Assembly (NCBI RefSeq): GCF_031583575.1
Contig: NZ_CP134146.1
Span: forward strand, 3,534,001-3,598,000
Direction: 5' to 3'
Length of the DNA: 64,000 nt
Source of the DNA: Thalassotalea nanhaiensis
GTDB lineage: Bacteria > Pseudomonadota > Gammaproteobacteria > Enterobacterales > Alteromonadaceae
The position numbers and the translations under genes are program-made. This document shows, in pieces, positions 1 through 64,000 of the stretch (positions within the stretch are counted from its first letter, which is position 1; every line of letters begins with the position of its first letter). The notes beneath the pieces were generated by a model. It was not told the DNA's origin. It worked only from the letters and a program-made list of their open reading frames with translations, and made no database searches.

Positions 1-699
1 AAATGGCACTGATGGAATCGCGAAACTTGGTAAACCGCCAGCCAATGTACTTGCAGGATCACCGGTCATATCGATTACATAATCAATAACCGTACGAGAA
101 TCTATATCTGTAAAGAATACAATTGCTGTAACGACAATAATAGCCACTAACGATGATGGAATAGCTTTAGTTAACTTAGGTAAAAAGTGAATAATTGCCA
201 TGGTTAAGGCTATTAAACCAACCATAGTGTACATCGCTGAACCTGTCATCCATTCTAACTCACCTACGTCATTTGTTACTTTAAACTGACCAAGTTGGGC
301 AAGGAAAATTACAATAGCTAAGCCATTCACAAAACCGAGCATCACCGGATGAGGCACAAGTCGAATAAATTTACCTAATTTAAACACCCCAAAGATTATT
401 TGGAAGATACCGGTAAGTACAACGGCGGCAAAGAGATATTGCACTCCATGTAATGCCACTAGGCTCACCATAACTACGGCCATAGCGCCAGTTGCACCAG
501 AAATCATCCCAGGACGACCACCAAAGGCAGACGTAATTAGACCAACCATAAAAGCGGCATATAATCCTACTAAAGGATCAACACCAGCAACGAAGGCAAA
601 TGCCACGGCTTCTGGTACGAGTGCCAAAGCAACTGTTAAACCTGATAACACATCATTTTTCAGGCTAGTTACTTTACTTGCATGTAATTCAAACATCAT
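1..699 (-). CDS. SulP family anion permease (partial, C-terminus outside window)
   Basis: The leftward reading frame is open from an ATG-ATG pair at 699 to the window edge and gives the first 233 residues. The N-terminal part has the SulP pattern: a cytoplasmic start, then [19 protein letters not shown] and [12 protein letters not shown], then a Gly-rich segment around [12 protein letters not shown], followed by further hydrophobic helices. SulP proteins are inner-membrane transporters for sulfate, bicarbonate or dicarboxylates, and the substrate cannot be read from this part. The C-terminal STAS domain expected in the family would lie outside the window. It is a single gene upstream of hemH in the same orientation, separated by about 245 bp. 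Confidence 0.85.
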
Positions 700-945
700 A
701 AACTCACGGTAGTGAAAGTAGGTATTAAGACATAAATATAGTCTTAAAACAGAAATATAAGTAAAACACTGTTATTCAACAGAAAGTTAATACCGAGTAG
801 CATTAAAGTTTTTACTCAAAAATTAGTGGCGAGATGTTAAAGATTAATAACGATTTTGTCAATAAAACAGCAGAGAATGAGCAACAAATCCTCTGAACTG
901 GATTTGTACTAATTCTCGCTGATGGGGCAATACTTAGAAAGTGAT

Positions 946-1989
946 TTATATGTGTGGTTTGATTAACTCAACAATAGCGTCAATATGATCGTCTCTGTCG
1001 TTTAATGCTTTTATATAATTAAATTGTTCACCGCCAGCATCAATGAACACCTTACGGCTTTCAACTTCTAACTCTTCAAGCGTTTCTAAACAATCAACAC
1101 TGAAGGCAGGGCTGATCACAGCAACCTTTTTAATGCCTTGTGTTGCAAACTCGCTCAAACAATTATCAGTATAAGGCTTTAACCATTCAGCCTTACCAAA
1201 CCTTGATTGAAACGTTAGCTGATAGTCAGATTCAGTCAAACCTAATTGCTCAACAACCAAGCGTGTTGTTTTGTGACAAAAACAATAATAAGGATCGCCA
1301 TTAGTATGGAATAACTTAGGCATACCATGATATGAAAATACAAGTTTGTCAGGCTTTCCGTGCTGCTCAATATGTTCACTAATGCTATTGCTTAGTGCAT
1401 TAATATAGCCGGGATGATCGTGATAACTTGAGATAAAATGTAGTGATGGAACCCATCGCCATTGTTGAATTTCTTTGGTGATAGCATCGAAAGTGGAACC
1501 TGTTGTTGGCCCTGCATATTGTGGATAAAGTGGTAAAACAATTATTTTATTTACCCCTTTTGCTTGCATATTTTGCAAGGCCTGAGTAATACCAGGGTTC
1601 CCATAGCGCATAGCAATGACTACTTCTACGTCATCACCATACTGCTCGGCTATTTGTGCTGCGACTTTCACTTGCTGATCTTTACTTATACTAAGCAAGG
1701 GCGAACCTTGTTCGGTCCAAATACTTTCATATAACTTCGCCGATTTTGCCGGTCGAATTCTTAAAATAATTCCGTGTAAAATGATCATCCAAATAAATTT
1801 TGGAATTTCGACGACACGAGGATCTGACAAAAACTCACGTAAATAACTGCGTAACGCACTTGCCGTTGGCGCGTCTGGCGTACCGAGGTTGCAAAGTAAC
1901 ACTCCGGTTTTAACTGAGCCAGTATCTACTGGCCCTTTGGTGACATTGCCATTATGTATATTTTTATTATTAGCAGAAAAGCGCGACAT
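946..1989 (-). CDS. hemH: Ferrochelatase
   Basis: 347 residues, normal length for bacterial ferrochelatase, which inserts Fe2+ into protoporphyrin IX in the last step of heme synthesis. Visible signatures are the N-terminal GVLLCNLGTPDAP, the SYLREFLSDPRVVEIP segment, and FSYHGMPKLFHTNGDPYYC, which contains the metal-facing histidine, followed by CHKTTRL. The acidic C-terminal part (ETLEELEVESR) is also typical. The N-terminus has about 25 extra polar residues before the conserved core, so a later start is possible. It lies directly downstream of a glutathione peroxidase gene in the same orientation (25 bp gap) and near the ccm operons, which use heme. Confidence 0.95.
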   Translation of the reverse strand: MSRFSANNKNIHNGNVTKGPVDTGSVKTGVLLCNLGTPDAPTASALRSYLREFLSDPRVVEIPKFIWMIILHGIILRIRPAKSAKLYESIWTEQGSPLLSISKDQQVKVAAQIAEQYGDDVEVVIAMRYGNPGITQALQNMQAKGVNKIIVLPLYPQYAGPTTGSTFDAITKEIQQWRWVPSLHFISSYHDHPGYINALSNSISEHIEQHGKPDKLVFSYHGMPKLFHTNGDPYYCFCHKTTRLVVEQLGLTESDYQLTFQSRFGKAEWLKPYTDNCLSEFATQGIKKVAVISPAFSVDCLETLEELEVESRKVFIDAGGEQFNYIKALNDRDDHIDAIVELIKPHI

Positions 1990-2014
1990 TAAATTACTCT
2001 ATTCTTTGCAAACG

Positions 2015-2626
2015 TTAAAATGAACTATCGACAGCCAATTGGGCTTCAATTGCTTTGATCAAGTGCGCTGATTGCGGCTCTGTTTTTGAATTAAAACGCT
2101 GAATGTTTTTACCGTCTGCGCTAACTAAATATTTATAGAAATTCCAGTACGGCGATGCGGTTTGTTCGCCTAAATGGGCAAATATAGGATGGGCATCACT
2201 ACCACGAACCTCAATGGTGTTAAACATAGGAAAGGTTACGCCATAATTTACAAAACATACTTTAGCCGTGTCTTTTTCAAGGTCTTCTTCTTGAAAAAAG
2301 TTATCCGAAGGAAAGCCTAAAATAACTAAACCTTGTTCTTTATAATCTTGATATAACGCTTCAAGAGCCTTGAATTGCGGAGTAAAACCACAGTTGCTGG
2401 CAGTATTAACAATTAATAAGGTTTTGCCCTGAAACTGCTGACAAATATCAATTGACTGCTTTGAATTTAACTTACGAATTGTATGGTTTAAAAACTCAGG
2501 GCAATGGGTTGTAACTAACGTTTGATCTTTTAACGTTTCTACACTTTCATTATTAGCAAACACTTGTTGCGTGAGTGCACAAGAAACTACGCTAGTTGCT
2601 AGTATTAATGTAATAAACTTATTCAT
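2015..2626 (-). CDS. Glutathione peroxidase family protein, exported
   Basis: 203 residues. Residues 1-24 form a signal peptide (hydrophobic core, cleavage near VFA-NN), so it probably acts in the periplasm. The peroxidase core begins near residue 60. NTASNCGFTPQF contains the peroxidatic position as cysteine rather than selenocysteine, and LGFPSDNF and WNFYKYLV carry the conserved Gln/Trp/Asn-type active-site surroundings. The family reduces H2O2 or lipid peroxides using glutathione or thioredoxin, and the electron donor cannot be told here. It is upstream of hemH, and a link between peroxide defence and heme/cytochrome biogenesis is plausible but only positional. Confidence 0.88.
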   Translation of the reverse strand: MNKFITLILATSVVSCALTQQVFANNESVETLKDQTLVTTHCPEFLNHTIRKLNSKQSIDICQQFQGKTLLIVNTASNCGFTPQFKALEALYQDYKEQGLVILGFPSDNFFQEEDLEKDTAKVCFVNYGVTFPMFNTIEVRGSDAHPIFAHLGEQTASPYWNFYKYLVSADGKNIQRFNSKTEPQSAHLIKAIEAQLAVDSSF

Positions 2627-2679
2627 CTATCATCTCATTTGAAATCAGTAAACAATCTGACTTTATCTAAAGTACTTTA

Positions 2680-3978
2680 TTATTGCACGATTGTATCGAT
2701 TACTATATTCATCTCTACCGCAGATTTTAATACCACGTTGCTAATTTCGCCTTTAAAGTCGCCCGATTTCATCCCAGGTGTGCCAGAATGTGAAACTACA
2801 GCATATACATTTACAACATCTGTTGATGATAAGTTCATTTGTGGGCTCATTGCTTTACTGTTATCTAACGTAACCGATACAGGTAAATCACTGGCTCTTA
2901 ATTTTACTGCCGCAAGTGGCATTCTTGGACCGTTTGCAGCCGTGGCATAAATAAATACGGTTTTATCTGCCCCTTTGCTGATTTCAGCAAATATATCTGT
3001 CGAAAAGCTGACGTTTAATTTAAAGCTTGGGCCTGCGACAGGTGCACTTGCTTGTTGTGCTGAATCTTCTGCCGATTGAGCTACTTGAGGATGCTCATGG
3101 TCATGACCTTCGTGCCCAGATTCACCTGCTTTGAGGTTTGCCTCATTTATTGCATCTAACAGTGGCTGAGTATTTGCACCTGCCCCACCATTATCAATAA
3201 TTTTTTGCCATGAACTCGCAGCCAGCTCGAAACGTTCATTTAAGTAATGATCCATACCAATCAACATTAATGTTGTTGCATCGAAAGGGTCAATCAATAA
3301 TGCTTTATCAAGTAATTCATCTATTTGCGCGTTACGTTGCTGCTTATTTTTGTAATACATAGACTGAGCTTGCAATGCTAAAACATCCGCCTGCTCACCT
3401 TCTATTTCGTTAACCTTGCCAAAAGCTACAAAGGCACTATCAAATTCACCAACTTGGGTAAGAATTTGCCCCATTTGGAACCAGGCATCCGCATTATTAG
3501 GATTATCTTGCACTTCTTTATGTAAGTTTTTAAGCTGCGCAATAACAACTTGAGCTTGAGATTGTTCACCTTGAGGATGATCTGCAGGCTGACTTGCTCT
3601 TACTTCTACAGCTTCGTAAGCACCATGTTGTAGATAATAGGTTGCAGAAAAGGCAACAATGAACACGGTTATAACGGCCGGCCAAATAAATGATGTAGCC
3701 TTATCCTTTGCTTGTTCTTCTTTTTCGGTTGCAGTCATATCTAACAATAGACTGTGATCAAGCTCTTCTTTTAAAAAATCAAAGTTTTCTTGGTCTATGC
3801 CACCTTCGCTCAAATCTTTTTCAAGTTCAGCTAAGTGCTCATGATAAAGGTCTTTATTAGTTTGACCACGCATATTGCTTTGATTAGCGCTGTACAGTGA
3901 GCTTTTGAAGAAGTGCTGCCAAATAATTGCAACTGCAGCAATAAGTAGTAAACCTGTGATAATCCAGAGTGTAGCCAT
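2680..3978 (-). CDS. ccmI: Cytochrome c maturation protein CcmI
   Basis: 432 residues, last gene of the leftward ccmFGHI operon. One N-terminal TM helix (about residues 3-23), a cytoplasmic loop of about 65 residues with the LYHEHLAELEKDL segment, a second TM helix (about 93-113), then a periplasmic TPR region (about 140-275; NADAWFQMGQILTQVGEFDSA, DATTLMLIGMDHYLNERFELA) and a beta-rich C-terminal domain. CcmI holds the apocytochrome C-terminus and delivers it to CcmF/H for heme ligation. A His-rich stretch (HEGHDHEHP, near residue 290) links the TPR and C-terminal domains. The fold order fits the CcmI/NrfG family well. Confidence 0.9.
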   Translation of the reverse strand: MATLWIITGLLLIAAVAIIWQHFFKSSLYSANQSNMRGQTNKDLYHEHLAELEKDLSEGGIDQENFDFLKEELDHSLLLDMTATEKEEQAKDKATSFIWPAVITVFIVAFSATYYLQHGAYEAVEVRASQPADHPQGEQSQAQVVIAQLKNLHKEVQDNPNNADAWFQMGQILTQVGEFDSAFVAFGKVNEIEGEQADVLALQAQSMYYKNKQQRNAQIDELLDKALLIDPFDATTLMLIGMDHYLNERFELAASSWQKIIDNGGAGANTQPLLDAINEANLKAGESGHEGHDHEHPQVAQSAEDSAQQASAPVAGPSFKLNVSFSTDIFAEISKGADKTVFIYATAANGPRMPLAAVKLRASDLPVSVTLDNSKAMSPQMNLSSTDVVNVYAVVSHSGTPGMKSGDFKGEISNVVLKSAVEMNIVIDTIVQ

Positions 3979-4031
3979 AATAACTGTTACGTTCCCATAA
4001 TATTAATTAGTAAATACTAATCAAATTGATA

Positions 4032-4493
4032 TTAATCTTTTAAAATTGATTTTAATTGTTGTTTTTGCTCTTCAGATAAATGCTCTGGTTCGTCATCTTT
4101 TCTACGAACGAACATAAACACTACAAAGCCACCGATTAAAACAAATACGATTGGCCCGAACCACAAGGCATAAGTTATTGAACTAACTCTTGGGCGGTAC
4201 AATACAAACTCACCATAACGCTCAACCATAAACGTCATTATTTCACCATCGCTACGACCATCAATAAGCATGTCATATACTTCTTTACGAAGATCTTGTG
4301 CTATTGGCGAGTTGGAATCGGCTAAATTTTGATTTTGACACTTTGGACATCTCAGTTCATAAGTTAATTCATTAAAGCGCTTTTTAGTTACTTCATCTGG
4401 AAATGTATAAGTATCTATAGGGCCCGCCTGCACAGCGAAAGCTAATAAACATGATATTGTCATTGTTGAAAAAAGTTGTAGCAATTTAGACAT
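4032..4493 (-). CDS. ccmH: Cytochrome c maturation protein CcmH (thiol reductase)
   Basis: 153 residues with a signal peptide (1-23), the RCPKCQNQNLADSNSPIAQD motif with redox cysteines C49 and C52, and one C-terminal TM helix (about 106-127). This is the short CcmH form without the fused CcmI part, consistent with a separate ccmI downstream. It reduces the CXXCH cysteines of apocytochromes on the periplasmic side together with CcmG. The stop of ccmG and the start of ccmH are 1 bp apart, so the genes are translationally close. Confidence 0.95.
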   Translation of the reverse strand: MSKLLQLFSTMTISCLLAFAVQAGPIDTYTFPDEVTKKRFNELTYELRCPKCQNQNLADSNSPIAQDLRKEVYDMLIDGRSDGEIMTFMVERYGEFVLYRPRVSSITYALWFGPIVFVLIGGFVVFMFVRRKDDEPEHLSEEQKQQLKSILKD

Positions 4494-4494
4494 A

Positions 4495-5043
4495 CTATTT
4501 ACCCTGCATCATTTCAGTTTCAATGGTATTAATTAATGGTAAAAACTCTCGTTGCCATACTCTAGGTTCAAGTACACCAGCAAATCGTTTCCTGATCACA
4601 CCTTTATGGTCAACAACAAAAGTTTCAGGCGCACCAAATACACCAAGGTTTAGCCCTAAACGACCTGCATCATCAAATATTGAAAATTGATATGGATCTT
4701 TATAAAACTTCAGCCATTTTTTTGCATCGCTGCGATTATCTTTGTAATTAATACCGTATAAACTAAAGCGTTTATCTTTACTTAGTTTAACTAAAAAAGG
4801 ATGTTCTACTTTACAAGATGGGCACCAGGTAGCCCAAACATTGACAAGTTTGATGCCGGGCTTAAAATCAGCATTGCTTAGAGTTTGCTGTTGGTTGCTC
4901 AAGCGCGTAAGACTAAATTCAGGAAATGTTTTTCCTACTAAAGCCGACGGCATAGCCTGCGGATTTAAAAATAAACCGCGATACAACAATACCCCTAATA
5001 AAATAAATAGCACTAAAGGTATTAAACGAATCAATATTTTCAT
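4495..5043 (-). CDS. ccmG: Thiol:disulfide interchange protein CcmG/DsbE
   Basis: 182 residues: an N-terminal membrane anchor (about 4-24), then a thioredoxin fold with VWATWCPSCKVEHPFL, catalytic C74 and C77. The GAPETFVVDHKGVIRKRFAG segment contains the cis-proline-side loop of the CcmG group. It passes electrons from the DsbD type system to CcmH and apocytochrome c. It sits between ccmF (3 bp gap) and ccmH (1 bp gap) in the leftward operon. Confidence 0.95.
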   Translation of the reverse strand: MKILIRLIPLVLFILLGVLLYRGLFLNPQAMPSALVGKTFPEFSLTRLSNQQQTLSNADFKPGIKLVNVWATWCPSCKVEHPFLVKLSKDKRFSLYGINYKDNRSDAKKWLKFYKDPYQFSIFDDAGRLGLNLGVFGAPETFVVDHKGVIRKRFAGVLEPRVWQREFLPLINTIETEMMQGK

Positions 5044-5046
5044 TAA

Positions 5047-7047
5047 CTAAGCCTCGGCAACATTTGGAACTGCTGGAATTGCAGCTGATTTTTCAGCTTC
5101 TTTTTTTTCAACAGCAGTTTTACGACGACGATAGCGTTTATCCAGCATCGCAAATATAGCACCTAAAGCCATAAAGATTGACCCTAGCCAAATCCAACGA
5201 ACAAAAGGCTTGTAATGCACACGTACCGCCCAAGCATCACCTACTAGTGGATCACCTAAGGCTACGTACACATCACGGAATAGACCTGGATCAATAGCTG
5301 CTTCAGTCATGCCCATAGTTTGTACGCGGTAACTGCGACGCTCTGGTTGCAATAAGGCAATGTGCTCTTTATCTTTATATAAATTTAACTGGCCTTGCTC
5401 AGCTGAGTAGTTTGGCCCTTCAACATTGGTAACACCGTTAAACTCTATCTGATAACCTGCAACTTCTACAATAGTGCCTGGTGCCATTTTCACATTGGTT
5501 TCAGACTCATATGTAGATACTAACGTTACTCCAACGATAGTAATTGCAATACCTGTATGCGCAACAGCCATTCCTAAGTGACTTAAACTCAAACGTGATA
5601 GTTGCCAACCACCTTTTGGTAGATGAATTTGGTTTTTAACATCTTTTGCTGCAACAAGTGCTACCCACATTGCCAGAGCCATACCAAAGGCAACCATACC
5701 GTTGAACTCACCAGCGTAGAGCACAGGGAATGCTAAACCAAAGATTATTGCAGAAATAGTGATCACATTAAGCTGTTTAGCTAACTCGCCCTTTTTGGCT
5801 TTTTTCCAACGAATCAGTGGCCCAATCCCCATGAAAACAAACAAAATACTCATGATAGGTACAAATACCGCATTAAAATACGGAGGACCTACAGAGATTT
5901 TCCCCATACCTAAGGCATCAATAAGTAACGGGTACAAAGTGCCTAGTAGAACCGTAACAGCAGCTGCAACTAAAATAACATTTGAAATTAAAATCGCGGT
6001 TTCTCGAGACACTAAATTGAAGCGCGAAAAACTGCCTACGTTCGAACCACGTATTGCGTACAACAACAATGAACAGCCAACAGCAATTGCTAACAATACA
6101 AGTATGAATGCCCCACGAGTTGGGTCTGCAGCAAATGAATGAACTGAGGTTAATACGCCAGAGCGCACCAAGAATGTACCTAATAAACTTAAGCTAAAAG
6201 TGAAAATTGCTAATAATACAGTCCAGTTTCTAAAGGCACCACGCTTTTCAGTTACCGCTAAAGAATGTATTAACGCCGTGCCAACAAGCCAAGGCATAAA
6301 CGATGCGTTTTCTACTGGATCCCAGAACCACCAGCCACCCCAGCCAAGTTCATAGTATGCCCACCAACTGCCTAATGAAATACCTAAGGTCAGAAACATC
6401 CATGCACCTATCGTCCAAGGGCGTGACCAACGCGCCCAAGCGGCATCCATTTTGCCACACATCAATGCGGCAATAGCAAAAGCAAACGCTACAGAGAATC
6501 CAACATAGCCCATATATAACATTGGCGGGTGAATAATTAAGCCAACGTCTTGTAATAACGGATTTAAATCTCGACCTTCCATAGGAATATTAGGTAATAA
6601 GCGATCAAATGGGTTTGAAGTTAATAACGTAAATGCCATAAAACCAACGGCAATCATCCCCATAATAGCAAGTACACGAGATACAAATGCTTGATCAACA
6701 TGTTTACTAAATGAAGCAACAGCCATTGTCCAAGCCGTTAATGAAAAAACCCAAAGCAACAATGAGCCTTCATGCCCACCCCATACGGCACTAATTTTAA
6801 AATAATAGGGCAAGTGTGAATTTGAATGACCAGCAACATAAGCAACTGAAAAGTCATCGACTACAAAACTGTAACCTAACAGCACAATACTTAGTGTGGT
6901 AAATGAAAACATGCCCAACGTTAATGGTTTGGCAAAAGTAATTAAGCGTTGATTTTTTTGGTACACACCAACCAATGGCACTATAGACAAACAAATGGCG
7001 AATGCCATTGCGATAATTAGTGCAAAGTGTCCAATTTCAGGGATCAT
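5047..7047 (-). CDS. ccmF: Heme lyase CcmF
   Basis: 666 residues, a normal CcmF length, with about 14-15 TM helices. The WGGHEGSLLLWV segment and the tryptophan-rich WWD domain (GWGGWWFWDPVENASFMPWL, near residues 235-255) are clear. The large C-terminal periplasmic loop (about 505-615) precedes a last TM helix and a basic cytoplasmic tail (KRYRRRK). With CcmH and CcmI it ligates heme, delivered by holo-CcmE, to apocytochromes. It is the first gene of the leftward operon and is divergent from ccmA across 211 bp. Confidence 0.97.
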   Translation of the reverse strand: MIPEIGHFALIIAMAFAICLSIVPLVGVYQKNQRLITFAKPLTLGMFSFTTLSIVLLGYSFVVDDFSVAYVAGHSNSHLPYYFKISAVWGGHEGSLLLWVFSLTAWTMAVASFSKHVDQAFVSRVLAIMGMIAVGFMAFTLLTSNPFDRLLPNIPMEGRDLNPLLQDVGLIIHPPMLYMGYVGFSVAFAFAIAALMCGKMDAAWARWSRPWTIGAWMFLTLGISLGSWWAYYELGWGGWWFWDPVENASFMPWLVGTALIHSLAVTEKRGAFRNWTVLLAIFTFSLSLLGTFLVRSGVLTSVHSFAADPTRGAFILVLLAIAVGCSLLLYAIRGSNVGSFSRFNLVSRETAILISNVILVAAAVTVLLGTLYPLLIDALGMGKISVGPPYFNAVFVPIMSILFVFMGIGPLIRWKKAKKGELAKQLNVITISAIIFGLAFPVLYAGEFNGMVAFGMALAMWVALVAAKDVKNQIHLPKGGWQLSRLSLSHLGMAVAHTGIAITIVGVTLVSTYESETNVKMAPGTIVEVAGYQIEFNGVTNVEGPNYSAEQGQLNLYKDKEHIALLQPERRSYRVQTMGMTEAAIDPGLFRDVYVALGDPLVGDAWAVRVHYKPFVRWIWLGSIFMALGAIFAMLDKRYRRRKTAVEKKEAEKSAAIPAVPNVAEA

Positions 7048-7148
7048 TTAAAACTCCGCTCCTACTTTAATAGGAAAGCTATTTAATTTAGTTCAAACTG
7101 ATTATACCTTTAATGTCAAAATAAAAAAGCGACATTTTATGACAAACA

Positions 7149-7162
7149 TTGACTCAGATTAA
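7149..7162. promoter_or_regulatory. Possible FNR-like site between the divergent ccm operons
   Basis: TTGACTCAGATTAA resembles the FNR consensus TTGAT-N4-ATCAA with one mismatch in each half. It lies midway between the ccmF and ccmA starts, where an anaerobic regulator could control both operons. This is a by-eye match in A+T-rich DNA, so the call is weak. Confidence 0.25.
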
Positions 7163-7258
7163 TTACTTGTAACTTAATATTTCAAAATGTAAATTATTTC
7201 TATATTCATCTTCTACTTCGAGTAACAAACAAGTAGAATCGAGATATTATAATAAATA

Positions 7259-7915
7259 TTGTTAGGCAAAACTTTGACAAGCGAGCACCTACCCCTTTTA
7301 ACAGCTCAGCAGTTAACCTGTATAAGAGAAGACCGACTATTGTTTGATGAATTAACATTCGACGTTAAGCCCGGTGATATTCTCCAAATAGAAGGGGCAA
7401 ACGGTACCGGTAAAACAAGCTTATTACGTATACTCGCCGGATTATCACAGCCTTATAGTGGTGATGTACTTTACAAATCAAAAAAAATTGCACATTACCA
7501 AGAAGATTTTAATGGGGATTTGCTATTTTTAGGGCATTTACCCGGTGTAAAAGGTGAAATGACCAGTGAAGAAAACCTACAGTTTTATTTCAAATTGCAC
7601 GGTTTAGACGCCAGTTTAGCTGAGCAGACATTACACGAAGTAAATTTACTTGGTTTTGAAGATGCCCTCGCCTCACATTTAAGTGCAGGCCAGCATCGAC
7701 GAATTGCGTTAGCAAGATTATGGCAAACGCAAGCTAAAATATGGATTTTAGATGAGCCCTTCACTGCAATAGATAAAGCCGGCGTACAAAAACTTGAGCA
7801 ACTATTTATAAAACATGCACAAAACGGTGGCATTGTTATTTTAACTACCCATCAAGATTTATCCATTAATAGCAGTGATTATAAAAAAATCATTCTTGAA
7901 CATCAGTTTTTTTAG
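7259..7915 (+). CDS. ccmA: Heme exporter ATP-binding protein CcmA
   Basis: 218 residues, an ABC ATPase of the CcmA group: Walker A GANGTGKTSLL, signature LSAGQHRRIALARL, Walker B IWILDEPFTAID, and H-loop TTHQD. With CcmB it powers release of heme-loaded CcmE from CcmC. No ATG lies near the conserved start (LTCIREDRLLFDEL), so translation must begin at a non-ATG codon: TTG at 7259, or the in-frame TTG at 7274. First gene of the rightward ccmABCDE operon. Confidence 0.93.
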   Translation: MLGKTLTSEHLPLLTAQQLTCIREDRLLFDELTFDVKPGDILQIEGANGTGKTSLLRILAGLSQPYSGDVLYKSKKIAHYQEDFNGDLLFLGHLPGVKGEMTSEENLQFYFKLHGLDASLAEQTLHEVNLLGFEDALASHLSAGQHRRIALARLWQTQAKIWILDEPFTAIDKAGVQKLEQLFIKHAQNGGIVILTTHQDLSINSSDYKKIILEHQFF

Positions 7916-7930
7916 AGTGCTTTAATTTAT

Positions 7931-8611
7931 ATGCAAATTTCATACAGCCAAACATTTATAACCATTTTAAAGCGTGACTTGCTGATTGCATTTCGCCACC
8001 GTGACGACATAATAAACCCACTATTGTTTTTTATTATTGTTGTTTCCTTATTTCCATTAGGAATTGGACCAGCGAGCAACACTCTGATGAAAATAGCGCC
8101 GGGCGTTATTTGGGTAGCGGCTTTATTATCAACATTGCTTTCACTTGAACGATTATTTAAAAATGACCATAGTGATGGCTCTTTAGAACAAATGCTATTA
8201 AGTCCGTGCCCAACCTTTATTTTAGTACTAGCTAAAATAACGGCTCATTGGTTAATCACCGGGTTACCACTGATCATCATTGCACCATTTTTAGGGGTAT
8301 TACTTAACCTACATCAAGAAAGTTATGTAGCCCTGATGTTAACGTTATTGCTAGGTACTCCGGTACTAAGTTTATTAGGTGCTATAGGTGTAGCGTTAAC
8401 CGTAGGTTTAAAAAAAGGTGGTGTATTACTCAGTTTATTAGTACTGCCTTTATACATTCCAGTACTAATTTTTGCGACCAGCGCCATTGATGCTGCGAGT
8501 ATGAATTTACCTTATAACGGACAACTTGCTATAATAGCAGCGTTGTTTTTTGGGTCATTAACTTTGGCCCCATTTGCTGTCGGTTCAGCATTAAAAGTGA
8601 GTACAAATTAA
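7931..8611 (+). CDS. ccmB: Heme exporter protein CcmB
   Basis: 226 residues with six predicted TM helices. The family start is visible (ILKRDLLIAFRHRDDIINPLLFF), as are SLERLFKNDHSDGSLEQMLLSP and the hydrophobic helices typical of CcmB. It is the membrane partner of CcmA. It starts 15 bp after ccmA and ends 1 bp before ccmC. Confidence 0.95.
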   Translation: MQISYSQTFITILKRDLLIAFRHRDDIINPLLFFIIVVSLFPLGIGPASNTLMKIAPGVIWVAALLSTLLSLERLFKNDHSDGSLEQMLLSPCPTFILVLAKITAHWLITGLPLIIIAPFLGVLLNLHQESYVALMLTLLLGTPVLSLLGAIGVALTVGLKKGGVLLSLLVLPLYIPVLIFATSAIDAASMNLPYNGQLAIIAALFFGSLTLAPFAVGSALKVSTN

Positions 8612-8612
8612 A

Positions 8613-9356
8613 ATGTGGAAATGGCTTCACCCATATGCAAACCCTGAAAGATCCTATCATTTTAGCGGTAAACTAATACCTTGGTTTAGCATTATTAGTG
8701 GTTTATTACTGATAATAGGACTAACAATCGGCTTGGCATTTTCACCAGCGGATTATCAACAAGGCGAAAGTGTTCGTATCTTTTATTTGCATGTTCCTGC
8801 GGCAATGCTGTCGATGGGCATTTATTTAGGTATGGCGATAGCTGCGCTTTGTGCGTTAGTTTGGCAATTAAAGTTGGCCGAAACTTCAATAGCAGCGCTG
8901 GCGCCAATTGGCGCAACCTTTACCGCTATCGCATTACTTACCGGTGCGGCATGGGGAAAACCAATGTGGGGCACATGGTGGATTTGGGATGCAAGATTAA
9001 CATCTGAATTAATATTATTATTTTTATATCTTGGCGTTATTGCTTTGCAAAATGCTTTTGAAGATAAATCGTTAGCCGGCAAAGCAGCCAGTGTCTTAGC
9101 GTTAGTTGGTGTTATAAACTTACCAATCATTCATTACTCAGTGGAGTGGTGGAATACATTACATCAAGGCGCAACCGTATCAAAACTTGAGAAGCCTTCA
9201 ATGTCTACAGATATGTTAATTCCGTTTGCAATTAGCTTTTTTGGTTTTGCATTTTTAGTGGCTAGTTTAGCCTGTATAAGATTTAGAGCCGAAATAATTG
9301 CCCGCAACTCAATGCGACCTTGGGTCAAAGCTTTGGTTAATGGAGAAAGCAAATAA
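8613..9356 (+). CDS. ccmC: Heme transporter/chaperone-loading protein CcmC
   Basis: 247 residues with six TM helices. The heme-handling WWD motif is WGTWWIWDARLTSELILL. The flanking heme-ligand histidines are in FYLHVPAAMLS and in IIHYSVEWWNTLHQGATV. CcmC attaches heme to CcmE in the periplasm. Its stop codon overlaps the ccmD start by one base (TAATG at 9354-9358), which implies translational coupling. Confidence 0.96.
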   Translation: MWKWLHPYANPERSYHFSGKLIPWFSIISGLLLIIGLTIGLAFSPADYQQGESVRIFYLHVPAAMLSMGIYLGMAIAALCALVWQLKLAETSIAALAPIGATFTAIALLTGAAWGKPMWGTWWIWDARLTSELILLFLYLGVIALQNAFEDKSLAGKAASVLALVGVINLPIIHYSVEWWNTLHQGATVSKLEKPSMSTDMLIPFAISFFGFAFLVASLACIRFRAEIIARNSMRPWVKALVNGESK

Positions 9357-9565
9357 TGGTTTTTAATTCTTTTGCCGAATTCTTAAATATGGGCGGTTAT
9401 GGATTTTACATATGGCTGTCTTATGGTTTTACAGCATTATTACTAATAGTTTTAACCTTTAATAGTGTTAAAATGGAAACTCAAATTATTAAACAAATTA
9501 AACAACGATTAAAACGGGAAGCTAAACTTAAACAAGCAGCCCAACGTCGTAAAGAAGGTATGTAG
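9356..9565 (+). CDS. ccmD: Heme exporter subunit CcmD
   Basis: 69 residues: a short N-terminus with [16 protein letters not shown], one TM helix (about 12-37) and a highly basic cytoplasmic tail ([16 protein letters not shown]). This is the usual CcmD layout. CcmD stabilises the CcmABC complex and helps release holo-CcmE. It overlaps ccmC by 1 bp and lies 1 bp before ccmE. Confidence 0.93.
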
Positions 9566-9566
9566 T

Positions 9567-10034
9567 ATGAACCCTCGTCGTAAAAAGAGACTCACTATTG
9601 TAACAAGCATCGTTGCCGGTGTAGCAATTGTTGCAGGTTTTACATTGTATGCACTAAGTCAGAACATTGATTTATTTTACACGCCATCAGAAATAGTCAA
9701 CGGCAAAGAAGACAGCGGCATTAAACCTGTTGTGGGCCAACGCATTCGTGTGGGCGGTTTAGTTGTTGCCGGCACAGTTGAACGTGACAATGAAAGCTTG
9801 CATGTCGAGTTTAAGCTTATTGATACTGGACCGATGATCACAGTGACCTATGACGGAATATTACCTGACCTATTTCGTGAAGGTCAGGGTATTGTCGCGC
9901 AAGGTATTCTAACGACCCCTACGACGTTAGAGGCTAGTGAAGTATTAGCCAAGCATGACGAAGAATACATGCCAAAAGAAATCGCAGAAGCGGTTGGAAA
10001 GAACCACAGCAAACCAACATACGATAAAAACTAA
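9567..10034 (+). CDS. ccmE: Heme chaperone CcmE
   Basis: 155 residues: a basic N-terminus and signal anchor (about 8-30), then an OB-fold periplasmic domain with [15 protein letters not shown] and [14 protein letters not shown]. The covalent heme-binding histidine is H130 in AKHDEEYMP, with the conserved tyrosine at 134. It carries heme from CcmC to CcmF. Last gene of the rightward operon, followed after 16 bp by a strong terminator. Confidence 0.97.
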
Positions 10035-10050
10035 CTACTATGTTATTTAA

Positions 10051-10087
10051 AAAAGCCCGTAAAACTTCGGTTTTACGGGCTTTTTTC
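10051..10087 (+). terminator. Intrinsic terminator after ccmABCDE
   Basis: A perfect stem AAGCCCGTAAAAC / GTTTTACGGGCTT is closed by a stable TTCG tetraloop and followed by a T-tract. It starts 17 bp after the ccmE stop. Confidence 0.95.
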
Positions 10088-10118
10088 TTTACAAAATGTA
10101 AAATCCCGCCAATTAAGT

Positions 10119-10134
10119 GTTGCAAGTTTGCAAC
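10119..10134. promoter_or_regulatory. Inverted repeat GTTGCAA-GT-TTGCAAC, candidate operator
   Basis: Seven-base arms are separated by two bases and are perfectly symmetric. The repeat has no T-tract, so it is not a terminator. It lies about 360 bp upstream of the receptor start. Size and symmetry fit a LacI- or GntR-type dimer site, but no regulator is encoded next to it. Confidence 0.35.
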
Positions 10135-10206
10135 AGCACTACTGTTACATTACAAACTGCAACATCTTCCAAAATAAACCAACACTCATTTAACCCCTTG
10201 TATTTA

Positions 10207-10220
10207 TTGAATTAAATCAA
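10207..10220. promoter_or_regulatory. FNR-like site upstream of TonB-dependent receptor
   Basis: TTGAATTAAATCAA matches TTGAT-N4-ATCAA at nine of the ten specified bases. It is tentative, because the surrounding DNA is A+T-rich. Confidence 0.3.
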
Positions 10221-10493
10221 TAGTCACGAAAACATCAACTTGTAACAGATTGTTCATGTGCAATAAATATTTTTGATAATTAATAATAATTACCTAGTTA
10301 CATTAAATATTAAGCACTTACAAAACAGATACTTACCAACAAAAACAAGCATGATTAACATGCACTTAACAGACCTTGCGCAACTGTTACACCCCATTCT
10401 ATTCAATAACACTTTCACCATAAGATGTGACCAAGTCGTAACGAGCACATACAAAAAATAAGCTCAACACTAAACTTTCCCCAGGAGTTATAT

Positions 10494-13103
10494 ATGTTTA
10501 AGAAAAATTCAATCGCATCGGCGATTATGTTTAGCGCAACTGCTTCAACAGCAATGTTTGCTGTTAATGCAAAAGCAGAAGTTACAGAACAAGACGTTGC
10601 TGATGTAGAACGTATCGAAGTAACCGGTTCACGTATTAAACGTGCCGATATGGAAACTGCCAGCCCAGTAACAATTATTGGTGCCAAAGAAATCTTAGCG
10701 TCAGGTGCTACGTCAATTGACCAAGTATTACAAAAAACAACTGCTGCAAGTGGTGCTATGACCAACCCAGGAATTAACAACGGGTCAGGTGGTAACGCTA
10801 GCATTAACCTTCGTGGTTTAGGTTCACAACGTACCTTAGTACTTGTAAACGGTCGTCGTATGATCAACTCAGGTACAGGTGCAGCGTCAACTGTAGATTT
10901 GAACTCTATCCCTGTATCAATGATCCAACGTGTTGAAGTTCTTAAAGATGGTGCTTCTGCGGTTTACGGTTCAGATGCTGTAGCCGGTGTTGTAAACATT
11001 ATCCTTAAGAAAGACTTTGAAGGTTTTGAAATCAACACTAAAGGTGGAATTTCAGGCGAAGGCGATGCGGAAGAAGTAAGCATTGACTTAACTATGGGTA
11101 CTTCATTCGACAAAGGTAACATTGTATTAGGTATTCAATACATGGACCGTGGTGAAGCGAGCATGGCTGACCGTGACGCAACTAAGTGTGATTACACTGA
11201 AGTAACTGGCCCAGACGGTAAACCACAAAAAGTTTGTGGTGGTTCAAGCTACACACCAAATGGCCACATTTGGTCAGGTGATAAGAGTCTACAAGGTAAC
11301 CCAGATGGTTCTTGGCATGAGTTCAGCAACGATGATAAGTACAACTACAACCCAGTAAGTTACTTATACACACCAATGAAGAAGTTAAACATCACAGGTT
11401 TAGGTACTTATGAGATGTCTGACACAACAACATTCTTCGCTGAAACTATGTACGCTAAGCGTTGGTCAGAGCAACAAATGGCACCACAACCAGTATGGTT
11501 TGATTTTGAATACACTGAAGAGATGGGTGATTCATTATTAGAGCACGGTATTAACTACGGTGATGATATCTCTTACGGTCGCCGTATGACAGATACAGGT
11601 CCTCGTGAGTTCTCTCAAACAGTTGATACTGTACGTGTTGTTGCTGGTCTTGAAGGTGAGTTCGACAACGGTTGGACTTGGGACACAGCGATTAACTTTG
11701 GTCGTAACGATTCAGTTGATGAGTTAGCTAACTTACACAACATGGGTCAAATTCAAATGGATATTGAAGAAGGTAACTTCAATCCATTAGATCAAGACGC
11801 ATGGTCACAAGAAAACCTTGCGGGTTATGTTTACACTGAAGTAAACAGTGGTGGTAGTGAGATGTTAGTTTTATCTGCATCATTAGCCGGTGAAGCGTTT
11901 GAACTTCCAGCAGGTTATGTAGGTTTTGCTGCGGGTGTTGAAACTCGTACTGAAAAAGCATGGTTCACTCCAGATTCATTAACTTCACAAGGTATGGCAA
12001 ACGACCCTAAAGTTGAGCCAACAGCTGGTGAGTACGATGTAAACGAAGCATTTTTAGAAGTTGCTATTCCAGTATTGTCAGATGCTCCTTTAGCTGAGCA
12101 TGTTGAAATTAGTGCTGCGGTACGTGCATTTGATTACAGCACATTTGGTAGCGATTCTACTTGGAAATTAGGTTTAACTTGGAAACTTAACGAACAGTTA
12201 ATGTTCCGCTCTGTAGCGTCAACGGCTTTCCGTGCGCCATCAGTTGATGAGTTATACGGTGGTGCTTCACCATCATTTGATAAAGTTGTTCACGAAGCAA
12301 CTGATCAAGACCAAGCAGAAGTAACTGTTGGTGGTAACGAAAACTTAACGCCTGAAGAAGCCGATACGTTCACTGTTGGTATTGTATATGAGCCATCTTG
12401 GTTAGACGGTTTCTCTGTAACAGCCGATTACTACCAAATCGACATTACTAATGCGATCACTAAAGTTGACTCACAGTATGTTGCTGACCAATGTTTAGGT
12501 GCTGACGGTTCATTAATCAATACCGACACTGCACTTTGTCAATCATCAAACATCGCCATTGATAATTCAGGTCGTATTAGCTTCGACAATGGATTACAAA
12601 ATATCGGTGCAGAAAATACATCTGGTGTTGACTTAAACTTTGCATACAACTTTGAAGCATTAGGTTTAGACTGGAGAACTGGTTTAGATACTACGTTCTT
12701 AAATGAGTACGAAATCGAAGCAACTGGTGAAGCAGTAGATTACGCAGGTATGATCACTGGTGGTATTGGCTCATACGCTGAAATCAAATCAAACTTATCA
12801 GTTAATGTAAGTGGTTCTGATTGGGATGCTGGCTACAAGCTACGTTACATTTCAGGTATGGACAGCGCATCTTGTGTTGATGACCCATCAGCTTGTTATG
12901 CACCGACAACACCAAGTGTTGTTTACCATGACGTAACTGGTGCTTACCACTTCAACGAGACTGTAACGTTCTCTGGTGGTATCAACAACGTACTTGATAA
13001 AGAAGCGCCTTACTACACAGGTAATAACGACGCAAACACTGACCCGTACACGTACGACACATTAGGTCGCTACTTCTTTGCAAGAGCAACTGTTAAGTTC
13101 TAA
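10494..13103 (+). CDS. TonB-dependent outer-membrane receptor
   Basis: 869 residues. The signal peptide (1-28) ends at NAKAEV. A TonB-box-like region VERIEVTGSRIKR is followed by the plug domain (about 45-165) with TASPVTIIGAKEI, INLRGLGSQRTLVLVNGRRM, IQRVEVLKDGASAVYGSDAVAGVVNIIL, and then a 22-strand barrel ending in FFARATVKF with a terminal Phe. The barrel has TAFRAPSVDELYGG and FSVTADYYQIDI, common in the large Alteromonadales receptors for carbohydrate, peptide or siderophore uptake. The substrate cannot be assigned: no transporter or hydrolase genes lie next to it. The AGGAG ribosome-binding site supports the start. It is transcribed alone and followed by its own terminator. Confidence 0.95.
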   Translation: MFKKNSIASAIMFSATASTAMFAVNAKAEVTEQDVADVERIEVTGSRIKRADMETASPVTIIGAKEILASGATSIDQVLQKTTAASGAMTNPGINNGSGGNASINLRGLGSQRTLVLVNGRRMINSGTGAASTVDLNSIPVSMIQRVEVLKDGASAVYGSDAVAGVVNIILKKDFEGFEINTKGGISGEGDAEEVSIDLTMGTSFDKGNIVLGIQYMDRGEASMADRDATKCDYTEVTGPDGKPQKVCGGSSYTPNGHIWSGDKSLQGNPDGSWHEFSNDDKYNYNPVSYLYTPMKKLNITGLGTYEMSDTTTFFAETMYAKRWSEQQMAPQPVWFDFEYTEEMGDSLLEHGINYGDDISYGRRMTDTGPREFSQTVDTVRVVAGLEGEFDNGWTWDTAINFGRNDSVDELANLHNMGQIQMDIEEGNFNPLDQDAWSQENLAGYVYTEVNSGGSEMLVLSASLAGEAFELPAGYVGFAAGVETRTEKAWFTPDSLTSQGMANDPKVEPTAGEYDVNEAFLEVAIPVLSDAPLAEHVEISAAVRAFDYSTFGSDSTWKLGLTWKLNEQLMFRSVASTAFRAPSVDELYGGASPSFDKVVHEATDQDQAEVTVGGNENLTPEEADTFTVGIVYEPSWLDGFSVTADYYQIDITNAITKVDSQYVADQCLGADGSLINTDTALCQSSNIAIDNSGRISFDNGLQNIGAENTSGVDLNFAYNFEALGLDWRTGLDTTFLNEYEIEATGEAVDYAGMITGGIGSYAEIKSNLSVNVSGSDWDAGYKLRYISGMDSASCVDDPSACYAPTTPSVVYHDVTGAYHFNETVTFSGGINNVLDKEAPYYTGNNDANTDPYTYDTLGRYFFARATVKF

Positions 13104-13126
13104 TCAACGATTAGAATGACAAACTT

Positions 13127-13157
13127 AAGCGATGGCTTCGGCCATCGCTTTATTATT
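13127..13157 (+). terminator. Intrinsic terminator after the TonB-dependent receptor
   Basis: Ten-base perfect stem AAGCGATGGC / GCCATCGCTT with a TTCG tetraloop, followed by the T-rich TATTATTT. It lies 23 bp after the receptor stop. Confidence 0.9.
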
Positions 13158-13181
13158 TAAATAACGGCTAAGGCCAAAATC

Positions 13182-13421
13182 ATGATGTTTTTCAAAAAGA
13201 TCAAGCAAGAAGAAAGCAAGCGTTTTAATACGGCGCCTTACTCTTATGCGATATCTTTATTTTTAATGCTGTTTGGTTTAACGGTATGTACTTGGACAAT
13301 TTGTGAAGTGTTATTCATAACACAAACTGCACCTAGCTATAGTATGGCGAGTATCATTTCTTTAATTATTAGTTTGCTGATCCTCATTACATTAGATAAT
13401 GAAGCGAGTAAAAATATTTAG
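13182..13421 (+). CDS. Small two-helix membrane protein, unrecognised
   Basis: 79 residues: a charged N-terminus (KKIKQEESKRF), two hydrophobic helices (about 22-45 and 55-72), and a short polar end. I do not recognise a family. Its last 4 bp overlap the end of the convergent response regulator gene. It starts after the receptor terminator, so it must have its own promoter or rely on readthrough. Two start codons (ATG-ATG) lie side by side. The hydrophobic pattern makes it likely to be a real gene. Confidence 0.55.
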   Translation: MMFFKKIKQEESKRFNTAPYSYAISLFLMLFGLTVCTWTICEVLFITQTAPSYSMASIISLIISLLILITLDNEASKNI

Positions 13422-14137
13422 TCATTGGCAGACAATAAATAGCCTTTACCCCAAATTGTTTTAATTTCAGTTTGTGCAACACCTTGGTTAATTAGTTTAT
13501 CACGTAACCTTGATAAACGAACATCAACCGAACGCTCTGAGCCATCATACTCACGACCCAACAGCAATTTATAAATATCATCTCGAGTTAGTACTTTGCC
13601 TGCATTGAACATGAGCAAAGACAATAATTCAAATTCAAAAACACTTAATGAAATTTCATCACCATTGACTTCACACTTCTGCTCGCTTGGTGTCACAGAT
13701 ATTTCACCAACGGTAAGCTTTTGGCGACTACTACCTTGCTTACGATCTTTGGTTCTTCTTAGCAGTGCATCAATATTCGCAGAGATAAGCTGAGGACTTG
13801 CCGGTTTTACCAGATATGCATCACCGCCAACATTAAATGCGGCTAGATGCTCAGCCTCACTATTATTGGAAGTTAAAAACAGAATAGGCCCACTATAAGT
13901 AGCCCGTAGTTCGTGGCAAACTTTATACCCATCTTTTCCTGGTAAGCCTACATCAAGAATAACCAAATCAGGTTGAATTTTTATTTGGCTTCTAGCAGCA
14001 TGATCGCCCCTGAACACTTGATGAACAACGTGCGCGGAGTTTTCTAAATATGATTTAAGCAAAGATGATAAAACCTTATCATCTTCAACAATCATAATTG
14101 TTGAAAATTCACTAACTGTGTTTGCTGCATTATTCAT
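13418..14137 (-). CDS. OmpR/PhoB-family response regulator (orphan)
   Basis: 239 residues. Receiver domain (about 12-125) with acidic cluster EDD at 18-20, phospho-acceptor D62 in VILDVGLPG and the conserved lysine in LVKPASP. Winged-helix DNA-binding domain (about 140-237) with FEFELLSLLMFNAGKVLTRDDI, SERSVDVRLSRLRDKL and IKTIWGKGYLL. No histidine kinase gene is next to it, so its partner is encoded elsewhere or it is controlled otherwise. It starts with a polar extension of about 11 residues. Confidence 0.92.
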   Translation of the reverse strand: MNNAANTVSEFSTIMIVEDDKVLSSLLKSYLENSAHVVHQVFRGDHAARSQIKIQPDLVILDVGLPGKDGYKVCHELRATYSGPILFLTSNNSEAEHLAAFNVGGDAYLVKPASPQLISANIDALLRRTKDRKQGSSRQKLTVGEISVTPSEQKCEVNGDEISLSVFEFELLSLLMFNAGKVLTRDDIYKLLLGREYDGSERSVDVRLSRLRDKLINQGVAQTEIKTIWGKGYLLSAND

Positions 14138-14467
14138 AAATAAATGTTCGACCTAATAAACCAAAATTGTACAGGTTAAAAATCAACCTATTACAGTATA
14201 GACCTGATGGTAATAGAATTTATTCAAAAATACTGTTCTTAATTGTAACCTGAATGTTAATCGTGAAATATTCTAAGCTCTATACTCGTCAGGAGGTCCC
14301 ACATCTCGCTAGTGCTCGTGATGGGATGACGGGGTTAATTGTTTCTTAGTTATGCTCTGATATGAGTCGACTTATTTGCCATGATTTACATGGATGTAAT
14401 GAATGCCGTGTTTATAGGATGTGAAGGAACGGTCCATGGCAAGTCGACATTCCATCGTCCCTGATGT
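14138..14467. other. Intergenic region with two repeat elements
   Basis: Between the response regulator and the acyl-CoA dehydrogenase terminator. No gene is visible. It holds a GTCAT-type intergenic repeat (about 14285-14335) and, next to the terminator, a leftward copy of the post-terminator repeat family (about 14430-14469). The segment between has further short palindromic pieces (ATTTACATGGATGTAAT, 14383-14400). Confidence 0.6.
14285..14335 (-). repeat. GTCAT-type intergenic repeat (family 2)
   Basis: On the minus strand it reads CCGTCATCCC ... AGCGAGATGTGGGACCTCC. The same arrangement (CGTCAT-CC, then AGCGACAT, then GGGACCTCC) occurs at 53612-53653. It is a non-coding dispersed repeat by comparison within this window. 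Confidence 0.55.
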
Positions 14468-14469
14468 AA
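14430..14469 (-). repeat. Post-terminator repeat, copy D (leftward)
   Basis: Read leftward from the T-tract of the acyl-CoA dehydrogenase terminator: ACATCAGGGACGATGGAATG, then TCGACTTGCCATGGAC. This matches copies at 41980, 42032 and 59593 (shared core GATGGAATG ... CCATGG). The orientation is the same relative to transcription as in the other terminator-linked copies. Confidence 0.7.
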
Positions 14470-14494
14470 AAAAAGCACCCGAAGGTGCTTTTAT
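14467..14494 (-). terminator. Intrinsic terminator after acyl-CoA dehydrogenase gene
   Basis: Stem AAAGCACC / GGTGCTTT with loop CGAA. In the leftward direction it is followed by a run of seven Ts. It lies 24 bp past the dehydrogenase stop. Confidence 0.9.
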
Positions 14495-14517
14495 AAGAAG
14501 TAATAAGCTATTGTTAT

Positions 14518-16296
14518 TTAGAACAAATCGTCTTCAATGTTGTATAAATGCTCTGCGCCACTTAACGCTGTTGCAGCTAATGAAATACGACGTGGTAATA
14601 AACGGGCAAAGTAATGACGAGCTGTTAAGACTTTACTCTTGTAAAAATCATCACTGTCAGCTTTATCTAATGAAGCTTCCGCCATTTTTGCCCACATATA
14701 TGCAAGAGCAGTGTAACCAAATACATGTAGATAATCAGTCGCCGCAGAGCCTAATTCATTTTGATCATTTGCCGCAGCAGCCAATATACCTGCAGTCAAT
14801 GTTTCTAAATCGTCAATTGCTGCCGTTAACGGTGCAATAAATTCAGCCATTTCAGCAGATGATGTAGCACTGATGTATTCACGAACTTCTTCAACAAAAA
14901 TATTCATGAATTGACCTTTATTAGCCGCAACTTTACGACCAATTAAGTCCATCGCCTGGATGCCATTAGTACCTTCATAGATTTGTGCGATTCGAGTATC
15001 GCGTACTAGCTGCTCTTGTCCCCACTCACGAATAAAGCCATGCCCACCAAATACTTGCTGACCGGCAATGGTATTTTCTAAACCAATATCAGTGAAGAAA
15101 GCTTTTGCTAAAGGTGTCATTAATGCCGTTAACGCATCGCCTTTTTGTTGTACTTCACCGGTCGCGTATTTACTTAAATCTAACTGCATAGAAATGTAAG
15201 TTGCTAATGCACGATTACCTTCATTTAAGGCCTTCATGTTTAATAGCATGCGACGAACATCTGCATGTACCATGATAGAGTCTGCTGCTTTATCTGGGTT
15301 TTTAACACCAGTTGCGCTTCGACCTTGAATACGATCTTTTGCGTATTCTAGTGCATTTTGGTAAGAGCGCTCACCAGCACCTAAACCTTGGATACCTACA
15401 CCAATACGTTCATAGTTCATCATAGTGAACATGCACGCTAAACCTTTATTTATTTCACCAACTAAGTAACCTTCAGCGCCATCAAAGTTAATCACACAAG
15501 TAGATGAAGCATGGATACCCATTTTGTGTTCAATTGAACCACAAGTTACATTATTTGCTTCACCAAGTGACTCATCTTCATTGACTTTAAATTTAGGTAC
15601 TACAAATAAAGAAATACCACGAGCACCAGCTGGTGCATCAGGCAGCTTAGCTAATACTAAATGTACAATGTTTTCTGTCAGGTCGTGCTCACCACCGGTG
15701 ATAAATATTTTACTACCAGTAATGTTATAAGAGCCACTGTCATTCGCGACTGCCTTAGTACGAATAATACCAAGATCTGTACCTGCATGCGCTTCTGTTA
15801 AACACATAGAACCAGCCCATTCGCCAGAATACATACGTGTTAAGTAACGTTGCTTTAATTCTTCGCTACCGTGTTTAACTAACGATAAACCAGCACCTGC
15901 GGTTAAACCTGGGTATAGTGAAAATGAAATATCGCCAGCACATAACATCTCTTCATGTAATGCGGTCAGCATTTTTGGCATGCCCATTCCGCCGTACTCA
16001 GGATCACCACCCAACGCAGTCCAGCCACCTTCAGCATAGGTCTTAAAAGCTTCTTTATAACCCGGTGCAGTTGTTACTACACCATTGTCAAAGCTCACAC
16101 CAACTTCATCGCCTTCACGAGATAAAGGTGCAATAACTTGTTCAGCAATCTTTGCACACTCTTGCAAAATGGCATCGGCCGTTTCTTTATCTACAGATTC
16201 TGCTAATGCAGGAATGTCTTGCCATAACTGTTCCGCTTTGAATACATCAAACAAAACAAAGTTCATATCTCTTAACGGTACTTTATATTCAGCCAC
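14518..16296 (-). CDS. Acyl-CoA dehydrogenase, long (about 590-residue) type with C-terminal extension
   Basis: 592 residues, longer than the usual 380-residue enzyme. N-terminal helical domain (about 35-160), middle beta domain with MCLTEAHAGTDLG (FAD/substrate side, about 165-285), and C-terminal helical domain with IAQIYEGTNGIQAMDLIGRK (about 435), followed by an extra helical domain of about 130 residues. This layout is shared by the group that includes DmdC (methylmercaptopropionyl-CoA dehydrogenase) and related beta-oxidation enzymes. It catalyses FAD-dependent alpha,beta-dehydrogenation of an acyl-CoA. Substrate length is not readable, and no dmd or other fatty-acid genes are adjacent. 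DmdC is one possibility, but a general fatty acyl-CoA role is equally likely. Confidence 0.9.
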   Translation of the reverse strand: MAEYKVPLRDMNFVLFDVFKAEQLWQDIPALAESVDKETADAILQECAKIAEQVIAPLSREGDEVGVSFDNGVVTTAPGYKEAFKTYAEGGWTALGGDPEYGGMGMPKMLTALHEEMLCAGDISFSLYPGLTAGAGLSLVKHGSEELKQRYLTRMYSGEWAGSMCLTEAHAGTDLGIIRTKAVANDSGSYNITGSKIFITGGEHDLTENIVHLVLAKLPDAPAGARGISLFVVPKFKVNEDESLGEANNVTCGSIEHKMGIHASSTCVINFDGAEGYLVGEINKGLACMFTMMNYERIGVGIQGLGAGERSYQNALEYAKDRIQGRSATGVKNPDKAADSIMVHADVRRMLLNMKALNEGNRALATYISMQLDLSKYATGEVQQKGDALTALMTPLAKAFFTDIGLENTIAGQQVFGGHGFIREWGQEQLVRDTRIAQIYEGTNGIQAMDLIGRKVAANKGQFMNIFVEEVREYISATSSAEMAEFIAPLTAAIDDLETLTAGILAAAANDQNELGSAATDYLHVFGYTALAYMWAKMAEASLDKADSDDFYKSKVLTARHYFARLLPRRISLAATALSGAEHLYNIEDDLF

Positions 16297-16523
16297 GTTG
16301 CTCTCCGGTATAATTTAGTTGGTTATTGCTAGTATCGTTGGGAAGAATTAGGTTTTCATAAAGCCAATTCAAACTAACAATTAAAACACTTGTTTGAATC
16401 ATGCAATATATTTTAAAAAGAGTAAAGGATAAAACTAGGTAATTAGAGAATAATTGTTAAAAAAGAATGAAAAAAATCCTTTTCAGACTGATTATTCTCT
16501 GCAATTCGTTGCAACATCAAAGT

Positions 16524-18173
16524 TCAACCTTGACGTTTAATTCTAAGCTCTGCAGGTGATAGAACATATATATCATCGGCAAAAAAATGATCACTGTTTG
16601 CTTGTAACCACCATTCCTTCCACGGTGACTGCAGTTTTTCTTCTGATAACAAATTACCTTGCTCAAGCGGTCCAACTAAACTGCCGGTTGACATTAATAA
16701 GCCGTAGGGAGTTCTACGTTTTAGCATTTGCGGCATCAATTTAGCTGGATCATCAAGCCCCATGCTGCCTACTAATTCAAAAAAGCTTTCTAGGGTATTG
16801 TGATGGAAGTTTTTAACTCGCTCACTTTTTTCAGCAATATTTATTGCCTTACTTCTTACCGGATCTTGAGTGGCGATACCAGTAGGACAGGCATTGGTAT
16901 TACAATGACGTGTTTGAATACAACCGATTGACATCATCATAGTACGAGCGGCATTTACAGTATCGGCGCCTAAAGCAATTTTTGATAATAAATCAAAACT
17001 TGATGCAGTAATGCCAGAGCCAATAATTTTGATGTTTTCTCTCATGCCAATACCAATTAATGCATTATGAACAAAGCCGACACCTTCAAGGCATGCCATT
17101 CCTAATCGATTACTAAACTCTATCGGCGCTGCCCCCGTGCCACCTTCTGAACCGTCTACCGTGATAAAATCTGGGCTTATTCCCGTTTCAATCATCGCCT
17201 TACACAAGCCGAGAAACTCAACAGGGTTACCTACACAAAGTTTAAAACCGATAGGTTTGCCGCCGCTTAACTCTCGTAATTTCACCACAAAATTTAATAG
17301 TGCTTTTGGTGTTGTACATTCGGGGTTTATTGCAGGGGAGACACAATCTTTATCTTTAGGTATTTGCCTGATCTGGGCAATTTCATCGGTAATTTTAGCC
17401 GTAGGTAATACCCCGCCGTGACCAGGTTTCGCACCCTGTGACAGTTTAATTTCAATCATTTTAATTTGCGATTTCGTCGCCATTTTTGCAAAACTATCAC
17501 CATCAAAGTTTCCATCCTTATCACGGCATCCAAAAAAACCTGAGCCAATTTGCCAGACGATGTCACCACCATGTTTTAAATGATATGGGCTTGCACCACC
17601 TTCACCGGTATTGTGAAAACAACCGGCTTTCAATGCCCCTAAATTTAACGCCTCTATTGCATTTGCGCTTAATGAGCCAAAGCTCATCGCTGAGATATTT
17701 AGATACGACGCGTTATACGGCAGAGAACACTCTGGGCCACCAAAGCAAACCTGTTTTGCGGAATCGACAACCTCTGTAGGGTGCATAGAGTGCCAGAGAC
17801 TAAGATAATTTTCTTCAAGGACGTTTCTTTGCGTACCAAATGCAATGGTATCTCTTACATTCTTCGCGCGTTGATAAACCAAAGATCGTTGTTCACGATT
17901 GAACGGCCTTTCTTCGGTATCATTGGCGATAAAGTATTGTTGGATTTCTACCCGGTATGACTCAAGAAAATATCGAATGTAAGCAACTACAGGATATAAG
18001 CGATTTAACGTGTGCTTACTATAATTGATATCATAATAGCCAATAACGGTATAACTGAGCGTTAGAACTAAAAAGATTGTTGGAATGTGTGAAGAAGAGG
18101 TAAGGAAAAAATAAACCGATAAAATATTACCAACGCTTGCTATTAGCCAATAGCACTTTTGCATTATAGTCAT
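16524..18173 (-). CDS. Membrane-anchored FMN-binding glutamate synthase-like protein
   Basis: 549 residues. Two N-terminal TM helices (about 7-48) precede a TIM-barrel like the FMN domain of the large glutamate synthase subunit. Segments seen: NISAMSFGSLSANAIEALN, GEGGASPYHLKHGGDIVWQ, KPGHGGVLPTAKI, VDGSEGGTGAAPIEFSNRLG and the cysteine-rich CNTNACPTGIATQDP. There is no amidotransferase domain and no small subunit nearby, so it is not a complete GOGAT. Stand-alone relatives are oxidoreductases of unclear substrate. It is a single leftward gene with 110 bp to phoH upstream, from which a terminator separates it. Confidence 0.88.
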   Translation of the reverse strand: MTIMQKCYWLIASVGNILSVYFFLTSSSHIPTIFLVLTLSYTVIGYYDINYSKHTLNRLYPVVAYIRYFLESYRVEIQQYFIANDTEERPFNREQRSLVYQRAKNVRDTIAFGTQRNVLEENYLSLWHSMHPTEVVDSAKQVCFGGPECSLPYNASYLNISAMSFGSLSANAIEALNLGALKAGCFHNTGEGGASPYHLKHGGDIVWQIGSGFFGCRDKDGNFDGDSFAKMATKSQIKMIEIKLSQGAKPGHGGVLPTAKITDEIAQIRQIPKDKDCVSPAINPECTTPKALLNFVVKLRELSGGKPIGFKLCVGNPVEFLGLCKAMIETGISPDFITVDGSEGGTGAAPIEFSNRLGMACLEGVGFVHNALIGIGMRENIKIIGSGITASSFDLLSKIALGADTVNAARTMMMSIGCIQTRHCNTNACPTGIATQDPVRSKAINIAEKSERVKNFHHNTLESFFELVGSMGLDDPAKLMPQMLKRRTPYGLLMSTGSLVGPLEQGNLLSEEKLQSPWKEWWLQANSDHFFADDIYVLSPAELRIKRQG

Positions 18174-18220
18174 ACAACCGCTCTTTTATTAATAAGTGTT
18201 CTTTAATTATGTTCACAACC

Positions 18221-18252
18221 AAAAAAAACTCCACTTTAAGTGGAGTTTTTAT
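18221..18252 (-). terminator. Intrinsic terminator after phoH
   Basis: Stem AAAAACTCCACTT / AAGTGGAGTTTTT. In the leftward direction it ends in a T-run. It lies about 30 bp past the phoH stop and separates it from the glutamate-synthase-like gene. Confidence 0.88.
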
Positions 18253-18283
18253 TTATGACAATCAAACAATTATAAGGCTAAAG

Positions 18284-19666
18284 TTATAAGTTCTCTTCGG
18301 CAAACTGTGCTAATGAACTTCTTACAACACCATTTAAATTAACCGTAGTACTGCCCGGAAAATCTTTAAATCGTTCAACAATAAAGGTTAAACCTGAGGT
18401 AAGAGCAGTTAGATAGTTACTATCAATTTGCGCTAGGTTACCAGAACAAACCAGCTTAGTGCCTTCACCACAACGAGTAATAATAGTTTTTAGTTGTGCT
18501 GCGGTTAAATTTTGACATTCATCGAGCAATACAATGGCGTTTTGAATGCTTCGACCGCGCATAAAGTTAACGGACTTGAACTGAATATTAGCTTTTTCCA
18601 TGATGTAGTTCATGCTGCCACTCATACTCTCGTCTTGTTTATGTAACACTTCTAAAGAGTCGGTAATCGCGGCCAACCAAGGCGCCATTTTCTCTTCTTC
18701 TGTACCCGGTAAAAAGCCTATAGACTCAGCAATTTCTGGGGTAGAACGCGTTACAATAACCTTATCATAAACGCCTCTTTCAACAACCATTTCTAATGCT
18801 GAAGCTAAGGCCAATAAGGTTTTACCACAACCTGCTGGTCCGGTTAAAATAACTAAATCAATATCAGGATCGAGTAGCGCGTCCATCGCCATGCCTTGAT
18901 AGATATTTTTCGGGTGTATCCCCCAGGCATTACGGCCCATTAGGCGTTCATAACCTAAATCCATAACGGACATTTTGTCATCATCGACGCCAATAATTTT
19001 GCCAGCAAAAGTTTCGTCTTCATCAATCAAGTATTCATTAATATAGGCAGCAGGGATTAATGACTTATCCATCATATGTTGTGTATAGCGGCCATCAGTT
19101 TCACTTTCGCAATTCGTTACTTGCTGCCAAAAGTCGCCAGAAAATTTATGGTAACCCTTAGTTAAAAACTTAATATCATCAACGAGTTGGTCAGTGCGGT
19201 AATCTTCAACAAATGCAAGCCCGGCACCTTTCGCTTTCAAGCGCATATTAATGTCTTTAGTAACCAGCACAACACGCATATCTGCGCGATTTTCTTGCAG
19301 GTATAGAGCGGTATTAATGATACGATTATCATTTTCATTGTCGGACAGCGAGCCTGCTTTTTGCTCTAAATTAAAGTCATTAAAGATGGCTAATGTGCCG
19401 GGTTCGGTTTGAGTTTCAATTTGGTTGGGTAAGGGTACGCCGGCTAATACTTCTTCAGGACTGGCATCCCTTAATGTATCTTCAAGTGCTCTTATAGCAA
19501 CTCGAGCATCGCGGCTTACGTCTTTGTTTCTATCTTTTATACTATCGAGTTCTTCCAAGACAGTCATTGGGATCACGACTTCGTGTTCTTGGAACGATAA
19601 AAATGCAAATGGTTCGTGGAGAAGAATATTGGTGTCTAAAACATAGATAGTGCTTTCATCATTCAT
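18284..19666 (-). CDS. PIN domain-PhoH family ATPase/ribonuclease
   Basis: 460 residues: N-terminal PIN nuclease domain (about 7-150) starting YVLDTNILLHEP, with metal-binding D11 and the later TKDINMRLKAK segment, then a PhoH-type P-loop domain with Walker A GPAGCGKT at 276-283, Walker B IVLLDECQN (about 375) and sensor motif CSGNLAQID. This is the PhoH2/YlaK arrangement, thought to combine RNA unwinding with endoribonuclease activity. It differs from the shorter ybeZ-type PhoH. It is not part of an evident toxin-antitoxin pair. Divergent from rapA across 382 bp. Confidence 0.93.
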   Translation of the reverse strand: MNDESTIYVLDTNILLHEPFAFLSFQEHEVVIPMTVLEELDSIKDRNKDVSRDARVAIRALEDTLRDASPEEVLAGVPLPNQIETQTEPGTLAIFNDFNLEQKAGSLSDNENDNRIINTALYLQENRADMRVVLVTKDINMRLKAKGAGLAFVEDYRTDQLVDDIKFLTKGYHKFSGDFWQQVTNCESETDGRYTQHMMDKSLIPAAYINEYLIDEDETFAGKIIGVDDDKMSVMDLGYERLMGRNAWGIHPKNIYQGMAMDALLDPDIDLVILTGPAGCGKTLLALASALEMVVERGVYDKVIVTRSTPEIAESIGFLPGTEEEKMAPWLAAITDSLEVLHKQDESMSGSMNYIMEKANIQFKSVNFMRGRSIQNAIVLLDECQNLTAAQLKTIITRCGEGTKLVCSGNLAQIDSNYLTALTSGLTFIVERFKDFPGSTTVNLNGVVRSSLAQFAEENL

Positions 19667-20048
19667 AATTTGTCCTACAGCTGGCTATTGTTTCAACTGA
19701 GCATTGTTGCGTAAGATTCATTTATTTCAATAACTTACACATAGCATCACTCGCTAAATTTATTGTTGCGCGTCTGTATCATCACTCCTTTTCCAACATA
19801 TCCTTAAAACCACTTTCGCAGATTATTTACTTTGTTTCAACACTGAATTATGAATATTTTTCATTTAAATCTATCCTTATATAACGAGTACTTTACTCAC
19901 ACTTTTTAACAGTGAATAACTTATTCAATAAATACAGATAAATGGGGTAATTAATTGATGAAATAGCGATGATAAATCGTTAACATAGCGCCCTTTCCAA
20001 CCCGAGCAAATACTTTTTTGGGTTAGTGTTTTCATTTGGAGTATATTT
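19667..20048. other. 382-bp divergent promoter region, phoH / rapA
   Basis: A+T-rich, with no ORF or RNA gene visible. The only secondary structure seen is a weak AACCC ... GGGTT inverted repeat at about 19998-20025 in the rapA leader. A GGAG ribosome-binding site lies 8 bp before the rapA ATG. Confidence 0.4.
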
Positions 20049-22958
20049 ATGTCATTTTTTCTAGGTCAACGTTGGATCAGCGATACTGAATCAGATCAAG
20101 GATTAGGTACCGTAGTTGATTTAGCCGGGAGATTTGTCACTATTTTATTCACCGCGACCGGTGAGTCTCGCCAATATGCCATAAAAGATGCGCCATTAAC
20201 TCGCGTAGTATTTAACGAAGGTGATGTTGTACCTTCACATGAAGGGTTTTCAATTACCATCAATGAAGTAGTTGAGAATAATAACTTATACACCTACATT
20301 GGCCATCGAGTTGACACCAACGAATTGGTCGATCTTAAAGAAATGATGCTTGATCATTTCATTAAATTTAATAAACCTCATGATCGTTTATTGAATGGCC
20401 AGTTTGATCGCTTGGATTGGTACCAATTACGTAAGTCGTCACTAAATTTTCAATACCAACAACAGCAATCTGAATTAACCGGATTAACCGGCGGACGAGT
20501 AAGTTTAATTCCACACCAATTATACATCGCCGAAGAGGTTGGTAAGCGATTTGCACCAAGAGTATTACTGGCCGATGAAGTAGGGCTTGGTAAAACTATT
20601 GAAGCCGGTTTAATACTGCACCAACAGCTCGTTTCTGGACGTGCCAAACGCGCGTTAATTGTTGTTCCAGAATCATTAATGCACCAATGGTTGGTTGAAA
20701 TGCTGCGTCGTTTCAATTTGAAATTCAGCATTTTTGATGCCGAGCGCTGCCAGCAATATGAAGAGGGCGAAAACCCGTTCAGTAGTGAACAATTGGTATT
20801 AGTTAATTTAGACTTTTTAGCAAATAACCCGGATCAATTTGAAAATATTGCTAATGAAGATTGGGACTTAATGATTGTTGATGAAGCACATCACTTGTCA
20901 TGGTCGCAAGCTACACCATCGATTGAATATCAGTGCATTGAAATTTTAGCAGAGAGTATTCCAGGCGTTTTACTGTTAACGGCCACTCCTGATCAACTTG
21001 GTCATGAGAGTCACTTTGCGCGCTTACGTCTGCTCGATCCGGACAGATTTTATAACTACAGTGAATTTATTAAAGAAGAAGAGCAATATGGCGCAGTTGC
21101 CGATGCCGCTAATTCAATATTATCGGGTGATAATTTAAATAGTGCTCAACAACAAACTCTGACCACGTTATTAAGTGAGTCGGATGTAAGCAGTGCGATT
21201 AAAACGCTAAGCAATGATGGTGATGATGACCTTAAACAAGCGGCACGCAAACAGTTACTTTCGCAATTGCTTGATCGCCATGGTACCGGCCGAATTTTAT
21301 TTAGAAACTCTCGTAATACCATTAAAGGGTTTCCAGAAAGAAAATTATTTGCCACCGAATTAGAACTCCCAGAGCAATACCATCAGTGCTTGCAAGAATA
21401 TATTTGCAGTGACGATGATGAGAGTTTAATCGAGAGCGCTGTAAGTAAAAACATCTTCACTCCTGAAGCCTTGTTCCATTTAAATCATCAAGAGCAAGAA
21501 TGGATAGACTTTGATCCGAGAGTAGAATTCTTAATTGATTTACTCAATGAAAATCGCCAACAAAAAGTATTAGTGATTTGTGCTCATGCGCAAACTGCAA
21601 AAGATTTAGAGCAAGCGTTACGTGTTAAAGAAGGTATTCGCGCGGCAGTATTTCATGAAGGTATGAGTATTTTTGAACGCGATAAAGCCGCCGCCTACTT
21701 TGCTCAGGAAGAAGATAGCGCACAAGTACTGTTATGTTCTGAAATTGGTTCTGAAGGACGAAACTTCCAATTTGCTCATCATTTAGTACTGTTTGATTTG
21801 CCTCGTAACCCTGACTTATTAGAACAACGTATTGGCCGTTTAGACCGAATTGGTCAAACTGAAACAATATGCTTGCATGTGCCCTACTTTGCTAATTCAC
21901 CGCAAGCGCTGCTGCTTAATTGGTATCACCATGGTCTGAATGCATTTGAGCATACTTGTGTTACCGCAAGAGCTGTATACGACGAGTTTGGTACAGCGAT
22001 GATGCAAACTGCTCTGCAAGGATTATGGCAAGAAGATGCTATTAGCAACATTATTAATGCTTCACATGAACTGCATTTGAAAATTAAAGCTGATTTAGAG
22101 TCTGGCCGTGACAAGTTACTTGAGCTGAATTCTTCGGGCCAAGGAAAAGCCGAACAGCTGGTGCTTGATATTGACAAGCTCGATAACCAACACGAATTAG
22201 CACAGTACATGTTTTCTGTGTTTGATGTATTTGGTTTAGAGCAAGACGATAAAGCCGATAATGCGATTGCCTTACAACCGAGCGAACATATGCTTAGCGC
22301 AAACTTCCCGTGTTTACCTGAAGATGGTGCAACAATTACGTTTGACCGCCAATCGGCACTAAGTAATGAAGATTATCAAATGCTGACTTGGGATCACCCT
22401 ATGGTACGTGGCTCTATGGATTTGATCTTAAGTGATGAGATTGGTAATGCCAGCATCGGTATTTTAAAAAATCCTGCAATTCCAGTGGGCACATTCTTCA
22501 TTGAGAACATTTTTACCCTTGAAGCGATGGCACCAAGTCAATTGCAATTAGGCCGTTATTTACCAACCACACCGGTTCGTATCCTGTTAGATAAAAACGG
22601 CAATAATTTATCAGATAAAGTTGGTGAGAGTGTGTTAGATAATCAGCTGTCACCCGTGAAAAAGCAAACTGGTTTGCAATTGGTTAAGGCCCTTAAGGGA
22701 CAAATTCCAAATCTTGTTGAAAAAGCAGAAGGCTTTAGCCAACAAAAGATAAATGATATTCAACAAAAAGCATTGGCTGCGATGAACACGGCCTTAGACG
22801 AAGAGCACCAAAGACTTACAGCGTTGGCAAAAATAAACCCGAACATTCGCCAATCTGAGCTTGATTTTATTCGTCATCAGCAAACCGAATTAACTCACTT
22901 TATCAGCAATGCGCAATTAAAATTTGAAGCGATTCGTTTAATTGTTGTTAGTCATTAG
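20049..22958 (+). CDS. rapA: RNA polymerase-associated SWI2/SNF2 ATPase RapA
   Basis: 969 residues, the normal RapA size. N-terminal Tudor-like domains start MSFFLGQRWISDTESDQGLG. The ATPase core has Walker A LLADEVGLGKTIEAG (about 175-190), DEAH box LMIVDEAHHLSW, LLTATPDQLGHESHFARLRL, and helicase C motif VI LEQRIGRLDRIGQ. RapA binds RNA polymerase and promotes its recycling after termination. rluA follows 20 bp downstream, as in E. coli. Confidence 0.97.
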   Translation: MSFFLGQRWISDTESDQGLGTVVDLAGRFVTILFTATGESRQYAIKDAPLTRVVFNEGDVVPSHEGFSITINEVVENNNLYTYIGHRVDTNELVDLKEMMLDHFIKFNKPHDRLLNGQFDRLDWYQLRKSSLNFQYQQQQSELTGLTGGRVSLIPHQLYIAEEVGKRFAPRVLLADEVGLGKTIEAGLILHQQLVSGRAKRALIVVPESLMHQWLVEMLRRFNLKFSIFDAERCQQYEEGENPFSSEQLVLVNLDFLANNPDQFENIANEDWDLMIVDEAHHLSWSQATPSIEYQCIEILAESIPGVLLLTATPDQLGHESHFARLRLLDPDRFYNYSEFIKEEEQYGAVADAANSILSGDNLNSAQQQTLTTLLSESDVSSAIKTLSNDGDDDLKQAARKQLLSQLLDRHGTGRILFRNSRNTIKGFPERKLFATELELPEQYHQCLQEYICSDDDESLIESAVSKNIFTPEALFHLNHQEQEWIDFDPRVEFLIDLLNENRQQKVLVICAHAQTAKDLEQALRVKEGIRAAVFHEGMSIFERDKAAAYFAQEEDSAQVLLCSEIGSEGRNFQFAHHLVLFDLPRNPDLLEQRIGRLDRIGQTETICLHVPYFANSPQALLLNWYHHGLNAFEHTCVTARAVYDEFGTAMMQTALQGLWQEDAISNIINASHELHLKIKADLESGRDKLLELNSSGQGKAEQLVLDIDKLDNQHELAQYMFSVFDVFGLEQDDKADNAIALQPSEHMLSANFPCLPEDGATITFDRQSALSNEDYQMLTWDHPMVRGSMDLILSDEIGNASIGILKNPAIPVGTFFIENIFTLEAMAPSQLQLGRYLPTTPVRILLDKNGNNLSDKVGESVLDNQLSPVKKQTGLQLVKALKGQIPNLVEKAEGFSQQKINDIQQKALAAMNTALDEEHQRLTALAKINPNIRQSELDFIRHQQTELTHFISNAQLKFEAIRLIVVSH

Positions 22959-22978
22959 AATATAAGAAGTATCTAAAC

Positions 22979-23647
22979 ATGAGCGCCAACCCTGATTTTA
23001 TTTATGAGCCGCCAATGGATCCTTATCTTGATATTATTTATCAGGATGAGGATATTGTGGTATTAAATAAACAAAGTGATTTATTGTCTGTAACGGGCCG
23101 TTTGCCTGAGCATCAAGATTGCTTACAAACACGTGTTTGCCGTGTATTCCCAACCGCCACCATAGTGCACCGTTTAGATATGGCCACATCTGGCATTATT
23201 ATCATGGCACTTAATAAGCCAAGTCATGTCGCTATCAGCAGACAATTTGAACAGCGTCAAACTGAAAAGTATTATATCGCCAGAGTACTTGGTCACATTA
23301 AAGAGCCTACAGGTGAAATAACCCTACCATTAATATGTGACTGGCCTAATAGGCCAATGCAAATGGTGTGTTATGAGCGAGGTAAGCAAGCACAAACTCA
23401 CTATCAGGTATTAAGTCAGGATGAACACACTACCTTGGTAAAATTAAAGCCGGTAACCGGCAGGACTCATCAATTAAGAGTACATATGCGCGAGCTTGGC
23501 CACCCTATCATTGGTGACCGATTATATGCACCAATTGAAGCAACAGAAGGTAGAGAGCGAATGTGTTTACACTCGCAATTTTACGCAATATTTCACCCAA
23601 GAACCGGTGAAAGAATTGAATTTAATGCCGACTGCCCTTTTACATAG
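22979..23647 (+). CDS. rluA: Dual-specificity 23S rRNA/tRNA pseudouridine synthase RluA
   Basis: 222 residues. Catalytic motif HRLDMATSGIIIMAL with the nucleophilic aspartate, substrate segment GRTHQLRVHMRELGHPIIGD, and N-terminal DIIYQDEDIVVLNKQSDLLSV. There is no S4 domain, as expected for RluA (23S U746 and tRNA U32). The rapA neighbour supports RluA over RluC/RluD. It converges with glnE with 6 bp between the stop codons. Confidence 0.93.
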   Translation: MSANPDFIYEPPMDPYLDIIYQDEDIVVLNKQSDLLSVTGRLPEHQDCLQTRVCRVFPTATIVHRLDMATSGIIIMALNKPSHVAISRQFEQRQTEKYYIARVLGHIKEPTGEITLPLICDWPNRPMQMVCYERGKQAQTHYQVLSQDEHTTLVKLKPVTGRTHQLRVHMRELGHPIIGDRLYAPIEATEGRERMCLHSQFYAIFHPRTGERIEFNADCPFT

Positions 23648-23671
23648 GCCTTTCTAATAAAGGTGTTTTTT
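23648..23671 (+). terminator. Possible terminator after rluA
   Basis: CCTTT-CTAAT-AAAGG hairpin followed by TGTTTTTT, partly inside the end of the convergent glnE gene. The stem is short and A+T-rich. Confidence 0.45.
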
Positions 23672-26515
23672 CCAAATTTTACTTACTTGCTCACGCTCTT
23701 TAAGTAATTGATCGTCGGCCATTTGAACCGGTAAATTTTGCAATACCAAAGCATGGCCGCTATCTCTTAATTCGCAGTAAGTCGACACTAGCAGTGTTTC
23801 ATCTTCAGTGCTGATCAACTGCTGCTGTCTCAGTAACTCAAAGATCCTGACATTATCAGGAAAAGTCGTTAATTGTGGGACTTGGTGACTGTTATTTAGC
23901 ACTAAAAACTGTGCTAAAAATTCAATATCAGCCATCCCACCAACACTTTGTTTAATATCAACAAAATTATTAGAGCTGCTGTCTAAATGATCTCTCATGC
24001 GGGTTCGCATTTTAATAACATCTTCTCGTAGCGAATCTGAATTCCGCTTACGAGTTAAAATATTGTGTCTGATTCTGGCAAAGTTTTCGGCAAGTTGCTC
24101 TTCACCATAAACAACTCTTGCCCGTACCAGCGCTTGATGCTCCCATGTCCAAGCGTCGGTTTCTTGATAGTGTTCAAACGTATCAATGTGTACCACCATC
24201 AAGCCCGAATTACCCGATGGCCGTAGACGCATATCGGCTTCATACAAGGTGCCATTGGCCGTACGAGTATTAAATAAGTGTAGAATTCTTTGCGCCATTT
24301 TTAAATAAAAATGGTTCGCACTAATCGATTTTTCGCCATTGGTTTGATCGTCCTTATTACGATTATGAACGAATACTAAATCGAGATCTGATCCATACCC
24401 CAGCTCGAAGCCGCCCAGCTTACCATAACCTATCACCGCAAAGCCTTTATCAGTTGTTCCTAAAGTAGAATTTGGCTGACCGTATCTATGTACCATCTGT
24501 TGCCAAGCCATATTTACAACGTCACCAATTATCGCCTCTGCAACGGCTGTTAAATGATCGCTCACTTTCATGACCGGCAAAATACCGGTAATGTCTGCAG
24601 CAGCAATTTTTAATTGTTTAGACTGTTTAAACTGTCTTAAGCCTTCCATTTGCGCTTCAAGATCATCTTCTGGAATACGCATCATATGTTCATTTAACTG
24701 CTGTTTATAATCACTAAGTAAAGGGATGGAATATAATATTTTTGGATCGATCAATTCATCAAGCAATATTGGAAACTTTGATAAATACTCACTTATCCAA
24801 GCACTGGCACGACATAGTTTTAGTAGCTGTTTAAACGCAGGAGGGTTTTCATAAAGTAATTCTAGATAGGCCGTTCTGGTAACAATTTTACTTAACACTT
24901 GGAGCGTTCTTTCAAGTGTTATTGCGGGCTTTGGCTCGGTCGTTAATTGCTCGATAATTACCGGCATTAGTTTATCAATAACCAAGCGGCCACGATTACC
25001 AATACTGCGCTTTTGTATTTCAGCTTTAAAATGAATTAATTGTTTATTAATTTCTTCTGCAGGCCAGTCCGGTTGTAATTTTAATATCCAACTTATCGAT
25101 TCTGCATCTTCCCAGTTTGCCAACCACAGCGTTACCCAGTGCTGATTGACACTATTGGTTTGTTCATTATCTTCGCCAATAAGTAAACTAAACTCATGAT
25201 TAACGGCCTGCATATGGTGCTGACACTGTGCTAAATAATCATCCCATTGCTCAAACCCGAGTAAAAGACACAGCCGAGCTTGGTTTTTTTCATCCATTGG
25301 CAATTGTTGAGTTTGCTGATCGTTAAACGCTTGAATGGCATTTTCACTGCGCCTTAAAAAGTAATAGGCATCAATAAGTACTTGTTCCGATGTTGCTTCT
25401 ATACAGTCATGTTTAACCAATAAGCTCAGAGCGGTTAATAGACTGCGTTGTTGCAGTTCAGGGATCCTGCCGCCACGGATCAGCTGAAAAACTTGAGCAA
25501 TAAATTCAATTTCTCTAATGCCACCTTCGCCCAATTTAATATTGTGCTGTAATTGTCGTCGGCGCGCTTCTTGGGCGATCATAAGTTTCATTCTGCGAAA
25601 ACTTTCAATTACGCTGAAATCGATATAACGACGGTAAATAAAGGGCCTAAGTAAATCATTGAGTTGTTGCTGATAGGGCGTATCACCGATGATCCTGGCT
25701 TTTAGCATCGCATAGCGCTCCCAATCACGCCCCTGATCTTGGTAATAATTCTCCATTGCAGCAAAGCTGAGTACTAAAGGCCCACTGTCACCAAAGGGTC
25801 TTAAGCGCATATCGACTCGATATACAAAACCATCTTTTGTCACTTGATCGAGCGCTGAAATTAGCTTTTGCCCTAACCTGGTAAAGTATTGCTGATTGTC
25901 AATGCTGCGCCTTGCACCTTGTGTTTGCCCGCTAGAAGGGTAAACAAATATTAAATCTATATCTGATGAAAAATTTAACTCTTTACCGCCGAGTTTACCC
26001 ATACCGTAAACCAGTAATGGTTGCTCTTCACCTTGAGCATTTTGTGGTTGACCCCAAAGTGTCTTGCAATAGCTTGATAGCCAGTTTAATGCCGCTTCAA
26101 TAAGTGTATCGGCTAGATGGGACAAATTAGCTAGGGATACTTTTAAATCACATCCCTGGCAAAGATCTGCAACGGACATTGCCATCAAGAATTTATTGCG
26201 TATTTGCCTTAATGCTTGGTGCAATTCATCTTCGTTCTTACATTGTTCAATTTGTTCAAATATATAAGACTTGGCATTAATCACTTCGCTAAAGTTAAAT
26301 GAAGTTTGACAGATAATATCCGTAACCCAGTGTGGTTTGCTAATGAGGCCTTCAGCAACAAAGTCACTCATCGAAAAAGCATGCTTTAATAAGGATATTT
26401 GCTCAGCGGTTAATGACTGCAAAACCTCAGGAGCATTTTCAGCAAATCGTGAAAAGTGGGCGCTTTGTTGTTGAAGAAGTATGTCTTGTACACTATTTGA
26501 ACGTAAACTTGGCAC
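23654..26515 (-). CDS. glnE: Bifunctional glutamine synthetase adenylyltransferase/deadenylase
   Basis: 953 residues, full length. Two nucleotidyltransferase domains are visible: N-terminal adenylyl removase with YGMGKLGGKELNFSSDIDLIFVYP (about 170-195) and C-terminal adenylyl transferase with IGYGKLGGFELGYGSDLDLVFVHN (about 690-715), each followed by a helical GlnD-type domain. It sets glutamine synthetase activity in response to PII. In E. coli glnE is next to ygiF. Here a cluster of seven genes (26689-31470) sits between them. Confidence 0.97.
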   Translation of the reverse strand: MPSLRSNSVQDILLQQQSAHFSRFAENAPEVLQSLTAEQISLLKHAFSMSDFVAEGLISKPHWVTDIICQTSFNFSEVINAKSYIFEQIEQCKNEDELHQALRQIRNKFLMAMSVADLCQGCDLKVSLANLSHLADTLIEAALNWLSSYCKTLWGQPQNAQGEEQPLLVYGMGKLGGKELNFSSDIDLIFVYPSSGQTQGARRSIDNQQYFTRLGQKLISALDQVTKDGFVYRVDMRLRPFGDSGPLVLSFAAMENYYQDQGRDWERYAMLKARIIGDTPYQQQLNDLLRPFIYRRYIDFSVIESFRRMKLMIAQEARRRQLQHNIKLGEGGIREIEFIAQVFQLIRGGRIPELQQRSLLTALSLLVKHDCIEATSEQVLIDAYYFLRRSENAIQAFNDQQTQQLPMDEKNQARLCLLLGFEQWDDYLAQCQHHMQAVNHEFSLLIGEDNEQTNSVNQHWVTLWLANWEDAESISWILKLQPDWPAEEINKQLIHFKAEIQKRSIGNRGRLVIDKLMPVIIEQLTTEPKPAITLERTLQVLSKIVTRTAYLELLYENPPAFKQLLKLCRASAWISEYLSKFPILLDELIDPKILYSIPLLSDYKQQLNEHMMRIPEDDLEAQMEGLRQFKQSKQLKIAAADITGILPVMKVSDHLTAVAEAIIGDVVNMAWQQMVHRYGQPNSTLGTTDKGFAVIGYGKLGGFELGYGSDLDLVFVHNRNKDDQTNGEKSISANHFYLKMAQRILHLFNTRTANGTLYEADMRLRPSGNSGLMVVHIDTFEHYQETDAWTWEHQALVRARVVYGEEQLAENFARIRHNILTRKRNSDSLREDVIKMRTRMRDHLDSSSNNFVDIKQSVGGMADIEFLAQFLVLNNSHQVPQLTTFPDNVRIFELLRQQQLISTEDETLLVSTYCELRDSGHALVLQNLPVQMADDQLLKEREQVSKIWKKHLY

Positions 26516-26560
26516 TGTTGAATTCCATAAATGATAAATTTTGCTAACAATTGAAACCTA

Positions 26561-26588
26561 TTGAAACAATTGAAAATAGACATATTAT
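26561..26588 (+). promoter_or_regulatory. Candidate promoter of the lipoprotein-DUF350 genes
   Basis: TTGAAA (26561-26566), 16-bp spacer, TATTAT (26583-26588). The -10 hexamer lies inside the palindrome GACATATTATGTC, so a protein bound there would block polymerase. The assignment rests on this overlap and on the match to the sigma-70 consensus. Confidence 0.5.
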
Positions 26589-26591
26589 GTC
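26579..26591. promoter_or_regulatory. Palindromic operator copy 1, GACATATTATGTC
   Basis: Six-base perfect inverted repeat GACATA / TATGTC around one base. The same palindrome recurs at 28607-28619 and, with the central base inverted, at 28643-28655, and I see it nowhere else in the window. All three copies lie in the two main upstream regions of the PspA-like cluster. Confidence 0.7.
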
Positions 26592-26605
26592 GTTAGTGGT
26601 ATTAA

Positions 26606-26646
26606 TACCAATTCTCGCTAAGTGGGTAAACCTAAGAGATTTGGTA
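26606..26646. repeat. Imperfect inverted repeat in the leader of the lipoprotein gene
   Basis: Arms TACCAATTCTC and GAGATTTGGTA pair at 10 of 11 positions across a 19-base loop. It lies in the 5' untranslated region between the candidate promoter and the ATG. It could be an RNA hairpin or a remnant of a small repeat element. Confidence 0.5.
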
Positions 26647-26688
26647 TACACCCTTTACCTTAGCATTTTTGAAGGAAAGAGAGCAGGA

Positions 26689-27669
26689 ATGCAATCAATA
26701 AAAATTATATTGCTGATGATAGCCATAACGTTAACTGGTTGTGGCGACCCATATATTGAGCAAGTTAAAGGCCAAACGCCTATTACCGAACAACGCATTG
26801 CACAACTTGGCAATGCTCTTGAAAACGGTCAAGTACGTAACGCAAACTTGATCAATCAATACGCAGAAAAAATACTATCCATAAATCCAGATATGGAGCC
26901 ACTTGTTGAAGAATTTAAAAAAGACGCAACAATTAATGGCCCGATGTATTTGGCATTGTTAGACCGTATACAAACGGTTAAAAGTCAGCCTCAGATGTTT
27001 GAGAGTAATCAGGCAGTTTATCAGGAATTGCTTAATATTTATCAAGCTGGTGACCCGGTTTTATATTCAGATGCATTAAGTGACCCATTAAACGTATTAG
27101 CGGATATGTCAGCTGGCGCTTTGCCTAGAATTAATTCCGTGAGTAAAGAACAAGGCTTAGCCGCAAATAATGCCCAAGATTTTGGGGTTGGATCGCAGCT
27201 AGTGGGTAACCCATCTTATGGTAGCTGGCAAACCGACAGTTCTGGCATGTCGTTTTGGGCTTGGTATGGCATGTACTCAATGATGGGTAATATGTTTGGC
27301 GGTAATCGTATTTATTATGATAGTTGGGGCCGAAATAGAGGTTACAGTTATTACAATGACTATGGTCGTAGTCGATACACCTCACCAAGAGATATGCGTA
27401 AACAATCGCAGGTTGAAACCAGAACGCGTAAATCATTTGAAAGTAAAGGTCAAAAGTTTACCAGCACTTACAGCAAAAACCGTAAGGGCTCTTCAGGTTT
27501 GTCAAAGCAAAGCCAAAATGCACAAAAAACGGCGAGCAAATTTCGTAGTAATGGCTCGAGTAAATCTAAATTTAGTAAAAAATCGAGATACTCAAAACAA
27601 GCCACCAAACCGCGTTTTCGTCAAAAAAGAAAATCATTTATATCTCGCGGTTTTAGACGTAGAAGATAA
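26689..27669 (+). CDS. Predicted lipoprotein with strongly basic, Ser/Lys/Arg-rich C-terminus
   Basis: 326 residues from the ATG at 26689, chosen because CAGGA lies just upstream and because it yields a lipoprotein signal: KIILLMIAITLTGCGDPY with the lipobox LTGC. The frame stays open upstream to 26551, but that part overlaps the promoter and operator. The middle part (about 25-170) is helical and polar. It is followed by a Gly/Met/Trp/Tyr-rich stretch (SFWAWYGMYSMMGNMFGGN) and a tail of about 110 residues with about 40 Lys/Arg and many Ser, ending in RGFRRRR. I do not recognise a family. The position 14 bp before the DUF350 gene suggests a common role at the envelope; the basic tail could contact anionic lipids, LPS or peptidoglycan. 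Confidence 0.8.
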   Translation: MQSIKIILLMIAITLTGCGDPYIEQVKGQTPITEQRIAQLGNALENGQVRNANLINQYAEKILSINPDMEPLVEEFKKDATINGPMYLALLDRIQTVKSQPQMFESNQAVYQELLNIYQAGDPVLYSDALSDPLNVLADMSAGALPRINSVSKEQGLAANNAQDFGVGSQLVGNPSYGSWQTDSSGMSFWAWYGMYSMMGNMFGGNRIYYDSWGRNRGYSYYNDYGRSRYTSPRDMRKQSQVETRTRKSFESKGQKFTSTYSKNRKGSSGLSKQSQNAQKTASKFRSNGSSKSKFSKKSRYSKQATKPRFRQKRKSFISRGFRRRR

Positions 27670-27683
27670 TAGGAAAAATACAT

Positions 27684-28586
27684 ATGGATAACTTATTAAA
27701 TTTTGCTGCAATTGATCAGCACATACTCATCATTCTTGCTATCGATATTGGCATTGCAATATTGTTGCTCTCAGCAATGCGCTTTATCGCCGGATTGTCA
27801 GCTAAGGTAAATACTACTGACGAACTGGCTAAAGAAGACAACTTTGCCTTTGGCATTAGTGTAGCTGGCTCTGTTGCTGCGTTAGGTATTGTAATGACAG
27901 GGGCAATTACCGGTGAACATGCTTCAAGCTATGAAGTAGAAGCTATTGGCATGTTTTCTTATGGTTTATTTGGTCTGATATTGATCAAACTAGGACGTTT
28001 AATTCACGATAAAATTGCACTCAATCAACTGGATAAAATGGCCGAGATTAAAAAACGAAATATTTCGGTAGGTATTGTTGACGCTGCTGGCGTTATTGCT
28101 ACGGCAATCGTTATTCGCGCGGTACTAATTTGGGTTGATGGTTTAGATGTATATACCTTTGTCGCTATAGGCAGCGGCTTTGTCGTATCGCAGGTGATAT
28201 TGGTGCTGGTTACTCGCATTCGTGAAGTGCATTTTGCTAAAAATAACCAAAAGGACTGTATGCAAGAGGCGTTAACTGACGGTCAAATAGCTTTGGCGAT
28301 TCGTTACAGCGGTCAAATAATCTCAACAGCGCTTGCTGTTACAGCCGCCAGCTACTTTTTAATTTATACGCCAGAAACCATTGTTGAAAACTTAATGGGT
28401 TGGTTAGTATTTGGCTTGATAATGACTGTGGTTGTATCGGTACTAACATCAATTGCCAAGCGCATCGTTTTATGGGGAATTAATATGGCAGAGGAAGTAG
28501 ACCAACAACATAATGTTGGTGTTGCCAGTGTTGAAATGGCGGTAAGTATTTCTATCGCATTAATTTTAACTGCCTTAATGTTATAG
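27684..28586 (+). CDS. DUF350 family inner-membrane protein (YjfL-like)
   Basis: 300 residues with about eight TM helices arranged as two similar halves, as expected of two DUF350 units: FAFGISVAGSVAALGIVMTGAI in the first half and ALAIRYSGQIISTALAVTAA in the second. E. coli YjfL is a shorter member encoded with yjfI, yjfJ and yjfK. The function is unknown. It is the second gene of the cluster, 14 bp after the lipoprotein gene and 116 bp before the DUF2170 gene, where a second promoter and operators occur. Confidence 0.85.
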   Translation: MDNLLNFAAIDQHILIILAIDIGIAILLLSAMRFIAGLSAKVNTTDELAKEDNFAFGISVAGSVAALGIVMTGAITGEHASSYEVEAIGMFSYGLFGLILIKLGRLIHDKIALNQLDKMAEIKKRNISVGIVDAAGVIATAIVIRAVLIWVDGLDVYTFVAIGSGFVVSQVILVLVTRIREVHFAKNNQKDCMQEALTDGQIALAIRYSGQIISTALAVTAASYFLIYTPETIVENLMGWLVFGLIMTVVVSVLTSIAKRIVLWGINMAEEVDQQHNVGVASVEMAVSISIALILTALML

Positions 28587-28604
28587 AAGATAATAAATTA
28601 CACC

Positions 28605-28632
28605 TTGACATATTATGTCAACATGCTAAATT
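28605..28632 (+). promoter_or_regulatory. Candidate promoter of the DUF2170-PspA-like genes
   Basis: Perfect -35 TTGACA (28605-28610), 16-bp spacer, extended -10 TGC-TAAATT (28624-28632). The -35 box is embedded in operator copy 2, and operator copy 3 begins a few bases after the predicted start point. Confidence 0.65.
28606..28620. promoter_or_regulatory. Palindromic operator copy 2, TGACATATTATGTCA
   Basis: Seven-base inverted repeat around a central T, identical in its 13-base core to copy 1. It overlaps the -35 hexamer. Its centre (28613) is 36 bp from the centre of copy 3 (28649). Confidence 0.72.
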
Positions 28633-28642
28633 TACATTACTC

Positions 28643-28655
28643 GACATAATATGTC
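28643..28655. promoter_or_regulatory. Palindromic operator copy 3, GACATAATATGTC
   Basis: The exact reverse complement of the copy 1 core, just downstream of the predicted transcription start. With copy 2 it brackets the promoter, a layout typical of repression by paired dimers. Confidence 0.7.
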
Positions 28656-28680
28656 AGACAATATTAACTGTCTGACTTTT
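28653..28680 (+). terminator. Leader hairpin with short T-run ahead of the DUF2170 gene
   Basis: Perfect 8-base arms GTCAGACA / TGTCTGAC with an 8-base loop, followed by TTTT. It could end transcripts coming from the DUF350 gene or act as a leaky attenuator. It shares three bases with operator copy 3. The short T-run makes efficient termination uncertain. Confidence 0.5.
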
Positions 28681-28702
28681 GTCTTGATTAAAAAGGATAA
28701 CC

Positions 28703-29116
28703 ATGAACATTCATAAAATAGCTGATCATCTAAATGCATTAGCTGACCAATCGGCAACTGGATTAATGTTTGATTGCCAACCTATTTCAGGTGACGTTGA
28801 TGTTTTACAAATAACCATCACCGATCGTGAAGAGTTACCAATTTTTGTTTCAGTTACTGATGATCAAATTCTTTGTATTACCTATCTATGGGCAGAAACG
28901 GAAGTAAAAAGCAATAAACGCGTAGACATGTTAGAAGCAATGCTTGAAATGAGTATACCGATGCCATTGTCATCATTTTCGAAAATAGGCGATAAATATG
29001 TCATTTTCGGCGCACTTTCAATTGGCTCTTCATTTAATGATATTGAACATGAATTAGCCGTGCTTAGTAATAATGCAATTGAAGTAATTGACGATATGGA
29101 TGAATTTTTAGTTTAA
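28703..29116 (+). CDS. DUF2170 family protein (YjfI-like)
   Basis: 137 residues, acidic and soluble with no signal peptide. The sequence fits the YjfI/DUF2170 group by its DVLQITITDREELPIFVSVTDDQILCI strands, MLEAMLEMSIPMPLSSFSKIGDKYVIFGALS, and the C-terminal helix. The function is unknown. In E. coli yjfI precedes the PspA homologue yjfJ, and the same order holds here (58 bp gap). An AAGGAT ribosome-binding site supports the start. Family assignment is from recall of pattern and context. Confidence 0.8.
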   Translation: MNIHKIADHLNALADQSATGLMFDCQPISGDVDVLQITITDREELPIFVSVTDDQILCITYLWAETEVKSNKRVDMLEAMLEMSIPMPLSSFSKIGDKYVIFGALSIGSSFNDIEHELAVLSNNAIEVIDDMDEFLV

Positions 29117-29174
29117 ACGCAGATGCGATAAACAAAAATCTATCAATATCCAGTACAGAATTAATGGAGTACTT

Positions 29175-29864
29175 ATGAGTATTTTTAAGAAAATTATGAC
29201 CGCGATTCGCGGCGGTGCAACTGAAATGGGTGAAGGCATAGTTGATGCCAACGCTACCCGTATTTTTGAACAAGAAATTCGTGATGCAGAGAATCATTTA
29301 ACTAAAGCTAAACGCGACCTGACTGCGGTTATGGCACAACAAATGGCTTCAAGCCGTGATGTTGATAAAGTAAAGCGAGATATCGCCGAGCACGAAGGCT
29401 ACGTAGCGCAAGCGTTAGAAAAAAACAATGAGGCTTTAGCTCTACAAGTTGCAGAAAAAATTGCAAGCTTAGAAAACGAATTAACAACCGGCCAACAAGC
29501 ATTAGATAGTTTTAGTGCTAACGCTGATAGATTGAAAGATCTGGTTAAAAAAGGTGAGCGTCAGGTAACTGAGTATAAACGCCAACTTTCTATGGTTAAA
29601 ACCACCGATAGCGTGCAAAAAGCGACATCAGCAATAACGGATAATTTTTCATCAAGCAGTTCAAAATTGCTGAACGCAAAAGACTCGCTTGAACGCATTA
29701 AAGCAAAACAACAAAAATTTGATGACCAACTAAAAGCCGCAGAAGTACTTGATGCTGAAAACTCTGACAACTCGTTAGAAGCACAACTTAAAGCCGCTGG
29801 AATTGGTAGCCAAGACAATAGTGCAAACTCTGTACTTGAACGTATTAAAGCGAAACAAAAATAG
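29175..29864 (+). CDS. PspA/IM30 family protein (YjfJ-like)
   Basis: 229 residues, almost entirely alpha-helical coiled coil. The N-terminal helix MSIFKKIMTAIRGGATEMGEG is amphipathic as in PspA, followed by DANATRIFEQEIRDAENHLTKAKRDL and long heptad stretches to about residue 170. PspA-family proteins form ESCRT-III-like polymers on stressed inner membranes. The C-terminal part repeats LERIKAKQ twice (about residues 174 and 221). There is no PspB, PspC or PspF nearby, so this is not the classical psp operon but the DUF350/DUF2170/DUF2491-associated version. Confidence 0.9.
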   Translation: MSIFKKIMTAIRGGATEMGEGIVDANATRIFEQEIRDAENHLTKAKRDLTAVMAQQMASSRDVDKVKRDIAEHEGYVAQALEKNNEALALQVAEKIASLENELTTGQQALDSFSANADRLKDLVKKGERQVTEYKRQLSMVKTTDSVQKATSAITDNFSSSSSKLLNAKDSLERIKAKQQKFDDQLKAAEVLDAENSDNSLEAQLKAAGIGSQDNSANSVLERIKAKQK

Positions 29865-29890
29865 TAACGTTTCTATAAATAAAACGTGTA

Positions 29891-29914
29891 CAGGCATCAG
29901 TGATCTGATGCCTG
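29891..29914 (+). other. Intergenic RNA hairpin without T-tract
   Basis: Arms CAGGCATCA / TGATGCCTG form a perfect 9-bp stem with loop GTGATC, between the PspA-like and DUF2491 genes. Without a U-run it is more likely an mRNA-stability or processing hairpin than a terminator. Confidence 0.5.
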
Positions 29915-29943
29915 CTAAATTACTCTAAATTTACTGGTGGCAG

Positions 29944-30585
29944 ATGAGCTTTTTTAAAAAGCTGTTTAATAAAGACAGCAATACACAACGTCAATTAAAC
30001 CAACCCCAAGATCTAATGATTAACGATATCATTATTTTTTCTGACAGCTTTGCCCTACCGGAAAACCTGCGCAATAGTCAATTTCAAGTCGCGCATATTA
30101 ATACTCATGAATTTGAGCATAGTCAAATTACTGAATGGCAACTCGATGGCTCCGCCAACCAGCAGATTTATTTAAGCCTTGAACAAGGTCAACAGCAATA
30201 CTTGAAACTTACCATGAAAATTGCTGATGGTTGTATAGAAGAATTGTTTAACCTTGATGAATTTTCTGAAATATTCGACGCCCCTGGTAATGCATTGTTA
30301 AGCAGAATTGCTGAGACATCACCAACACTTGGATGGACGAGCGAGCAATATCAACAAACTACCTTTGCGCAAATGGGTTACTTTCATCGTCAAGATCATC
30401 GCACTAATAAACCGTCAGAATTTGAAGGTGAAGACTCGGGCGAAGTATTTGAATTTTATAGCTTACGCGGTGTTGATGATCAATACTCTATTGACATTCA
30501 AATATGGCAAGATGGCGACACCGATGTATTTTTGAATTTATACCGCCCAACATCCGATATCAAAGAATATTATCCAGGAAGCTAA
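29944..30585 (+). CDS. DUF2491 family protein (YjfK-like)
   Basis: 213 residues, soluble and acidic. It starts MSFFKKLFNKD, an amphipathic basic helix similar to that of the preceding PspA homologue, which may also bind membrane. Core motifs: YLSLEQGQQQYLKLTMKI, and YSIDIQIWQDGDTDVFLNL near the C-terminus. It corresponds to yjfK of E. coli by position and pattern. The function is unknown. It ends 1 bp before the next gene, so the two are co-translated. Confidence 0.82.
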   Translation: MSFFKKLFNKDSNTQRQLNQPQDLMINDIIIFSDSFALPENLRNSQFQVAHINTHEFEHSQITEWQLDGSANQQIYLSLEQGQQQYLKLTMKIADGCIEELFNLDEFSEIFDAPGNALLSRIAETSPTLGWTSEQYQQTTFAQMGYFHRQDHRTNKPSEFEGEDSGEVFEFYSLRGVDDQYSIDIQIWQDGDTDVFLNLYRPTSDIKEYYPGS

Positions 30586-30586
30586 G

Positions 30587-30910
30587 ATGACGACTAGGAA
30601 AGTACCTGACAAATGGCAATCAAATGTAAACGCAGTTAAAGCTGTACAAGTTGCATTTGATATGGATGAAAAAGTACAGAAAGAAATACGAAAAGCGGCA
30701 GTTGAAGCTAGCCTAAGTCCTTCAGATCAAATCAGAATGATATTAGGGCTACCAGTTCATAAAAAACCTAAACGTCCTCGTTTAACAGTGTCTCTTAGCG
30801 GTGAAGACTATCAAGTATTAGGTGAAAAGTACGGTATAGAGCCCACGCAACAATTGGAAATAAAACGCAAATTAATGGATGAATTAATCGACTTTGTTAA
30901 TAACAGTTAA
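30587..30910 (+). CDS. Small protein with two ribbon-helix-helix-like segments, candidate regulator
   Basis: 107 residues. Residues about 17-54 (VKAVQVAFDMDEKVQKEIRK, then helix AAVEASLSPSDQIRMILGLP) have the strand-helix-turn-helix pattern of CopG/MetJ-type RHH proteins, and about 64-105 (RPRLTVSLSGEDYQVLGEKY and QQLEIKRKLMDELIDFV) look like a second unit. A basic linker (KKPKRP) joins them. I do not recognise a named family. A tandem RHH protein could bind a palindrome as a single chain or as a dimer of pseudo-dimers, which makes it the best local candidate to bind the GACATA-W-TATGTC operators. This is inference from pattern only. Confidence 0.7.
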   Translation: MTTRKVPDKWQSNVNAVKAVQVAFDMDEKVQKEIRKAAVEASLSPSDQIRMILGLPVHKKPKRPRLTVSLSGEDYQVLGEKYGIEPTQQLEIKRKLMDELIDFVNNS

Positions 30911-31005
30911 ATTTAACGTTAATTGATTACAACTCGTTACTACATTATTCAGCGAATGAGAGTAGAATGGCTGAGTATTCGTCTGTTTAGAGAGTGTCAA
31001 TTTCT

Positions 31006-31470
31006 ATGCTAGTTTTTATCCGCAAAGTACGTTTTTATAAAGTCGATGAATTCGGCGTTAAGAATTATCACAACAGTTACCTTATTGCTATGGCCTTTGT
31101 CATGCTATACGCAATTATGTTCTTATTTTCTGGTGCATTATTACATTTCGAAAGCGCTTATAGCGACGCCAACATCACCACATTTTATGAAGCCTTTTGG
31201 ACATTACAAATGACTGCTAGCACGATTGGCTATGGCGATTTTCATCCGGTATCAACGGGCGGCAAAGTCATAGCAACGTTAACGTTTTATATCGGCTTCG
31301 GTTTAGTAGGTTTTATTGTTACCAAGGTAGTAGGCTCGTTTATTGGTTTTTCAAATACCGATGTAAGGAACCGAGAATTACGTAAGCAAAATGCTGAAAT
31401 TATTGAGCGTAATAAAATGCTTGAGAGAAAAGTAGACTCGTTAGTAAAAGTGTTAGAAAAAATCAGCTAA
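31006..31470 (+). CDS. Two-TM potassium channel-like protein with C-terminal coiled coil
   Basis: 154 residues from the ATG at 31006 (a GTG four codons upstream at 30994 is an alternative). TM1 (about 25-48), pore helix and selectivity filter MTASTIGYGDFHPVSTGG containing TIGYGD, TM2 (about 85-110), then a heptad-rich tail (ELRKQNAEIIERNKMLERKV) suited to tetramer formation. It resembles KcsA-like channels. It is the last gene of the cluster, 95 bp after the RHH-like gene. A channel beside a PspA homologue suggests a role in ion or potential control under membrane stress. Confidence 0.88.
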   Translation: MLVFIRKVRFYKVDEFGVKNYHNSYLIAMAFVMLYAIMFLFSGALLHFESAYSDANITTFYEAFWTLQMTASTIGYGDFHPVSTGGKVIATLTFYIGFGLVGFIVTKVVGSFIGFSNTDVRNRELRKQNAEIIERNKMLERKVDSLVKVLEKIS

Positions 31471-31496
31471 ACGTATCGTTAGCTGATTTAGCTTTT
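31460..31496 (+). terminator. Terminator overlapping the channel gene stop
   Basis: Stem AAATCAGCTAA / TTAGCTGATTT (11 bp) with loop ACGTATCG. The left arm includes the stop codon. It is followed by T-rich sequence (AGCTTTTC). ygiF converges 9 bp further on. Confidence 0.6.
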
Positions 31497-31504
31497 CAAG
31501 TGGG

Positions 31505-33010
31505 CTATTTTAGCCAGTAAGGTTGTAAATTTAACGCCGCGGCTTTGCAATGCTCTAAAGCACATAACAAGTTTTCAACTTTGTCATCTAACCAACAAAT
31601 AAGTTTTTGTGGAACCTCTTCACTACTCTGCTGTAAATGGTCTTTTAACAGAGTTAATGTTTCTAGTTCATCAATTCCTAAATGAATGTCCAACCAAGGA
31701 CCTCTAAAGTCCATTCGTTTATCTACATTGTACAAGCCACCAAACCAACTACCGGTTAGTAAACTTCTAATGATTAAATGATGCTTTTCAATATATTCAT
31801 CAACGGTTAAAGGCTTATCATGATGAATGGCTTTATCTAACGTGCCCAAATTTAACGATAACCAACTAGGCGCGAGATCTAGAAGTTCGGTTTCATGCTG
31901 TTTTTCTTCTAAATCATTAACAATAAATTCAAGCATACTTAATTGTAATAAATTAAACGCCTCACTATGCAGTAATATACCCATTTGCTCGAAGTCGATT
32001 AACTGATGTTTTTCATTTTTTAGTTCAGCTAACAGGTTTTTACTGTACTCAATTTTTTTCCGGTAATTGCCTTTCTTAGTGGTTAATTCGCGAATTTGGC
32101 GGGCTGGTTCAACCCAAACTAATTCAGCTAAAATCGTTTTAATTTGGCTACGAATAGGATCAGCTTTATCGCAAGGCAAATAGTCTTGATATAACCACAA
32201 GCCATGCCTTGCTAATGCCAAAGAATCTGAAATATCTTTCAACACCTGCAAATTCGGCTTAGCGACAAATTGACTTACTAACTGCTGCAATTGCGTTAAA
32301 CATTCACTAAAACCAGCTTTAAATGATTCAGCGATGGTCATGTCATTGTCAATTGCTAACACGGTACTGCCGCTGCTGATATGCGACTCTGTTTGGCCAA
32401 AAACTAAACCATAGCCTCTTGCTGCTTTGCTCAGCGTTCCTGGTCGCATTTCTAAAACAGAAATCAACGAATGCGCAAGAGTAAAAATAGAATTAGCATT
32501 ACCACTAACTAACTCTAATTCTATTTCATTAATAAGTTCACTGCTTTGACTTGAGCGCACTTCACCTTGATCAAATGCCAGTTCAATTTGACTTTTATCA
32601 GGCATGGTGATCAACCATGTCATGCGGGTAAAATTAGTATCAAATAACGGCGTTAATTGTTCTTGCACTGATGTAACATCAAAGTCGGTAGGCCATATTT
32701 CGTGACTAAATAATGCTAAGTTAACATCAGCAGAATCTAAAGCAATGTTGTATTCAGGTCGCTGATGTAACCCGCCCACAGTAACGCCAGCCGTTTTAAT
32801 CGTTTGTTCAATCTCCCCCTTATTATTTTGCCGAATACGCAGGCCAATATCTGCCTTTCTAAGAGCTAAATTTGGCGTATCAAAATAACAGTTAGCGAGA
32901 GTTTTAGTTTCGCAAGAAAACGGAAGTTTTAATTGGTTTAAAAGGTTAGTAATAACAGCAGGTATATCGTCACCTAAAACTAAATATTTCAGTTCTATTT
33001 CAGTGTCCAT
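31505..33010 (-). CDS. ygiF: CYTH-CHAD domain protein, inorganic triphosphatase-like (YgiF)
   Basis: 501 residues. The N-terminal CYTH domain (about 1-200) starts with the metal-binding EIELKY (ExExK) motif and has acidic and basic tunnel residues (GLRIRQNNKGEIEQTIKT; EIELEL). The C-terminal CHAD domain (about 225-490) is helical with several conserved His/Arg (LARHGLWLYQ, DFRGPWLDIH). The family hydrolyses triphosphate, and CHAD binds polyphosphate. In E. coli ygiF lies beside glnE and ygiM, and the neighbours here are consistent apart from the inserted cluster. Confidence 0.92.
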   Translation of the reverse strand: MDTEIELKYLVLGDDIPAVITNLLNQLKLPFSCETKTLANCYFDTPNLALRKADIGLRIRQNNKGEIEQTIKTAGVTVGGLHQRPEYNIALDSADVNLALFSHEIWPTDFDVTSVQEQLTPLFDTNFTRMTWLITMPDKSQIELAFDQGEVRSSQSSELINEIELELVSGNANSIFTLAHSLISVLEMRPGTLSKAARGYGLVFGQTESHISSGSTVLAIDNDMTIAESFKAGFSECLTQLQQLVSQFVAKPNLQVLKDISDSLALARHGLWLYQDYLPCDKADPIRSQIKTILAELVWVEPARQIRELTTKKGNYRKKIEYSKNLLAELKNEKHQLIDFEQMGILLHSEAFNLLQLSMLEFIVNDLEEKQHETELLDLAPSWLSLNLGTLDKAIHHDKPLTVDEYIEKHHLIIRSLLTGSWFGGLYNVDKRMDFRGPWLDIHLGIDELETLTLLKDHLQQSSEEVPQKLICWLDDKVENLLCALEHCKAAALNLQPYWLK

Positions 33011-33228
33011 TAAAGTTTGTATGCATTCTTATATTTTAGTTAGTGGATTGTTAACCATACAAAAGCTTAAACTTGCTTTCAATCAAAAAATGTACAATTT
33101 TACAATTACCGCAATATATTTATAAATTAAATCAAAAAATAAGCACAGATACAGTGAGTTAATCTTGCTATCCCTTGCACAAACACCTAATATTTAATGC
33201 AAATAATTACCGTATTTAGAAGTCAGTA

Positions 33229-33822
33229 ATGAACACTATTCAAAAAATAATCAGCCTATTGATCCTTACAATTTCTTGCTCAGTAACAGCACAAGAAAGC
33301 GCTGAAAATAAAACAGGTTTCATCAGTGATGACTTGTTTATTTATTTTCACTCAGGCCCAGGTACTCAATATCGAATTTTAGGTAGCATTAACGCTGGCG
33401 AAGAAGTGCAATTGCTCGGCGCTGTTGAAAACGAGTATCAACAAGTTCAAGATGCACAAAACCGCACCGGCTGGGTGGATGCTAAATATATTTCTGCGAC
33501 ACCAGGTTTACGAGTTGTGCTTGCAGAGCTTAATGAAGAATTGGCAGATAAGACCGCACAACTTGGTAACTTGCAAAGCAAAATGAGTGAAACCAATAAA
33601 CAACTCAATGCGTTAAAACAACAAAACCAACAAATAACAAAAGAAAATCAAGAAATCAGTCAAAAATTTGAACAAGCCAGCAGCGAGTTGGATGAAAAAG
33701 ATTTAGATTTAAAACTCACTTGGTTTACTTATGGCGCAGGCGTTCTAGTATTGGGTTTGATCCTTGGATTGATATTGCCACGATTTGCCAGTCGTAAAAG
33801 TAGCTATTCATCTTGGGGATAA
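33229..33822 (+). CDS. ygiM: SH3-domain membrane protein YgiM (TIGR04211 type)
   Basis: 197 residues: signal peptide (1-21), bacterial SH3 domain (about 30-92: FISDDLFIYFHSGPGTQYRIL, VQDAQNRTGWVDAKYIS), a coiled coil (about 100-160) and a C-terminal TM helix (about 167-188) with a short basic tail. This matches E. coli YgiM. Its role in the envelope is not established. It is divergent from ygiF across 218 bp. The next gene begins 6 bp after it, but that gene belongs to the polysaccharide block. Confidence 0.9.
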   Translation: MNTIQKIISLLILTISCSVTAQESAENKTGFISDDLFIYFHSGPGTQYRILGSINAGEEVQLLGAVENEYQQVQDAQNRTGWVDAKYISATPGLRVVLAELNEELADKTAQLGNLQSKMSETNKQLNALKQQNQQITKENQEISQKFEQASSELDEKDLDLKLTWFTYGAGVLVLGLILGLILPRFASRKSSYSSWG

Positions 33823-33828
33823 ACGTAG

Positions 33829-34896
33829 ATGAATATTTTTTTTGATACCAAGCAACTTTATTTTATTCCTCAATACTTGCCCGTATACCGTGAGTTGGAA
33901 AAGCGTGGTCACAAGGTTACGTTAGCAATTTACCCAAGTACCCATGATAATATAATCGAAGATATCGCTAAAAAAGAAAATTTAAACATTATCTGGGTTA
34001 AAAACAATGAGGAATCATTAAACGCATACAAAGAAGGCAAAGCAGATTGGGTATTCTTTGGCAACCGCTGTAAATTTTTAGATGAGTTACATTCGTTTGC
34101 TAAATCTATTCAACTAGGCCATGGCGTAGGTCCTAAAACGAGTTATTACAGTAAATCAAGCACCAACATGACGGTTAGGTTTGTTGAAGGCGCATATCGT
34201 TGTAAAAGACTGTATGAGTTATTTCCCGAAGGTAACTTCTTTGATGTAGGTTTCAGTAAGCTTGACCCTATATTTAATAAAGACCCGTTACCTTTTGATA
34301 TCGAATCGTTAGGGTTAGATCCGAATAAAAAAACCATTGTTTACGCCCCAACCTTTTACCCAAGTAGTATAGAAAAATTTCATAAAAATTGGCCAGAACA
34401 TTTTGATAACTTTAATATTCTAATTAAGCCTCATTATTTCTCTATTTCTAAGAAGAAACTGCGCAAACAAAAAAAACTGTTAGAGCATTGGGGAAGTTTT
34501 TCAAACACATATTTAGCCAAAACAGAGGACTACTCACTAGTCCCTTTTCTTGCTTTGGGTGACATTTTATTAAGCGATGCGTCTTCAGCGATTATAGAGT
34601 TTGCCGCACTGAATAAACCAACAATACTGTGTAAATTCTTAAAGGTGAGGCTAACCTATAGAGGCCCTTTCAGGTATCGCTTTGAACGCAGAATGGATGA
34701 AGATTATAAGCTTTATTCTGAAATCGCAGAGCCTGTTGAACACTATAAAGACTTAAAAAACGTTGTTGAGAAACATTTATCAACACCAGAGTTAAAAGAA
34801 CAACAACGGCTACAATTAACTGAAAAGTTAGTTGGTACAATTGATGGACAAGTTAGTGTCCGTATTACCAATTACCTAGAAAATTATAAAAAATAA
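33829..34896 (+). CDS. CDP-glycerol glycerophosphotransferase-like protein (module 1)
   Basis: 355 residues without TM helices. The family pattern is present: LGHGVGPK (about 105), GFSKLDPIF (about 142), VYAPTFYPSS (about 168), LIKPHYF, and GDILLSDASSAIIEFAALNKPTIL (about 242-265). Relatives (TagB/TagF) transfer glycerol phosphate or polyol phosphate from CDP-polyol to a lipid-linked glycan on the cytoplasmic side. The companion cytidylyltransferase gene follows 20 bp downstream, which supports a CDP-glycerol-type donor. Start at ATG 33829, just after ygiM. Confidence 0.85.
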   Translation: MNIFFDTKQLYFIPQYLPVYRELEKRGHKVTLAIYPSTHDNIIEDIAKKENLNIIWVKNNEESLNAYKEGKADWVFFGNRCKFLDELHSFAKSIQLGHGVGPKTSYYSKSSTNMTVRFVEGAYRCKRLYELFPEGNFFDVGFSKLDPIFNKDPLPFDIESLGLDPNKKTIVYAPTFYPSSIEKFHKNWPEHFDNFNILIKPHYFSISKKKLRKQKKLLEHWGSFSNTYLAKTEDYSLVPFLALGDILLSDASSAIIEFAALNKPTILCKFLKVRLTYRGPFRYRFERRMDEDYKLYSEIAEPVEHYKDLKNVVEKHLSTPELKEQQRLQLTEKLVGTIDGQVSVRITNYLENYKK

Positions 34897-34916
34897 AGTA
34901 AAGACGAAGGCATCTC

Positions 34917-35330
34917 ATGAAAAAAATAGGCTATACCACAGGGGTTTTTGATTTATTCCATATTGGCCATTTAAATGTACTAAAACGAGCCAAGTTAGAA
35001 TGTGATTACTTAATTGTTGGTGTCACGAGCGATGAGCTATCAATATCAGCAAAAAATAAGAAACCTGTTATACCATTTAGTGAGCGAATGGATATTGTCG
35101 AAGCAATTAAATTTGTTGACGAAGTAGTGCCACAAATGAATTATGACAAAGAAGAAGCATGGAATAATTTGAAATTCGATATGATGTTTGTTGGTGATGA
35201 CTGGAAAGGTACTGACAAGTGGAATCAGATCGAAAAAGATTTTGCTGAAAAAGGAGTGGAAATTTTCTATTTTCCTTATACAACCCACACATCTAGCTCC
35301 ATATTGAGAGAAGCATTAAGTAAAATTTAA
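34917..35330 (+). CDS. Glycerol-3-phosphate cytidylyltransferase-like protein (TagD type, module 1)
   Basis: 137 residues. The nucleotidyltransferase signature GVFDLFHIGHLNVLKRAK carries the HxGH motif, with GVTSDELSISAKNKKP, PFSERMDIVEAI and the C-terminal THTSSSILRE (ISTS-like). It should form CDP-glycerol or a related CDP-polyol from CTP. It supplies the donor for the preceding transferase. A second, diverged copy of this gene pair occurs at 37731-39160. Confidence 0.88.
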   Translation: MKKIGYTTGVFDLFHIGHLNVLKRAKLECDYLIVGVTSDELSISAKNKKPVIPFSERMDIVEAIKFVDEVVPQMNYDKEEAWNNLKFDMMFVGDDWKGTDKWNQIEKDFAEKGVEIFYFPYTTHTSSSILREALSKI

Positions 35331-35386
35331 AGCTTTCACCTATACTAATTAACTTAATAAGAAAAAGAACTGGAGTACCACATTTA

Positions 35387-36850
35387 ATGTTTTTCAAATC
35401 ATTAAAGGCTTTTATTTTCACCTGCACGTTGTTGAGTTCGTCAGTTTTTGCTGGCGGCGTGTCTCCTTATTTACCATTAAAAACAGATCCGTTAATAGAA
35501 CTTGAAATTGAACGTTTGGCAAGCTTGGCTAAAATGCCAGTTTTGAATAAACCTTATCATGCGGCTACGGTGTTAGAGTACTTATCAAAGATAGAAGAAT
35601 CTCATCCAGTATTACATCATAGGATCAATAGTTACTTAAAACGATATAAGAAGGAGGCTTCAATTACACATTTTAGCCTTTCTGGTGCGAACTCTTTTGA
35701 GGACAATAAAACATTGGCTAATGCTCGAGGTCAGCAAATAGACAGCCATTATCAAGTTTCTGCAGCTGCGTTTTGGCAATTCAATAAGTACATTATCGCC
35801 AACGTCGGCGGTACTTTCTACGAAGACGGGGACTTTATCCCAAACCATAGTTACTTAAGCTTTGGCGTTGATTGGTTACAAATAGACGTTGGTTTTCGAG
35901 AGCACTGGCTTTCGCCTCATCAAGACAGCGCCCTATTGGTATCTACACACGCTCAACCACCTTTGAACATTACCTTTAGTAATGTAAAACCATTTGAATG
36001 GTTCAACATTAGATATGAATTATCTGTAGGTTTATTGGATGATACTGACAATATTTTATTTGAAGATGGATATACCAGTGGCGAGGTAGGGTTTATTACC
36101 ATGCACGGCAGTTTACAACCATTGGATTTTTGGACAATTGGTTTCAATAGAACACTTATGTTTGGCGGTGGCGACAGAAGTATCTCTTTTGATGATATTT
36201 GGAATGGCATTACTGATCCAGCTGGCTCAGATAACTGCTTGGACGACACAGATAACCCAGATATCACCTGTGGCAAAGATGATGAAATTGGTAATCAAAT
36301 GGCTTCAATTACTAATAAGTTTGATTTAACTATATTTGATATGCCAATGAGCTTTTATCATGAATATGCCGGTGAAGATACCAAGCAACACAAAAACACC
36401 CAACTTGGTAATATTGCACTAAACTATGGTCTATTCTTCCCCTATATTACTGAACAAGTATCACTAAATATCGAACATGCTAATTTTATGCACGGCTGGT
36501 ATGTTCATAGTATATATACGGATGGCTACACAAATAATGGCAGTATCATGGGCCATTGGTGGGGCGGAGCAAAGCCAACTGATGAAAAAAATGGTGGTAC
36601 GGCTTGGAGCGTGCGCGTCGATTACGATATTGACCAGCAGTCACAATTACAAGTAATGTATCGAACAGCCGATATTGAAACAGCTGAGAATAATTTTATT
36701 CCTACCCAACATGACTATGAACGCTCACATGAACTCGAGTTTACGTTAAATAATGCTCATAAAACGTATTTTTATACCAGTAAGCTGCATATTGGTAAAG
36801 ATACTTTAGGGGAAGAGTTTTTGCGTGCCAGTGTGGCCTTTAGGTATTAA
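35387..36850 (+). CDS. Capsule-assembly Wzi family outer-membrane protein
   Basis: 487 residues: signal peptide (1-22, ending VFAGG), a small helical N-terminal part (about 30-90) and a beta barrel to the C-terminal VAFRY. The Wzi-type segments YLSFGVDWLQIDVGFREHWLSP and SLNIEHANFMHGWYV are visible. E. coli Wzi attaches capsule to the cell surface, and relatives occur in many marine bacteria. It follows the CDP-glycerol module in the same orientation and could bind the polymer made by these genes. No polymerase, flippase or export genes are in the window. Confidence 0.85.
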   Translation: MFFKSLKAFIFTCTLLSSSVFAGGVSPYLPLKTDPLIELEIERLASLAKMPVLNKPYHAATVLEYLSKIEESHPVLHHRINSYLKRYKKEASITHFSLSGANSFEDNKTLANARGQQIDSHYQVSAAAFWQFNKYIIANVGGTFYEDGDFIPNHSYLSFGVDWLQIDVGFREHWLSPHQDSALLVSTHAQPPLNITFSNVKPFEWFNIRYELSVGLLDDTDNILFEDGYTSGEVGFITMHGSLQPLDFWTIGFNRTLMFGGGDRSISFDDIWNGITDPAGSDNCLDDTDNPDITCGKDDEIGNQMASITNKFDLTIFDMPMSFYHEYAGEDTKQHKNTQLGNIALNYGLFFPYITEQVSLNIEHANFMHGWYVHSIYTDGYTNNGSIMGHWWGGAKPTDEKNGGTAWSVRVDYDIDQQSQLQVMYRTADIETAENNFIPTQHDYERSHELEFTLNNAHKTYFYTSKLHIGKDTLGEEFLRASVAFRY

Positions 36851-36870
36851 CCGTTTCTAACAAACTCTTA

Positions 36871-36901
36871 GAAAAAGCCCCTAAAAAACTAAGGGGGCTT
36901 A
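36871..36901 (-). terminator. Possible leftward terminator between wzi-like and glycosyltransferase genes
   Basis: AAGCCCCT / AGGGGGCTT stem with one unpaired base. In the leftward direction it is followed by a T-run (CTTTTTC). Confidence 0.5.
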
Positions 36902-36933
36902 CGATAGAACAAAAGTCACAAATCACAAATAAC

Positions 36934-36965
36934 AAAAAGTAGCTTATTAAATGAAGCTACTTTTT
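36934..36965. terminator. Bidirectional hairpin overlapping the glycosyltransferase stop
   Basis: Perfect 12-bp stem AAAAAGTAGCTT / AAGCTACTTTTT with an 8-base loop and T-runs in both directions. It covers the stop codon of the leftward gene and probably ends transcription from both sides. Confidence 0.75.
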
Positions 36966-37718
36966 CGCTTCATTTTTCAGCACTAACAACATGTATTTAT
37001 TAAACGTATATTGCATCTGAATGACAGAAATTAACAATCCGGTTCTGCCGTCTAAAAAACCTCGGCGAAGAATATAGTGTCGAATAAATGCAAATAACGC
37101 TGAAGTTACAGCTTTAAGGGATGATGAGCTTTTACCTTTTTTGTAACGCTCTTCCGCCCATGCTTCCGCGTATCCACACCTTTTAACCAGATAGTCTTTT
37201 AAATTATCAAACGTGTAGTGCAACAGATCTTCTTTTAATTGAATTTTCTTAGAGCCTTTACAGCTTACTGATTCGTGAACTAAATTTTCGTTGTAGCGAT
37301 ATTTTGTACGATTATAAATACGCACAATAGGATCAGGATACCAACCACTATGGTGTACGAACTTTCCACAAAAGCTGGTAAGTCGATTAAGTACTAATAC
37401 GTCATCATCATTTACTGATTGCATATGAGCTTTAATTTCAACTTGCAGCGCCTCTGGAACGACTTCATCTGAATCAATGGCTAATATCCAGTCATTGGTT
37501 GCCAATTCTTCAGCTCTTCTGCGCTGCTCGCCAAAGCCCAACCAATCCTCACGAATAAATATTTTATCGGTGAATTTCTTAGCAATGGTTAACGTTTCAT
37601 CAGTACTACCTGAATCTAAAAGCACAATTTCATCCGCAAAAGTCAAAGAAGATAAACAGCGTTCTATTTTGTCTTCTTCGTTTTTACAAATAATACATAC
37701 TGATAATTTTTGAACCAT
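36957..37718 (-). CDS. Family 2 glycosyltransferase (WaaE/KdtX-like)
   Basis: 253 residues. GT-A fold: SVCIICKNEEDKIERCLSSL, ADEIVLLDSGSTDETLTIAK, DXD region WILAIDSDEVV (about 80-90), and HHSGWYPDPIVRIYNR with the C-terminal LHYTFDNLKDYL and YILRRGFLDGRTGLL. This is the WaaE/KdtX group that adds a sugar to the LPS inner core. The acceptor here is not known. The stop lies in a strong hairpin. It is downstream of the second CDP-glycerol module with 12 bp between. Confidence 0.88.
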   Translation of the reverse strand: MVQKLSVCIICKNEEDKIERCLSSLTFADEIVLLDSGSTDETLTIAKKFTDKIFIREDWLGFGEQRRRAEELATNDWILAIDSDEVVPEALQVEIKAHMQSVNDDDVLVLNRLTSFCGKFVHHSGWYPDPIVRIYNRTKYRYNENLVHESVSCKGSKKIQLKEDLLHYTFDNLKDYLVKRCGYAEAWAEERYKKGKSSSSLKAVTSALFAFIRHYILRRGFLDGRTGLLISVIQMQYTFNKYMLLVLKNEAKK

Positions 37719-37730
37719 AATAATTCCTAA

Positions 37731-38762
37731 TTAGTATTTCCAATAATGCAATTTCTTACGAAGCTTTAAATTTCGAAACAAGTTAAGCGGCTTGCTTCGT
37801 TTAGCTTGAATACCATTTTCTAATTTATCGACTACAGCGGTTAATATTCGCTCGGACGCTAAACCATCAATTAAAGGGTGAAGTTCTAAGGCATAACTTT
37901 CTATATGCTTTTTAAGTTCATCACTAGGTGATAATGCTTTAAGAATGGAGTCTTCAAGTGTGGCTACTTCTGTAATATTTATCAGGTATTCACCTGGAGC
38001 TGAATTGTTAAAACTAACAATGGGCTTGTTTAATAAGGCAAACTCGCCAATTACTGATGAAGTATCCGATAACATAACATCCGCAACTTGCAATAAAGAA
38101 GCAATATCAGATGTTTCAATGACTTTGAAGTTATCAGATTCGATGCTTTGATATAACGCCACCAACTCTGAATCCATTTTAGGATGAAATTTTGCCAGCC
38201 AAAGCCAGTCTTGTTTGCCGACTAAATCTTTTATTTGTTCAAATAAAGCACCAGCACACGTGAGTTTCGGTGAAAATGTAGGTGCAAATAAAACAACGGG
38301 CTTATTTTTTACATCAAGCTCGAATGGCTTGGTCGTGAATAAAGGGTCAAGTTTAGGCCAACCAGTTTCAACCACATCAAAATACCCATGTTCAGCTGCT
38401 AACTGATTAAATCGTTCAGTCGTCGCAGGTCCATGAGTACAATACAAATCAAAACAACCACGAATAACAAAGTGACCTTTTTTCTTCCATTCCAAACCAT
38501 GAAAAACTTGTACTTTCAAACCCGATAAGAAATTAGGGATTATATTGCCCGGGACAAAACAGGCATCTGGTTGGTATTCAATAGCAGAATTTATATCATC
38601 AAGTACTTGTTCTTCAGGGTGAAACAGGCTGGTATTGACTTCATTCCCTACAGCAATCCATGCAACCGAATAGCCTTTGCCTTGCATAACACTTTGTAAC
38701 GGGCGTAAAATTTCAAAAGAATAATTCTGTTCAATATAAAATAAAAACTTAAAGCTCGACAT
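37731..38762 (-). CDS. CDP-glycerol glycerophosphotransferase-like protein (module 2)
   Basis: 343 residues. The same family marks as the gene at 33829, but diverged: VFHGLEWKKKGHF, GWPKLDPLF, LFAPTFSPKL, AKFHPKMD, and VADVMLSDTSSVIGEFALLNKPIVSF. The N-terminus (FKFLFYIEQNYSFEILRPL) differs clearly from module 1. It probably acts on a different acceptor or polyol. Its start overlaps the stop of the upstream cytidylyltransferase gene by 1 bp. Confidence 0.83.
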   Translation of the reverse strand: MSSFKFLFYIEQNYSFEILRPLQSVMQGKGYSVAWIAVGNEVNTSLFHPEEQVLDDINSAIEYQPDACFVPGNIIPNFLSGLKVQVFHGLEWKKKGHFVIRGCFDLYCTHGPATTERFNQLAAEHGYFDVVETGWPKLDPLFTTKPFELDVKNKPVVLFAPTFSPKLTCAGALFEQIKDLVGKQDWLWLAKFHPKMDSELVALYQSIESDNFKVIETSDIASLLQVADVMLSDTSSVIGEFALLNKPIVSFNNSAPGEYLINITEVATLEDSILKALSPSDELKKHIESYALELHPLIDGLASERILTAVVDKLENGIQAKRSKPLNLFRNLKLRKKLHYWKY

Positions 38763-39160
38763 TAACTAACTCGATGAGTTTTAACTATTTCAATAATTTC
38801 TGTGGTAGAAACAGATGGAGTTCGCGGTAAATAAATCACTTCGCAAAGATCTTTTAAGTGATCAAACTTTCCTTCCCAATCATCTCCCATAATTAAAATG
38901 TCAGCATTGTAATGCTTAATGTATTCGGCTTTTAATTCAAGTGATTCTTCTAGAAACACCTCATCAACACAACGCAAAGAGCGAATAATATGGGTCCTGT
39001 CATTCTCGGCATAAACAGGGTAACGCTGCTTTTTAGACATATTTAATTGATCGGAAGATACACCAACTATTAAATGACTCCCATGTAATTTTGCACGTTC
39101 TAAAATATTAACATGACCAACGTGAAACACATCAAAGGTGCCAAAAGTTATAATTCTCAT
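38762..39160 (-). CDS. Glycerol-3-phosphate cytidylyltransferase-like protein (module 2)
   Basis: 132 residues: TFGTFDVFHVGHVNILERAK with HxGH, VGVSSDQLNMSKKQRYPVY, MGDDWEGKFDHLKDLCEV and the ending TPSVSTTEI (ISTT-like). By sequence it is closer to Bacillus TagD than the module 1 enzyme is (YPVYAENDRTHIIRSLRCVDEVF). It is coupled to the following transferase gene by a 1-bp overlap, so the two are co-translated. Confidence 0.87.
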   Translation of the reverse strand: MRIITFGTFDVFHVGHVNILERAKLHGSHLIVGVSSDQLNMSKKQRYPVYAENDRTHIIRSLRCVDEVFLEESLELKAEYIKHYNADILIMGDDWEGKFDHLKDLCEVIYLPRTPSVSTTEIIEIVKTHRVS

Positions 39161-39182
39161 AGTTGTCCTTATATGATCAAAC

Positions 39183-39785
39183 TTATTTTAGATCTTTAAT
39201 TTTATTAATCAAAGGGTTCTGCGGATATTGATTTTGTAAATGGTCAATAAAGCGTACCCATTTACGATTTACTTTTTTAACGGCCAATGCAGAAGACATT
39301 TCAGAAAAACGGATATATTCAGTATTTCCGATATCATCAATAATCACTAGCTTAGGTTCATTTGTTAATTTAAGTACTAAATTTCGAGGATACAAAGTTA
39401 AGGTTAAAATTTGCTGTTCAAACAAGTAATCCTTCAACTTTTTCAAGCTGGCCATTATTATATCCTGATATTGCAATGACATCTCGTCAGACTCTAGATA
39501 ATTATCTAATGATAATGAAACGTCTCCGTTGGCATCACAGATAAGTTCATAAACATGAGCTCTACCCATATTTGTTTGCACTTCTTCAACATACTTGGAT
39601 AACATACTAAAGCTAACATCACGCTTTTTTAAACGCTGATAATATTCTATTTCACGACGAATAGCCTTTTGATTGATGTCTTGGCGAAAAAGCACTTTAA
39701 TACATAAAGAATCATCACTTGGATGATGGTAGCATGCTCGGTGTGCACCTTTACCAATTAATAATGATTCGTCAATCGTTATCAC
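39183..39785 (-). CDS. YrbL family kinase-like protein
   Basis: 200 residues. Marks: LLIGKGAHRACYHHPSDDSLCIKVL, which resembles the glycine loop and lysine of kinase-like folds, IRREIEYYQRLKKR, and LVIIDDIGNTEYI with an Asp at the place of a metal-binding DFG-like motif. This is the YrbL family, a PhoP-regulated gene in enterobacteria whose activity is not established. It is first in the leftward transcription unit with the cytidylyltransferase, transferase and glycosyltransferase, so it may phosphorylate or modify a core-sugar intermediate. Confidence 0.8.
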   Translation of the reverse strand: MITIDESLLIGKGAHRACYHHPSDDSLCIKVLFRQDINQKAIRREIEYYQRLKKRDVSFSMLSKYVEEVQTNMGRAHVYELICDANGDVSLSLDNYLESDEMSLQYQDIIMASLKKLKDYLFEQQILTLTLYPRNLVLKLTNEPKLVIIDDIGNTEYIRFSEMSSALAVKKVNRKWVRFIDHLQNQYPQNPLINKIKDLK

Positions 39786-40037
39786 AAAGAAGCCTTAGGT
39801 TTCGTATTTTCAATTATGAAATCAATTATATCCACGCAAAACAAATAAAGAAATATTAATAGTAACTTTAAATTAAAAACATAATTCAGTTTATAAAAAA
39901 ATTTATTGAATTTATTAGCTTTCCTTTCCCTAACAGGGCAATTTCAGCTAACATCTACACTTGTAAACTAAGTACATCAATAATTTATTTATTAGCGAAC
40001 AAGATCTCATAAATTGGCATTTCCGAAAACACTAGCT

Positions 40038-40832
40038 ATGGAAGCGAGAAACTATATTTTGGATAGAATCAAAGAAATACAGCAAGTTCAGTTACAGATA
40101 TTAAAACAGGTTCTAAGTGTTATAAATCAGCATAACTTAAGTTATATTGCCGTTGGAGGAACAGCACTGGGTGCTTTACGTCATCAGGGGTTCATCCCTT
40201 GGGACGATGATATTGATATTGCTATGCCAAGGGCAGATTACGACATATTTTTAAAGTTGCAAGATGAGTTACCTGAACAGTTATTTATTCAAAACTTTAA
40301 AACTGATAAACATTACCCATTATACTTTACCAAAGTCAGATTAAATGGAACCCTATTTGTTGAAGAGCGATTTCAAAATCAGCCCATGCATCACGGTATT
40401 TTCATCGATATATTCCCTTTAGATACTTTAGATATCAATGAGTCATTAATTAAAAGTGTTAAAACCAAGGAAAATATATTTCGCCGTTTGGTAAAGAAAT
40501 CTTATAAAAGTTGGTTATATAAGTTTAGATATAGTTTTAAAACTGCGCAGCAAGCTTATAATGATCTTGAAGATACTATTTTGCAACATCAAAAAACGAA
40601 CGGTGCTGTTATAGGCTCTATTCAAGCAAATGATATATTTAAAGAAGAAAATTTATTTCCGATAACAACATTGCCTTTTGAAGATATAGATATCTGTGTT
40701 CCAAACAACATTGAGCAGTACTTGGAAGATAAATTTGGTGATTACATGCGTATTCCACAATTGCATGAAAGAAAATTGCACAAGTTAGTCTCATTAGATT
40801 TTGGTAATACTAAAGCAACACAACAAAGTTAA
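40038..40832 (+). CDS. LicD family phosphotransferase
   Basis: 264 residues from the ATG at 40038 (a TTG at 40014 is in frame, with no clear ribosome-binding site for either). The LicD signature is strong: YIAVGGTALGALRHQGFIPWDDDIDIAMPRADY, with the acidic nucleotidyltransferase cluster, followed by FTKVRLNGTLFVEE and GIFIDIFPLDTL. LicD proteins transfer phosphocholine or other phospho-groups (including ribitol/glycerol phosphate in fukutin relatives) to glycans. Beside two CDP-glycerol modules it could decorate the same glycan. Choline genes (licABC) are not present. Confidence 0.88.
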   Translation: MEARNYILDRIKEIQQVQLQILKQVLSVINQHNLSYIAVGGTALGALRHQGFIPWDDDIDIAMPRADYDIFLKLQDELPEQLFIQNFKTDKHYPLYFTKVRLNGTLFVEERFQNQPMHHGIFIDIFPLDTLDINESLIKSVKTKENIFRRLVKKSYKSWLYKFRYSFKTAQQAYNDLEDTILQHQKTNGAVIGSIQANDIFKEENLFPITTLPFEDIDICVPNNIEQYLEDKFGDYMRIPQLHERKLHKLVSLDFGNTKATQQS

Positions 40833-40844
40833 AAAAGGGTCATT

Positions 40845-41744
40845 ATGAAACTCGAATATTGTCGATTAACACCTCCAAACTTTGGAGATGAGCTTAATGC
40901 TTGGCTATGGCCTAAATTAGTCCCTGAACTGTTAGAGCAAGATGACAATAGTTACCTTATTGGCATTGGTACTATTTTTTCTAAACGGTGTGATCATTTA
41001 CCAATCGATTCTAAAAAAATCGTCTTCAGCTCAGGAACTGGCTACAGCGAAAATACCGATATTGATGAAAACTGGGATATCATTGGCGTACGCGGGGAAC
41101 TTACCGCTAAAGCGTATAACTTATCTGATGAAAAAATACTCTGCGATGGTGCTTACTTATTACGTAAAGTGAGTTTACCCAAAATTGAGCCACATAACCG
41201 AACAGGGTTTATGCCGCACTACTCCAGTTTAGATATGGTAAATTGGCAAGACGTTTGCGAAAAAGTTGGCTTAGAATTTATTTCTCCTTATTGGCCTGTA
41301 GATACAGTTTTAAGTAAAATGCAGGGTTGCAAAAACATCATTACAGAGGCAATGCATGGTGCGATAGTCGCTGACGTTCTACGTGTGCCTTGGTGTGCAG
41401 TGTCATTTGGACCTAAATTTTTACCTTCTAAGTGGCAAGATTGGGGAACAGCACTGAACATTGTGCCAAAAATCCAAGCAATCCCATTCGTTATTAATCA
41501 GAAAATAAGTAAAGGCCGTGTAGTTGAGTGGAAAATCAAGCGTATATTAAGCAAAATGTCATTAGGTAAGAAAAAGTGGCAATCAATTCCTAAGTTTAAA
41601 AACAATATTAATGATTTAATTCATGGTTTACAAAATGTCAAAGTTCAAAATACGTATCAGCTGAGCAGTGATGAAAGTATATCTAACGTTGATAGTAAAC
41701 TTGATCATGCTCTAGAATATTTAAAATCTACTTATAAAAAATAA
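40845..41744 (+). CDS. Polysaccharide pyruvyltransferase family protein
   Basis: 299 residues. Marks: LTPPNFGDELNAWLWPKL at the N-terminus, YLIGIGTIF, WDIIGVRGELTAKAYNL, DGAYLLRKV, and IITEAMHGAIVADVLRVPW. These fit the PS_pyruv_trans/ExoV-like group, which adds ketal pyruvate to sugars. It lies 12 bp after the licD-like gene in the same orientation, so both are probably co-transcribed. A negatively charged pyruvate would add to the charge of a glycerol-phosphate-type surface glycan. Confidence 0.85.
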   Translation: MKLEYCRLTPPNFGDELNAWLWPKLVPELLEQDDNSYLIGIGTIFSKRCDHLPIDSKKIVFSSGTGYSENTDIDENWDIIGVRGELTAKAYNLSDEKILCDGAYLLRKVSLPKIEPHNRTGFMPHYSSLDMVNWQDVCEKVGLEFISPYWPVDTVLSKMQGCKNIITEAMHGAIVADVLRVPWCAVSFGPKFLPSKWQDWGTALNIVPKIQAIPFVINQKISKGRVVEWKIKRILSKMSLGKKKWQSIPKFKNNINDLIHGLQNVKVQNTYQLSSDESISNVDSKLDHALEYLKSTYKK

Positions 41745-41768
41745 TCTAAAGTTTATCTGAATATAATG

Positions 41769-41796
41769 TTGACAGGGAAGATGAAACATTTTAATG
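41769..41796 (+). promoter_or_regulatory. Possible promoter of the leu operon
   Basis: TTGACA (41769-41774) is followed after about 16 bp by TTAATG/TTTAAT (41790-41796). It lies about 55 bp upstream of the leader peptide start. The -35 is perfect and the -10 is weak. Confidence 0.4.
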
Positions 41797-41848
41797 TTAG
41801 AACAATTACACTAACAAATATAAATTCAATAAAACTGAATAAATATTA

Positions 41849-41926
41849 ATGACTATATATATTAAACAACGCATTTTACTTAACCTCCTGCTAGATTCAA
41901 ATAGCGGGCGTTTTTCTATTGTTTAA
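41849..41926 (+). CDS. leuL: leu operon leader peptide
   Basis: A 25-codon frame, ATG at 41849 to TAA at 41924-41926. Residues 10-15 are LLNLLL, encoded TTA CTT AAC CTC CTG CTA, i.e. five leucine codons in six, using five different leucine codons. The tail DSNSGRFSIV recalls the end region of enterobacterial LeuL (after the Leu run: a short polar stretch, then GR). The position upstream of leuA and the mutually exclusive hairpins make it a transcription-attenuation leader. There is no strong ribosome-binding site, as often seen in leaders. Confidence 0.88.
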   Translation: MTIYIKQRILLNLLLDSNSGRFSIV

Positions 41927-41979
41927 AATATACTGATTGAATAACAAAAACCCGCAAATCACATTGCGGGTTTTTTTTT
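41886..41979 (+). promoter_or_regulatory. Leucine attenuator (protector, antiterminator and terminator hairpins)
   Basis: Segment 1 CCTGCTA (41886-41892, inside the Leu codons) pairs with segment 2 TAGCGGG (41902-41908). Segment 2 GCGGG can instead pair with segment 3 CCCGC (41951-41955). Segment 3 with segment 4 makes the terminator AACCCGCAA / TTGCGGGTT followed by nine Ts. A ribosome stalled at the Leu codons would cover segment 1, free segment 2 for segment 3, and allow readthrough into leuA. All pairings are read from the sequence; the mechanism is as known for leu and his operons. Confidence 0.85.
41946..41979 (+). terminator. Terminator of the leu attenuator
   Basis: Stem AAAAACCCGCAA / TTGCGGGTTTTT, loop ATCACA, and T-run to 41979. 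It lies 20 bp after the leader stop codon and about 165 bp before leuA. Confidence 0.92.
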
Positions 41980-42019
41980 ACTTCAGGGAAGAAGGAATGT
42001 CAATTTGCCATGGATGGCA
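41980..42019 (+). repeat. Post-terminator repeat, copy A
   Basis: It begins at the base after the attenuator T-run: ACTTCAGGGAAGAAGGAATG, then TCAATTTGCCATGGATGGC. It is followed after 12 bp by copy B in the same orientation. Confidence 0.75.
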
Positions 42020-42031
42020 AAAAATTGACTC

Positions 42032-42080
42032 ACTTCATGGATGATGGAATGCAAATCACCATGGATGGTATTAGATTTGT
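42032..42080 (+). repeat. Post-terminator repeat, copy B
   Basis: ACTTCATGGATGATGGAATG, then CAAATCACCATGGATGG and TTAGATTTGT. It is nearly identical to copy C at 59593-59641 (about 44 of 49 bases). Confidence 0.78.
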
Positions 42081-42145
42081 TACTCGAATGTGACAGTGCG
42101 AATATCAACACAAAGAACCAAGCAGCTTAACAAAAGGCCAACACT

Positions 42146-44825
<2,680 letters not shown>

Positions 44826-44826
44826 C

Positions 44827-46221
44827 ATGGCTTCCACTTTATATGAAAAATTATGGCAACGACACTTAGTAGAAGACAAAGCAGGCGAAACGCCATTGAT
44901 CTTCATTGATCGCCACCTTGTACATGAAGTGACTTCGCCACAAGCGTTTGCAAATTTAAAGTTTCATGACCGCCCAGTTCATAGTCCAAATAGAACGATT
45001 GCGACTATGGATCATAATATTTCAACTAAAAAATGTGATATTGATGCTGCTGGTGCAAATGGGGCAAACCAACTAAAAACCCTAGAACAAAATTGTGACG
45101 ATTTTGGCGTAAAATTATACGGCATGGGACATAAAAACCAGGGTATTGTCCATGTTATGGGACCGGAACTTGGTTTTACTTTACCTGGCCAAACAATTGT
45201 ATGTGGAGATTCTCATACAGCCACTCATGGCGCATTTGGTGCGCTAGCTTTTGGTATAGGTACGTCAGAAGTTGAGCATGTATTAGCAACGCAAACATTA
45301 CGCCAAAACAAAGCTAAAACCATGAATATCTCAGTTGAAGGTAAGGCTAATGTTGGCATCAGCGCAAAAGATATTATCTTAGCCATTATCGGTAAAGTAG
45401 GTCATTCTGGCGCGACTGGTTATGTGATTGAATATACTGGCCAAGCTATCCGTGATTTAACCATGGAAGAGCGCATGACGGTGTGTAATATGAGCATCGA
45501 ATTTGGCGCGAAAGCAGGTATTATTGCTCCCGATCAAACCACATTTGATTACCTTAAAAATAAAGAAAATGCGCCACAAGGTGAGGTGTTTGAGCAAGCC
45601 GTAGCTGACTGGAAAACATTGCAAACAGATAGTGATGCTCAGTTTGATACAACCGTTGTTATTGATGCGACTGACATAAAACCACAAGTTACGTGGGGAA
45701 CTAACCCTGGGCAAGTTACTGCTATTGACTCTGTTGTGCCTGCCCCTGAAGACTTTAGCGACCCTGTTGAACGTGAGTCTTGTGTTAATGCCCTTAAATA
45801 TATGGATTTAACACCTGGCACTAAAATTTCAGATATTGCTATCAATAACGTATTCATCGGTTCTTGTACAAATTCTCGTATTGAAGATTTACGTGTTGCA
45901 GCATCAGTTGTTAAAGGTAAAAAAGTTTCAAACTCAGTTACTGCTATTGTCGTACCTGGCTCTTACCGTGTTAGAGAGCAAGCTGAAGCTGAAGGCTTAG
46001 CGGATATATTTAAGACTGCAGGCTTTGAATGGCGCTTACCTGGTTGCTCAATGTGTTTAGGTATGAATGATGACAAATTAAAAGAAGGTGATCGCTGCGC
46101 CTCTACCAGTAACCGTAACTTTGAAGGTAGACAAGGCCGAGGTAGTCGCACCCACTTAGTAAGTCCAGCAATGGCAGCTGCTGCGGCAATCGCAGGCCAC
46201 TTTACTGACGTGAACGCATAA
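44827..46221 (+). CDS. leuC: 3-isopropylmalate dehydratase large subunit
   Basis: 464 residues from ATG 44827 ([17 protein letters not shown]), chosen by family start and by its position right after the leuB stop; the frame extends further upstream inside leuB but is not used. [4Fe-4S] cluster ligands are in [12 protein letters not shown] and [32 protein letters not shown] is the aconitase signature. It isomerises 2- to 3-isopropylmalate together with LeuD. Confidence 0.98.
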
Positions 46222-46231
46222 GGAGTAACTC

Positions 46232-46828
46232 ATGGAAAAATTTAGCCAACATACAGGCAGTGTTGTCCCTTTTGATCGCGCCAACATAGATACCGATCAA
46301 ATAATACCAAAGCAGTTTTTACAAAAAACCACTCGTACTGGCTTTGCCCAGCATTTGTTCCACGACTGGCGTTTTTTAGATGATGATGGTCTGCAGCCGG
46401 ATCCAAGCTTTATTTTAAACAAACCAGAATACCAAGGTGTAAGTATTTTACTTGCACGTGAAAATTTTGGCTGTGGCTCTAGTCGTGAACATGCGCCTTG
46501 GGCTATTCAAGAGTTTGGATTCAAAGTCGTTATGGCATCAAGTTTTGCCGACATATTTTACGGTAATTGTATAAACATAGGCATGTTACCGGTTGTCTTG
46601 GAAGAGTCAGTAATTGATGACTTATTTAACCAAGCTGCGCAAGGTCCACTTACGCTTACTGTAGACATAATGAAAATGCTGGTGATAAATGGCGACAATG
46701 AATATCCATTTACACTTACGGAGTTTCAAAAATATTGTTTAGAAAATGGCGTGGATAGTGTTGGCTGGACTCTAGAAATTTCAGATAAGATTAATAGTTT
46801 TGAAAATAAACTGCCTGCTTGGCAATAA
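46232..46828 (+). CDS. leuD: 3-isopropylmalate dehydratase small subunit
   Basis: 198 residues, the swivel domain of the aconitase-like dehydratase: [40 protein letters not shown] and [19 protein letters not shown]. An AAGGAGT ribosome-binding site lies in the 10-bp gap after leuC. Last gene of the operon, followed by a terminator. Confidence 0.98.
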
Positions 46829-46848
46829 ACAAATAATACTGTTTAAAT

Positions 46849-46883
46849 AAAATAAAGGGTGTCTTAGCACCCTTTATTTTTAT
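46849..46883 (+). terminator. Intrinsic terminator after leuABCD
   Basis: Stem AAATAAAGGGTG / CACCCTTTATTT with a six-base loop and T-rich flank, 20 bp after the leuD stop. The A-run on the left makes it work for the leftward side as well. Confidence 0.85.
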
Positions 46884-46926
46884 ATGTTAGCTAAACGTTA
46901 ACTATCTGCTTAGTGATTAGTTAATG

Positions 46927-47907
46927 CTACCAACTCGATAAAGCTTTCAAACTAAAACGCTGTCCTTGAAATTGTAATACAACTGTCTGCGGCTGTATTT
47001 CTTCAATCACCAAACCATCTTTTGTAATACCGCCAGTATAATAATCTTTGCCATTTAATCTTACCCAACTGCTTGCAACGTCTGAAGTATACATATGTAA
47101 TGAAAAGTGCAAACTAGGCACCTCGTTTTGCAACCATTGTGGCATTTGTGCTAAAGGTTTTACAGGCACTGATTTGGACTTGCGTAAATCAACATCTGGC
47201 TCAATAAAGCGCTTACTTAAATCAACTACCGGCTCCTCGACTTCCTCACTCTCTAATGGCTTATTGCTATCATCTAATGCACTTTCAAACGCTTCTAGCA
47301 ACTCAGGTGATACGCCGCCAAGTTCATCTTTATTAAGGCTGAACTTCACTGGTTCAGTTGTGTCAGTTACTCGCGGCTTTTCTGTAGGTATGCTAGCGGT
47401 TTGATTAGCTATCATTGCCTGTTGAATACTTTTCTGACTAAGTAAGCTTTGAATTTGCTGTTCCATTAGTTGCTTGCTAGCTTTTTCTTCAGCCTCTTGC
47501 TTGGCAACAGCCTCATTTTTCAACTGCTGCGCTTGCTTAGTTTTAAGTGCGACTAATTGCTTATTATATGCTTCAGGAGTAGCAAAATATTTCGCGCTGT
47601 CATGCATTGGTCCATAAAACGGGATCAAAGCTTCATCACGAACAGGTTCTACAGGGGCAACTTTATTGGTGTTTGAGTCTGCTTGGTAGTGCACAACAAT
47701 CTCTGCACCATCGCCGAGAACAAAGCCTCCAAGAATAAACGCGAATGCTAGCAATATATAACTAGCCAACGCTTTAGGCAGCTTTCTAGATGAGGGCTGT
47801 TCAGTGTCACTCAAACCTAGTTGCTTCTGTAAATCATCACTATTTAACTTTGGTTCATTTGAGTTGACTTGGGTTGCCTTTTTAAGCGCATCGAGTAAAT
47901 AAGACAT
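46927..47907 (-). CDS. gspB: General secretion pathway protein B (GspB-like)
   Basis: 326 residues: a cytoplasmic N-terminus (MSYLLDALKKA), one TM helix (about 47-67), a long Glu/Gln/Lys-rich periplasmic coil (about 115-180) and a C-terminal PilP/GspB-like beta domain (VPSLHFSLHMYTSDVASSWV and EIQPQTVVLQFQGQRFSL). With GspA it helps place the type II secretion secretin in the outer membrane through peptidoglycan. It overlaps gspA by one base. Other gsp genes are not in this window. Confidence 0.88.
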   Translation of the reverse strand: MSYLLDALKKATQVNSNEPKLNSDDLQKQLGLSDTEQPSSRKLPKALASYILLAFAFILGGFVLGDGAEIVVHYQADSNTNKVAPVEPVRDEALIPFYGPMHDSAKYFATPEAYNKQLVALKTKQAQQLKNEAVAKQEAEEKASKQLMEQQIQSLLSQKSIQQAMIANQTASIPTEKPRVTDTTEPVKFSLNKDELGGVSPELLEAFESALDDSNKPLESEEVEEPVVDLSKRFIEPDVDLRKSKSVPVKPLAQMPQWLQNEVPSLHFSLHMYTSDVASSWVRLNGKDYYTGGITKDGLVIEEIQPQTVVLQFQGQRFSLKALSSW

Positions 47908-49541
47908 TAATTACTCCCCCCAACAGTTACTTGCTCGTTTGTATTGGTTGCTGCTAAAGCCATCACGGTTTCAGTATCGGCTAAGTGGTTAACATTCAGC
48001 CCAATTTCTTGTTGATATTGACCTAATTGATTCATTAACAATGGATCTATTTTCTCAATATTTCGTGCTTCTCGCTGCTGTTTAACACTTAATTTTCCTT
48101 CCAACCACTGTACTAAGTTCGTTTGGCTATTTTCATCGACCCGATCAATAAAGCCATCAGGACTACGCCACAACAGTACTGCACTGCCTTGATAATGTTG
48201 CTCAATGAACGCAGCATCTAACCACTTTGAGTTTTTATTAAAATTAAGTAATAGCTTGTCGCCTTGCTGCTTAGTGATCGTGGCATAATAAGCATCACCA
48301 TTTTCATCAAACAATTGTAATGACGCCGGATAGCCGAGCGCCAGTAAGCGTTTAAAATCGCCTTGATACCAATAACACTGCAACTCATAGTTTAAAGCAA
48401 TTTCGCAAGGGGTGTTTTCATTATTCGCCAAACTACCCTTTTGATTAAGCGCTTGGATTTTCCAGTTTGCAAACAAATGTGAAAATGCATCGTCAAGATT
48501 TCGGCTGCTGTTAATTAGAGTATTTTCTATAGTATTTAATTGCTCTTTTACCGCTCGTTCATTATTTAATTCGACACTTCTTTGCTGAGCTATTTGCACT
48601 TGCGTAATTTTTTCACTTTGTTGTTTAGCTACGGTAAATCCGGTAAGTGCAAAAACAACCATCGAAGCTGTAACCAGCAGTTTTCTCACTATTGGTTTAT
48701 GCCAAAAACTGAATGTTTTAGCATCTAAACCTAAAGTCTCTTTAGCTGATTGAGCGACCATGGCTTTATCAACTTGTGATTTTTCCTGCGAATACGCTCC
48801 CAAAAGCGCCCGATCACATAACAAGTTCACTAACCGTGGAACTCCGCCAGTAATTTTATGAATTAACGTAATAGCTGATGGTTTAAACAGCGACTTAGTA
48901 CACCCAGCAATGCTTAGCCGGTGTTTAATATATTCAGAAACTTCTTTTTGGTTTAAAGGTAATAGGTGATATCTCGCAGTAATACGTTGCGCGAGTTGTC
49001 GCAAATCTCGACGTTTTAATAGTTCTTGTAATTCAGGCTGACCAATTAAAATAACCTGTAATAATTTTTTAGTATGAGTTTCTAGGTTGGTTAGTAATCT
49101 TAATTGTTCTAATACTTCAGCTTGTAGGTGCTGTGCTTCATCAATAATTAATAATGTATTTTTACCTTGCTGATGATTCATCAGTAAGTGATCTAAAATG
49201 ATGTCAGTAAAGTTTTTTAAAGTCGCAGTTTGACTGTTATAGTCTATTGATAATTCATCACATACCGTCGCCAATAACTCTTTAGCCGATAATGTTGGGT
49301 TCAAAATAAATGCCGCTTGAGTATTATCAGGAAGCTGTTCTAGCAAACACTTTGATACTGTTGTTTTACCTGTGCCTACCTCACCAGTAAGCAACACAAA
49401 ACCGCCGGCGTCACCCAACCCATAGGTTAAATGAGCAAGAGCCTCTTGATGGCGACCACTCATAAATAAATAATGCGGATTTGGCGCGATTGAAAATGGA
49501 ATATCGTTCAGGCCAAAATAACCTGTATACCCGTTATACAT
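47907..49541 (-). CDS. gspA: General secretion pathway ATPase GspA/ExeA-like
   Basis: 544 residues. AAA ATPase (about 1-270): GLNDIPFSIAPNPHYLFMS, Walker A LTGEVGTGKTTVS, Walker B TLLIIDEAQHL, LAQRITARYHLLPL. Then one TM helix (about 282-302) and a periplasmic part with a C-terminal peptidoglycan-binding-like domain (about 400-520; WYQGDFKRLLALGYPASLQLF). With GspB it forms the ExeAB-type complex for secretin assembly. The two genes form an isolated operon between leuD and cca. Confidence 0.92.
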   Translation of the reverse strand: MYNGYTGYFGLNDIPFSIAPNPHYLFMSGRHQEALAHLTYGLGDAGGFVLLTGEVGTGKTTVSKCLLEQLPDNTQAAFILNPTLSAKELLATVCDELSIDYNSQTATLKNFTDIILDHLLMNHQQGKNTLLIIDEAQHLQAEVLEQLRLLTNLETHTKKLLQVILIGQPELQELLKRRDLRQLAQRITARYHLLPLNQKEVSEYIKHRLSIAGCTKSLFKPSAITLIHKITGGVPRLVNLLCDRALLGAYSQEKSQVDKAMVAQSAKETLGLDAKTFSFWHKPIVRKLLVTASMVVFALTGFTVAKQQSEKITQVQIAQQRSVELNNERAVKEQLNTIENTLINSSRNLDDAFSHLFANWKIQALNQKGSLANNENTPCEIALNYELQCYWYQGDFKRLLALGYPASLQLFDENGDAYYATITKQQGDKLLLNFNKNSKWLDAAFIEQHYQGSAVLLWRSPDGFIDRVDENSQTNLVQWLEGKLSVKQQREARNIEKIDPLLMNQLGQYQQEIGLNVNHLADTETVMALAATNTNEQVTVGGSN

Positions 49542-49676
49542 AAAGAAAAACTATTTTAATGAACACTTTAGGGAAACTACCTTGAGTATAGACATAAGTC
49601 AAAAATAGTGGCTATTTTAACGCGTATTAATGCGATAGACTTACAAACTATAAACAAACAGCTGCTTTATTAAATA

Positions 49677-50927
49677 ATGACTCAAAACTATACATCTACT
49701 TTAAATACCTACCTCGTCGGTGGTGCTGTTAGAGATCAGCTACTCGGCAGAGAGATTGTTGAACGCGATTATTTAGTTGTGGGTGCCAGTGTTGATAAAA
49801 TGTTATCGCTTGGCTTCATGCAAGTTGGCAAAGACTTTCCGGTATTTTTACATCCTGACACCAAAGAAGAATATGCACTTGCCCGTACCGAAAAAAAACA
49901 AGGGTTAGGTTACACCGGGTTTGTTTGTTATGCAGAGCCTGACGTTACCATAGAAGAAGATTTACTGCGTCGCGATCTTACCGTTAATGCAATGGCACAA
50001 GACAATCACGGCAATATTATTGATCCTTTTAATGGCCAACAAGATCTAAAAGAAAAGATATTGCGCCATGTCTCTTCAGCTTTTTCAGAAGACCCTCTTA
50101 GAGTTTTGCGAGTTGCTCGTTTTGCCGCAAGGTATCATTACCTTGGCTTCACTGTTGCAGGCGAAACTATTAAATTAATGCAAGAGATGGTTACAAAGGG
50201 TGAACTTGAAAACTTAACCCCAGACAGAGTTTGGAAAGAATTTTCACGCAGCCTGAGTGAAGATAATCCAGAAGTATTCATTAATATTTTACGTGAAACA
50301 GGTGCTTTAAAAGTACTTTGGCCTGACTTAGACAAGCTTTGGGGAATACCAAACCCAGAAGCCCACCATGGTGAAATCGATACCGGTGTACATACGTTAA
50401 TGGTGTTACAACAAAGCGTAAAACTGAGCCAAGATATAGGCGTTCGTTTTGCAGCTCTTACTCATGACTTAGGTAAAGGCTTAACGCCAAAATCAAAATG
50501 GCCTACTCATCACGGCCATGAAAAATCCGGTTTACCTTTAGTTGAAAACATATGCAGAACTCTTAAAGTTCCTAATCAGGTTAAACGCATTAGCTTGCTG
50601 GTTTGTGAATATCATTTACATAGCCATAGGGCGTTCGAACTTAGAGCAGATACAATTTTGGGCATGTTCAACAAACTTGATGTGTGGCGAAAGCCAGAAG
50701 ACTTTGAATTGTTTTTATTAAGCTGTGAAGCCGATTGCACAGGTCGATTAGGACAAGAAAACACTGATTACCCGCAAGCGAACTATTTACGAGACGCATT
50801 TCACGCGTGCAAGCAAATTAGCCCAAAACAATTTGTTGAACAGGGATTAAAAGGTAAAGACATTAAAGATGCGATAGATAAAGCAAAAATAGCGGCTATT
50901 ACACTAGTGAAGAAGCAGAAGTTGTGA
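49677..50927 (+). CDS. cca: CCA-adding tRNA nucleotidyltransferase (multifunctional type)
   Basis: 416 residues. Class II nucleotidyltransferase head YLVGGAVRDQLLGREIVERDYLVVG with the DxD-type metal site, KDFPVFLHPDTKEEYALART, RRDLTVNAMAQD, and DPLRVLRVARFAARY. The C-terminal HD domain (HHGEIDTGVHTLMVL, LTHDLGKG, HHGHEKSGL) marks the gammaproteobacterial bifunctional enzyme with phosphohydrolase activity. It maintains the tRNA 3' CCA end. In E. coli cca follows ygiM; here more than 15 kb of other genes lie between. Confidence 0.97.
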   Translation: MTQNYTSTLNTYLVGGAVRDQLLGREIVERDYLVVGASVDKMLSLGFMQVGKDFPVFLHPDTKEEYALARTEKKQGLGYTGFVCYAEPDVTIEEDLLRRDLTVNAMAQDNHGNIIDPFNGQQDLKEKILRHVSSAFSEDPLRVLRVARFAARYHYLGFTVAGETIKLMQEMVTKGELENLTPDRVWKEFSRSLSEDNPEVFINILRETGALKVLWPDLDKLWGIPNPEAHHGEIDTGVHTLMVLQQSVKLSQDIGVRFAALTHDLGKGLTPKSKWPTHHGHEKSGLPLVENICRTLKVPNQVKRISLLVCEYHLHSHRAFELRADTILGMFNKLDVWRKPEDFELFLLSCEADCTGRLGQENTDYPQANYLRDAFHACKQISPKQFVEQGLKGKDIKDAIDKAKIAAITLVKKQKL

Positions 50928-50952
50928 AAATGTAAACTGAAACGATGGCGCT

Positions 50953-51008
50953 GTCATTCCCGTGTATACGGGAATCCACAGTGGATACCCGAACAAGTCG
51001 GGTATGAC
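50953..51008. repeat. GTCAT ... ATGAC palindromic intergenic repeat with two hairpins
   Basis: The outer ends GTCAT and ATGAC are complementary. Inside are two perfect hairpins: ATTCCCGT-GTAT-ACGGGAAT (50956-50975) and ATACCCGA-ACAAG-TCGGGTAT (50985-51005). The cloverleaf-like structure is typical of REP/MITE-type intergenic elements. It lies just after cca in a convergent gap and may also end transcripts. Confidence 0.75.
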
Positions 51009-51041
51009 GTAGCTGTGCTCACTTCACACTTCAGCAGCCTA

Positions 51042-51096
51042 GTTTCTCGTTTCTCGTTTCTCGTTTCTCGTTTCTCGTTTCTCGTTTCTCGTTTCT
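51042..51096. repeat. Heptanucleotide tandem repeat (GTTTCTC)7 + 6 bases
   Basis: Seven exact copies of GTTTCTC from 51042 to 51090 plus GTTTCT (51091-51096). The uppP stop codon (51095-51097 on the minus strand) lies in the last partial copy, so on the uppP strand the repeat GAGAAAC follows the stop directly. Slipped-strand length changes are expected. Confidence 0.95.
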
Positions 51097-51892
51097 ACAT
51101 TACAAACCAAATCAAAAACGCGCCAAGCAGCAATCTGTAAATTACGAATGGCATCATGCCAAGCTTATCCAATAAAATTAGAAAATAATGAATACACGCG
51201 TAAGCGCTGATAAACGCCACTATCGAGCCAAACGCTATCGCTTGCCAATCAACTCCATTAGCCTCTAACACTAATTTGAATGTTAAATAGCTGCCCGCCA
51301 TAGCAATAGCAGGAATTGATAATAAGAACGAAAAACGAGCCGCTGCATCGCGAGTTAACCCTAGCATCAAACCCATCGTCATGGTAATACCTGAGCGTGA
51401 TGTACCAGGAATTAACGCAACAGCTTGTGCTAAACCAATGTACATAGCGCCTTTAAAACCTAAACTTTTTATGTCTTTTGTTTGCTTGCCTTTGATGTCG
51501 ACATAACCCAGTAATAAACCAAACACGATGGTTGTTATTGCAATTACCGCTGCTGAGCGTAAATGTTCTTCGATAAAATCTTTACCAAACAAACCAAACA
51601 AACCTGCTGGGATTGTGGCAAAGATGATCCACCAGGCTAAGGCACTTTCACCATTATGTTCTTTCTTTACAATAGAATTGCTCCAGGCAAAAAACATTGC
51701 GCCAACATCTTTGCGAAAATAAAGCATTACCGCCAGCAAAGTGCCTACATGCACAGCCACATCAAATGCCAAACCTTGGTCTGCCCACCCTAGTAATTGT
51801 GAAGGCAAAATTAAATGGGCCGAGCTTGAGATCGGTAAAAATTCAGTTAAGCCCTGAATTAACGCTAAGATAATAATTTCTATCGTTGACAT
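51095..51892 (-). CDS. uppP: Undecaprenyl-diphosphatase UppP (BacA)
   Basis: 265 residues, eight TM helices. BacA motif 1 [20 protein letters not shown] (about 11-30) and motif 2 [20 protein letters not shown] (about 160-180) hold the catalytic Glu/His and Arg/Ser residues. It recycles undecaprenyl phosphate for peptidoglycan and surface glycan synthesis. The C-terminus ends ...LIWFVM and the stop codon borders a heptamer repeat. E. coli has the same cca-uppP-folB order. Confidence 0.97.
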
Positions 51893-51922
51893 GTTATTGT
51901 TCTTTTCCTTGTTGAACTTTGG

Positions 51923-52414
51923 TTAAGTTGGCCATGTGAAAGGGACTTTTTTTAAATACTGCTTACTCTTATCAAAACCTTGCCACATTTGTTGATAAGT
52001 GATTTGTAATACCGGATGAAGTGTATTTGGTGCTAACTCAGCAAGAGGTTCTAGAACATAAGCATTTTTAGGTATTTCATCTCTAGGTATTTGAACGGGA
52101 TTATCCATGATCAAATCATCATAAAGTAAAATATCCAAATCCATTTTACGAGCACTAAACTTTTTAGAAAAGTCGACTCTCCCCTGCTGTTTTTCTAATT
52201 GCTTTAATAACTCACCTATATACGCTGGTGGTTTATTAGTATCAACTTTGGCAACCAAGTTGTAAAAATTATCGCCATTAAACCCGACAGGTTCGCACTC
52301 ATATACTGATGATAACTCTACCTGTTCAAACTCGTGCTTCAATGCATTAACCGCAACTACAATTTGTGTATCGCGATCAATATTGCTGCCAATTGAAATA
52401 TAAACAACTGCCAT
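51923..52414 (-). CDS. folK: 2-amino-4-hydroxy-6-hydroxymethyldihydropteridine pyrophosphokinase
   Basis: 163 residues from ATG 52414, which overlaps the folB stop (TAATG). An in-frame TTG four codons upstream is not needed. Marks: VYISIGSNIDRDTQI, YECEPVGFNGDNFYNLVAKV, SARKMDLDILLYDD (with the Mg/ATP aspartates) and IPRDEIPKNAYVLEPLAELAP. It transfers pyrophosphate from ATP in folate synthesis, directly following the step made by the adjacent folB product. Confidence 0.95.
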   Translation of the reverse strand: MAVVYISIGSNIDRDTQIVVAVNALKHEFEQVELSSVYECEPVGFNGDNFYNLVAKVDTNKPPAYIGELLKQLEKQQGRVDFSKKFSARKMDLDILLYDDLIMDNPVQIPRDEIPKNAYVLEPLAELAPNTLHPVLQITYQQMWQGFDKSKQYLKKVPFTWPT

Positions 52415-52797
52415 TACGCGCAACAACCATTACTTGACGAAACTACTTTGCTGCCACGTTCAATAATAACCCCAACGGCACTTGCTTCTTTAACAGCTGT
52501 TGGTTTAGATATTTTCAGCCTAAGCCACTTTATCCCATACTCTGTCATTAAGTGACTCGCTAAACGTTCAGCCAACGTTTCAATCAAATCAACTACGTTG
52601 GCATTGGCAAATTCATCAATTAATGTTGATATTTCAGCATAATCTAACGTTTTCGCTAATTCGTCACCATCAGCGGCTTTACTTATGTCAGTGCCCATTT
52701 GTAAATCAAACACCAAAAGCTGTTTGATCTTCTTTTCCCACTCGTAATAACCAATGGTGGTTTGTACTTGCAAACCTTCAATAAACACTATATCCAT
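52414..52797 (-). CDS. folB: Dihydroneopterin aldolase
   Basis: 127 residues from ATG 52797 (MDIVFIEGLQVQTTIGYYEWE), preferred over a TTG at 52815 because of the family start and a GGTGA ribosome-binding site. Catalytic-site residues are in GYYEWEKKIKQ, DYAEISTLI and LRLKISKPTAV. It converts dihydroneopterin to the hydroxymethyl pterin used by FolK. Coupled to folK by a 1-bp overlap. Divergent from plsY. The C-terminal tail NGCCA carries an unusual Cys pair. Confidence 0.95.
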   Translation of the reverse strand: MDIVFIEGLQVQTTIGYYEWEKKIKQLLVFDLQMGTDISKAADGDELAKTLDYAEISTLIDEFANANVVDLIETLAERLASHLMTEYGIKWLRLKISKPTAVKEASAVGVIIERGSKVVSSSNGCCA

Positions 52798-52952
52798 GCG
52801 AAAAATCACCGACAATTTAATATTAATAACAAATAAGTCTAAATTTTACCTCATTGTATAGTAGAAAAACTACTAAATAGATTGCTAGAATGGCAGAATA
52901 AAGCAAGTGATGTTTTTTTAACCATAAAAATTAGTAATAATAGGGAGCAATT

Positions 52953-53540
52953 ATGATGTTATTTTTGGCACTATGCATATTTATTGCTGCTTATTTTTTC
53001 GGTTCAATCTCAAGTGCTATTCTAATTTGTAAATTACGAGGGTTACCTGACCCTCGCACTCAAGGCTCTAAAAACCCTGGAGCAACAAATGTTTTAAGAA
53101 TGAGTGATAAGCCTACTGCCTTGGCGGTGTTAATTTTTGATGTATTAAAAGGCGCTATTCCAGTATACGGAGCCTACAAGTTAGGCGTAGAGCCTATCTA
53201 TCTTGGCTTTATTGCCATTTCGGCCTGCCTCGGCCATATGCATCCAATATTTTTTAACTTTAAAGGTGGAAAGGCTGTAGCTACTGCCTTTGGTGCATTA
53301 GCGCCAATGAGTTGGTGGTTTGCCTTAGCATTGATCGTTACCTGGGTGTTTGTCGCTAAAACCACACGATACTCTTCACTCGCAGCAATAGTAACGGTTT
53401 CACTCGCACCACTCTACACCTGGATTTTAAAACCTTTATATACTAATTCAGTAACAATGCTTTCTTTACTAATTCTGTTTAAACATCGCAGCAATATAGT
53501 GCGTTTGATAAAAGGCACTGAAGATAAACTATCAAGTTAA
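52953..53540 (+). CDS. plsY: Acyl-phosphate glycerol-3-phosphate acyltransferase PlsY
   Basis: 195 residues, five TM helices. The three PlsY motifs are visible: [30 protein letters not shown] (motif 1), [29 protein letters not shown] (motif 2) and the final [15 protein letters not shown] (motif 3). It makes lysophosphatidate from acyl phosphate in the inner membrane. A strong GGGAGC ribosome-binding site precedes the ATG pair. Confidence 0.97.
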
Positions 53541-53611
53541 GGGCTACATCCGCTCTTCAAGCATAACATCCGAATAAATTCGGACTAACCAATATATTAG
53601 AAACAATAAAC

Positions 53612-53665
53612 AACGTCATTCCTGAGGAGCTCAAGCGACATCAGGGACCTCCCTGCTTGACAGCG
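53612..53665 (+). repeat. GTCAT-type intergenic repeat (family 2), second copy
   Basis: CGTCATTCCTGAGGAGCTCA, then AGCGACATCAGGGACCTCCC and TGCTTGACAGCGAGCAGCC. It contains the short hairpin CAGGGA-CC-TCCCTG and longer pairing CTCAAGC / GCTTGA(C). It matches the 14285-14335 copy in order and spacing of its conserved blocks. It sits between the convergent plsY and tsaD genes. Confidence 0.6.
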
Positions 53666-53679
53666 AGCAGCCATTAGAA

Positions 53680-54693
53680 TTAAACCGGTGGCAAACTATC
53701 TAACGGCCAGCGCGGATTTGCTTTAAAGGTTAAATCTGAACTCACACCAGACTTCAACCGTTGCATGCCAGCGTAAGCAATCATAGCGCCATTATCAGTA
53801 CAATATTCAGGACGAGGGTAATAAACTTGGCCGCCAAGCTTTTTAGTTACCACGGCTAATTGTTCGCGCAATGATGTATTTGCACTAACCCCACCAGCAA
53901 TAACCAAGCGTTTTAACCCGCACTGTTGTAGAGCACGTTTGCACTTAATCGCTAGTGTGTCAATAACGGCTTCTTGAAAGGCATAGGCGATATCCGCTTT
54001 CGTTTGAGCACTATCATCTTCTTGTCGAATTGTTGTAGCAGCAGCGGTTTTAAGTCCTGAAAAACTAAAATCTAAACCGGGTTTATTGGTCATTGGTCGT
54101 GGAAACTTAAACCTGCCTGGTGTCCCCTGCTCTGCCATTTTTGCCAGTACAGGGCCTCCGGGATAATCCAAACCTAATAATTTGGCGGTTTTATCAAATG
54201 CTTCTCCCGCGGCGTCATCTACAGACTCCCCGAGTAATTCATATTCACCGATACCATCAACTCGCACTAACATAGTGTGCCCACCTGAAACTAACAATGC
54301 AATAAATGGAAATTCAGGCACATCATCTTCAAGCATAGGGGCTAACAAATGCCCTTCCATGTGATGTACAGGTACAGCTGGTAAATCCCAACCATAGGCA
54401 AGGGAACGCCCTATTGAGCAACCGACTAATAATGCACCAACTAAACCAGGACCTGCAGTATACGCAACGCCATCCAAATCTTGTGGCGTTAAGCCGGCTT
54501 CTTTTAATGCTTCTTCTATTAAAGGGATCGTTTTTCTAACATGATCCCTTGACGCTAATTCAGGTACAACTCCACCATAATCGGCATGTACGGCAATTTG
54601 AGAATAAAGGCGATGCGCTAAAATACCTTTTTCTTCATCAAAGATAGCTATACCAGTTTCATCACAAGAGGTTTCAATACCTAAAATTCGCAT
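53680..54693 (-). CDS. tsaD: tRNA N6-threonylcarbamoyladenosine transferase TsaD
   Basis: 337 residues, ASKHA fold. [34 protein letters not shown] (metal-binding histidines), [53 protein letters not shown] and [13 protein letters not shown]. It transfers threonylcarbamoyl to A37 of ANN-decoding tRNAs. It is divergent from rpsU as in E. coli. Confidence 0.98.
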
Positions 54694-54895
54694 AAATTGT
54701 TAACCAAAAATTACATTAATAAGGAAATTATGCGGATCATAGCGCTCAAATCAAAATTTAACCACCGTTTTAAATAAAAAAGCCATTTAAAACTTTACAT
54801 CTACTTAAGGTTCAGATTAAAATGCTGCACCAATTTTAATCGGCTTGGTTAAATATTACCAAGTATCGCAGTATTCACTAGAGGTGAGGGCAAAA

Positions 54896-55111
54896 ATGCC
54901 AGTAATTAAAGTAAGAGAAAACGAACCGTTTGACGTAGCATTACGTCGTTTTAAACGTTCATGTGAAAAAGCAGGTATCCTTTCTGAAGTTCGTCGTCGC
55001 GAATCTTTCGAAAAACCAACTTGGGAACGTAAGCGTAAGAAAGCAGCCGCTGTTAAGCGTCACGCTAAAAAAGTTTCTCGCGAAAACGCTCGTCGCGTTC
55101 GTTTATACTAA
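54896..55111 (+). CDS. rpsU: 30S ribosomal protein S21
   Basis: 71 residues, very basic: [21 protein letters not shown] to the [17 protein letters not shown] end. The start at 54896 is fixed by the family and by a strong ribosome-binding site (AGAGGTGAGGG); an upstream in-frame TTG at 54845 is not used. First gene of the macromolecular synthesis region rpsU-(yqeY)-dnaG-rpoD. Confidence 0.99.
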
Positions 55112-55135
55112 TACTTAGGTAATAAGTTTTTAGTT

Positions 55136-55582
55136 ATGAGTTTGCTAAGTCAACTCAACGAAGAGATGAAAATTGCCATGCGTGCCAAAGACAAACCTCG
55201 TCTTGGCGTTATTCGCATGGCATTGTCGTCTATTAAGCTTGCTAAAATTGACAATCAAAAAGATATGTCAGAAGCAGACATTCTTGCGCTGATCACTAAA
55301 ATGATCAAACAACGCAAAGAATCTGTAACCATGTTCACCCAAGGTGGTCGTGACGAATTAGCAGCTAATGAACAAGCAGAAATTAAAGTGTTGGAAGAAT
55401 TTCTTCCACAAGCACTTAGTGCGGATGAAATAGCTCAGCTAATTTCAACTGCTATTACAGAAACCGGTGCAGCTTCAATGGCTGACATGGGTAAGGTAAT
55501 GGCAATATTAAAACCGCAAATGCAAGGTAAAGCAGACTTAGGCCAAGTTAGTGGTCAGGTAAGAGCCACCTTAAACGCATAA
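55136..55582 (+). CDS. yqeY: GatB/YqeY domain protein
   Basis: 148 residues. YqeY family: LLSQLNEEMKIAMRAKDKPRLGVIRMALSSIKLAKID, KMIKQRKESVTMFTQGGRDELAANEQAEI, EFLPQALSADEIAQLI, and MGKVMAILKPQMQGKADLGQVSGQVR. It resembles the tail domain of GatB and is thought to bind tRNA; the exact role is unknown. It lies 24 bp after rpsU, so the two are probably co-transcribed. It is absent from this position in E. coli but present in many other gammaproteobacteria. A strong terminator follows. Confidence 0.93.
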   Translation: MSLLSQLNEEMKIAMRAKDKPRLGVIRMALSSIKLAKIDNQKDMSEADILALITKMIKQRKESVTMFTQGGRDELAANEQAEIKVLEEFLPQALSADEIAQLISTAITETGAASMADMGKVMAILKPQMQGKADLGQVSGQVRATLNA

Positions 55583-55600
55583 AACAGTTTCTAATTTATA

Positions 55601-55634
55601 AAAGCCGCAATAACTCGTTATTGCGGCTTTTTTA
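55601..55634 (+). terminator. Intrinsic terminator after rpsU-yqeY
   Basis: Perfect 13-bp stem AAAGCCGCAATAA / TTATTGCGGCTTT, loop CTCG, and T-run. It separates rpsU-yqeY from dnaG. Confidence 0.93.
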
Positions 55635-55813
55635 TACATGGACGTTTAATTTTCTGTTTTATACACGGAAGTATTATATGTCGTGGATGCAGGGAATGGC
55701 TTTACCCTTCAATACACAAAATAAAAGTAATTTTATATATCAAAAATAACAGTATTTGATATAGTAAATTTAGATAACAATTTCTTAACCCTCTTGGATA
55801 TTTCCCTTTTTTT

Positions 55814-57574
55814 ATGGCCGGTTTGATCCCACGTACTTTTATCGATGATTTATTAGCTCGTACTGATATTGTTGATCTTGTTGATGGCAAAGTGCCTTTA
55901 AAAAAAGCCGGTAAAAATTATCAAGCATGCTGCCCTTTTCATGGTGAAAAAAGTCCATCTTTTACCGTAAGTAGAGATAAGCAGTTTTATCATTGCTTTG
56001 GCTGTGGCGCCCATGGCAATGCCATTAGTTTTATCATGGAATATGACAGGCTAGAGTTTGTCGATGCGATTGAAGAGCTCGCCAGTTATAACGGCGTAGA
56101 AGTTGAACGAGAGCAAAATACACAATCACCTGCAGAACAAAAACGTCAGCAATTAGCTCATAAACAAAAGCAGGACGATTACGAATTTTTGGGTAAAATA
56201 AGCCAGTTTTATCAAAAGAATATCAAAACCCATGCCGATTCAAAAACAGTTATCGACTACTTAAAAGGGCGTGGGCTTACCGGTGAAATTGTTAAGCAGT
56301 TTGGCATAGGTTATTGTGCCGATAGCTGGGACGATATGATGAATGTGTTTGGTAACTCAAGCCAAAACTCAAAACAGCTCGTTGATTTAGGCATGGCCAT
56401 TCAAGGTGACAAAAACCGTCCTTACGATCGTTTTCGCGGTCGTGTGATGTTTCCAATTAAAGATAAACGCGGTCGTGTTATTGGTTTTGGTGGCCGAGTG
56501 TTAGCAGATGGTACACCCAAGTATTTAAACTCTCCAGAAACTCGAATTTATCATAAAGGCCAAGAATTATATGGCCTTTATGAAGCAAGGCAGCATTGTA
56601 AAAACCTCAATCGACTTGTGGTTGTTGAAGGTTATATGGACGTCGTTGCTTTAGCTCAACATGGCATCAATTATGCGGTTGCATCGCTTGGCACATCGAC
56701 GACTGAAGAACAATTACAAACCATGTTCAGAACCGTAAAAGAAGTAATCTGTTGCTACGATGGCGACCGTGCTGGCAGAGAAGCGGCGTGGCGCGCAATG
56801 GACAATGCTCTACCACTTATACGAGATGGCATTTCATTAAAGTTTGTGTTTGTTCCCGATGGTGAAGACCCTGACACATTAGTGCGTAAAAAGGGGCAAG
56901 AAGAATTTGAAAAAATCCTTGATGAGGCCAAACCGCTATCACAGTTTCTATTTGAACACCTGCTTAGCCAAGTCAACGTTAATTCATTAGAAGGTAAAGC
57001 CGCGCTACTGGAATCTTTTCAACCCTACTTACAAAAGCTGCCAGACAGCACTTTAAAAGATTCTATTTTAAATGAATTAGCAAATAAATTTGGTACCGGC
57101 TCGGAACAGCAGCTTGCAAAACTGAATAAAAATCAATCACCTGCAAAACAACAAGCAAATAAAACAAAATCAAAAGCAACTCCTATTCGTTTAGCCATTG
57201 CATTATTGCTTGAGCATCCCCATTTAGTAGAAGTTCTACCAGACTTATCTATTTTAGATCCAATAGAGTTACCTGGTATAAATTTATTTAAAGAGCTTAT
57301 GCAGCAATGTAAAGCCAGGAAAGGCATCACCAGCAGCCAAATAATCGAAAGTTGGCGCGGTACTGAGCAAGGAAAGATATTAGCGAAGCTACTCGTATGG
57401 GAACACCATATCGATAGCAACGCTGCTGAAGATGTGTTTAGTGACATTTTAGAAAAAATAATAAACACATTTGTAGAAAATCGTACAGAATTACTGTTAC
57501 AAAAAGCCCGGTTGGGACAATTAAACTCGTTGGAAAAACAAGAACTTCAGTCATTGCTCAATGCACAGAGCTAA
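55814..57574 (+). CDS. dnaG: DNA primase
   Basis: 586 residues. The N-terminal CHCC zinc site is in CCPFHGEKSPSF and HCFGCGAHGNAISF. The RNA polymerase core with TOPRIM domain has VVVEGYMDVVALAQHG and CYDGDRAGREAAWRAM (about 260-330). The C-terminal helicase-binding domain (about 455-586) is the most variable. It makes primers for replication and binds DnaB. It is preceded by about 180 bp after the yqeY terminator, so it should have its own promoter. Confidence 0.98.
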   Translation: MAGLIPRTFIDDLLARTDIVDLVDGKVPLKKAGKNYQACCPFHGEKSPSFTVSRDKQFYHCFGCGAHGNAISFIMEYDRLEFVDAIEELASYNGVEVEREQNTQSPAEQKRQQLAHKQKQDDYEFLGKISQFYQKNIKTHADSKTVIDYLKGRGLTGEIVKQFGIGYCADSWDDMMNVFGNSSQNSKQLVDLGMAIQGDKNRPYDRFRGRVMFPIKDKRGRVIGFGGRVLADGTPKYLNSPETRIYHKGQELYGLYEARQHCKNLNRLVVVEGYMDVVALAQHGINYAVASLGTSTTEEQLQTMFRTVKEVICCYDGDRAGREAAWRAMDNALPLIRDGISLKFVFVPDGEDPDTLVRKKGQEEFEKILDEAKPLSQFLFEHLLSQVNVNSLEGKAALLESFQPYLQKLPDSTLKDSILNELANKFGTGSEQQLAKLNKNQSPAKQQANKTKSKATPIRLAIALLLEHPHLVEVLPDLSILDPIELPGINLFKELMQQCKARKGITSSQIIESWRGTEQGKILAKLLVWEHHIDSNAAEDVFSDILEKIINTFVENRTELLLQKARLGQLNSLEKQELQSLLNAQS

Positions 57575-57640
57575 ATATAGGTTTTTAAACTATTTTATAA
57601 ATAGTTTTCAATATCTAAACTGGCGTTTCTTTATTCTACT

Positions 57641-57649
57641 TGCTATAAT
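57641..57649 (+). promoter_or_regulatory. Extended -10 promoter element upstream of rpoD
   Basis: TGC-TATAAT at 57641-57649, 52 bp before the rpoD ATG, combining a perfect -10 hexamer with an extended TGn. The -35 region (TGGCGT at 57621) is poor. It would let rpoD be transcribed separately from dnaG. Confidence 0.6.
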
Positions 57650-57700
57650 TTCGTCCTTTACTGTTCGTATTTTGATAGCCAAATAGGTGGACTTTCGTCA

Positions 57701-59542
57701 ATGGTTCAAGCCCCACAATCTAGACTAAAAGAACTTATCACAAAAGGTAAGGAGCAAGGGTACTTAACTTTTGCTGAGGTGAATGATCACCTTCCTCAAG
57801 ACATAATAGATTCTGATCAAGTTGAAGATATTATTCGCATGATTAACGATATGGGTATTCAAGTGTTTGAAAACGCACCTGATGCCGATGAGTTAATGAT
57901 GGCCGAAGCCAACACTGATGAGGATGCAGCTGAAGCTGCCGCACAAGCATTAGCCACTGTAGAAAGTGAAATTGGTCGCACAACTGACCCAGTTCGCATG
58001 TATATGCGTGAAATGGGTACGGTAGAACTTCTTACTCGTAAAGGCGAAATTGTTATCGCCAAACGTATTGAAGAAGGGATCAGAGAAGTACAGCGTAGTG
58101 TTTCTGAATACCCACCTGCAATTAACTACTTGTTAGAGCAGTGGGATAATTTCGAAGCTGAAGAGTTACGTTTAACTGATATCATCATTGGTTTCTTAGA
58201 CCCAGATGCACCAGACGAGGTTGCCCCAACAGCAACTCACGTTGGTTCTGAACTATCTCAAGAAGAGCTGGATGATGAAGATAAAGATGCTTCTGATGAC
58301 GATGAAGATGAAGAAGAGGAAGATACAGGTCCAGATCCTGAACTTGCTCGTGAACACTTTACCGAATTACGTAAACGTTACGAAGCAGCAAATTCAGTAA
58401 TCGAAGCAAAAGGTCGTAACCATAAAGATTCGATCGCAGCAATTGATGAAATCTCTGAATGCTTTAAAGAATTCCGTTTAATTCCAAAATTATTTGATCG
58501 CTTAGTTAAAAGCATGCGTGATGTAATGGACCGAGTTCGTGTTCAAGAACGTTTAATTATGAAACACTGTGTTGTTGGCGCTGGTATGCCAAAAACTCAT
58601 TTCATCAAGATTTTCCCTGGTCATGAAACCGAAACCGAATGGTTAGAAGCTGAAATTGCAGCCGGTCACTCATATTCAGAAAAATTAAAAATGGTTTCCT
58701 TCGACATTGAGCGTTGTGTGTACAAGCTTACTCACCTTGAAGAAGAAACGTTTTTAAGCGTACAAAGTATTAAAGACATCAACCGTCGTATGTCAATTGG
58801 TGAAGCGAAAGCTCGCCGAGCGAAAAAAGAAATGGTTGAAGCTAACTTACGTCTTGTTATTTCAATTGCTAAAAAATACACCAACCGTGGTTTACAATTC
58901 TTAGATTTAATCCAGGAAGGTAACATCGGTTTGATGAAAGCCGTTGATAAGTTTGAATACCGCCGTGGTTATAAGTTCTCAACTTATGCAACTTGGTGGA
59001 TCAGACAAGCAATAACTCGTTCAATTGCCGACCAAGCACGTACTATACGTATTCCGGTGCATATGATTGAAACGATCAACAAGCTAAATCGTATTTCACG
59101 TCAAATGCTTCAAGAAATGGGTCGTGAGCCTACTCCTGAAGAATTAGCTGAACGTATGGTTATGCCTGAAGATAAAATTCGTAAAGTATTAAAAATTGCT
59201 AAAGAGCCTATCTCAATGGAAACACCAATTGGTGATGACGAAGATTCGCACTTAGGTGACTTTATTGAAGATGGTAGCGGTGAATTGCCAGTTGATGCGG
59301 CAACTACTGAAAACCTTAAAAATGCTACCCACGAAGTATTAGCTGGTTTAACAGCCCGTGAAGCGAAGGTTCTTAGAATGCGTTTTGGTATCGACATGAA
59401 TACTGACCACACATTAGAAGAAGTTGGTAAGCAATTTGACGTTACACGTGAACGTATTCGTCAAATCGAAGCGAAAGCTCTTCGAAAACTTCGCCACCCT
59501 TCTCGCTCTGAGCAACTTAAAAGTTTCTTAGACGGCGAGTAA
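57701..59542 (+). CDS. rpoD: Primary sigma factor RpoD (sigma-70)
   Basis: 613 residues. Region 1.1 (about 1-80), region 1.2 [18 protein letters not shown], a non-conserved insert with a very acidic run ([18 protein letters not shown], about 190-210), region 2 with [20 protein letters not shown] and [15 protein letters not shown], region 3, and region 4.2 [20 protein letters not shown]. Directs polymerase to housekeeping promoters. Followed by a terminator. Confidence 0.99.
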
Positions 59543-59563
59543 GCTGGCAAGTAACACGAATCC

Positions 59564-59592
59564 AAAAGCCTGCAATTTGCAGGCTTTTTTTT
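59564..59592 (+). terminator. Intrinsic terminator after rpoD
   Basis: AAAAGCCTGCAA / TTGCAGGCTTTT stem with a very short loop and a run of Ts to 59592, 21 bp after the rpoD stop. A post-terminator repeat copy begins immediately after it. Confidence 0.92.
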
Positions 59593-59641
59593 ACTTCAAG
59601 GATGATGGAATGCAAATCGCCAGGGATGGCTTTAGATTTGT
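59593..59641 (+). repeat. Post-terminator repeat, copy C
   Basis: ACTTCAAGGATGATGGAATG, then CAAATCGCCAGGGATGGC and TTTAGATTTGT, starting at the end of the rpoD terminator T-run. Compare copies A, B and D. Confidence 0.8.
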
Positions 59642-59885
59642 AATTCATGGAAGAGTTATATACCGAAAAGCGATATACTGGGTACTTGCAGCTTTATTGC
59701 TTGATATGTATGTCAGCCCACCTTACTGACATATTTTCTCCATACAAATATTTACGTCCCCCTGATAAAAATCAAGTTCTTACTTTTCTTTCAGCAACCA
59801 ACTTTAACAACATTAAACTTGCGGCATCCGAAATCACTGCATATCATAAAGTCATAACACATTAATATTCCCAACAATAAAAATA
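59642..59885. other. Intergenic region, rpoD to outer-membrane protein
   Basis: No gene or RNA recognised. A 72-codon frame from 59647 lies here but has no ribosome-binding site, no family likeness and begins at the edge of the repeat, so I do not annotate it. The promoter of the next gene should be here, but no clear pair of boxes is seen. Confidence 0.4.
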
Positions 59886-60524
59886 ATGCTAATGAAAAAA
59901 TACTTACTTGCCTTACTCACCTGTGTGCTTTTTTCTTCTCACTCATTTGCTCAATCTGATTCTAACGAATATTGGGATATCACTGTTTTTGCAGGTGAAA
60001 GAACTTCTGATAACTTCGAAGATGATGAAGACTTAGAAGAAGGAGAAGAGGCTTTCGAAGTTGATTTTCTGAATGATTCAAGTGCGGGAATAATTCTTGG
60101 TTGGGAATTCGATTATAACCGTACTGGTGAATTGCTTTTCAGTCATTCATCAACTGAATTTGATGGCGATGTTGAGCTGGACGACATGGAAATAAGCATT
60201 AGTTACTTGCACATTGGTGGTACCGTAACGGTAAGTGAAGGCAAGGTACCTATTTATATTGGCGGTGGTTTAGGCGTAGCCCATCTTGAACCAGGTGATG
60301 ATACATTAGACTCTGAAACTAGACCTTCTGCTAATTTAGGTATTGGCGCAAAATTCGAGTTTGCTGATAGCTTATCTCTTAGATTAGACGCTAGAGGGTA
60401 TGCTACATTTTTCGACAGTGACGGCTTTCTTTTTTGTTCTGGTAATAAGGGCTGTGTAATAAGAACAGAAAGCAACATGTGGTTACAAGGTGAGTTCACA
60501 GTAGGCTTAACTTACCGATTCTAA
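59886..60524 (+). CDS. Outer-membrane beta-barrel protein, OmpA/OprF-like small barrel
   Basis: 212 residues: signal peptide (1-21, ending HSFAQ), then alternating strands. An acidic loop (DNFEDDEDLEEGEEAFEVDF, about 39-60) comes between the first strands. The Gly-rich strands VPIYIGGGLGVAHLEPGDD, RPSANLGIGAKFEF and LSLRLDARGYATFF fit an eight-stranded barrel ending VGLTYRF. The function is unknown. A second ATG at 59892 (two codons later) is equally possible, and neither has a clear ribosome-binding site. Confidence 0.75.
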   Translation: MLMKKYLLALLTCVLFSSHSFAQSDSNEYWDITVFAGERTSDNFEDDEDLEEGEEAFEVDFLNDSSAGIILGWEFDYNRTGELLFSHSSTEFDGDVELDDMEISISYLHIGGTVTVSEGKVPIYIGGGLGVAHLEPGDDTLDSETRPSANLGIGAKFEFADSLSLRLDARGYATFFDSDGFLFCSGNKGCVIRTESNMWLQGEFTVGLTYRF

Positions 60525-60579
60525 ACAGCATGACTTTTTCCGATTAGGAGTTAAAGCAGAATACAACTAAACTGATAGT

Positions 60580-62979
60580 ATGATGAATCTCGGAAAAATA
60601 TCCTCCATTTTATTTGCTATTGTTTTGACTATTTACAGTCAAACAACCTTTAGCCATGCAGAACATGATAAGGCTCGGTATGTAGCACCAAACGGTAATG
60701 ATTCGGGTCGTTGTGATAATGCTACCCTGCCCTGTAGAACCATAAATTACGCGGCTCAACATGCTAACAAGGGCGACCAAATACGACTTAGTAAAGGCAG
60801 TTATCACATAGAAAATGTGGATACATTGTTTTATTTATTAAGCGATTTAGTCCCCATTCGCGGCAATTATCAAGTTAATGACAACTTTAGTAACAAGCAC
60901 GCAAATAATATTACTTACCTTACCGGTGTACCTTTAGATTATGTTCAAGCACTTACCGATAAAGGTTTCACAGTTATTACCGATAAAAAATCAATTGATA
61001 ACACCGCTTCAAAAAATAAAACCTTAATTAAAGAAAAACTTGCAGCGTATAACCGTTTACAAGAAAAACAAATTAATGTTGCCTGTAGTAATGGTTATGC
61101 AGGAGATCATGCATGTAATAACTTGGATTTACTTGCCCACATTCCACTAAATCAATTTTCAACGAATCCTGCAGAAGGGAATGATATTTGGGGGCATTAC
61201 GATTTAAACAATAATAAAGAATACGCTTTAATTGGCTTAAGCAATGGTATTGGCGTTGTTGATGTAACAGTGCCAACAGCTCCTATTGTTATCACCACTA
61301 TAGCAAGTCAGGAAACAATTTGGCGCGACATAAAAGTGTATCAATATTTCGATACTGCCATTAATAAATGGCAAAGTTATGCTTATGTTACTGCCGACAA
61401 CGCTGCGGTTGGTTTGTTAATTTTAGATTTAAGCCAGTTACCTCAATCGGTTACGATAAAAGCTAGTGATAAAACAGATTTAAGCGCCCACAATGTTTAT
61501 TTAAGTAATGTCGATTACTCAACCGGTGTCACAATTACAGGTATGCGTCCCTACCTGCACATCGCGGGTTCTAATCAAAATGGTGGCGGTTTTAATACCT
61601 ATAGCCTTGAAGATCCTATCGATTTAATCAGTATTTACAAACCGGCAAACGATCGTAGTCAATATACACATGATGCTTCTTCTATGGTCATTAATGATCA
61701 ACGTAAAGACGACCAATGTGTAAACGGTAACCATCATTGTGAAGTGATGTTCGATTTTAATGAAAACAACTTTCAGTTATGGGATAAAACATTAAATAAC
61801 GCGCCTGCAAAGTTAAGTTCAACAACTTATAACAATGCTTCTTATGTGCATTCAGGTTGGTACACTGAAGATAAATTATTAATGTTGGTGCACGATGAAC
61901 TTGATGAACAAGACTATCAAATAAACACGACGTTACGATTGTTTGATATCACTGATTTAACCGCGCCAAGTTTATTATCTACATGGACCGGTGACACCCG
62001 TGCAATTGATCATAATGGCTATGTTCGTGGCAATCGCTACTATATGTCTAATTATGAGCGTGGCATTACAGTAATTGATATTACCGATCCAACTCAACCA
62101 CTTGAAGCTGGTTTTTTTGATACTTACCCTATATCAGATAATTCATCATTTCATGGTGCTTGGGGGGTGTATCCATTTCTGCCTAGCGGCAACATATTAG
62201 CCAGTGATATCAACAGTGGTTTGTATATTTTAAAAGACAACACCTTAAATGTTGAACAAGGAAGCTTAAGTTTTACTAATCAAAACTATTCGAGCTCTGA
62301 AGGACAATCCATTCAAGTTAATGTACGTCGAAACAATCAGGCGAACGATAATATAGAAGTACACTGGGAATTAGTAAGTGGCTCTGCAAGCACCGATGAT
62401 TTTACCTTGGCAAATGGCACACTGTCATGGGAGGACCAAGAAACTACAGACAAAATTATTAGCATCGACATTGCAAAGGATAATCTAGCTGAGCCAAACG
62501 AAATATTTTTCATCCGCCTGTTTGACCCTAAAAATGGTGCAACATTAAGCCAGCCAAACATTGCGACTATAACAATATCGGCAACTGATGGGGAAAACAC
62601 TCCACAAGTAAACGCAGGAACAAATCAAGATGCCCAGGCAGGTGCCAATATAAACCTAAGCGCAACAGCCAGCGACTTAGATAACAATATACTAACCTAT
62701 CAATGGCAACAGATATCAGGCACAGAAGTTACTATAAACAACAGTGACCAATTACAAGCTAGCTTTATTGCCCCACAAACAAGTGACTTATTAACTTTTT
62801 CTTTCACCGCAACAGATGCTACAGGTTTAACTGCTAGCGATTCCGTGAGTGTTAACGTAGAAATAGAAACCATTATTATAACGCCCGACTTACCAAGCTC
62901 GGGTGGCGGCAGTTACTACTACGGATTATTACTTATAGCGGCAGCATTTTGTAAACGAAAAGCAAAAATTTGCTCATAA
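60580..62979 (+). CDS. Choice-of-anchor B / LVIVD-repeat surface protein with Calx-beta, PKD-like domain and GlyGly-CTERM tail
   Basis: 799 residues: signal peptide (1-26), a short segment resembling right-handed repeat openings (ARYVAPNGNDSGRCDNATLPCRTINYAA, quoted in part: PNGNDSGRCDNATLPCRTI), then a propeller-like region (about 180-560) with GLSNGIGVVDVTVPTAPIVI and YERGITVIDITDPTQPLEAG, typical of LVIVD repeats. A Calx-beta domain (about 565-665), then an Ig/PKD-like domain VNAGTNQDAQAGANINLSA (about 670-770). The C-terminus SSGGGSYYYGLLLIAAAFCKRKAK is a GlyGly motif, a TM helix and basic residues, i.e. a GlyGly-CTERM signal processed by rhombosortase and exported by type II secretion. 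The ligand or activity is unknown. Confidence 0.85.
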   Translation: MMNLGKISSILFAIVLTIYSQTTFSHAEHDKARYVAPNGNDSGRCDNATLPCRTINYAAQHANKGDQIRLSKGSYHIENVDTLFYLLSDLVPIRGNYQVNDNFSNKHANNITYLTGVPLDYVQALTDKGFTVITDKKSIDNTASKNKTLIKEKLAAYNRLQEKQINVACSNGYAGDHACNNLDLLAHIPLNQFSTNPAEGNDIWGHYDLNNNKEYALIGLSNGIGVVDVTVPTAPIVITTIASQETIWRDIKVYQYFDTAINKWQSYAYVTADNAAVGLLILDLSQLPQSVTIKASDKTDLSAHNVYLSNVDYSTGVTITGMRPYLHIAGSNQNGGGFNTYSLEDPIDLISIYKPANDRSQYTHDASSMVINDQRKDDQCVNGNHHCEVMFDFNENNFQLWDKTLNNAPAKLSSTTYNNASYVHSGWYTEDKLLMLVHDELDEQDYQINTTLRLFDITDLTAPSLLSTWTGDTRAIDHNGYVRGNRYYMSNYERGITVIDITDPTQPLEAGFFDTYPISDNSSFHGAWGVYPFLPSGNILASDINSGLYILKDNTLNVEQGSLSFTNQNYSSSEGQSIQVNVRRNNQANDNIEVHWELVSGSASTDDFTLANGTLSWEDQETTDKIISIDIAKDNLAEPNEIFFIRLFDPKNGATLSQPNIATITISATDGENTPQVNAGTNQDAQAGANINLSATASDLDNNILTYQWQQISGTEVTINNSDQLQASFIAPQTSDLLTFSFTATDATGLTASDSVSVNVEIETIIITPDLPSSGGGSYYYGLLLIAAAFCKRKAKICS

Positions 62980-63023
62980 AAACAACAAACAAACTAAAAC
63001 TAAAACTTTTTAATCGACAAGTG

Positions 63024-63052
63024 GTGACAATAAAATAAAAAATGCTTATACT
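63024..63052 (+). promoter_or_regulatory. Promoter of the tRNA-Ile2 gene
   Basis: GTGACA (63024-63029), 17-bp spacer, TATACT (63047-63052), followed by a G+C-rich discriminator (TGCCGCCGC), as in stringently controlled stable-RNA promoters. It lies about 50 bp before the tRNA. Confidence 0.75.
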
Positions 63053-63105
63053 TGCCGCCGCTTTTGGTTATTATCATTAATAACACTCAAGCAGCACATC
63101 TAGAT

Positions 63106-63182
63106 GGCCCCTTAGCTCAGTTGGTTAGAGCATCCGACTCATAATCGGCAGGTCCCCTGTTCAAGTCAGGGAGGGGCCACCA
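63106..63182 (+). tRNA. tRNA-Ile2 (anticodon CAU)
   Basis: 77 nt with encoded CCA. Acceptor stem GGCCCCT / AGGGGCC, D-arm TAGCTCAGTTGGTTAGAGCA, anticodon stem-loop CCGACTCATAATCGG with anticodon CAT, and T-arm CCTGTTCAAGTCAGG. The GGCCCC acceptor and the CGACTCATAATCG anticodon arm match E. coli tRNA-Ile2 (ileX type), not elongator or initiator tRNA-Met. In that tRNA C34 is changed to lysidine by TilS so that it reads AUA. Confidence 0.85.
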
Positions 63183-63194
63183 TCTAGAAAAAAT

Positions 63195-63220
63195 AAAGAC
63201 GCCTTTAATCGTCTTTTTTT
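63195..63220 (+). terminator. Intrinsic terminator after tRNA-Ile2
   Basis: AAAGACG / CGTCTTT stem with an 8-base loop and a run of Ts, 13 bp after the tRNA end. Confidence 0.85.
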
Positions 63221-63271
63221 ATGTCTGAAACTTTTCCAAGAATTCAAATAATTTCACATACTACTTATTCG

Positions 63272-63727
63272 TTATTTGAAATCGTAAAGCAGATAATAGA
63301 AAGTTCCACTCATAATCGTATCTTTCCCCATGTAGACTTGCTCATAAACACTCTTTTGGAAAATGTAATCCTCAGTTAAATCACCCATTCCGTTATCCAT
63401 CTCAATTCCAATAACTTGCTCTCTCCACTCTTGAGGAGTCACCTTATCCTTAAATAACAAAACCATTAATTCTAGTTGTTTTCTCGGAGCACTTATCAGT
63501 TCATCCCAACAGTTGAAATCCATCATGTTAGCGAATACTTGCTGAGCTTGCATAAGAGTATAGTTTTGACGAGGTTCTTCATCTCCGTCAAGGAACCATT
63601 GGTCTAGGTCGAAAAACTTAGGTTTAAAACTCGTAAACGTATAGCCATTTTCTTTGTATTCATACCGAGTTTTCAGATCTTTGTGGAGATTTTTAACTTG
63701 CAGCTTAAAAAATTTGATAGGGTCCAT
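63272..63727 (-). CDS. Unrecognised 151-residue protein
   Basis: 151 residues, acidic and aromatic-rich, soluble. It begins MDPIKFFKLQVKNLHKDLKT. The middle has an AQQVFANMMDFNCWDELISAP segment resembling the short 'A-x-x-LA-x-x-x-GF-x-x-W-x-EL' motif found in several proteins of plasmids and islands. I do not recognise a family. It converges on the tRNA. The region next to a tRNA gene and the lack of housekeeping neighbours fit accessory DNA, but the window ends too soon to tell. Confidence 0.65.
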   Translation of the reverse strand: MDPIKFFKLQVKNLHKDLKTRYEYKENGYTFTSFKPKFFDLDQWFLDGDEEPRQNYTLMQAQQVFANMMDFNCWDELISAPRKQLELMVLLFKDKVTPQEWREQVIGIEMDNGMGDLTEDYIFQKSVYEQVYMGKDTIMSGTFYYLLYDFK

Positions 63728-63885
63728 AATATAATCCTAATTAGCAAATCAAGCTTATTATCTTTTATCGTGGCACTCGTACTTCTGTCGTTAGATAATA
63801 GACTTGATATAGGTTTATATTATCTGGTTGGCTGATAAAATCTTTACACGAGTGAGCAGGCTTGCCAACGAGCACACTCTTACTA

Positions 63886-63926
63886 TAACTTTTTATTAAA
63901 TTCTTTTAAAGGCCTTTAAAAAGTTA
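63886..63926. repeat. Nested palindrome near the right window edge
   Basis: Outer arms TAACTTTTTA (63886-63895) and TAAAAAGTTA (63917-63926) enclose the perfect 18-bp palindrome TTTTAAAGGCCTTTAAAA (63904-63921), which overlaps the right arm. No T-tract terminator is formed in either direction beyond the arms, and the role is unknown. The rest of 63728-64000 shows no gene. Confidence 0.45.
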
Positions 63927-64000
63927 CTTGGGTGTTGGTGAAATCGAATATGTCCTTTCGACTGTAATTTGGCTTTGTTCGTTGTAAATGGTTTAACAAT

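Follow-up and report, generated by a model that had tools for sequence, protein, structure and literature searches.

A candidate tandem ribbon-helix-helix repressor and its palindromic operator at a DUF2170-PspA cluster of Thalassotalea nanhaiensis

In the classical phage-shock system, PspF is a sigma54 activator. The switching on of PspA relatives that do not belong to the PspF system is addressed here with a gene cluster lying in a 64-kb stretch of T. nanhaiensis DNA (the window). The literature searched yielded no regulator with a defined binding site for systems of the DUF2170-PspA (YjfI-YjfJ) type. A named counterpart is in Escherichia coli, where yjfIJKL likewise joins DUF2170, a PspA relative and a DUF350 relative in one envelope-linked operon. 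This operon is strongly raised in heat-evolved strains, an effect ascribed to the loss of one base 80 bp ahead of yjfI, and the portion of the report available to us names no regulator (PMC12492005). The Bac operon of Pseudomonas aeruginosa also places a PspA relative after DUF2170 (BacA), with the five other Bac proteins up 6- to 13.5-fold in bacA-mutant biofilms; it differs from the window cluster in that a sigma54 promoter was proposed, and the accessible text does not mention ribbon-helix-helix (RHH) proteins (PMC10948618).

The presence of an RHH gene in such operons is already known. Ravi et al. (2024; PMC11237479) described an RHH transcription factor as the last gene of some CesT/Tir-like (DUF2170)-PspA operons, and the gammaproteobacterial operons in the available part of their paper share DUF2170-PspA, DUF350, a lipoprotein and DUF4178 with the window cluster, which differs in adding a K+ channel gene after the RHH gene. 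That part gives no operator, regulon or control mode for the RHH protein, and the word "operator" is absent from the main text as available. More widely, the open-licence literature yielded neither an operator nor a regulon for it: the operator strings returned no bacterial paper and one unrelated plant paper, no paper was found on a Shewanella regulon joining PspA, NhaA and HtpX, a search by presumed locus tags came back empty, and none of the searched terms was present in two comparative regulon papers (PMC3223726, PMC5343134).

Genes, promoters and operators of the cluster

The features of the cluster are the following.

26561..26588, + strand: sigma70-type promoter of the lipoprotein-DUF350 unit, TTGAAA-16-TATTAT, matching the consensus at 10/12 positions
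26579..26591, no strand: operator GACATATTATGTC; a site stands upstream of the lipoprotein gene in 70/80 named loci
26689..27669, + strand: lipoprotein gene, lipobox LTGC recognised by eye; no Pfam family over cut-off
27684..28586, + strand: DUF350 membrane protein, YjfL-like (Pfam PF03994, 4e-34)
28605..28632, + strand: sigma70-type promoter of the DUF2170-PspA unit, TTGACA-16-TAAATT, with TG ahead of the -10
28607..28619, no strand: operator O1, which includes the final four bases of the -35 box
28643..28655, no strand: operator O2, offset by 36 bp from O1, at or just past the expected start point
28703..29116, + strand: DUF2170 gene, YjfI/BacA-like (Pfam PF09938, 4e-37)
29175..29864, + strand: PspA/IM30-family gene (Pfam PF04012, 2.2e-37, 129 bits, cut-off 33.9)
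29944..30585, + strand: DUF4178-like gene; the window protein has no family over cut-off
30587..30910, + strand: predicted tandem RHH protein, 107 aa, proposed repressor (phyletic match, model and fold comparison)
31006..31470, + strand: two-helix potassium-channel-like gene (Pfam Ion_trans_2, 1.6e-9); frame open from GTG 30994

DUF2170, PspA and DUF350 all exceed their Pfam cut-offs, while the match of the DUF2170 protein to the NCBIfam BacA model (1e-14) falls under its cut-off. The gene at 29944 had been labelled DUF2491 in the first-pass annotation, a label that had to be withdrawn for lack of any DUF2491 match in Pfam; "DUF4178-like" replaces it, from a weak DUF4178 match (E 3e-4, under cut-off) of an orthologue at another locus. 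There is no spermidine-synthase-like fusion gene among the cluster genes. No room exists for one upstream of DUF2170, between the end of DUF350 (28586) and position 28703, a distance of about 120 bp versus about 2 kb at most other named loci.

The palindrome GACATAWTATGTC, whose general form is GACAT-N3-ATGTC, has three exact copies in the window (26579-26591, 28607-28619 and 28643-28655), and an exact search confirmed the earlier claim that all of them lie at the two promoters of the cluster, with no further exact copy in the window. Their reported placement, over the first -10, on the second -35 and just past the second start, also holds, with both promoters assigned as consensus matches; promoter-like matches over the whole region are not in excess (15 versus 17.4 in shuffles). 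O2 starts 10 bases past the -10 of its promoter. The same architecture recurs in relatives. The exact pair is kept at 76/80 named RHH-linked loci, and across eight families of the order, at 35% to 65% G+C, palindrome pairs 31-40 bp apart stand upstream of DUF2170. O1 lies over the -35 and O2 about ten bases past the -10 in all 77 exact pairs, the TT and TG of the promoter layout being present in 77/77 and the -10 in 76/77.

The site is also rare, and so passes one of the two tests set in the first-pass annotation. Genome-wide, the exact palindrome occurs at 6 places in 4.31 Mb, where Markov models of the window predict 0.06-0.15, and a reversed-pattern control gives 0. Allowing up to two mismatches yields 6 matches in the window versus 1.62 expected, and 82 in the genome versus 94 for the control; with no excess at this level genome-wide, the signal sits in exact or nearly exact copies, and a looser operator definition admitting sites with one or two mismatches was dropped. 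An operator longer than 13 bp was discarded as well, since across 120 sites no flanking position carries more than 0.13 bits.

The first-pass annotation had further argued against control by PspF, and the findings fit this. Sigma70-type boxes are built into 77/77 exact pairs, and no PspF gene adjoins the window pspA. The true PspF of T. nanhaiensis (C1:3002393, 551 bits, cut-off 443.55) lies about 0.56 Mb from the cluster beside a classical PspA and PspB/PspC-like ORFs (B and C judged by eye), a locus with no palindrome within two mismatches. Both systems thus coexist in this genome; they are alike in the central place of the PspA/IM30 family and in inner-membrane protection, and unlike in that the window cluster has sigma70-type promoters overlapped by palindromes. 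Sigma54 patterns are less informative. GG-N10-GC is absent from both window promoter regions, and the 77 exact-pair regions contain GG-N10-GC in 33 cases, TGGC-N8-TTGC in 1 and the fuller consensus in 0, but this is a weak test because the same patterns miss the classical psp promoter of T. nanhaiensis.

Distribution of the palindrome and of the RHH gene

The palindrome tracks the RHH gene, which points to the RHH protein as the switch. Among 118 same-family genomes, it is present in 54/54 of those bearing the RHH gene, and 38 of the 39 that have DUF2170 and lack the RHH gene contain no exact copy, one doing so. Conservation upstream of orthologous clusters, the other test set in the first-pass annotation, is passed as well, though for the RHH-linked type and not for the RHH-less one. 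Against the link stand exact sites in 23/278 RHH-less genomes of the order sample (two in G026) and one exact site in genome G117 of the family sample. The upstream regions of 26 RHH-less DUF2170 genes contain no palindrome pairs and only 2 lone two-mismatch matches.

These counts must be read with the phylogeny in mind. In a tree of 94 DUF2170 proteins (87 different), the RHH-linked members fall on one side, so that the phyletic match is largely that of one inherited unit and a Fisher p for it does not come from independent events. The pattern could be shared by further genes of these lineages, and the binding factor could accordingly be another transcription factor, encoded elsewhere and co-inherited with this cluster type, the RHH protein acting on something else. 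We consider this unlikely. Judged by family matches and fold, no gene of the cluster but the RHH gene looks DNA-binding, and this gene and the palindrome co-occur in widely separated families and in five scattered genomes of the class, outside the order, in which the neighbourhood of the RHH gene was examined. In addition, genome G139, where the RHH gene has left the cluster, retains palindromes; against the RHH reading, its DUF2170 has no site, though a separate PspA there carries a pair.

The structural model of the protein predicts a tandem, two-module RHH fold over residues 17-107 with low confidence (pLDDT 69.7, pTM 0.34). Foldseek found nothing in the PDB at E <= 0.001, and a VIA-align comparison covering 265 of Foldseek's own candidates gave only Z values below 8, which may reflect just a common arrangement. 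No RHH profile match was significant, the best (RHH_1, E 0.027; NikA-like, 0.003) lying below curated cut-offs, and the window protein itself gave none; a sequence search of solved structures gave no significant match either (best E 0.71). The predicted two-module fold resembles that of TraY of F, AvtR and single-chain Arc, from which the protein differs by the lack of a significant sequence match and by its genomic role. Covariation between residues and operator was considered and dropped: the f11 lineage combines a changed operator centre with isoleucine in place of valine at one position of the strand, but the remaining variants follow no clean rule.

A model for control of the cluster

Starting from sites whose rarity, position, conservation and phyletic match with the RHH gene are read directly from the DNA, we infer that the 107-aa protein is a tandem RHH repressor that shuts off its own gene along with a stress regulon of the inner membrane distinct from PspF, with a probability of roughly 0.78. 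The gene had been listed in the first-pass annotation as RHH-like, with the regulator held to be undescribed, and is now the best candidate for that role. The protein would bind the GACAT-N3-ATGTC palindromes. By occupying O1 at the -35 together with O2 near the start point, it would block the sigma70 promoter and so repress its own operon (DUF2170, PspA, DUF4178-like and RHH), while the lipoprotein-DUF350 promoter would be blocked from the single site over its -10. Repression would be relieved on membrane stress, presumably through DUF2170 and/or PspA relaying the signal to the repressor.

The direction of control could be the opposite, with the RHH protein activating, or both activating and repressing, palindrome promoters. 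Single, unpaired sites are indeed variously placed relative to starts, but the invariant arrangement of O1 and O2 is the usual repressor layout and the promoter boxes of the exact-pair regions come close to consensus and include an extended -10, which makes activation quite improbable. That the palindrome is no operator at all, but serves for example as an extended promoter box or as a structured element of the leader RNA, is very hard to sustain: it does carry the -35 or the -10 at both window promoters, but it is rare in RHH-less genomes, pairs are missing ahead of the 26 RHH-less DUF2170 genes examined, and both palindrome arms are conserved in O2, itself no promoter box.

Targets beyond the cluster

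The proposal that a shared operator joins the two transcription units into one regulon is supported, with the correction that the palindrome is not private to the cluster, since three more exact copies lie at two other loci of T. nanhaiensis: two upstream of a YidC-like insertase gene and one at an NfeD-SPFH operon. In relatives, recurring palindrome-linked genes encode HtpX, NfeD/SPFH, YqiJ-like proteins and NhaA, and sometimes classical PspA; at one locus an HtpX gene behind a site was identified by tblastn. Against the regulon reading, many sites were seen once only, ahead of unrelated-looking genes. HtpX was rejected as a target in T. nanhaiensis itself, whose genome has no close HtpX (best match 28%).

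The regulon thus appears wider than the window cluster. Besides its own operon, the RHH protein of T. nanhaiensis may control the YidC-like insertase and the NfeD-SPFH operon, and its counterparts HtpX, YqiJ-like proteins, NhaA and at times classical PspA, which together would form a regulon protecting the inner membrane and ion gradients. The Bacillus SigW regulon works in a comparable way, bringing PspA, membrane proteases and proteins of the NfeD/flotillin type under common control; there, control is by a sigma factor and a membrane anti-sigma, unlike the small repressor proposed here. A broader reading, for which we see about even odds, is that gammaproteobacteria possess a further envelope-stress response beside PspF, Cpx, sigmaE and Rcs, in which a tandem-RHH repressor reading GACAT-N3-ATGTC gates an inner-membrane/ion-gradient regulon (YjfJ-type PspA, HtpX, NfeD/SPFH, YqiJ, NhaA, YidC-like) and the promoter is freed by DUF2170 and/or PspA acting as sensor. 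With a single candidate repressor, a single 13-bp site and few targets to check, the proposal is directly testable, and the target list joins functions usually studied apart (PspA, HtpX, SPFH/NfeD, Na+/H+ antiport and YidC-like insertase).

Sites with one mismatch occur at three places in the T. nanhaiensis genome. One overlaps the start of an ORF judged by eye to be glycosyltransferase-like, and another the earliest potential start of an ORF in the TraB/PrgY/gumN family. The third lies 158 bp upstream of a gene for a Bax1-I membrane protein, which we take to be of the YccA type; it is a possible extra target and was left uncounted.

The palindrome and the two PspA systems of T. nanhaiensis

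The window cluster comprises seven genes, encoding a lipoprotein, DUF350, DUF2170, PspA/IM30, a DUF4178-like protein, a 107-aa ribbon-helix-helix (RHH)-like protein and a two-helix potassium channel. The palindrome that the first-pass annotation had placed at both cluster promoters is indeed found there, with the exact form GACATAWTATGTC present three times in the window (the position of the RHH gene is listed with the three sites):

26579-26591, site before the lipoprotein gene
28607-28619, O1, first site before the DUF2170 gene
28643-28655, O2, second site before the DUF2170 gene
30587-30910, RHH gene, predicted tandem RHH protein

Within the DUF2170 leader, a terminator-like hairpin with a T-rich tail (28653-28676) overlaps the end of O2.

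The whole genome (one contig, 4.31 Mb) holds the exact palindrome in six places, for an expectation of 0.06-0.15, and a reversed control pattern gave no exact match in the same 4.31 Mb. Two of the three copies outside the cluster lie 30 bp apart, directly upstream of a YidC/Oxa1-type insertase gene (L007:5726-6376, 216 aa; 60KD_IMP, 8.6e-25). The third copy overlaps the earliest start codon available to an NfeD ORF, behind which come two SPFH (Band_7) genes; it is also 89 bp upstream of a Rce1-like protease gene on the opposite strand.

Control of the cluster by PspF, against which the earlier annotation had argued, is unlikely, because a separate classical PspF-PspA locus (G000:C1:3000000-3006500, L358; PspB/PspC-like ORFs recognised by eye) has no palindrome within two mismatches and the cluster promoters are sigma70-like; a sigma54 scan was weak, missing the classical psp promoter as well. 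Two PspA systems therefore coexist in this genome. In two relatives, G069 and G025 (loci L140 and L146), the palindrome lies ~195 bp upstream of a classical-type pspA, which would connect both systems.

Co-occurrence of the palindrome and the RHH gene

Among 118 genomes of the same family, 93 carried DUF2170, 54 the RHH gene and 56 the palindrome. All 54 RHH-bearing genomes had the palindrome (314 sites), which was found in one of 39 genomes with DUF2170 and no RHH gene (a single site) and in one of 25 with neither gene (two sites). In an order-wide sample (394 genomes, including 35 from the same family), the RHH gene occurred in 116 (11 families), every one of which also encodes DUF2170, and 92 of these had exact sites (396 sites). 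The remaining 24 included 22 from family f11, every one with the variant pair GACATWTAATGNC and GACATTWAATGTC, and G408, with two copies of GACATTTTATGTC; variant sites were read in these genomes, G352 being left out. RHH-less genomes of the order had the exact palindrome in 7 of 47 cases with DUF2170 (11 sites; two of the seven, G222 and G392, are assemblies of 500-600 contigs, 88% and 93% complete) and in 16 of 231 without it (18 sites). A sample of 203 genomes of the class yielded the RHH gene in seven, namely G000 (the window's own genome), G001 and five outside the order; in all five, it adjoins DUF2170 and PspA, and palindromes or near-palindromes lie upstream.

Upstream regions (400 bp each) of 26 RHH-less DUF2170 genes contained no pair, a lone match with two mismatches being found in two. 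Genome G022, with two DUF2170 genes, has a site at the RHH-linked copy and none at the other. One genome without RHH and DUF2170 genes, G026, carries two exact palindromes ~8.5 kb apart (L128, L328), one of them preceding a 419-aa ORF that is WYL-like by eye.

A tree built from 94 DUF2170 sequences (87 distinct; certain loci are represented twice) put all 62 RHH-linked proteins on one side, together with the DUF2170 of G139, whose RHH gene lies elsewhere in that genome, so that the palindrome-RHH match is mostly one inherited unit long kept over 35-65% G+C and not many independent gains. The sole site-less locus among the 62, L269, lies at a contig end with 46 bases upstream. Moreover, since named loci and genome samples share contigs (e.g., the 664,069-base contig of L172 and G038), the samples are not mutually independent.

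Operator layout and proposed repression

Named RHH loci numbered 274; the best 80 of them come from Colwellia, Thalassotalea and their relatives, with four from Aeromonadaceae. In 76 of the 80, a pair of neighbouring exact sites, and no third, lies upstream of DUF2170 (within 125 bp in 74 cases, more distant in L202 and L207), and in 70 one exact site lies upstream of the lipoprotein gene; these 80 loci contain no further exact palindromes. The four Aeromonadaceae loci have a single GACTTATTATGTC ~10 bp upstream of the DUF2170 start in place of the pair. Counting the window, TT precedes O1 in 77 of 77 exact pairs, giving TTGACA, TG stands ahead of the -10 in all 77, and a -10, mostly TAAATT (67), fits at spacer 16 in 76. 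The O1-O2 spacing is 36 bp in 51 pairs, 35 in 21, 37 in four and 39 in one.

Twenty clusters came from other families within the order, and 18 of them have sites upstream of DUF2170 (exact or with one or two mismatches; single in L265, L271 and L272), the exceptions being L269 and G139. Pairs 31-40 bp apart occur in f1, f2, f6, f7, f11, f12, f15 and f16, and genomes outside the order show spacings of 15-46 bp. In G139 (L301, L329) the RHH gene is separated from the site-less DUF2170 cluster, and a separate PspA gene, 58% identical to the window PspA, has an operator pair 36 bp apart.

Repression by the RHH protein is the most likely mechanism. The protein would repress its own operon and a regulon by occluding the -35, the -10 or the start point; membrane stress would relieve repression, and DUF2170 and PspA may relay the signal to the repressor. 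The nearest hint for such a relay comes from Pseudomonas aeruginosa, where biofilms of a bacA (DUF2170) mutant are reported to have the other Bac proteins raised 6- to 13.5-fold (PMC10948618); an RHH gene goes unmentioned in that paper. The related Escherichia coli operon yjfIJKL is described as rising strongly in heat-evolved strains carrying an upstream one-base deletion (PMC12492005). The first-pass interpretation is supported with corrections: we propose a PSP-type response under a predicted RHH repressor, where that annotation had named no regulator.

Proposed targets beyond the cluster

We examined 121 distinct exact sites. A mechanically called start is at most 100 bp away for 98 of them and at most 250 bp away for 119, and none is internal to an ORF of at least 100 aa (internal meaning 40 nt or more from each end). 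At L296, one of the two more distant sites, an HtpX gene missed by the ORF caller begins 28 bp behind. The 121 leave out the sites in the psp clusters of G025, G056, G069, G355, G455 and G317, at least one site each of G122, G132, G191, G207 and G355, all sites of G346, and all of G192 but its cluster.

Target families were assigned by Pfam on one representative each and by blastp for the remaining members:

YqiJ-like protein (a name we presume; no Pfam match), 13 genomes; f1, f6, f15, f23
HtpX, 13 genomes; f1, f6, f12, f15, f16, f23, including 5 of 5 f6 genomes with examined sites
NfeD, 11 genomes; f1, f6, f12
NhaA, 8 genomes; f1, f16, f23

Band_7 proteins, alpha carbonic anhydrase (3), YidC-like proteins (2) and classical PspA (2) also recur, the single cases include Mrp antiporter and YbjQ, and several sites precede genes met once and without evident membrane role. 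In the window's own genome, a one-mismatch palindrome (L356:2062-2074; G000:C1:2123361) lies 158 bp before a Bax1-I membrane protein gene, which we take to be YccA-type and which is a possible further target.

CTTGA(A/T) stands exactly 13 bases 5' of the palindrome at 9 of 13 HtpX genes (L114, L278, L282, L287, L289, L291, L296, L307 and L315) and at one further site. This motif resembles a heat-shock (sigma32) -35, in which case the repressor site would sit on top of the heat-shock -10. The one site beyond these HtpX genes is at L298, on the minus strand.
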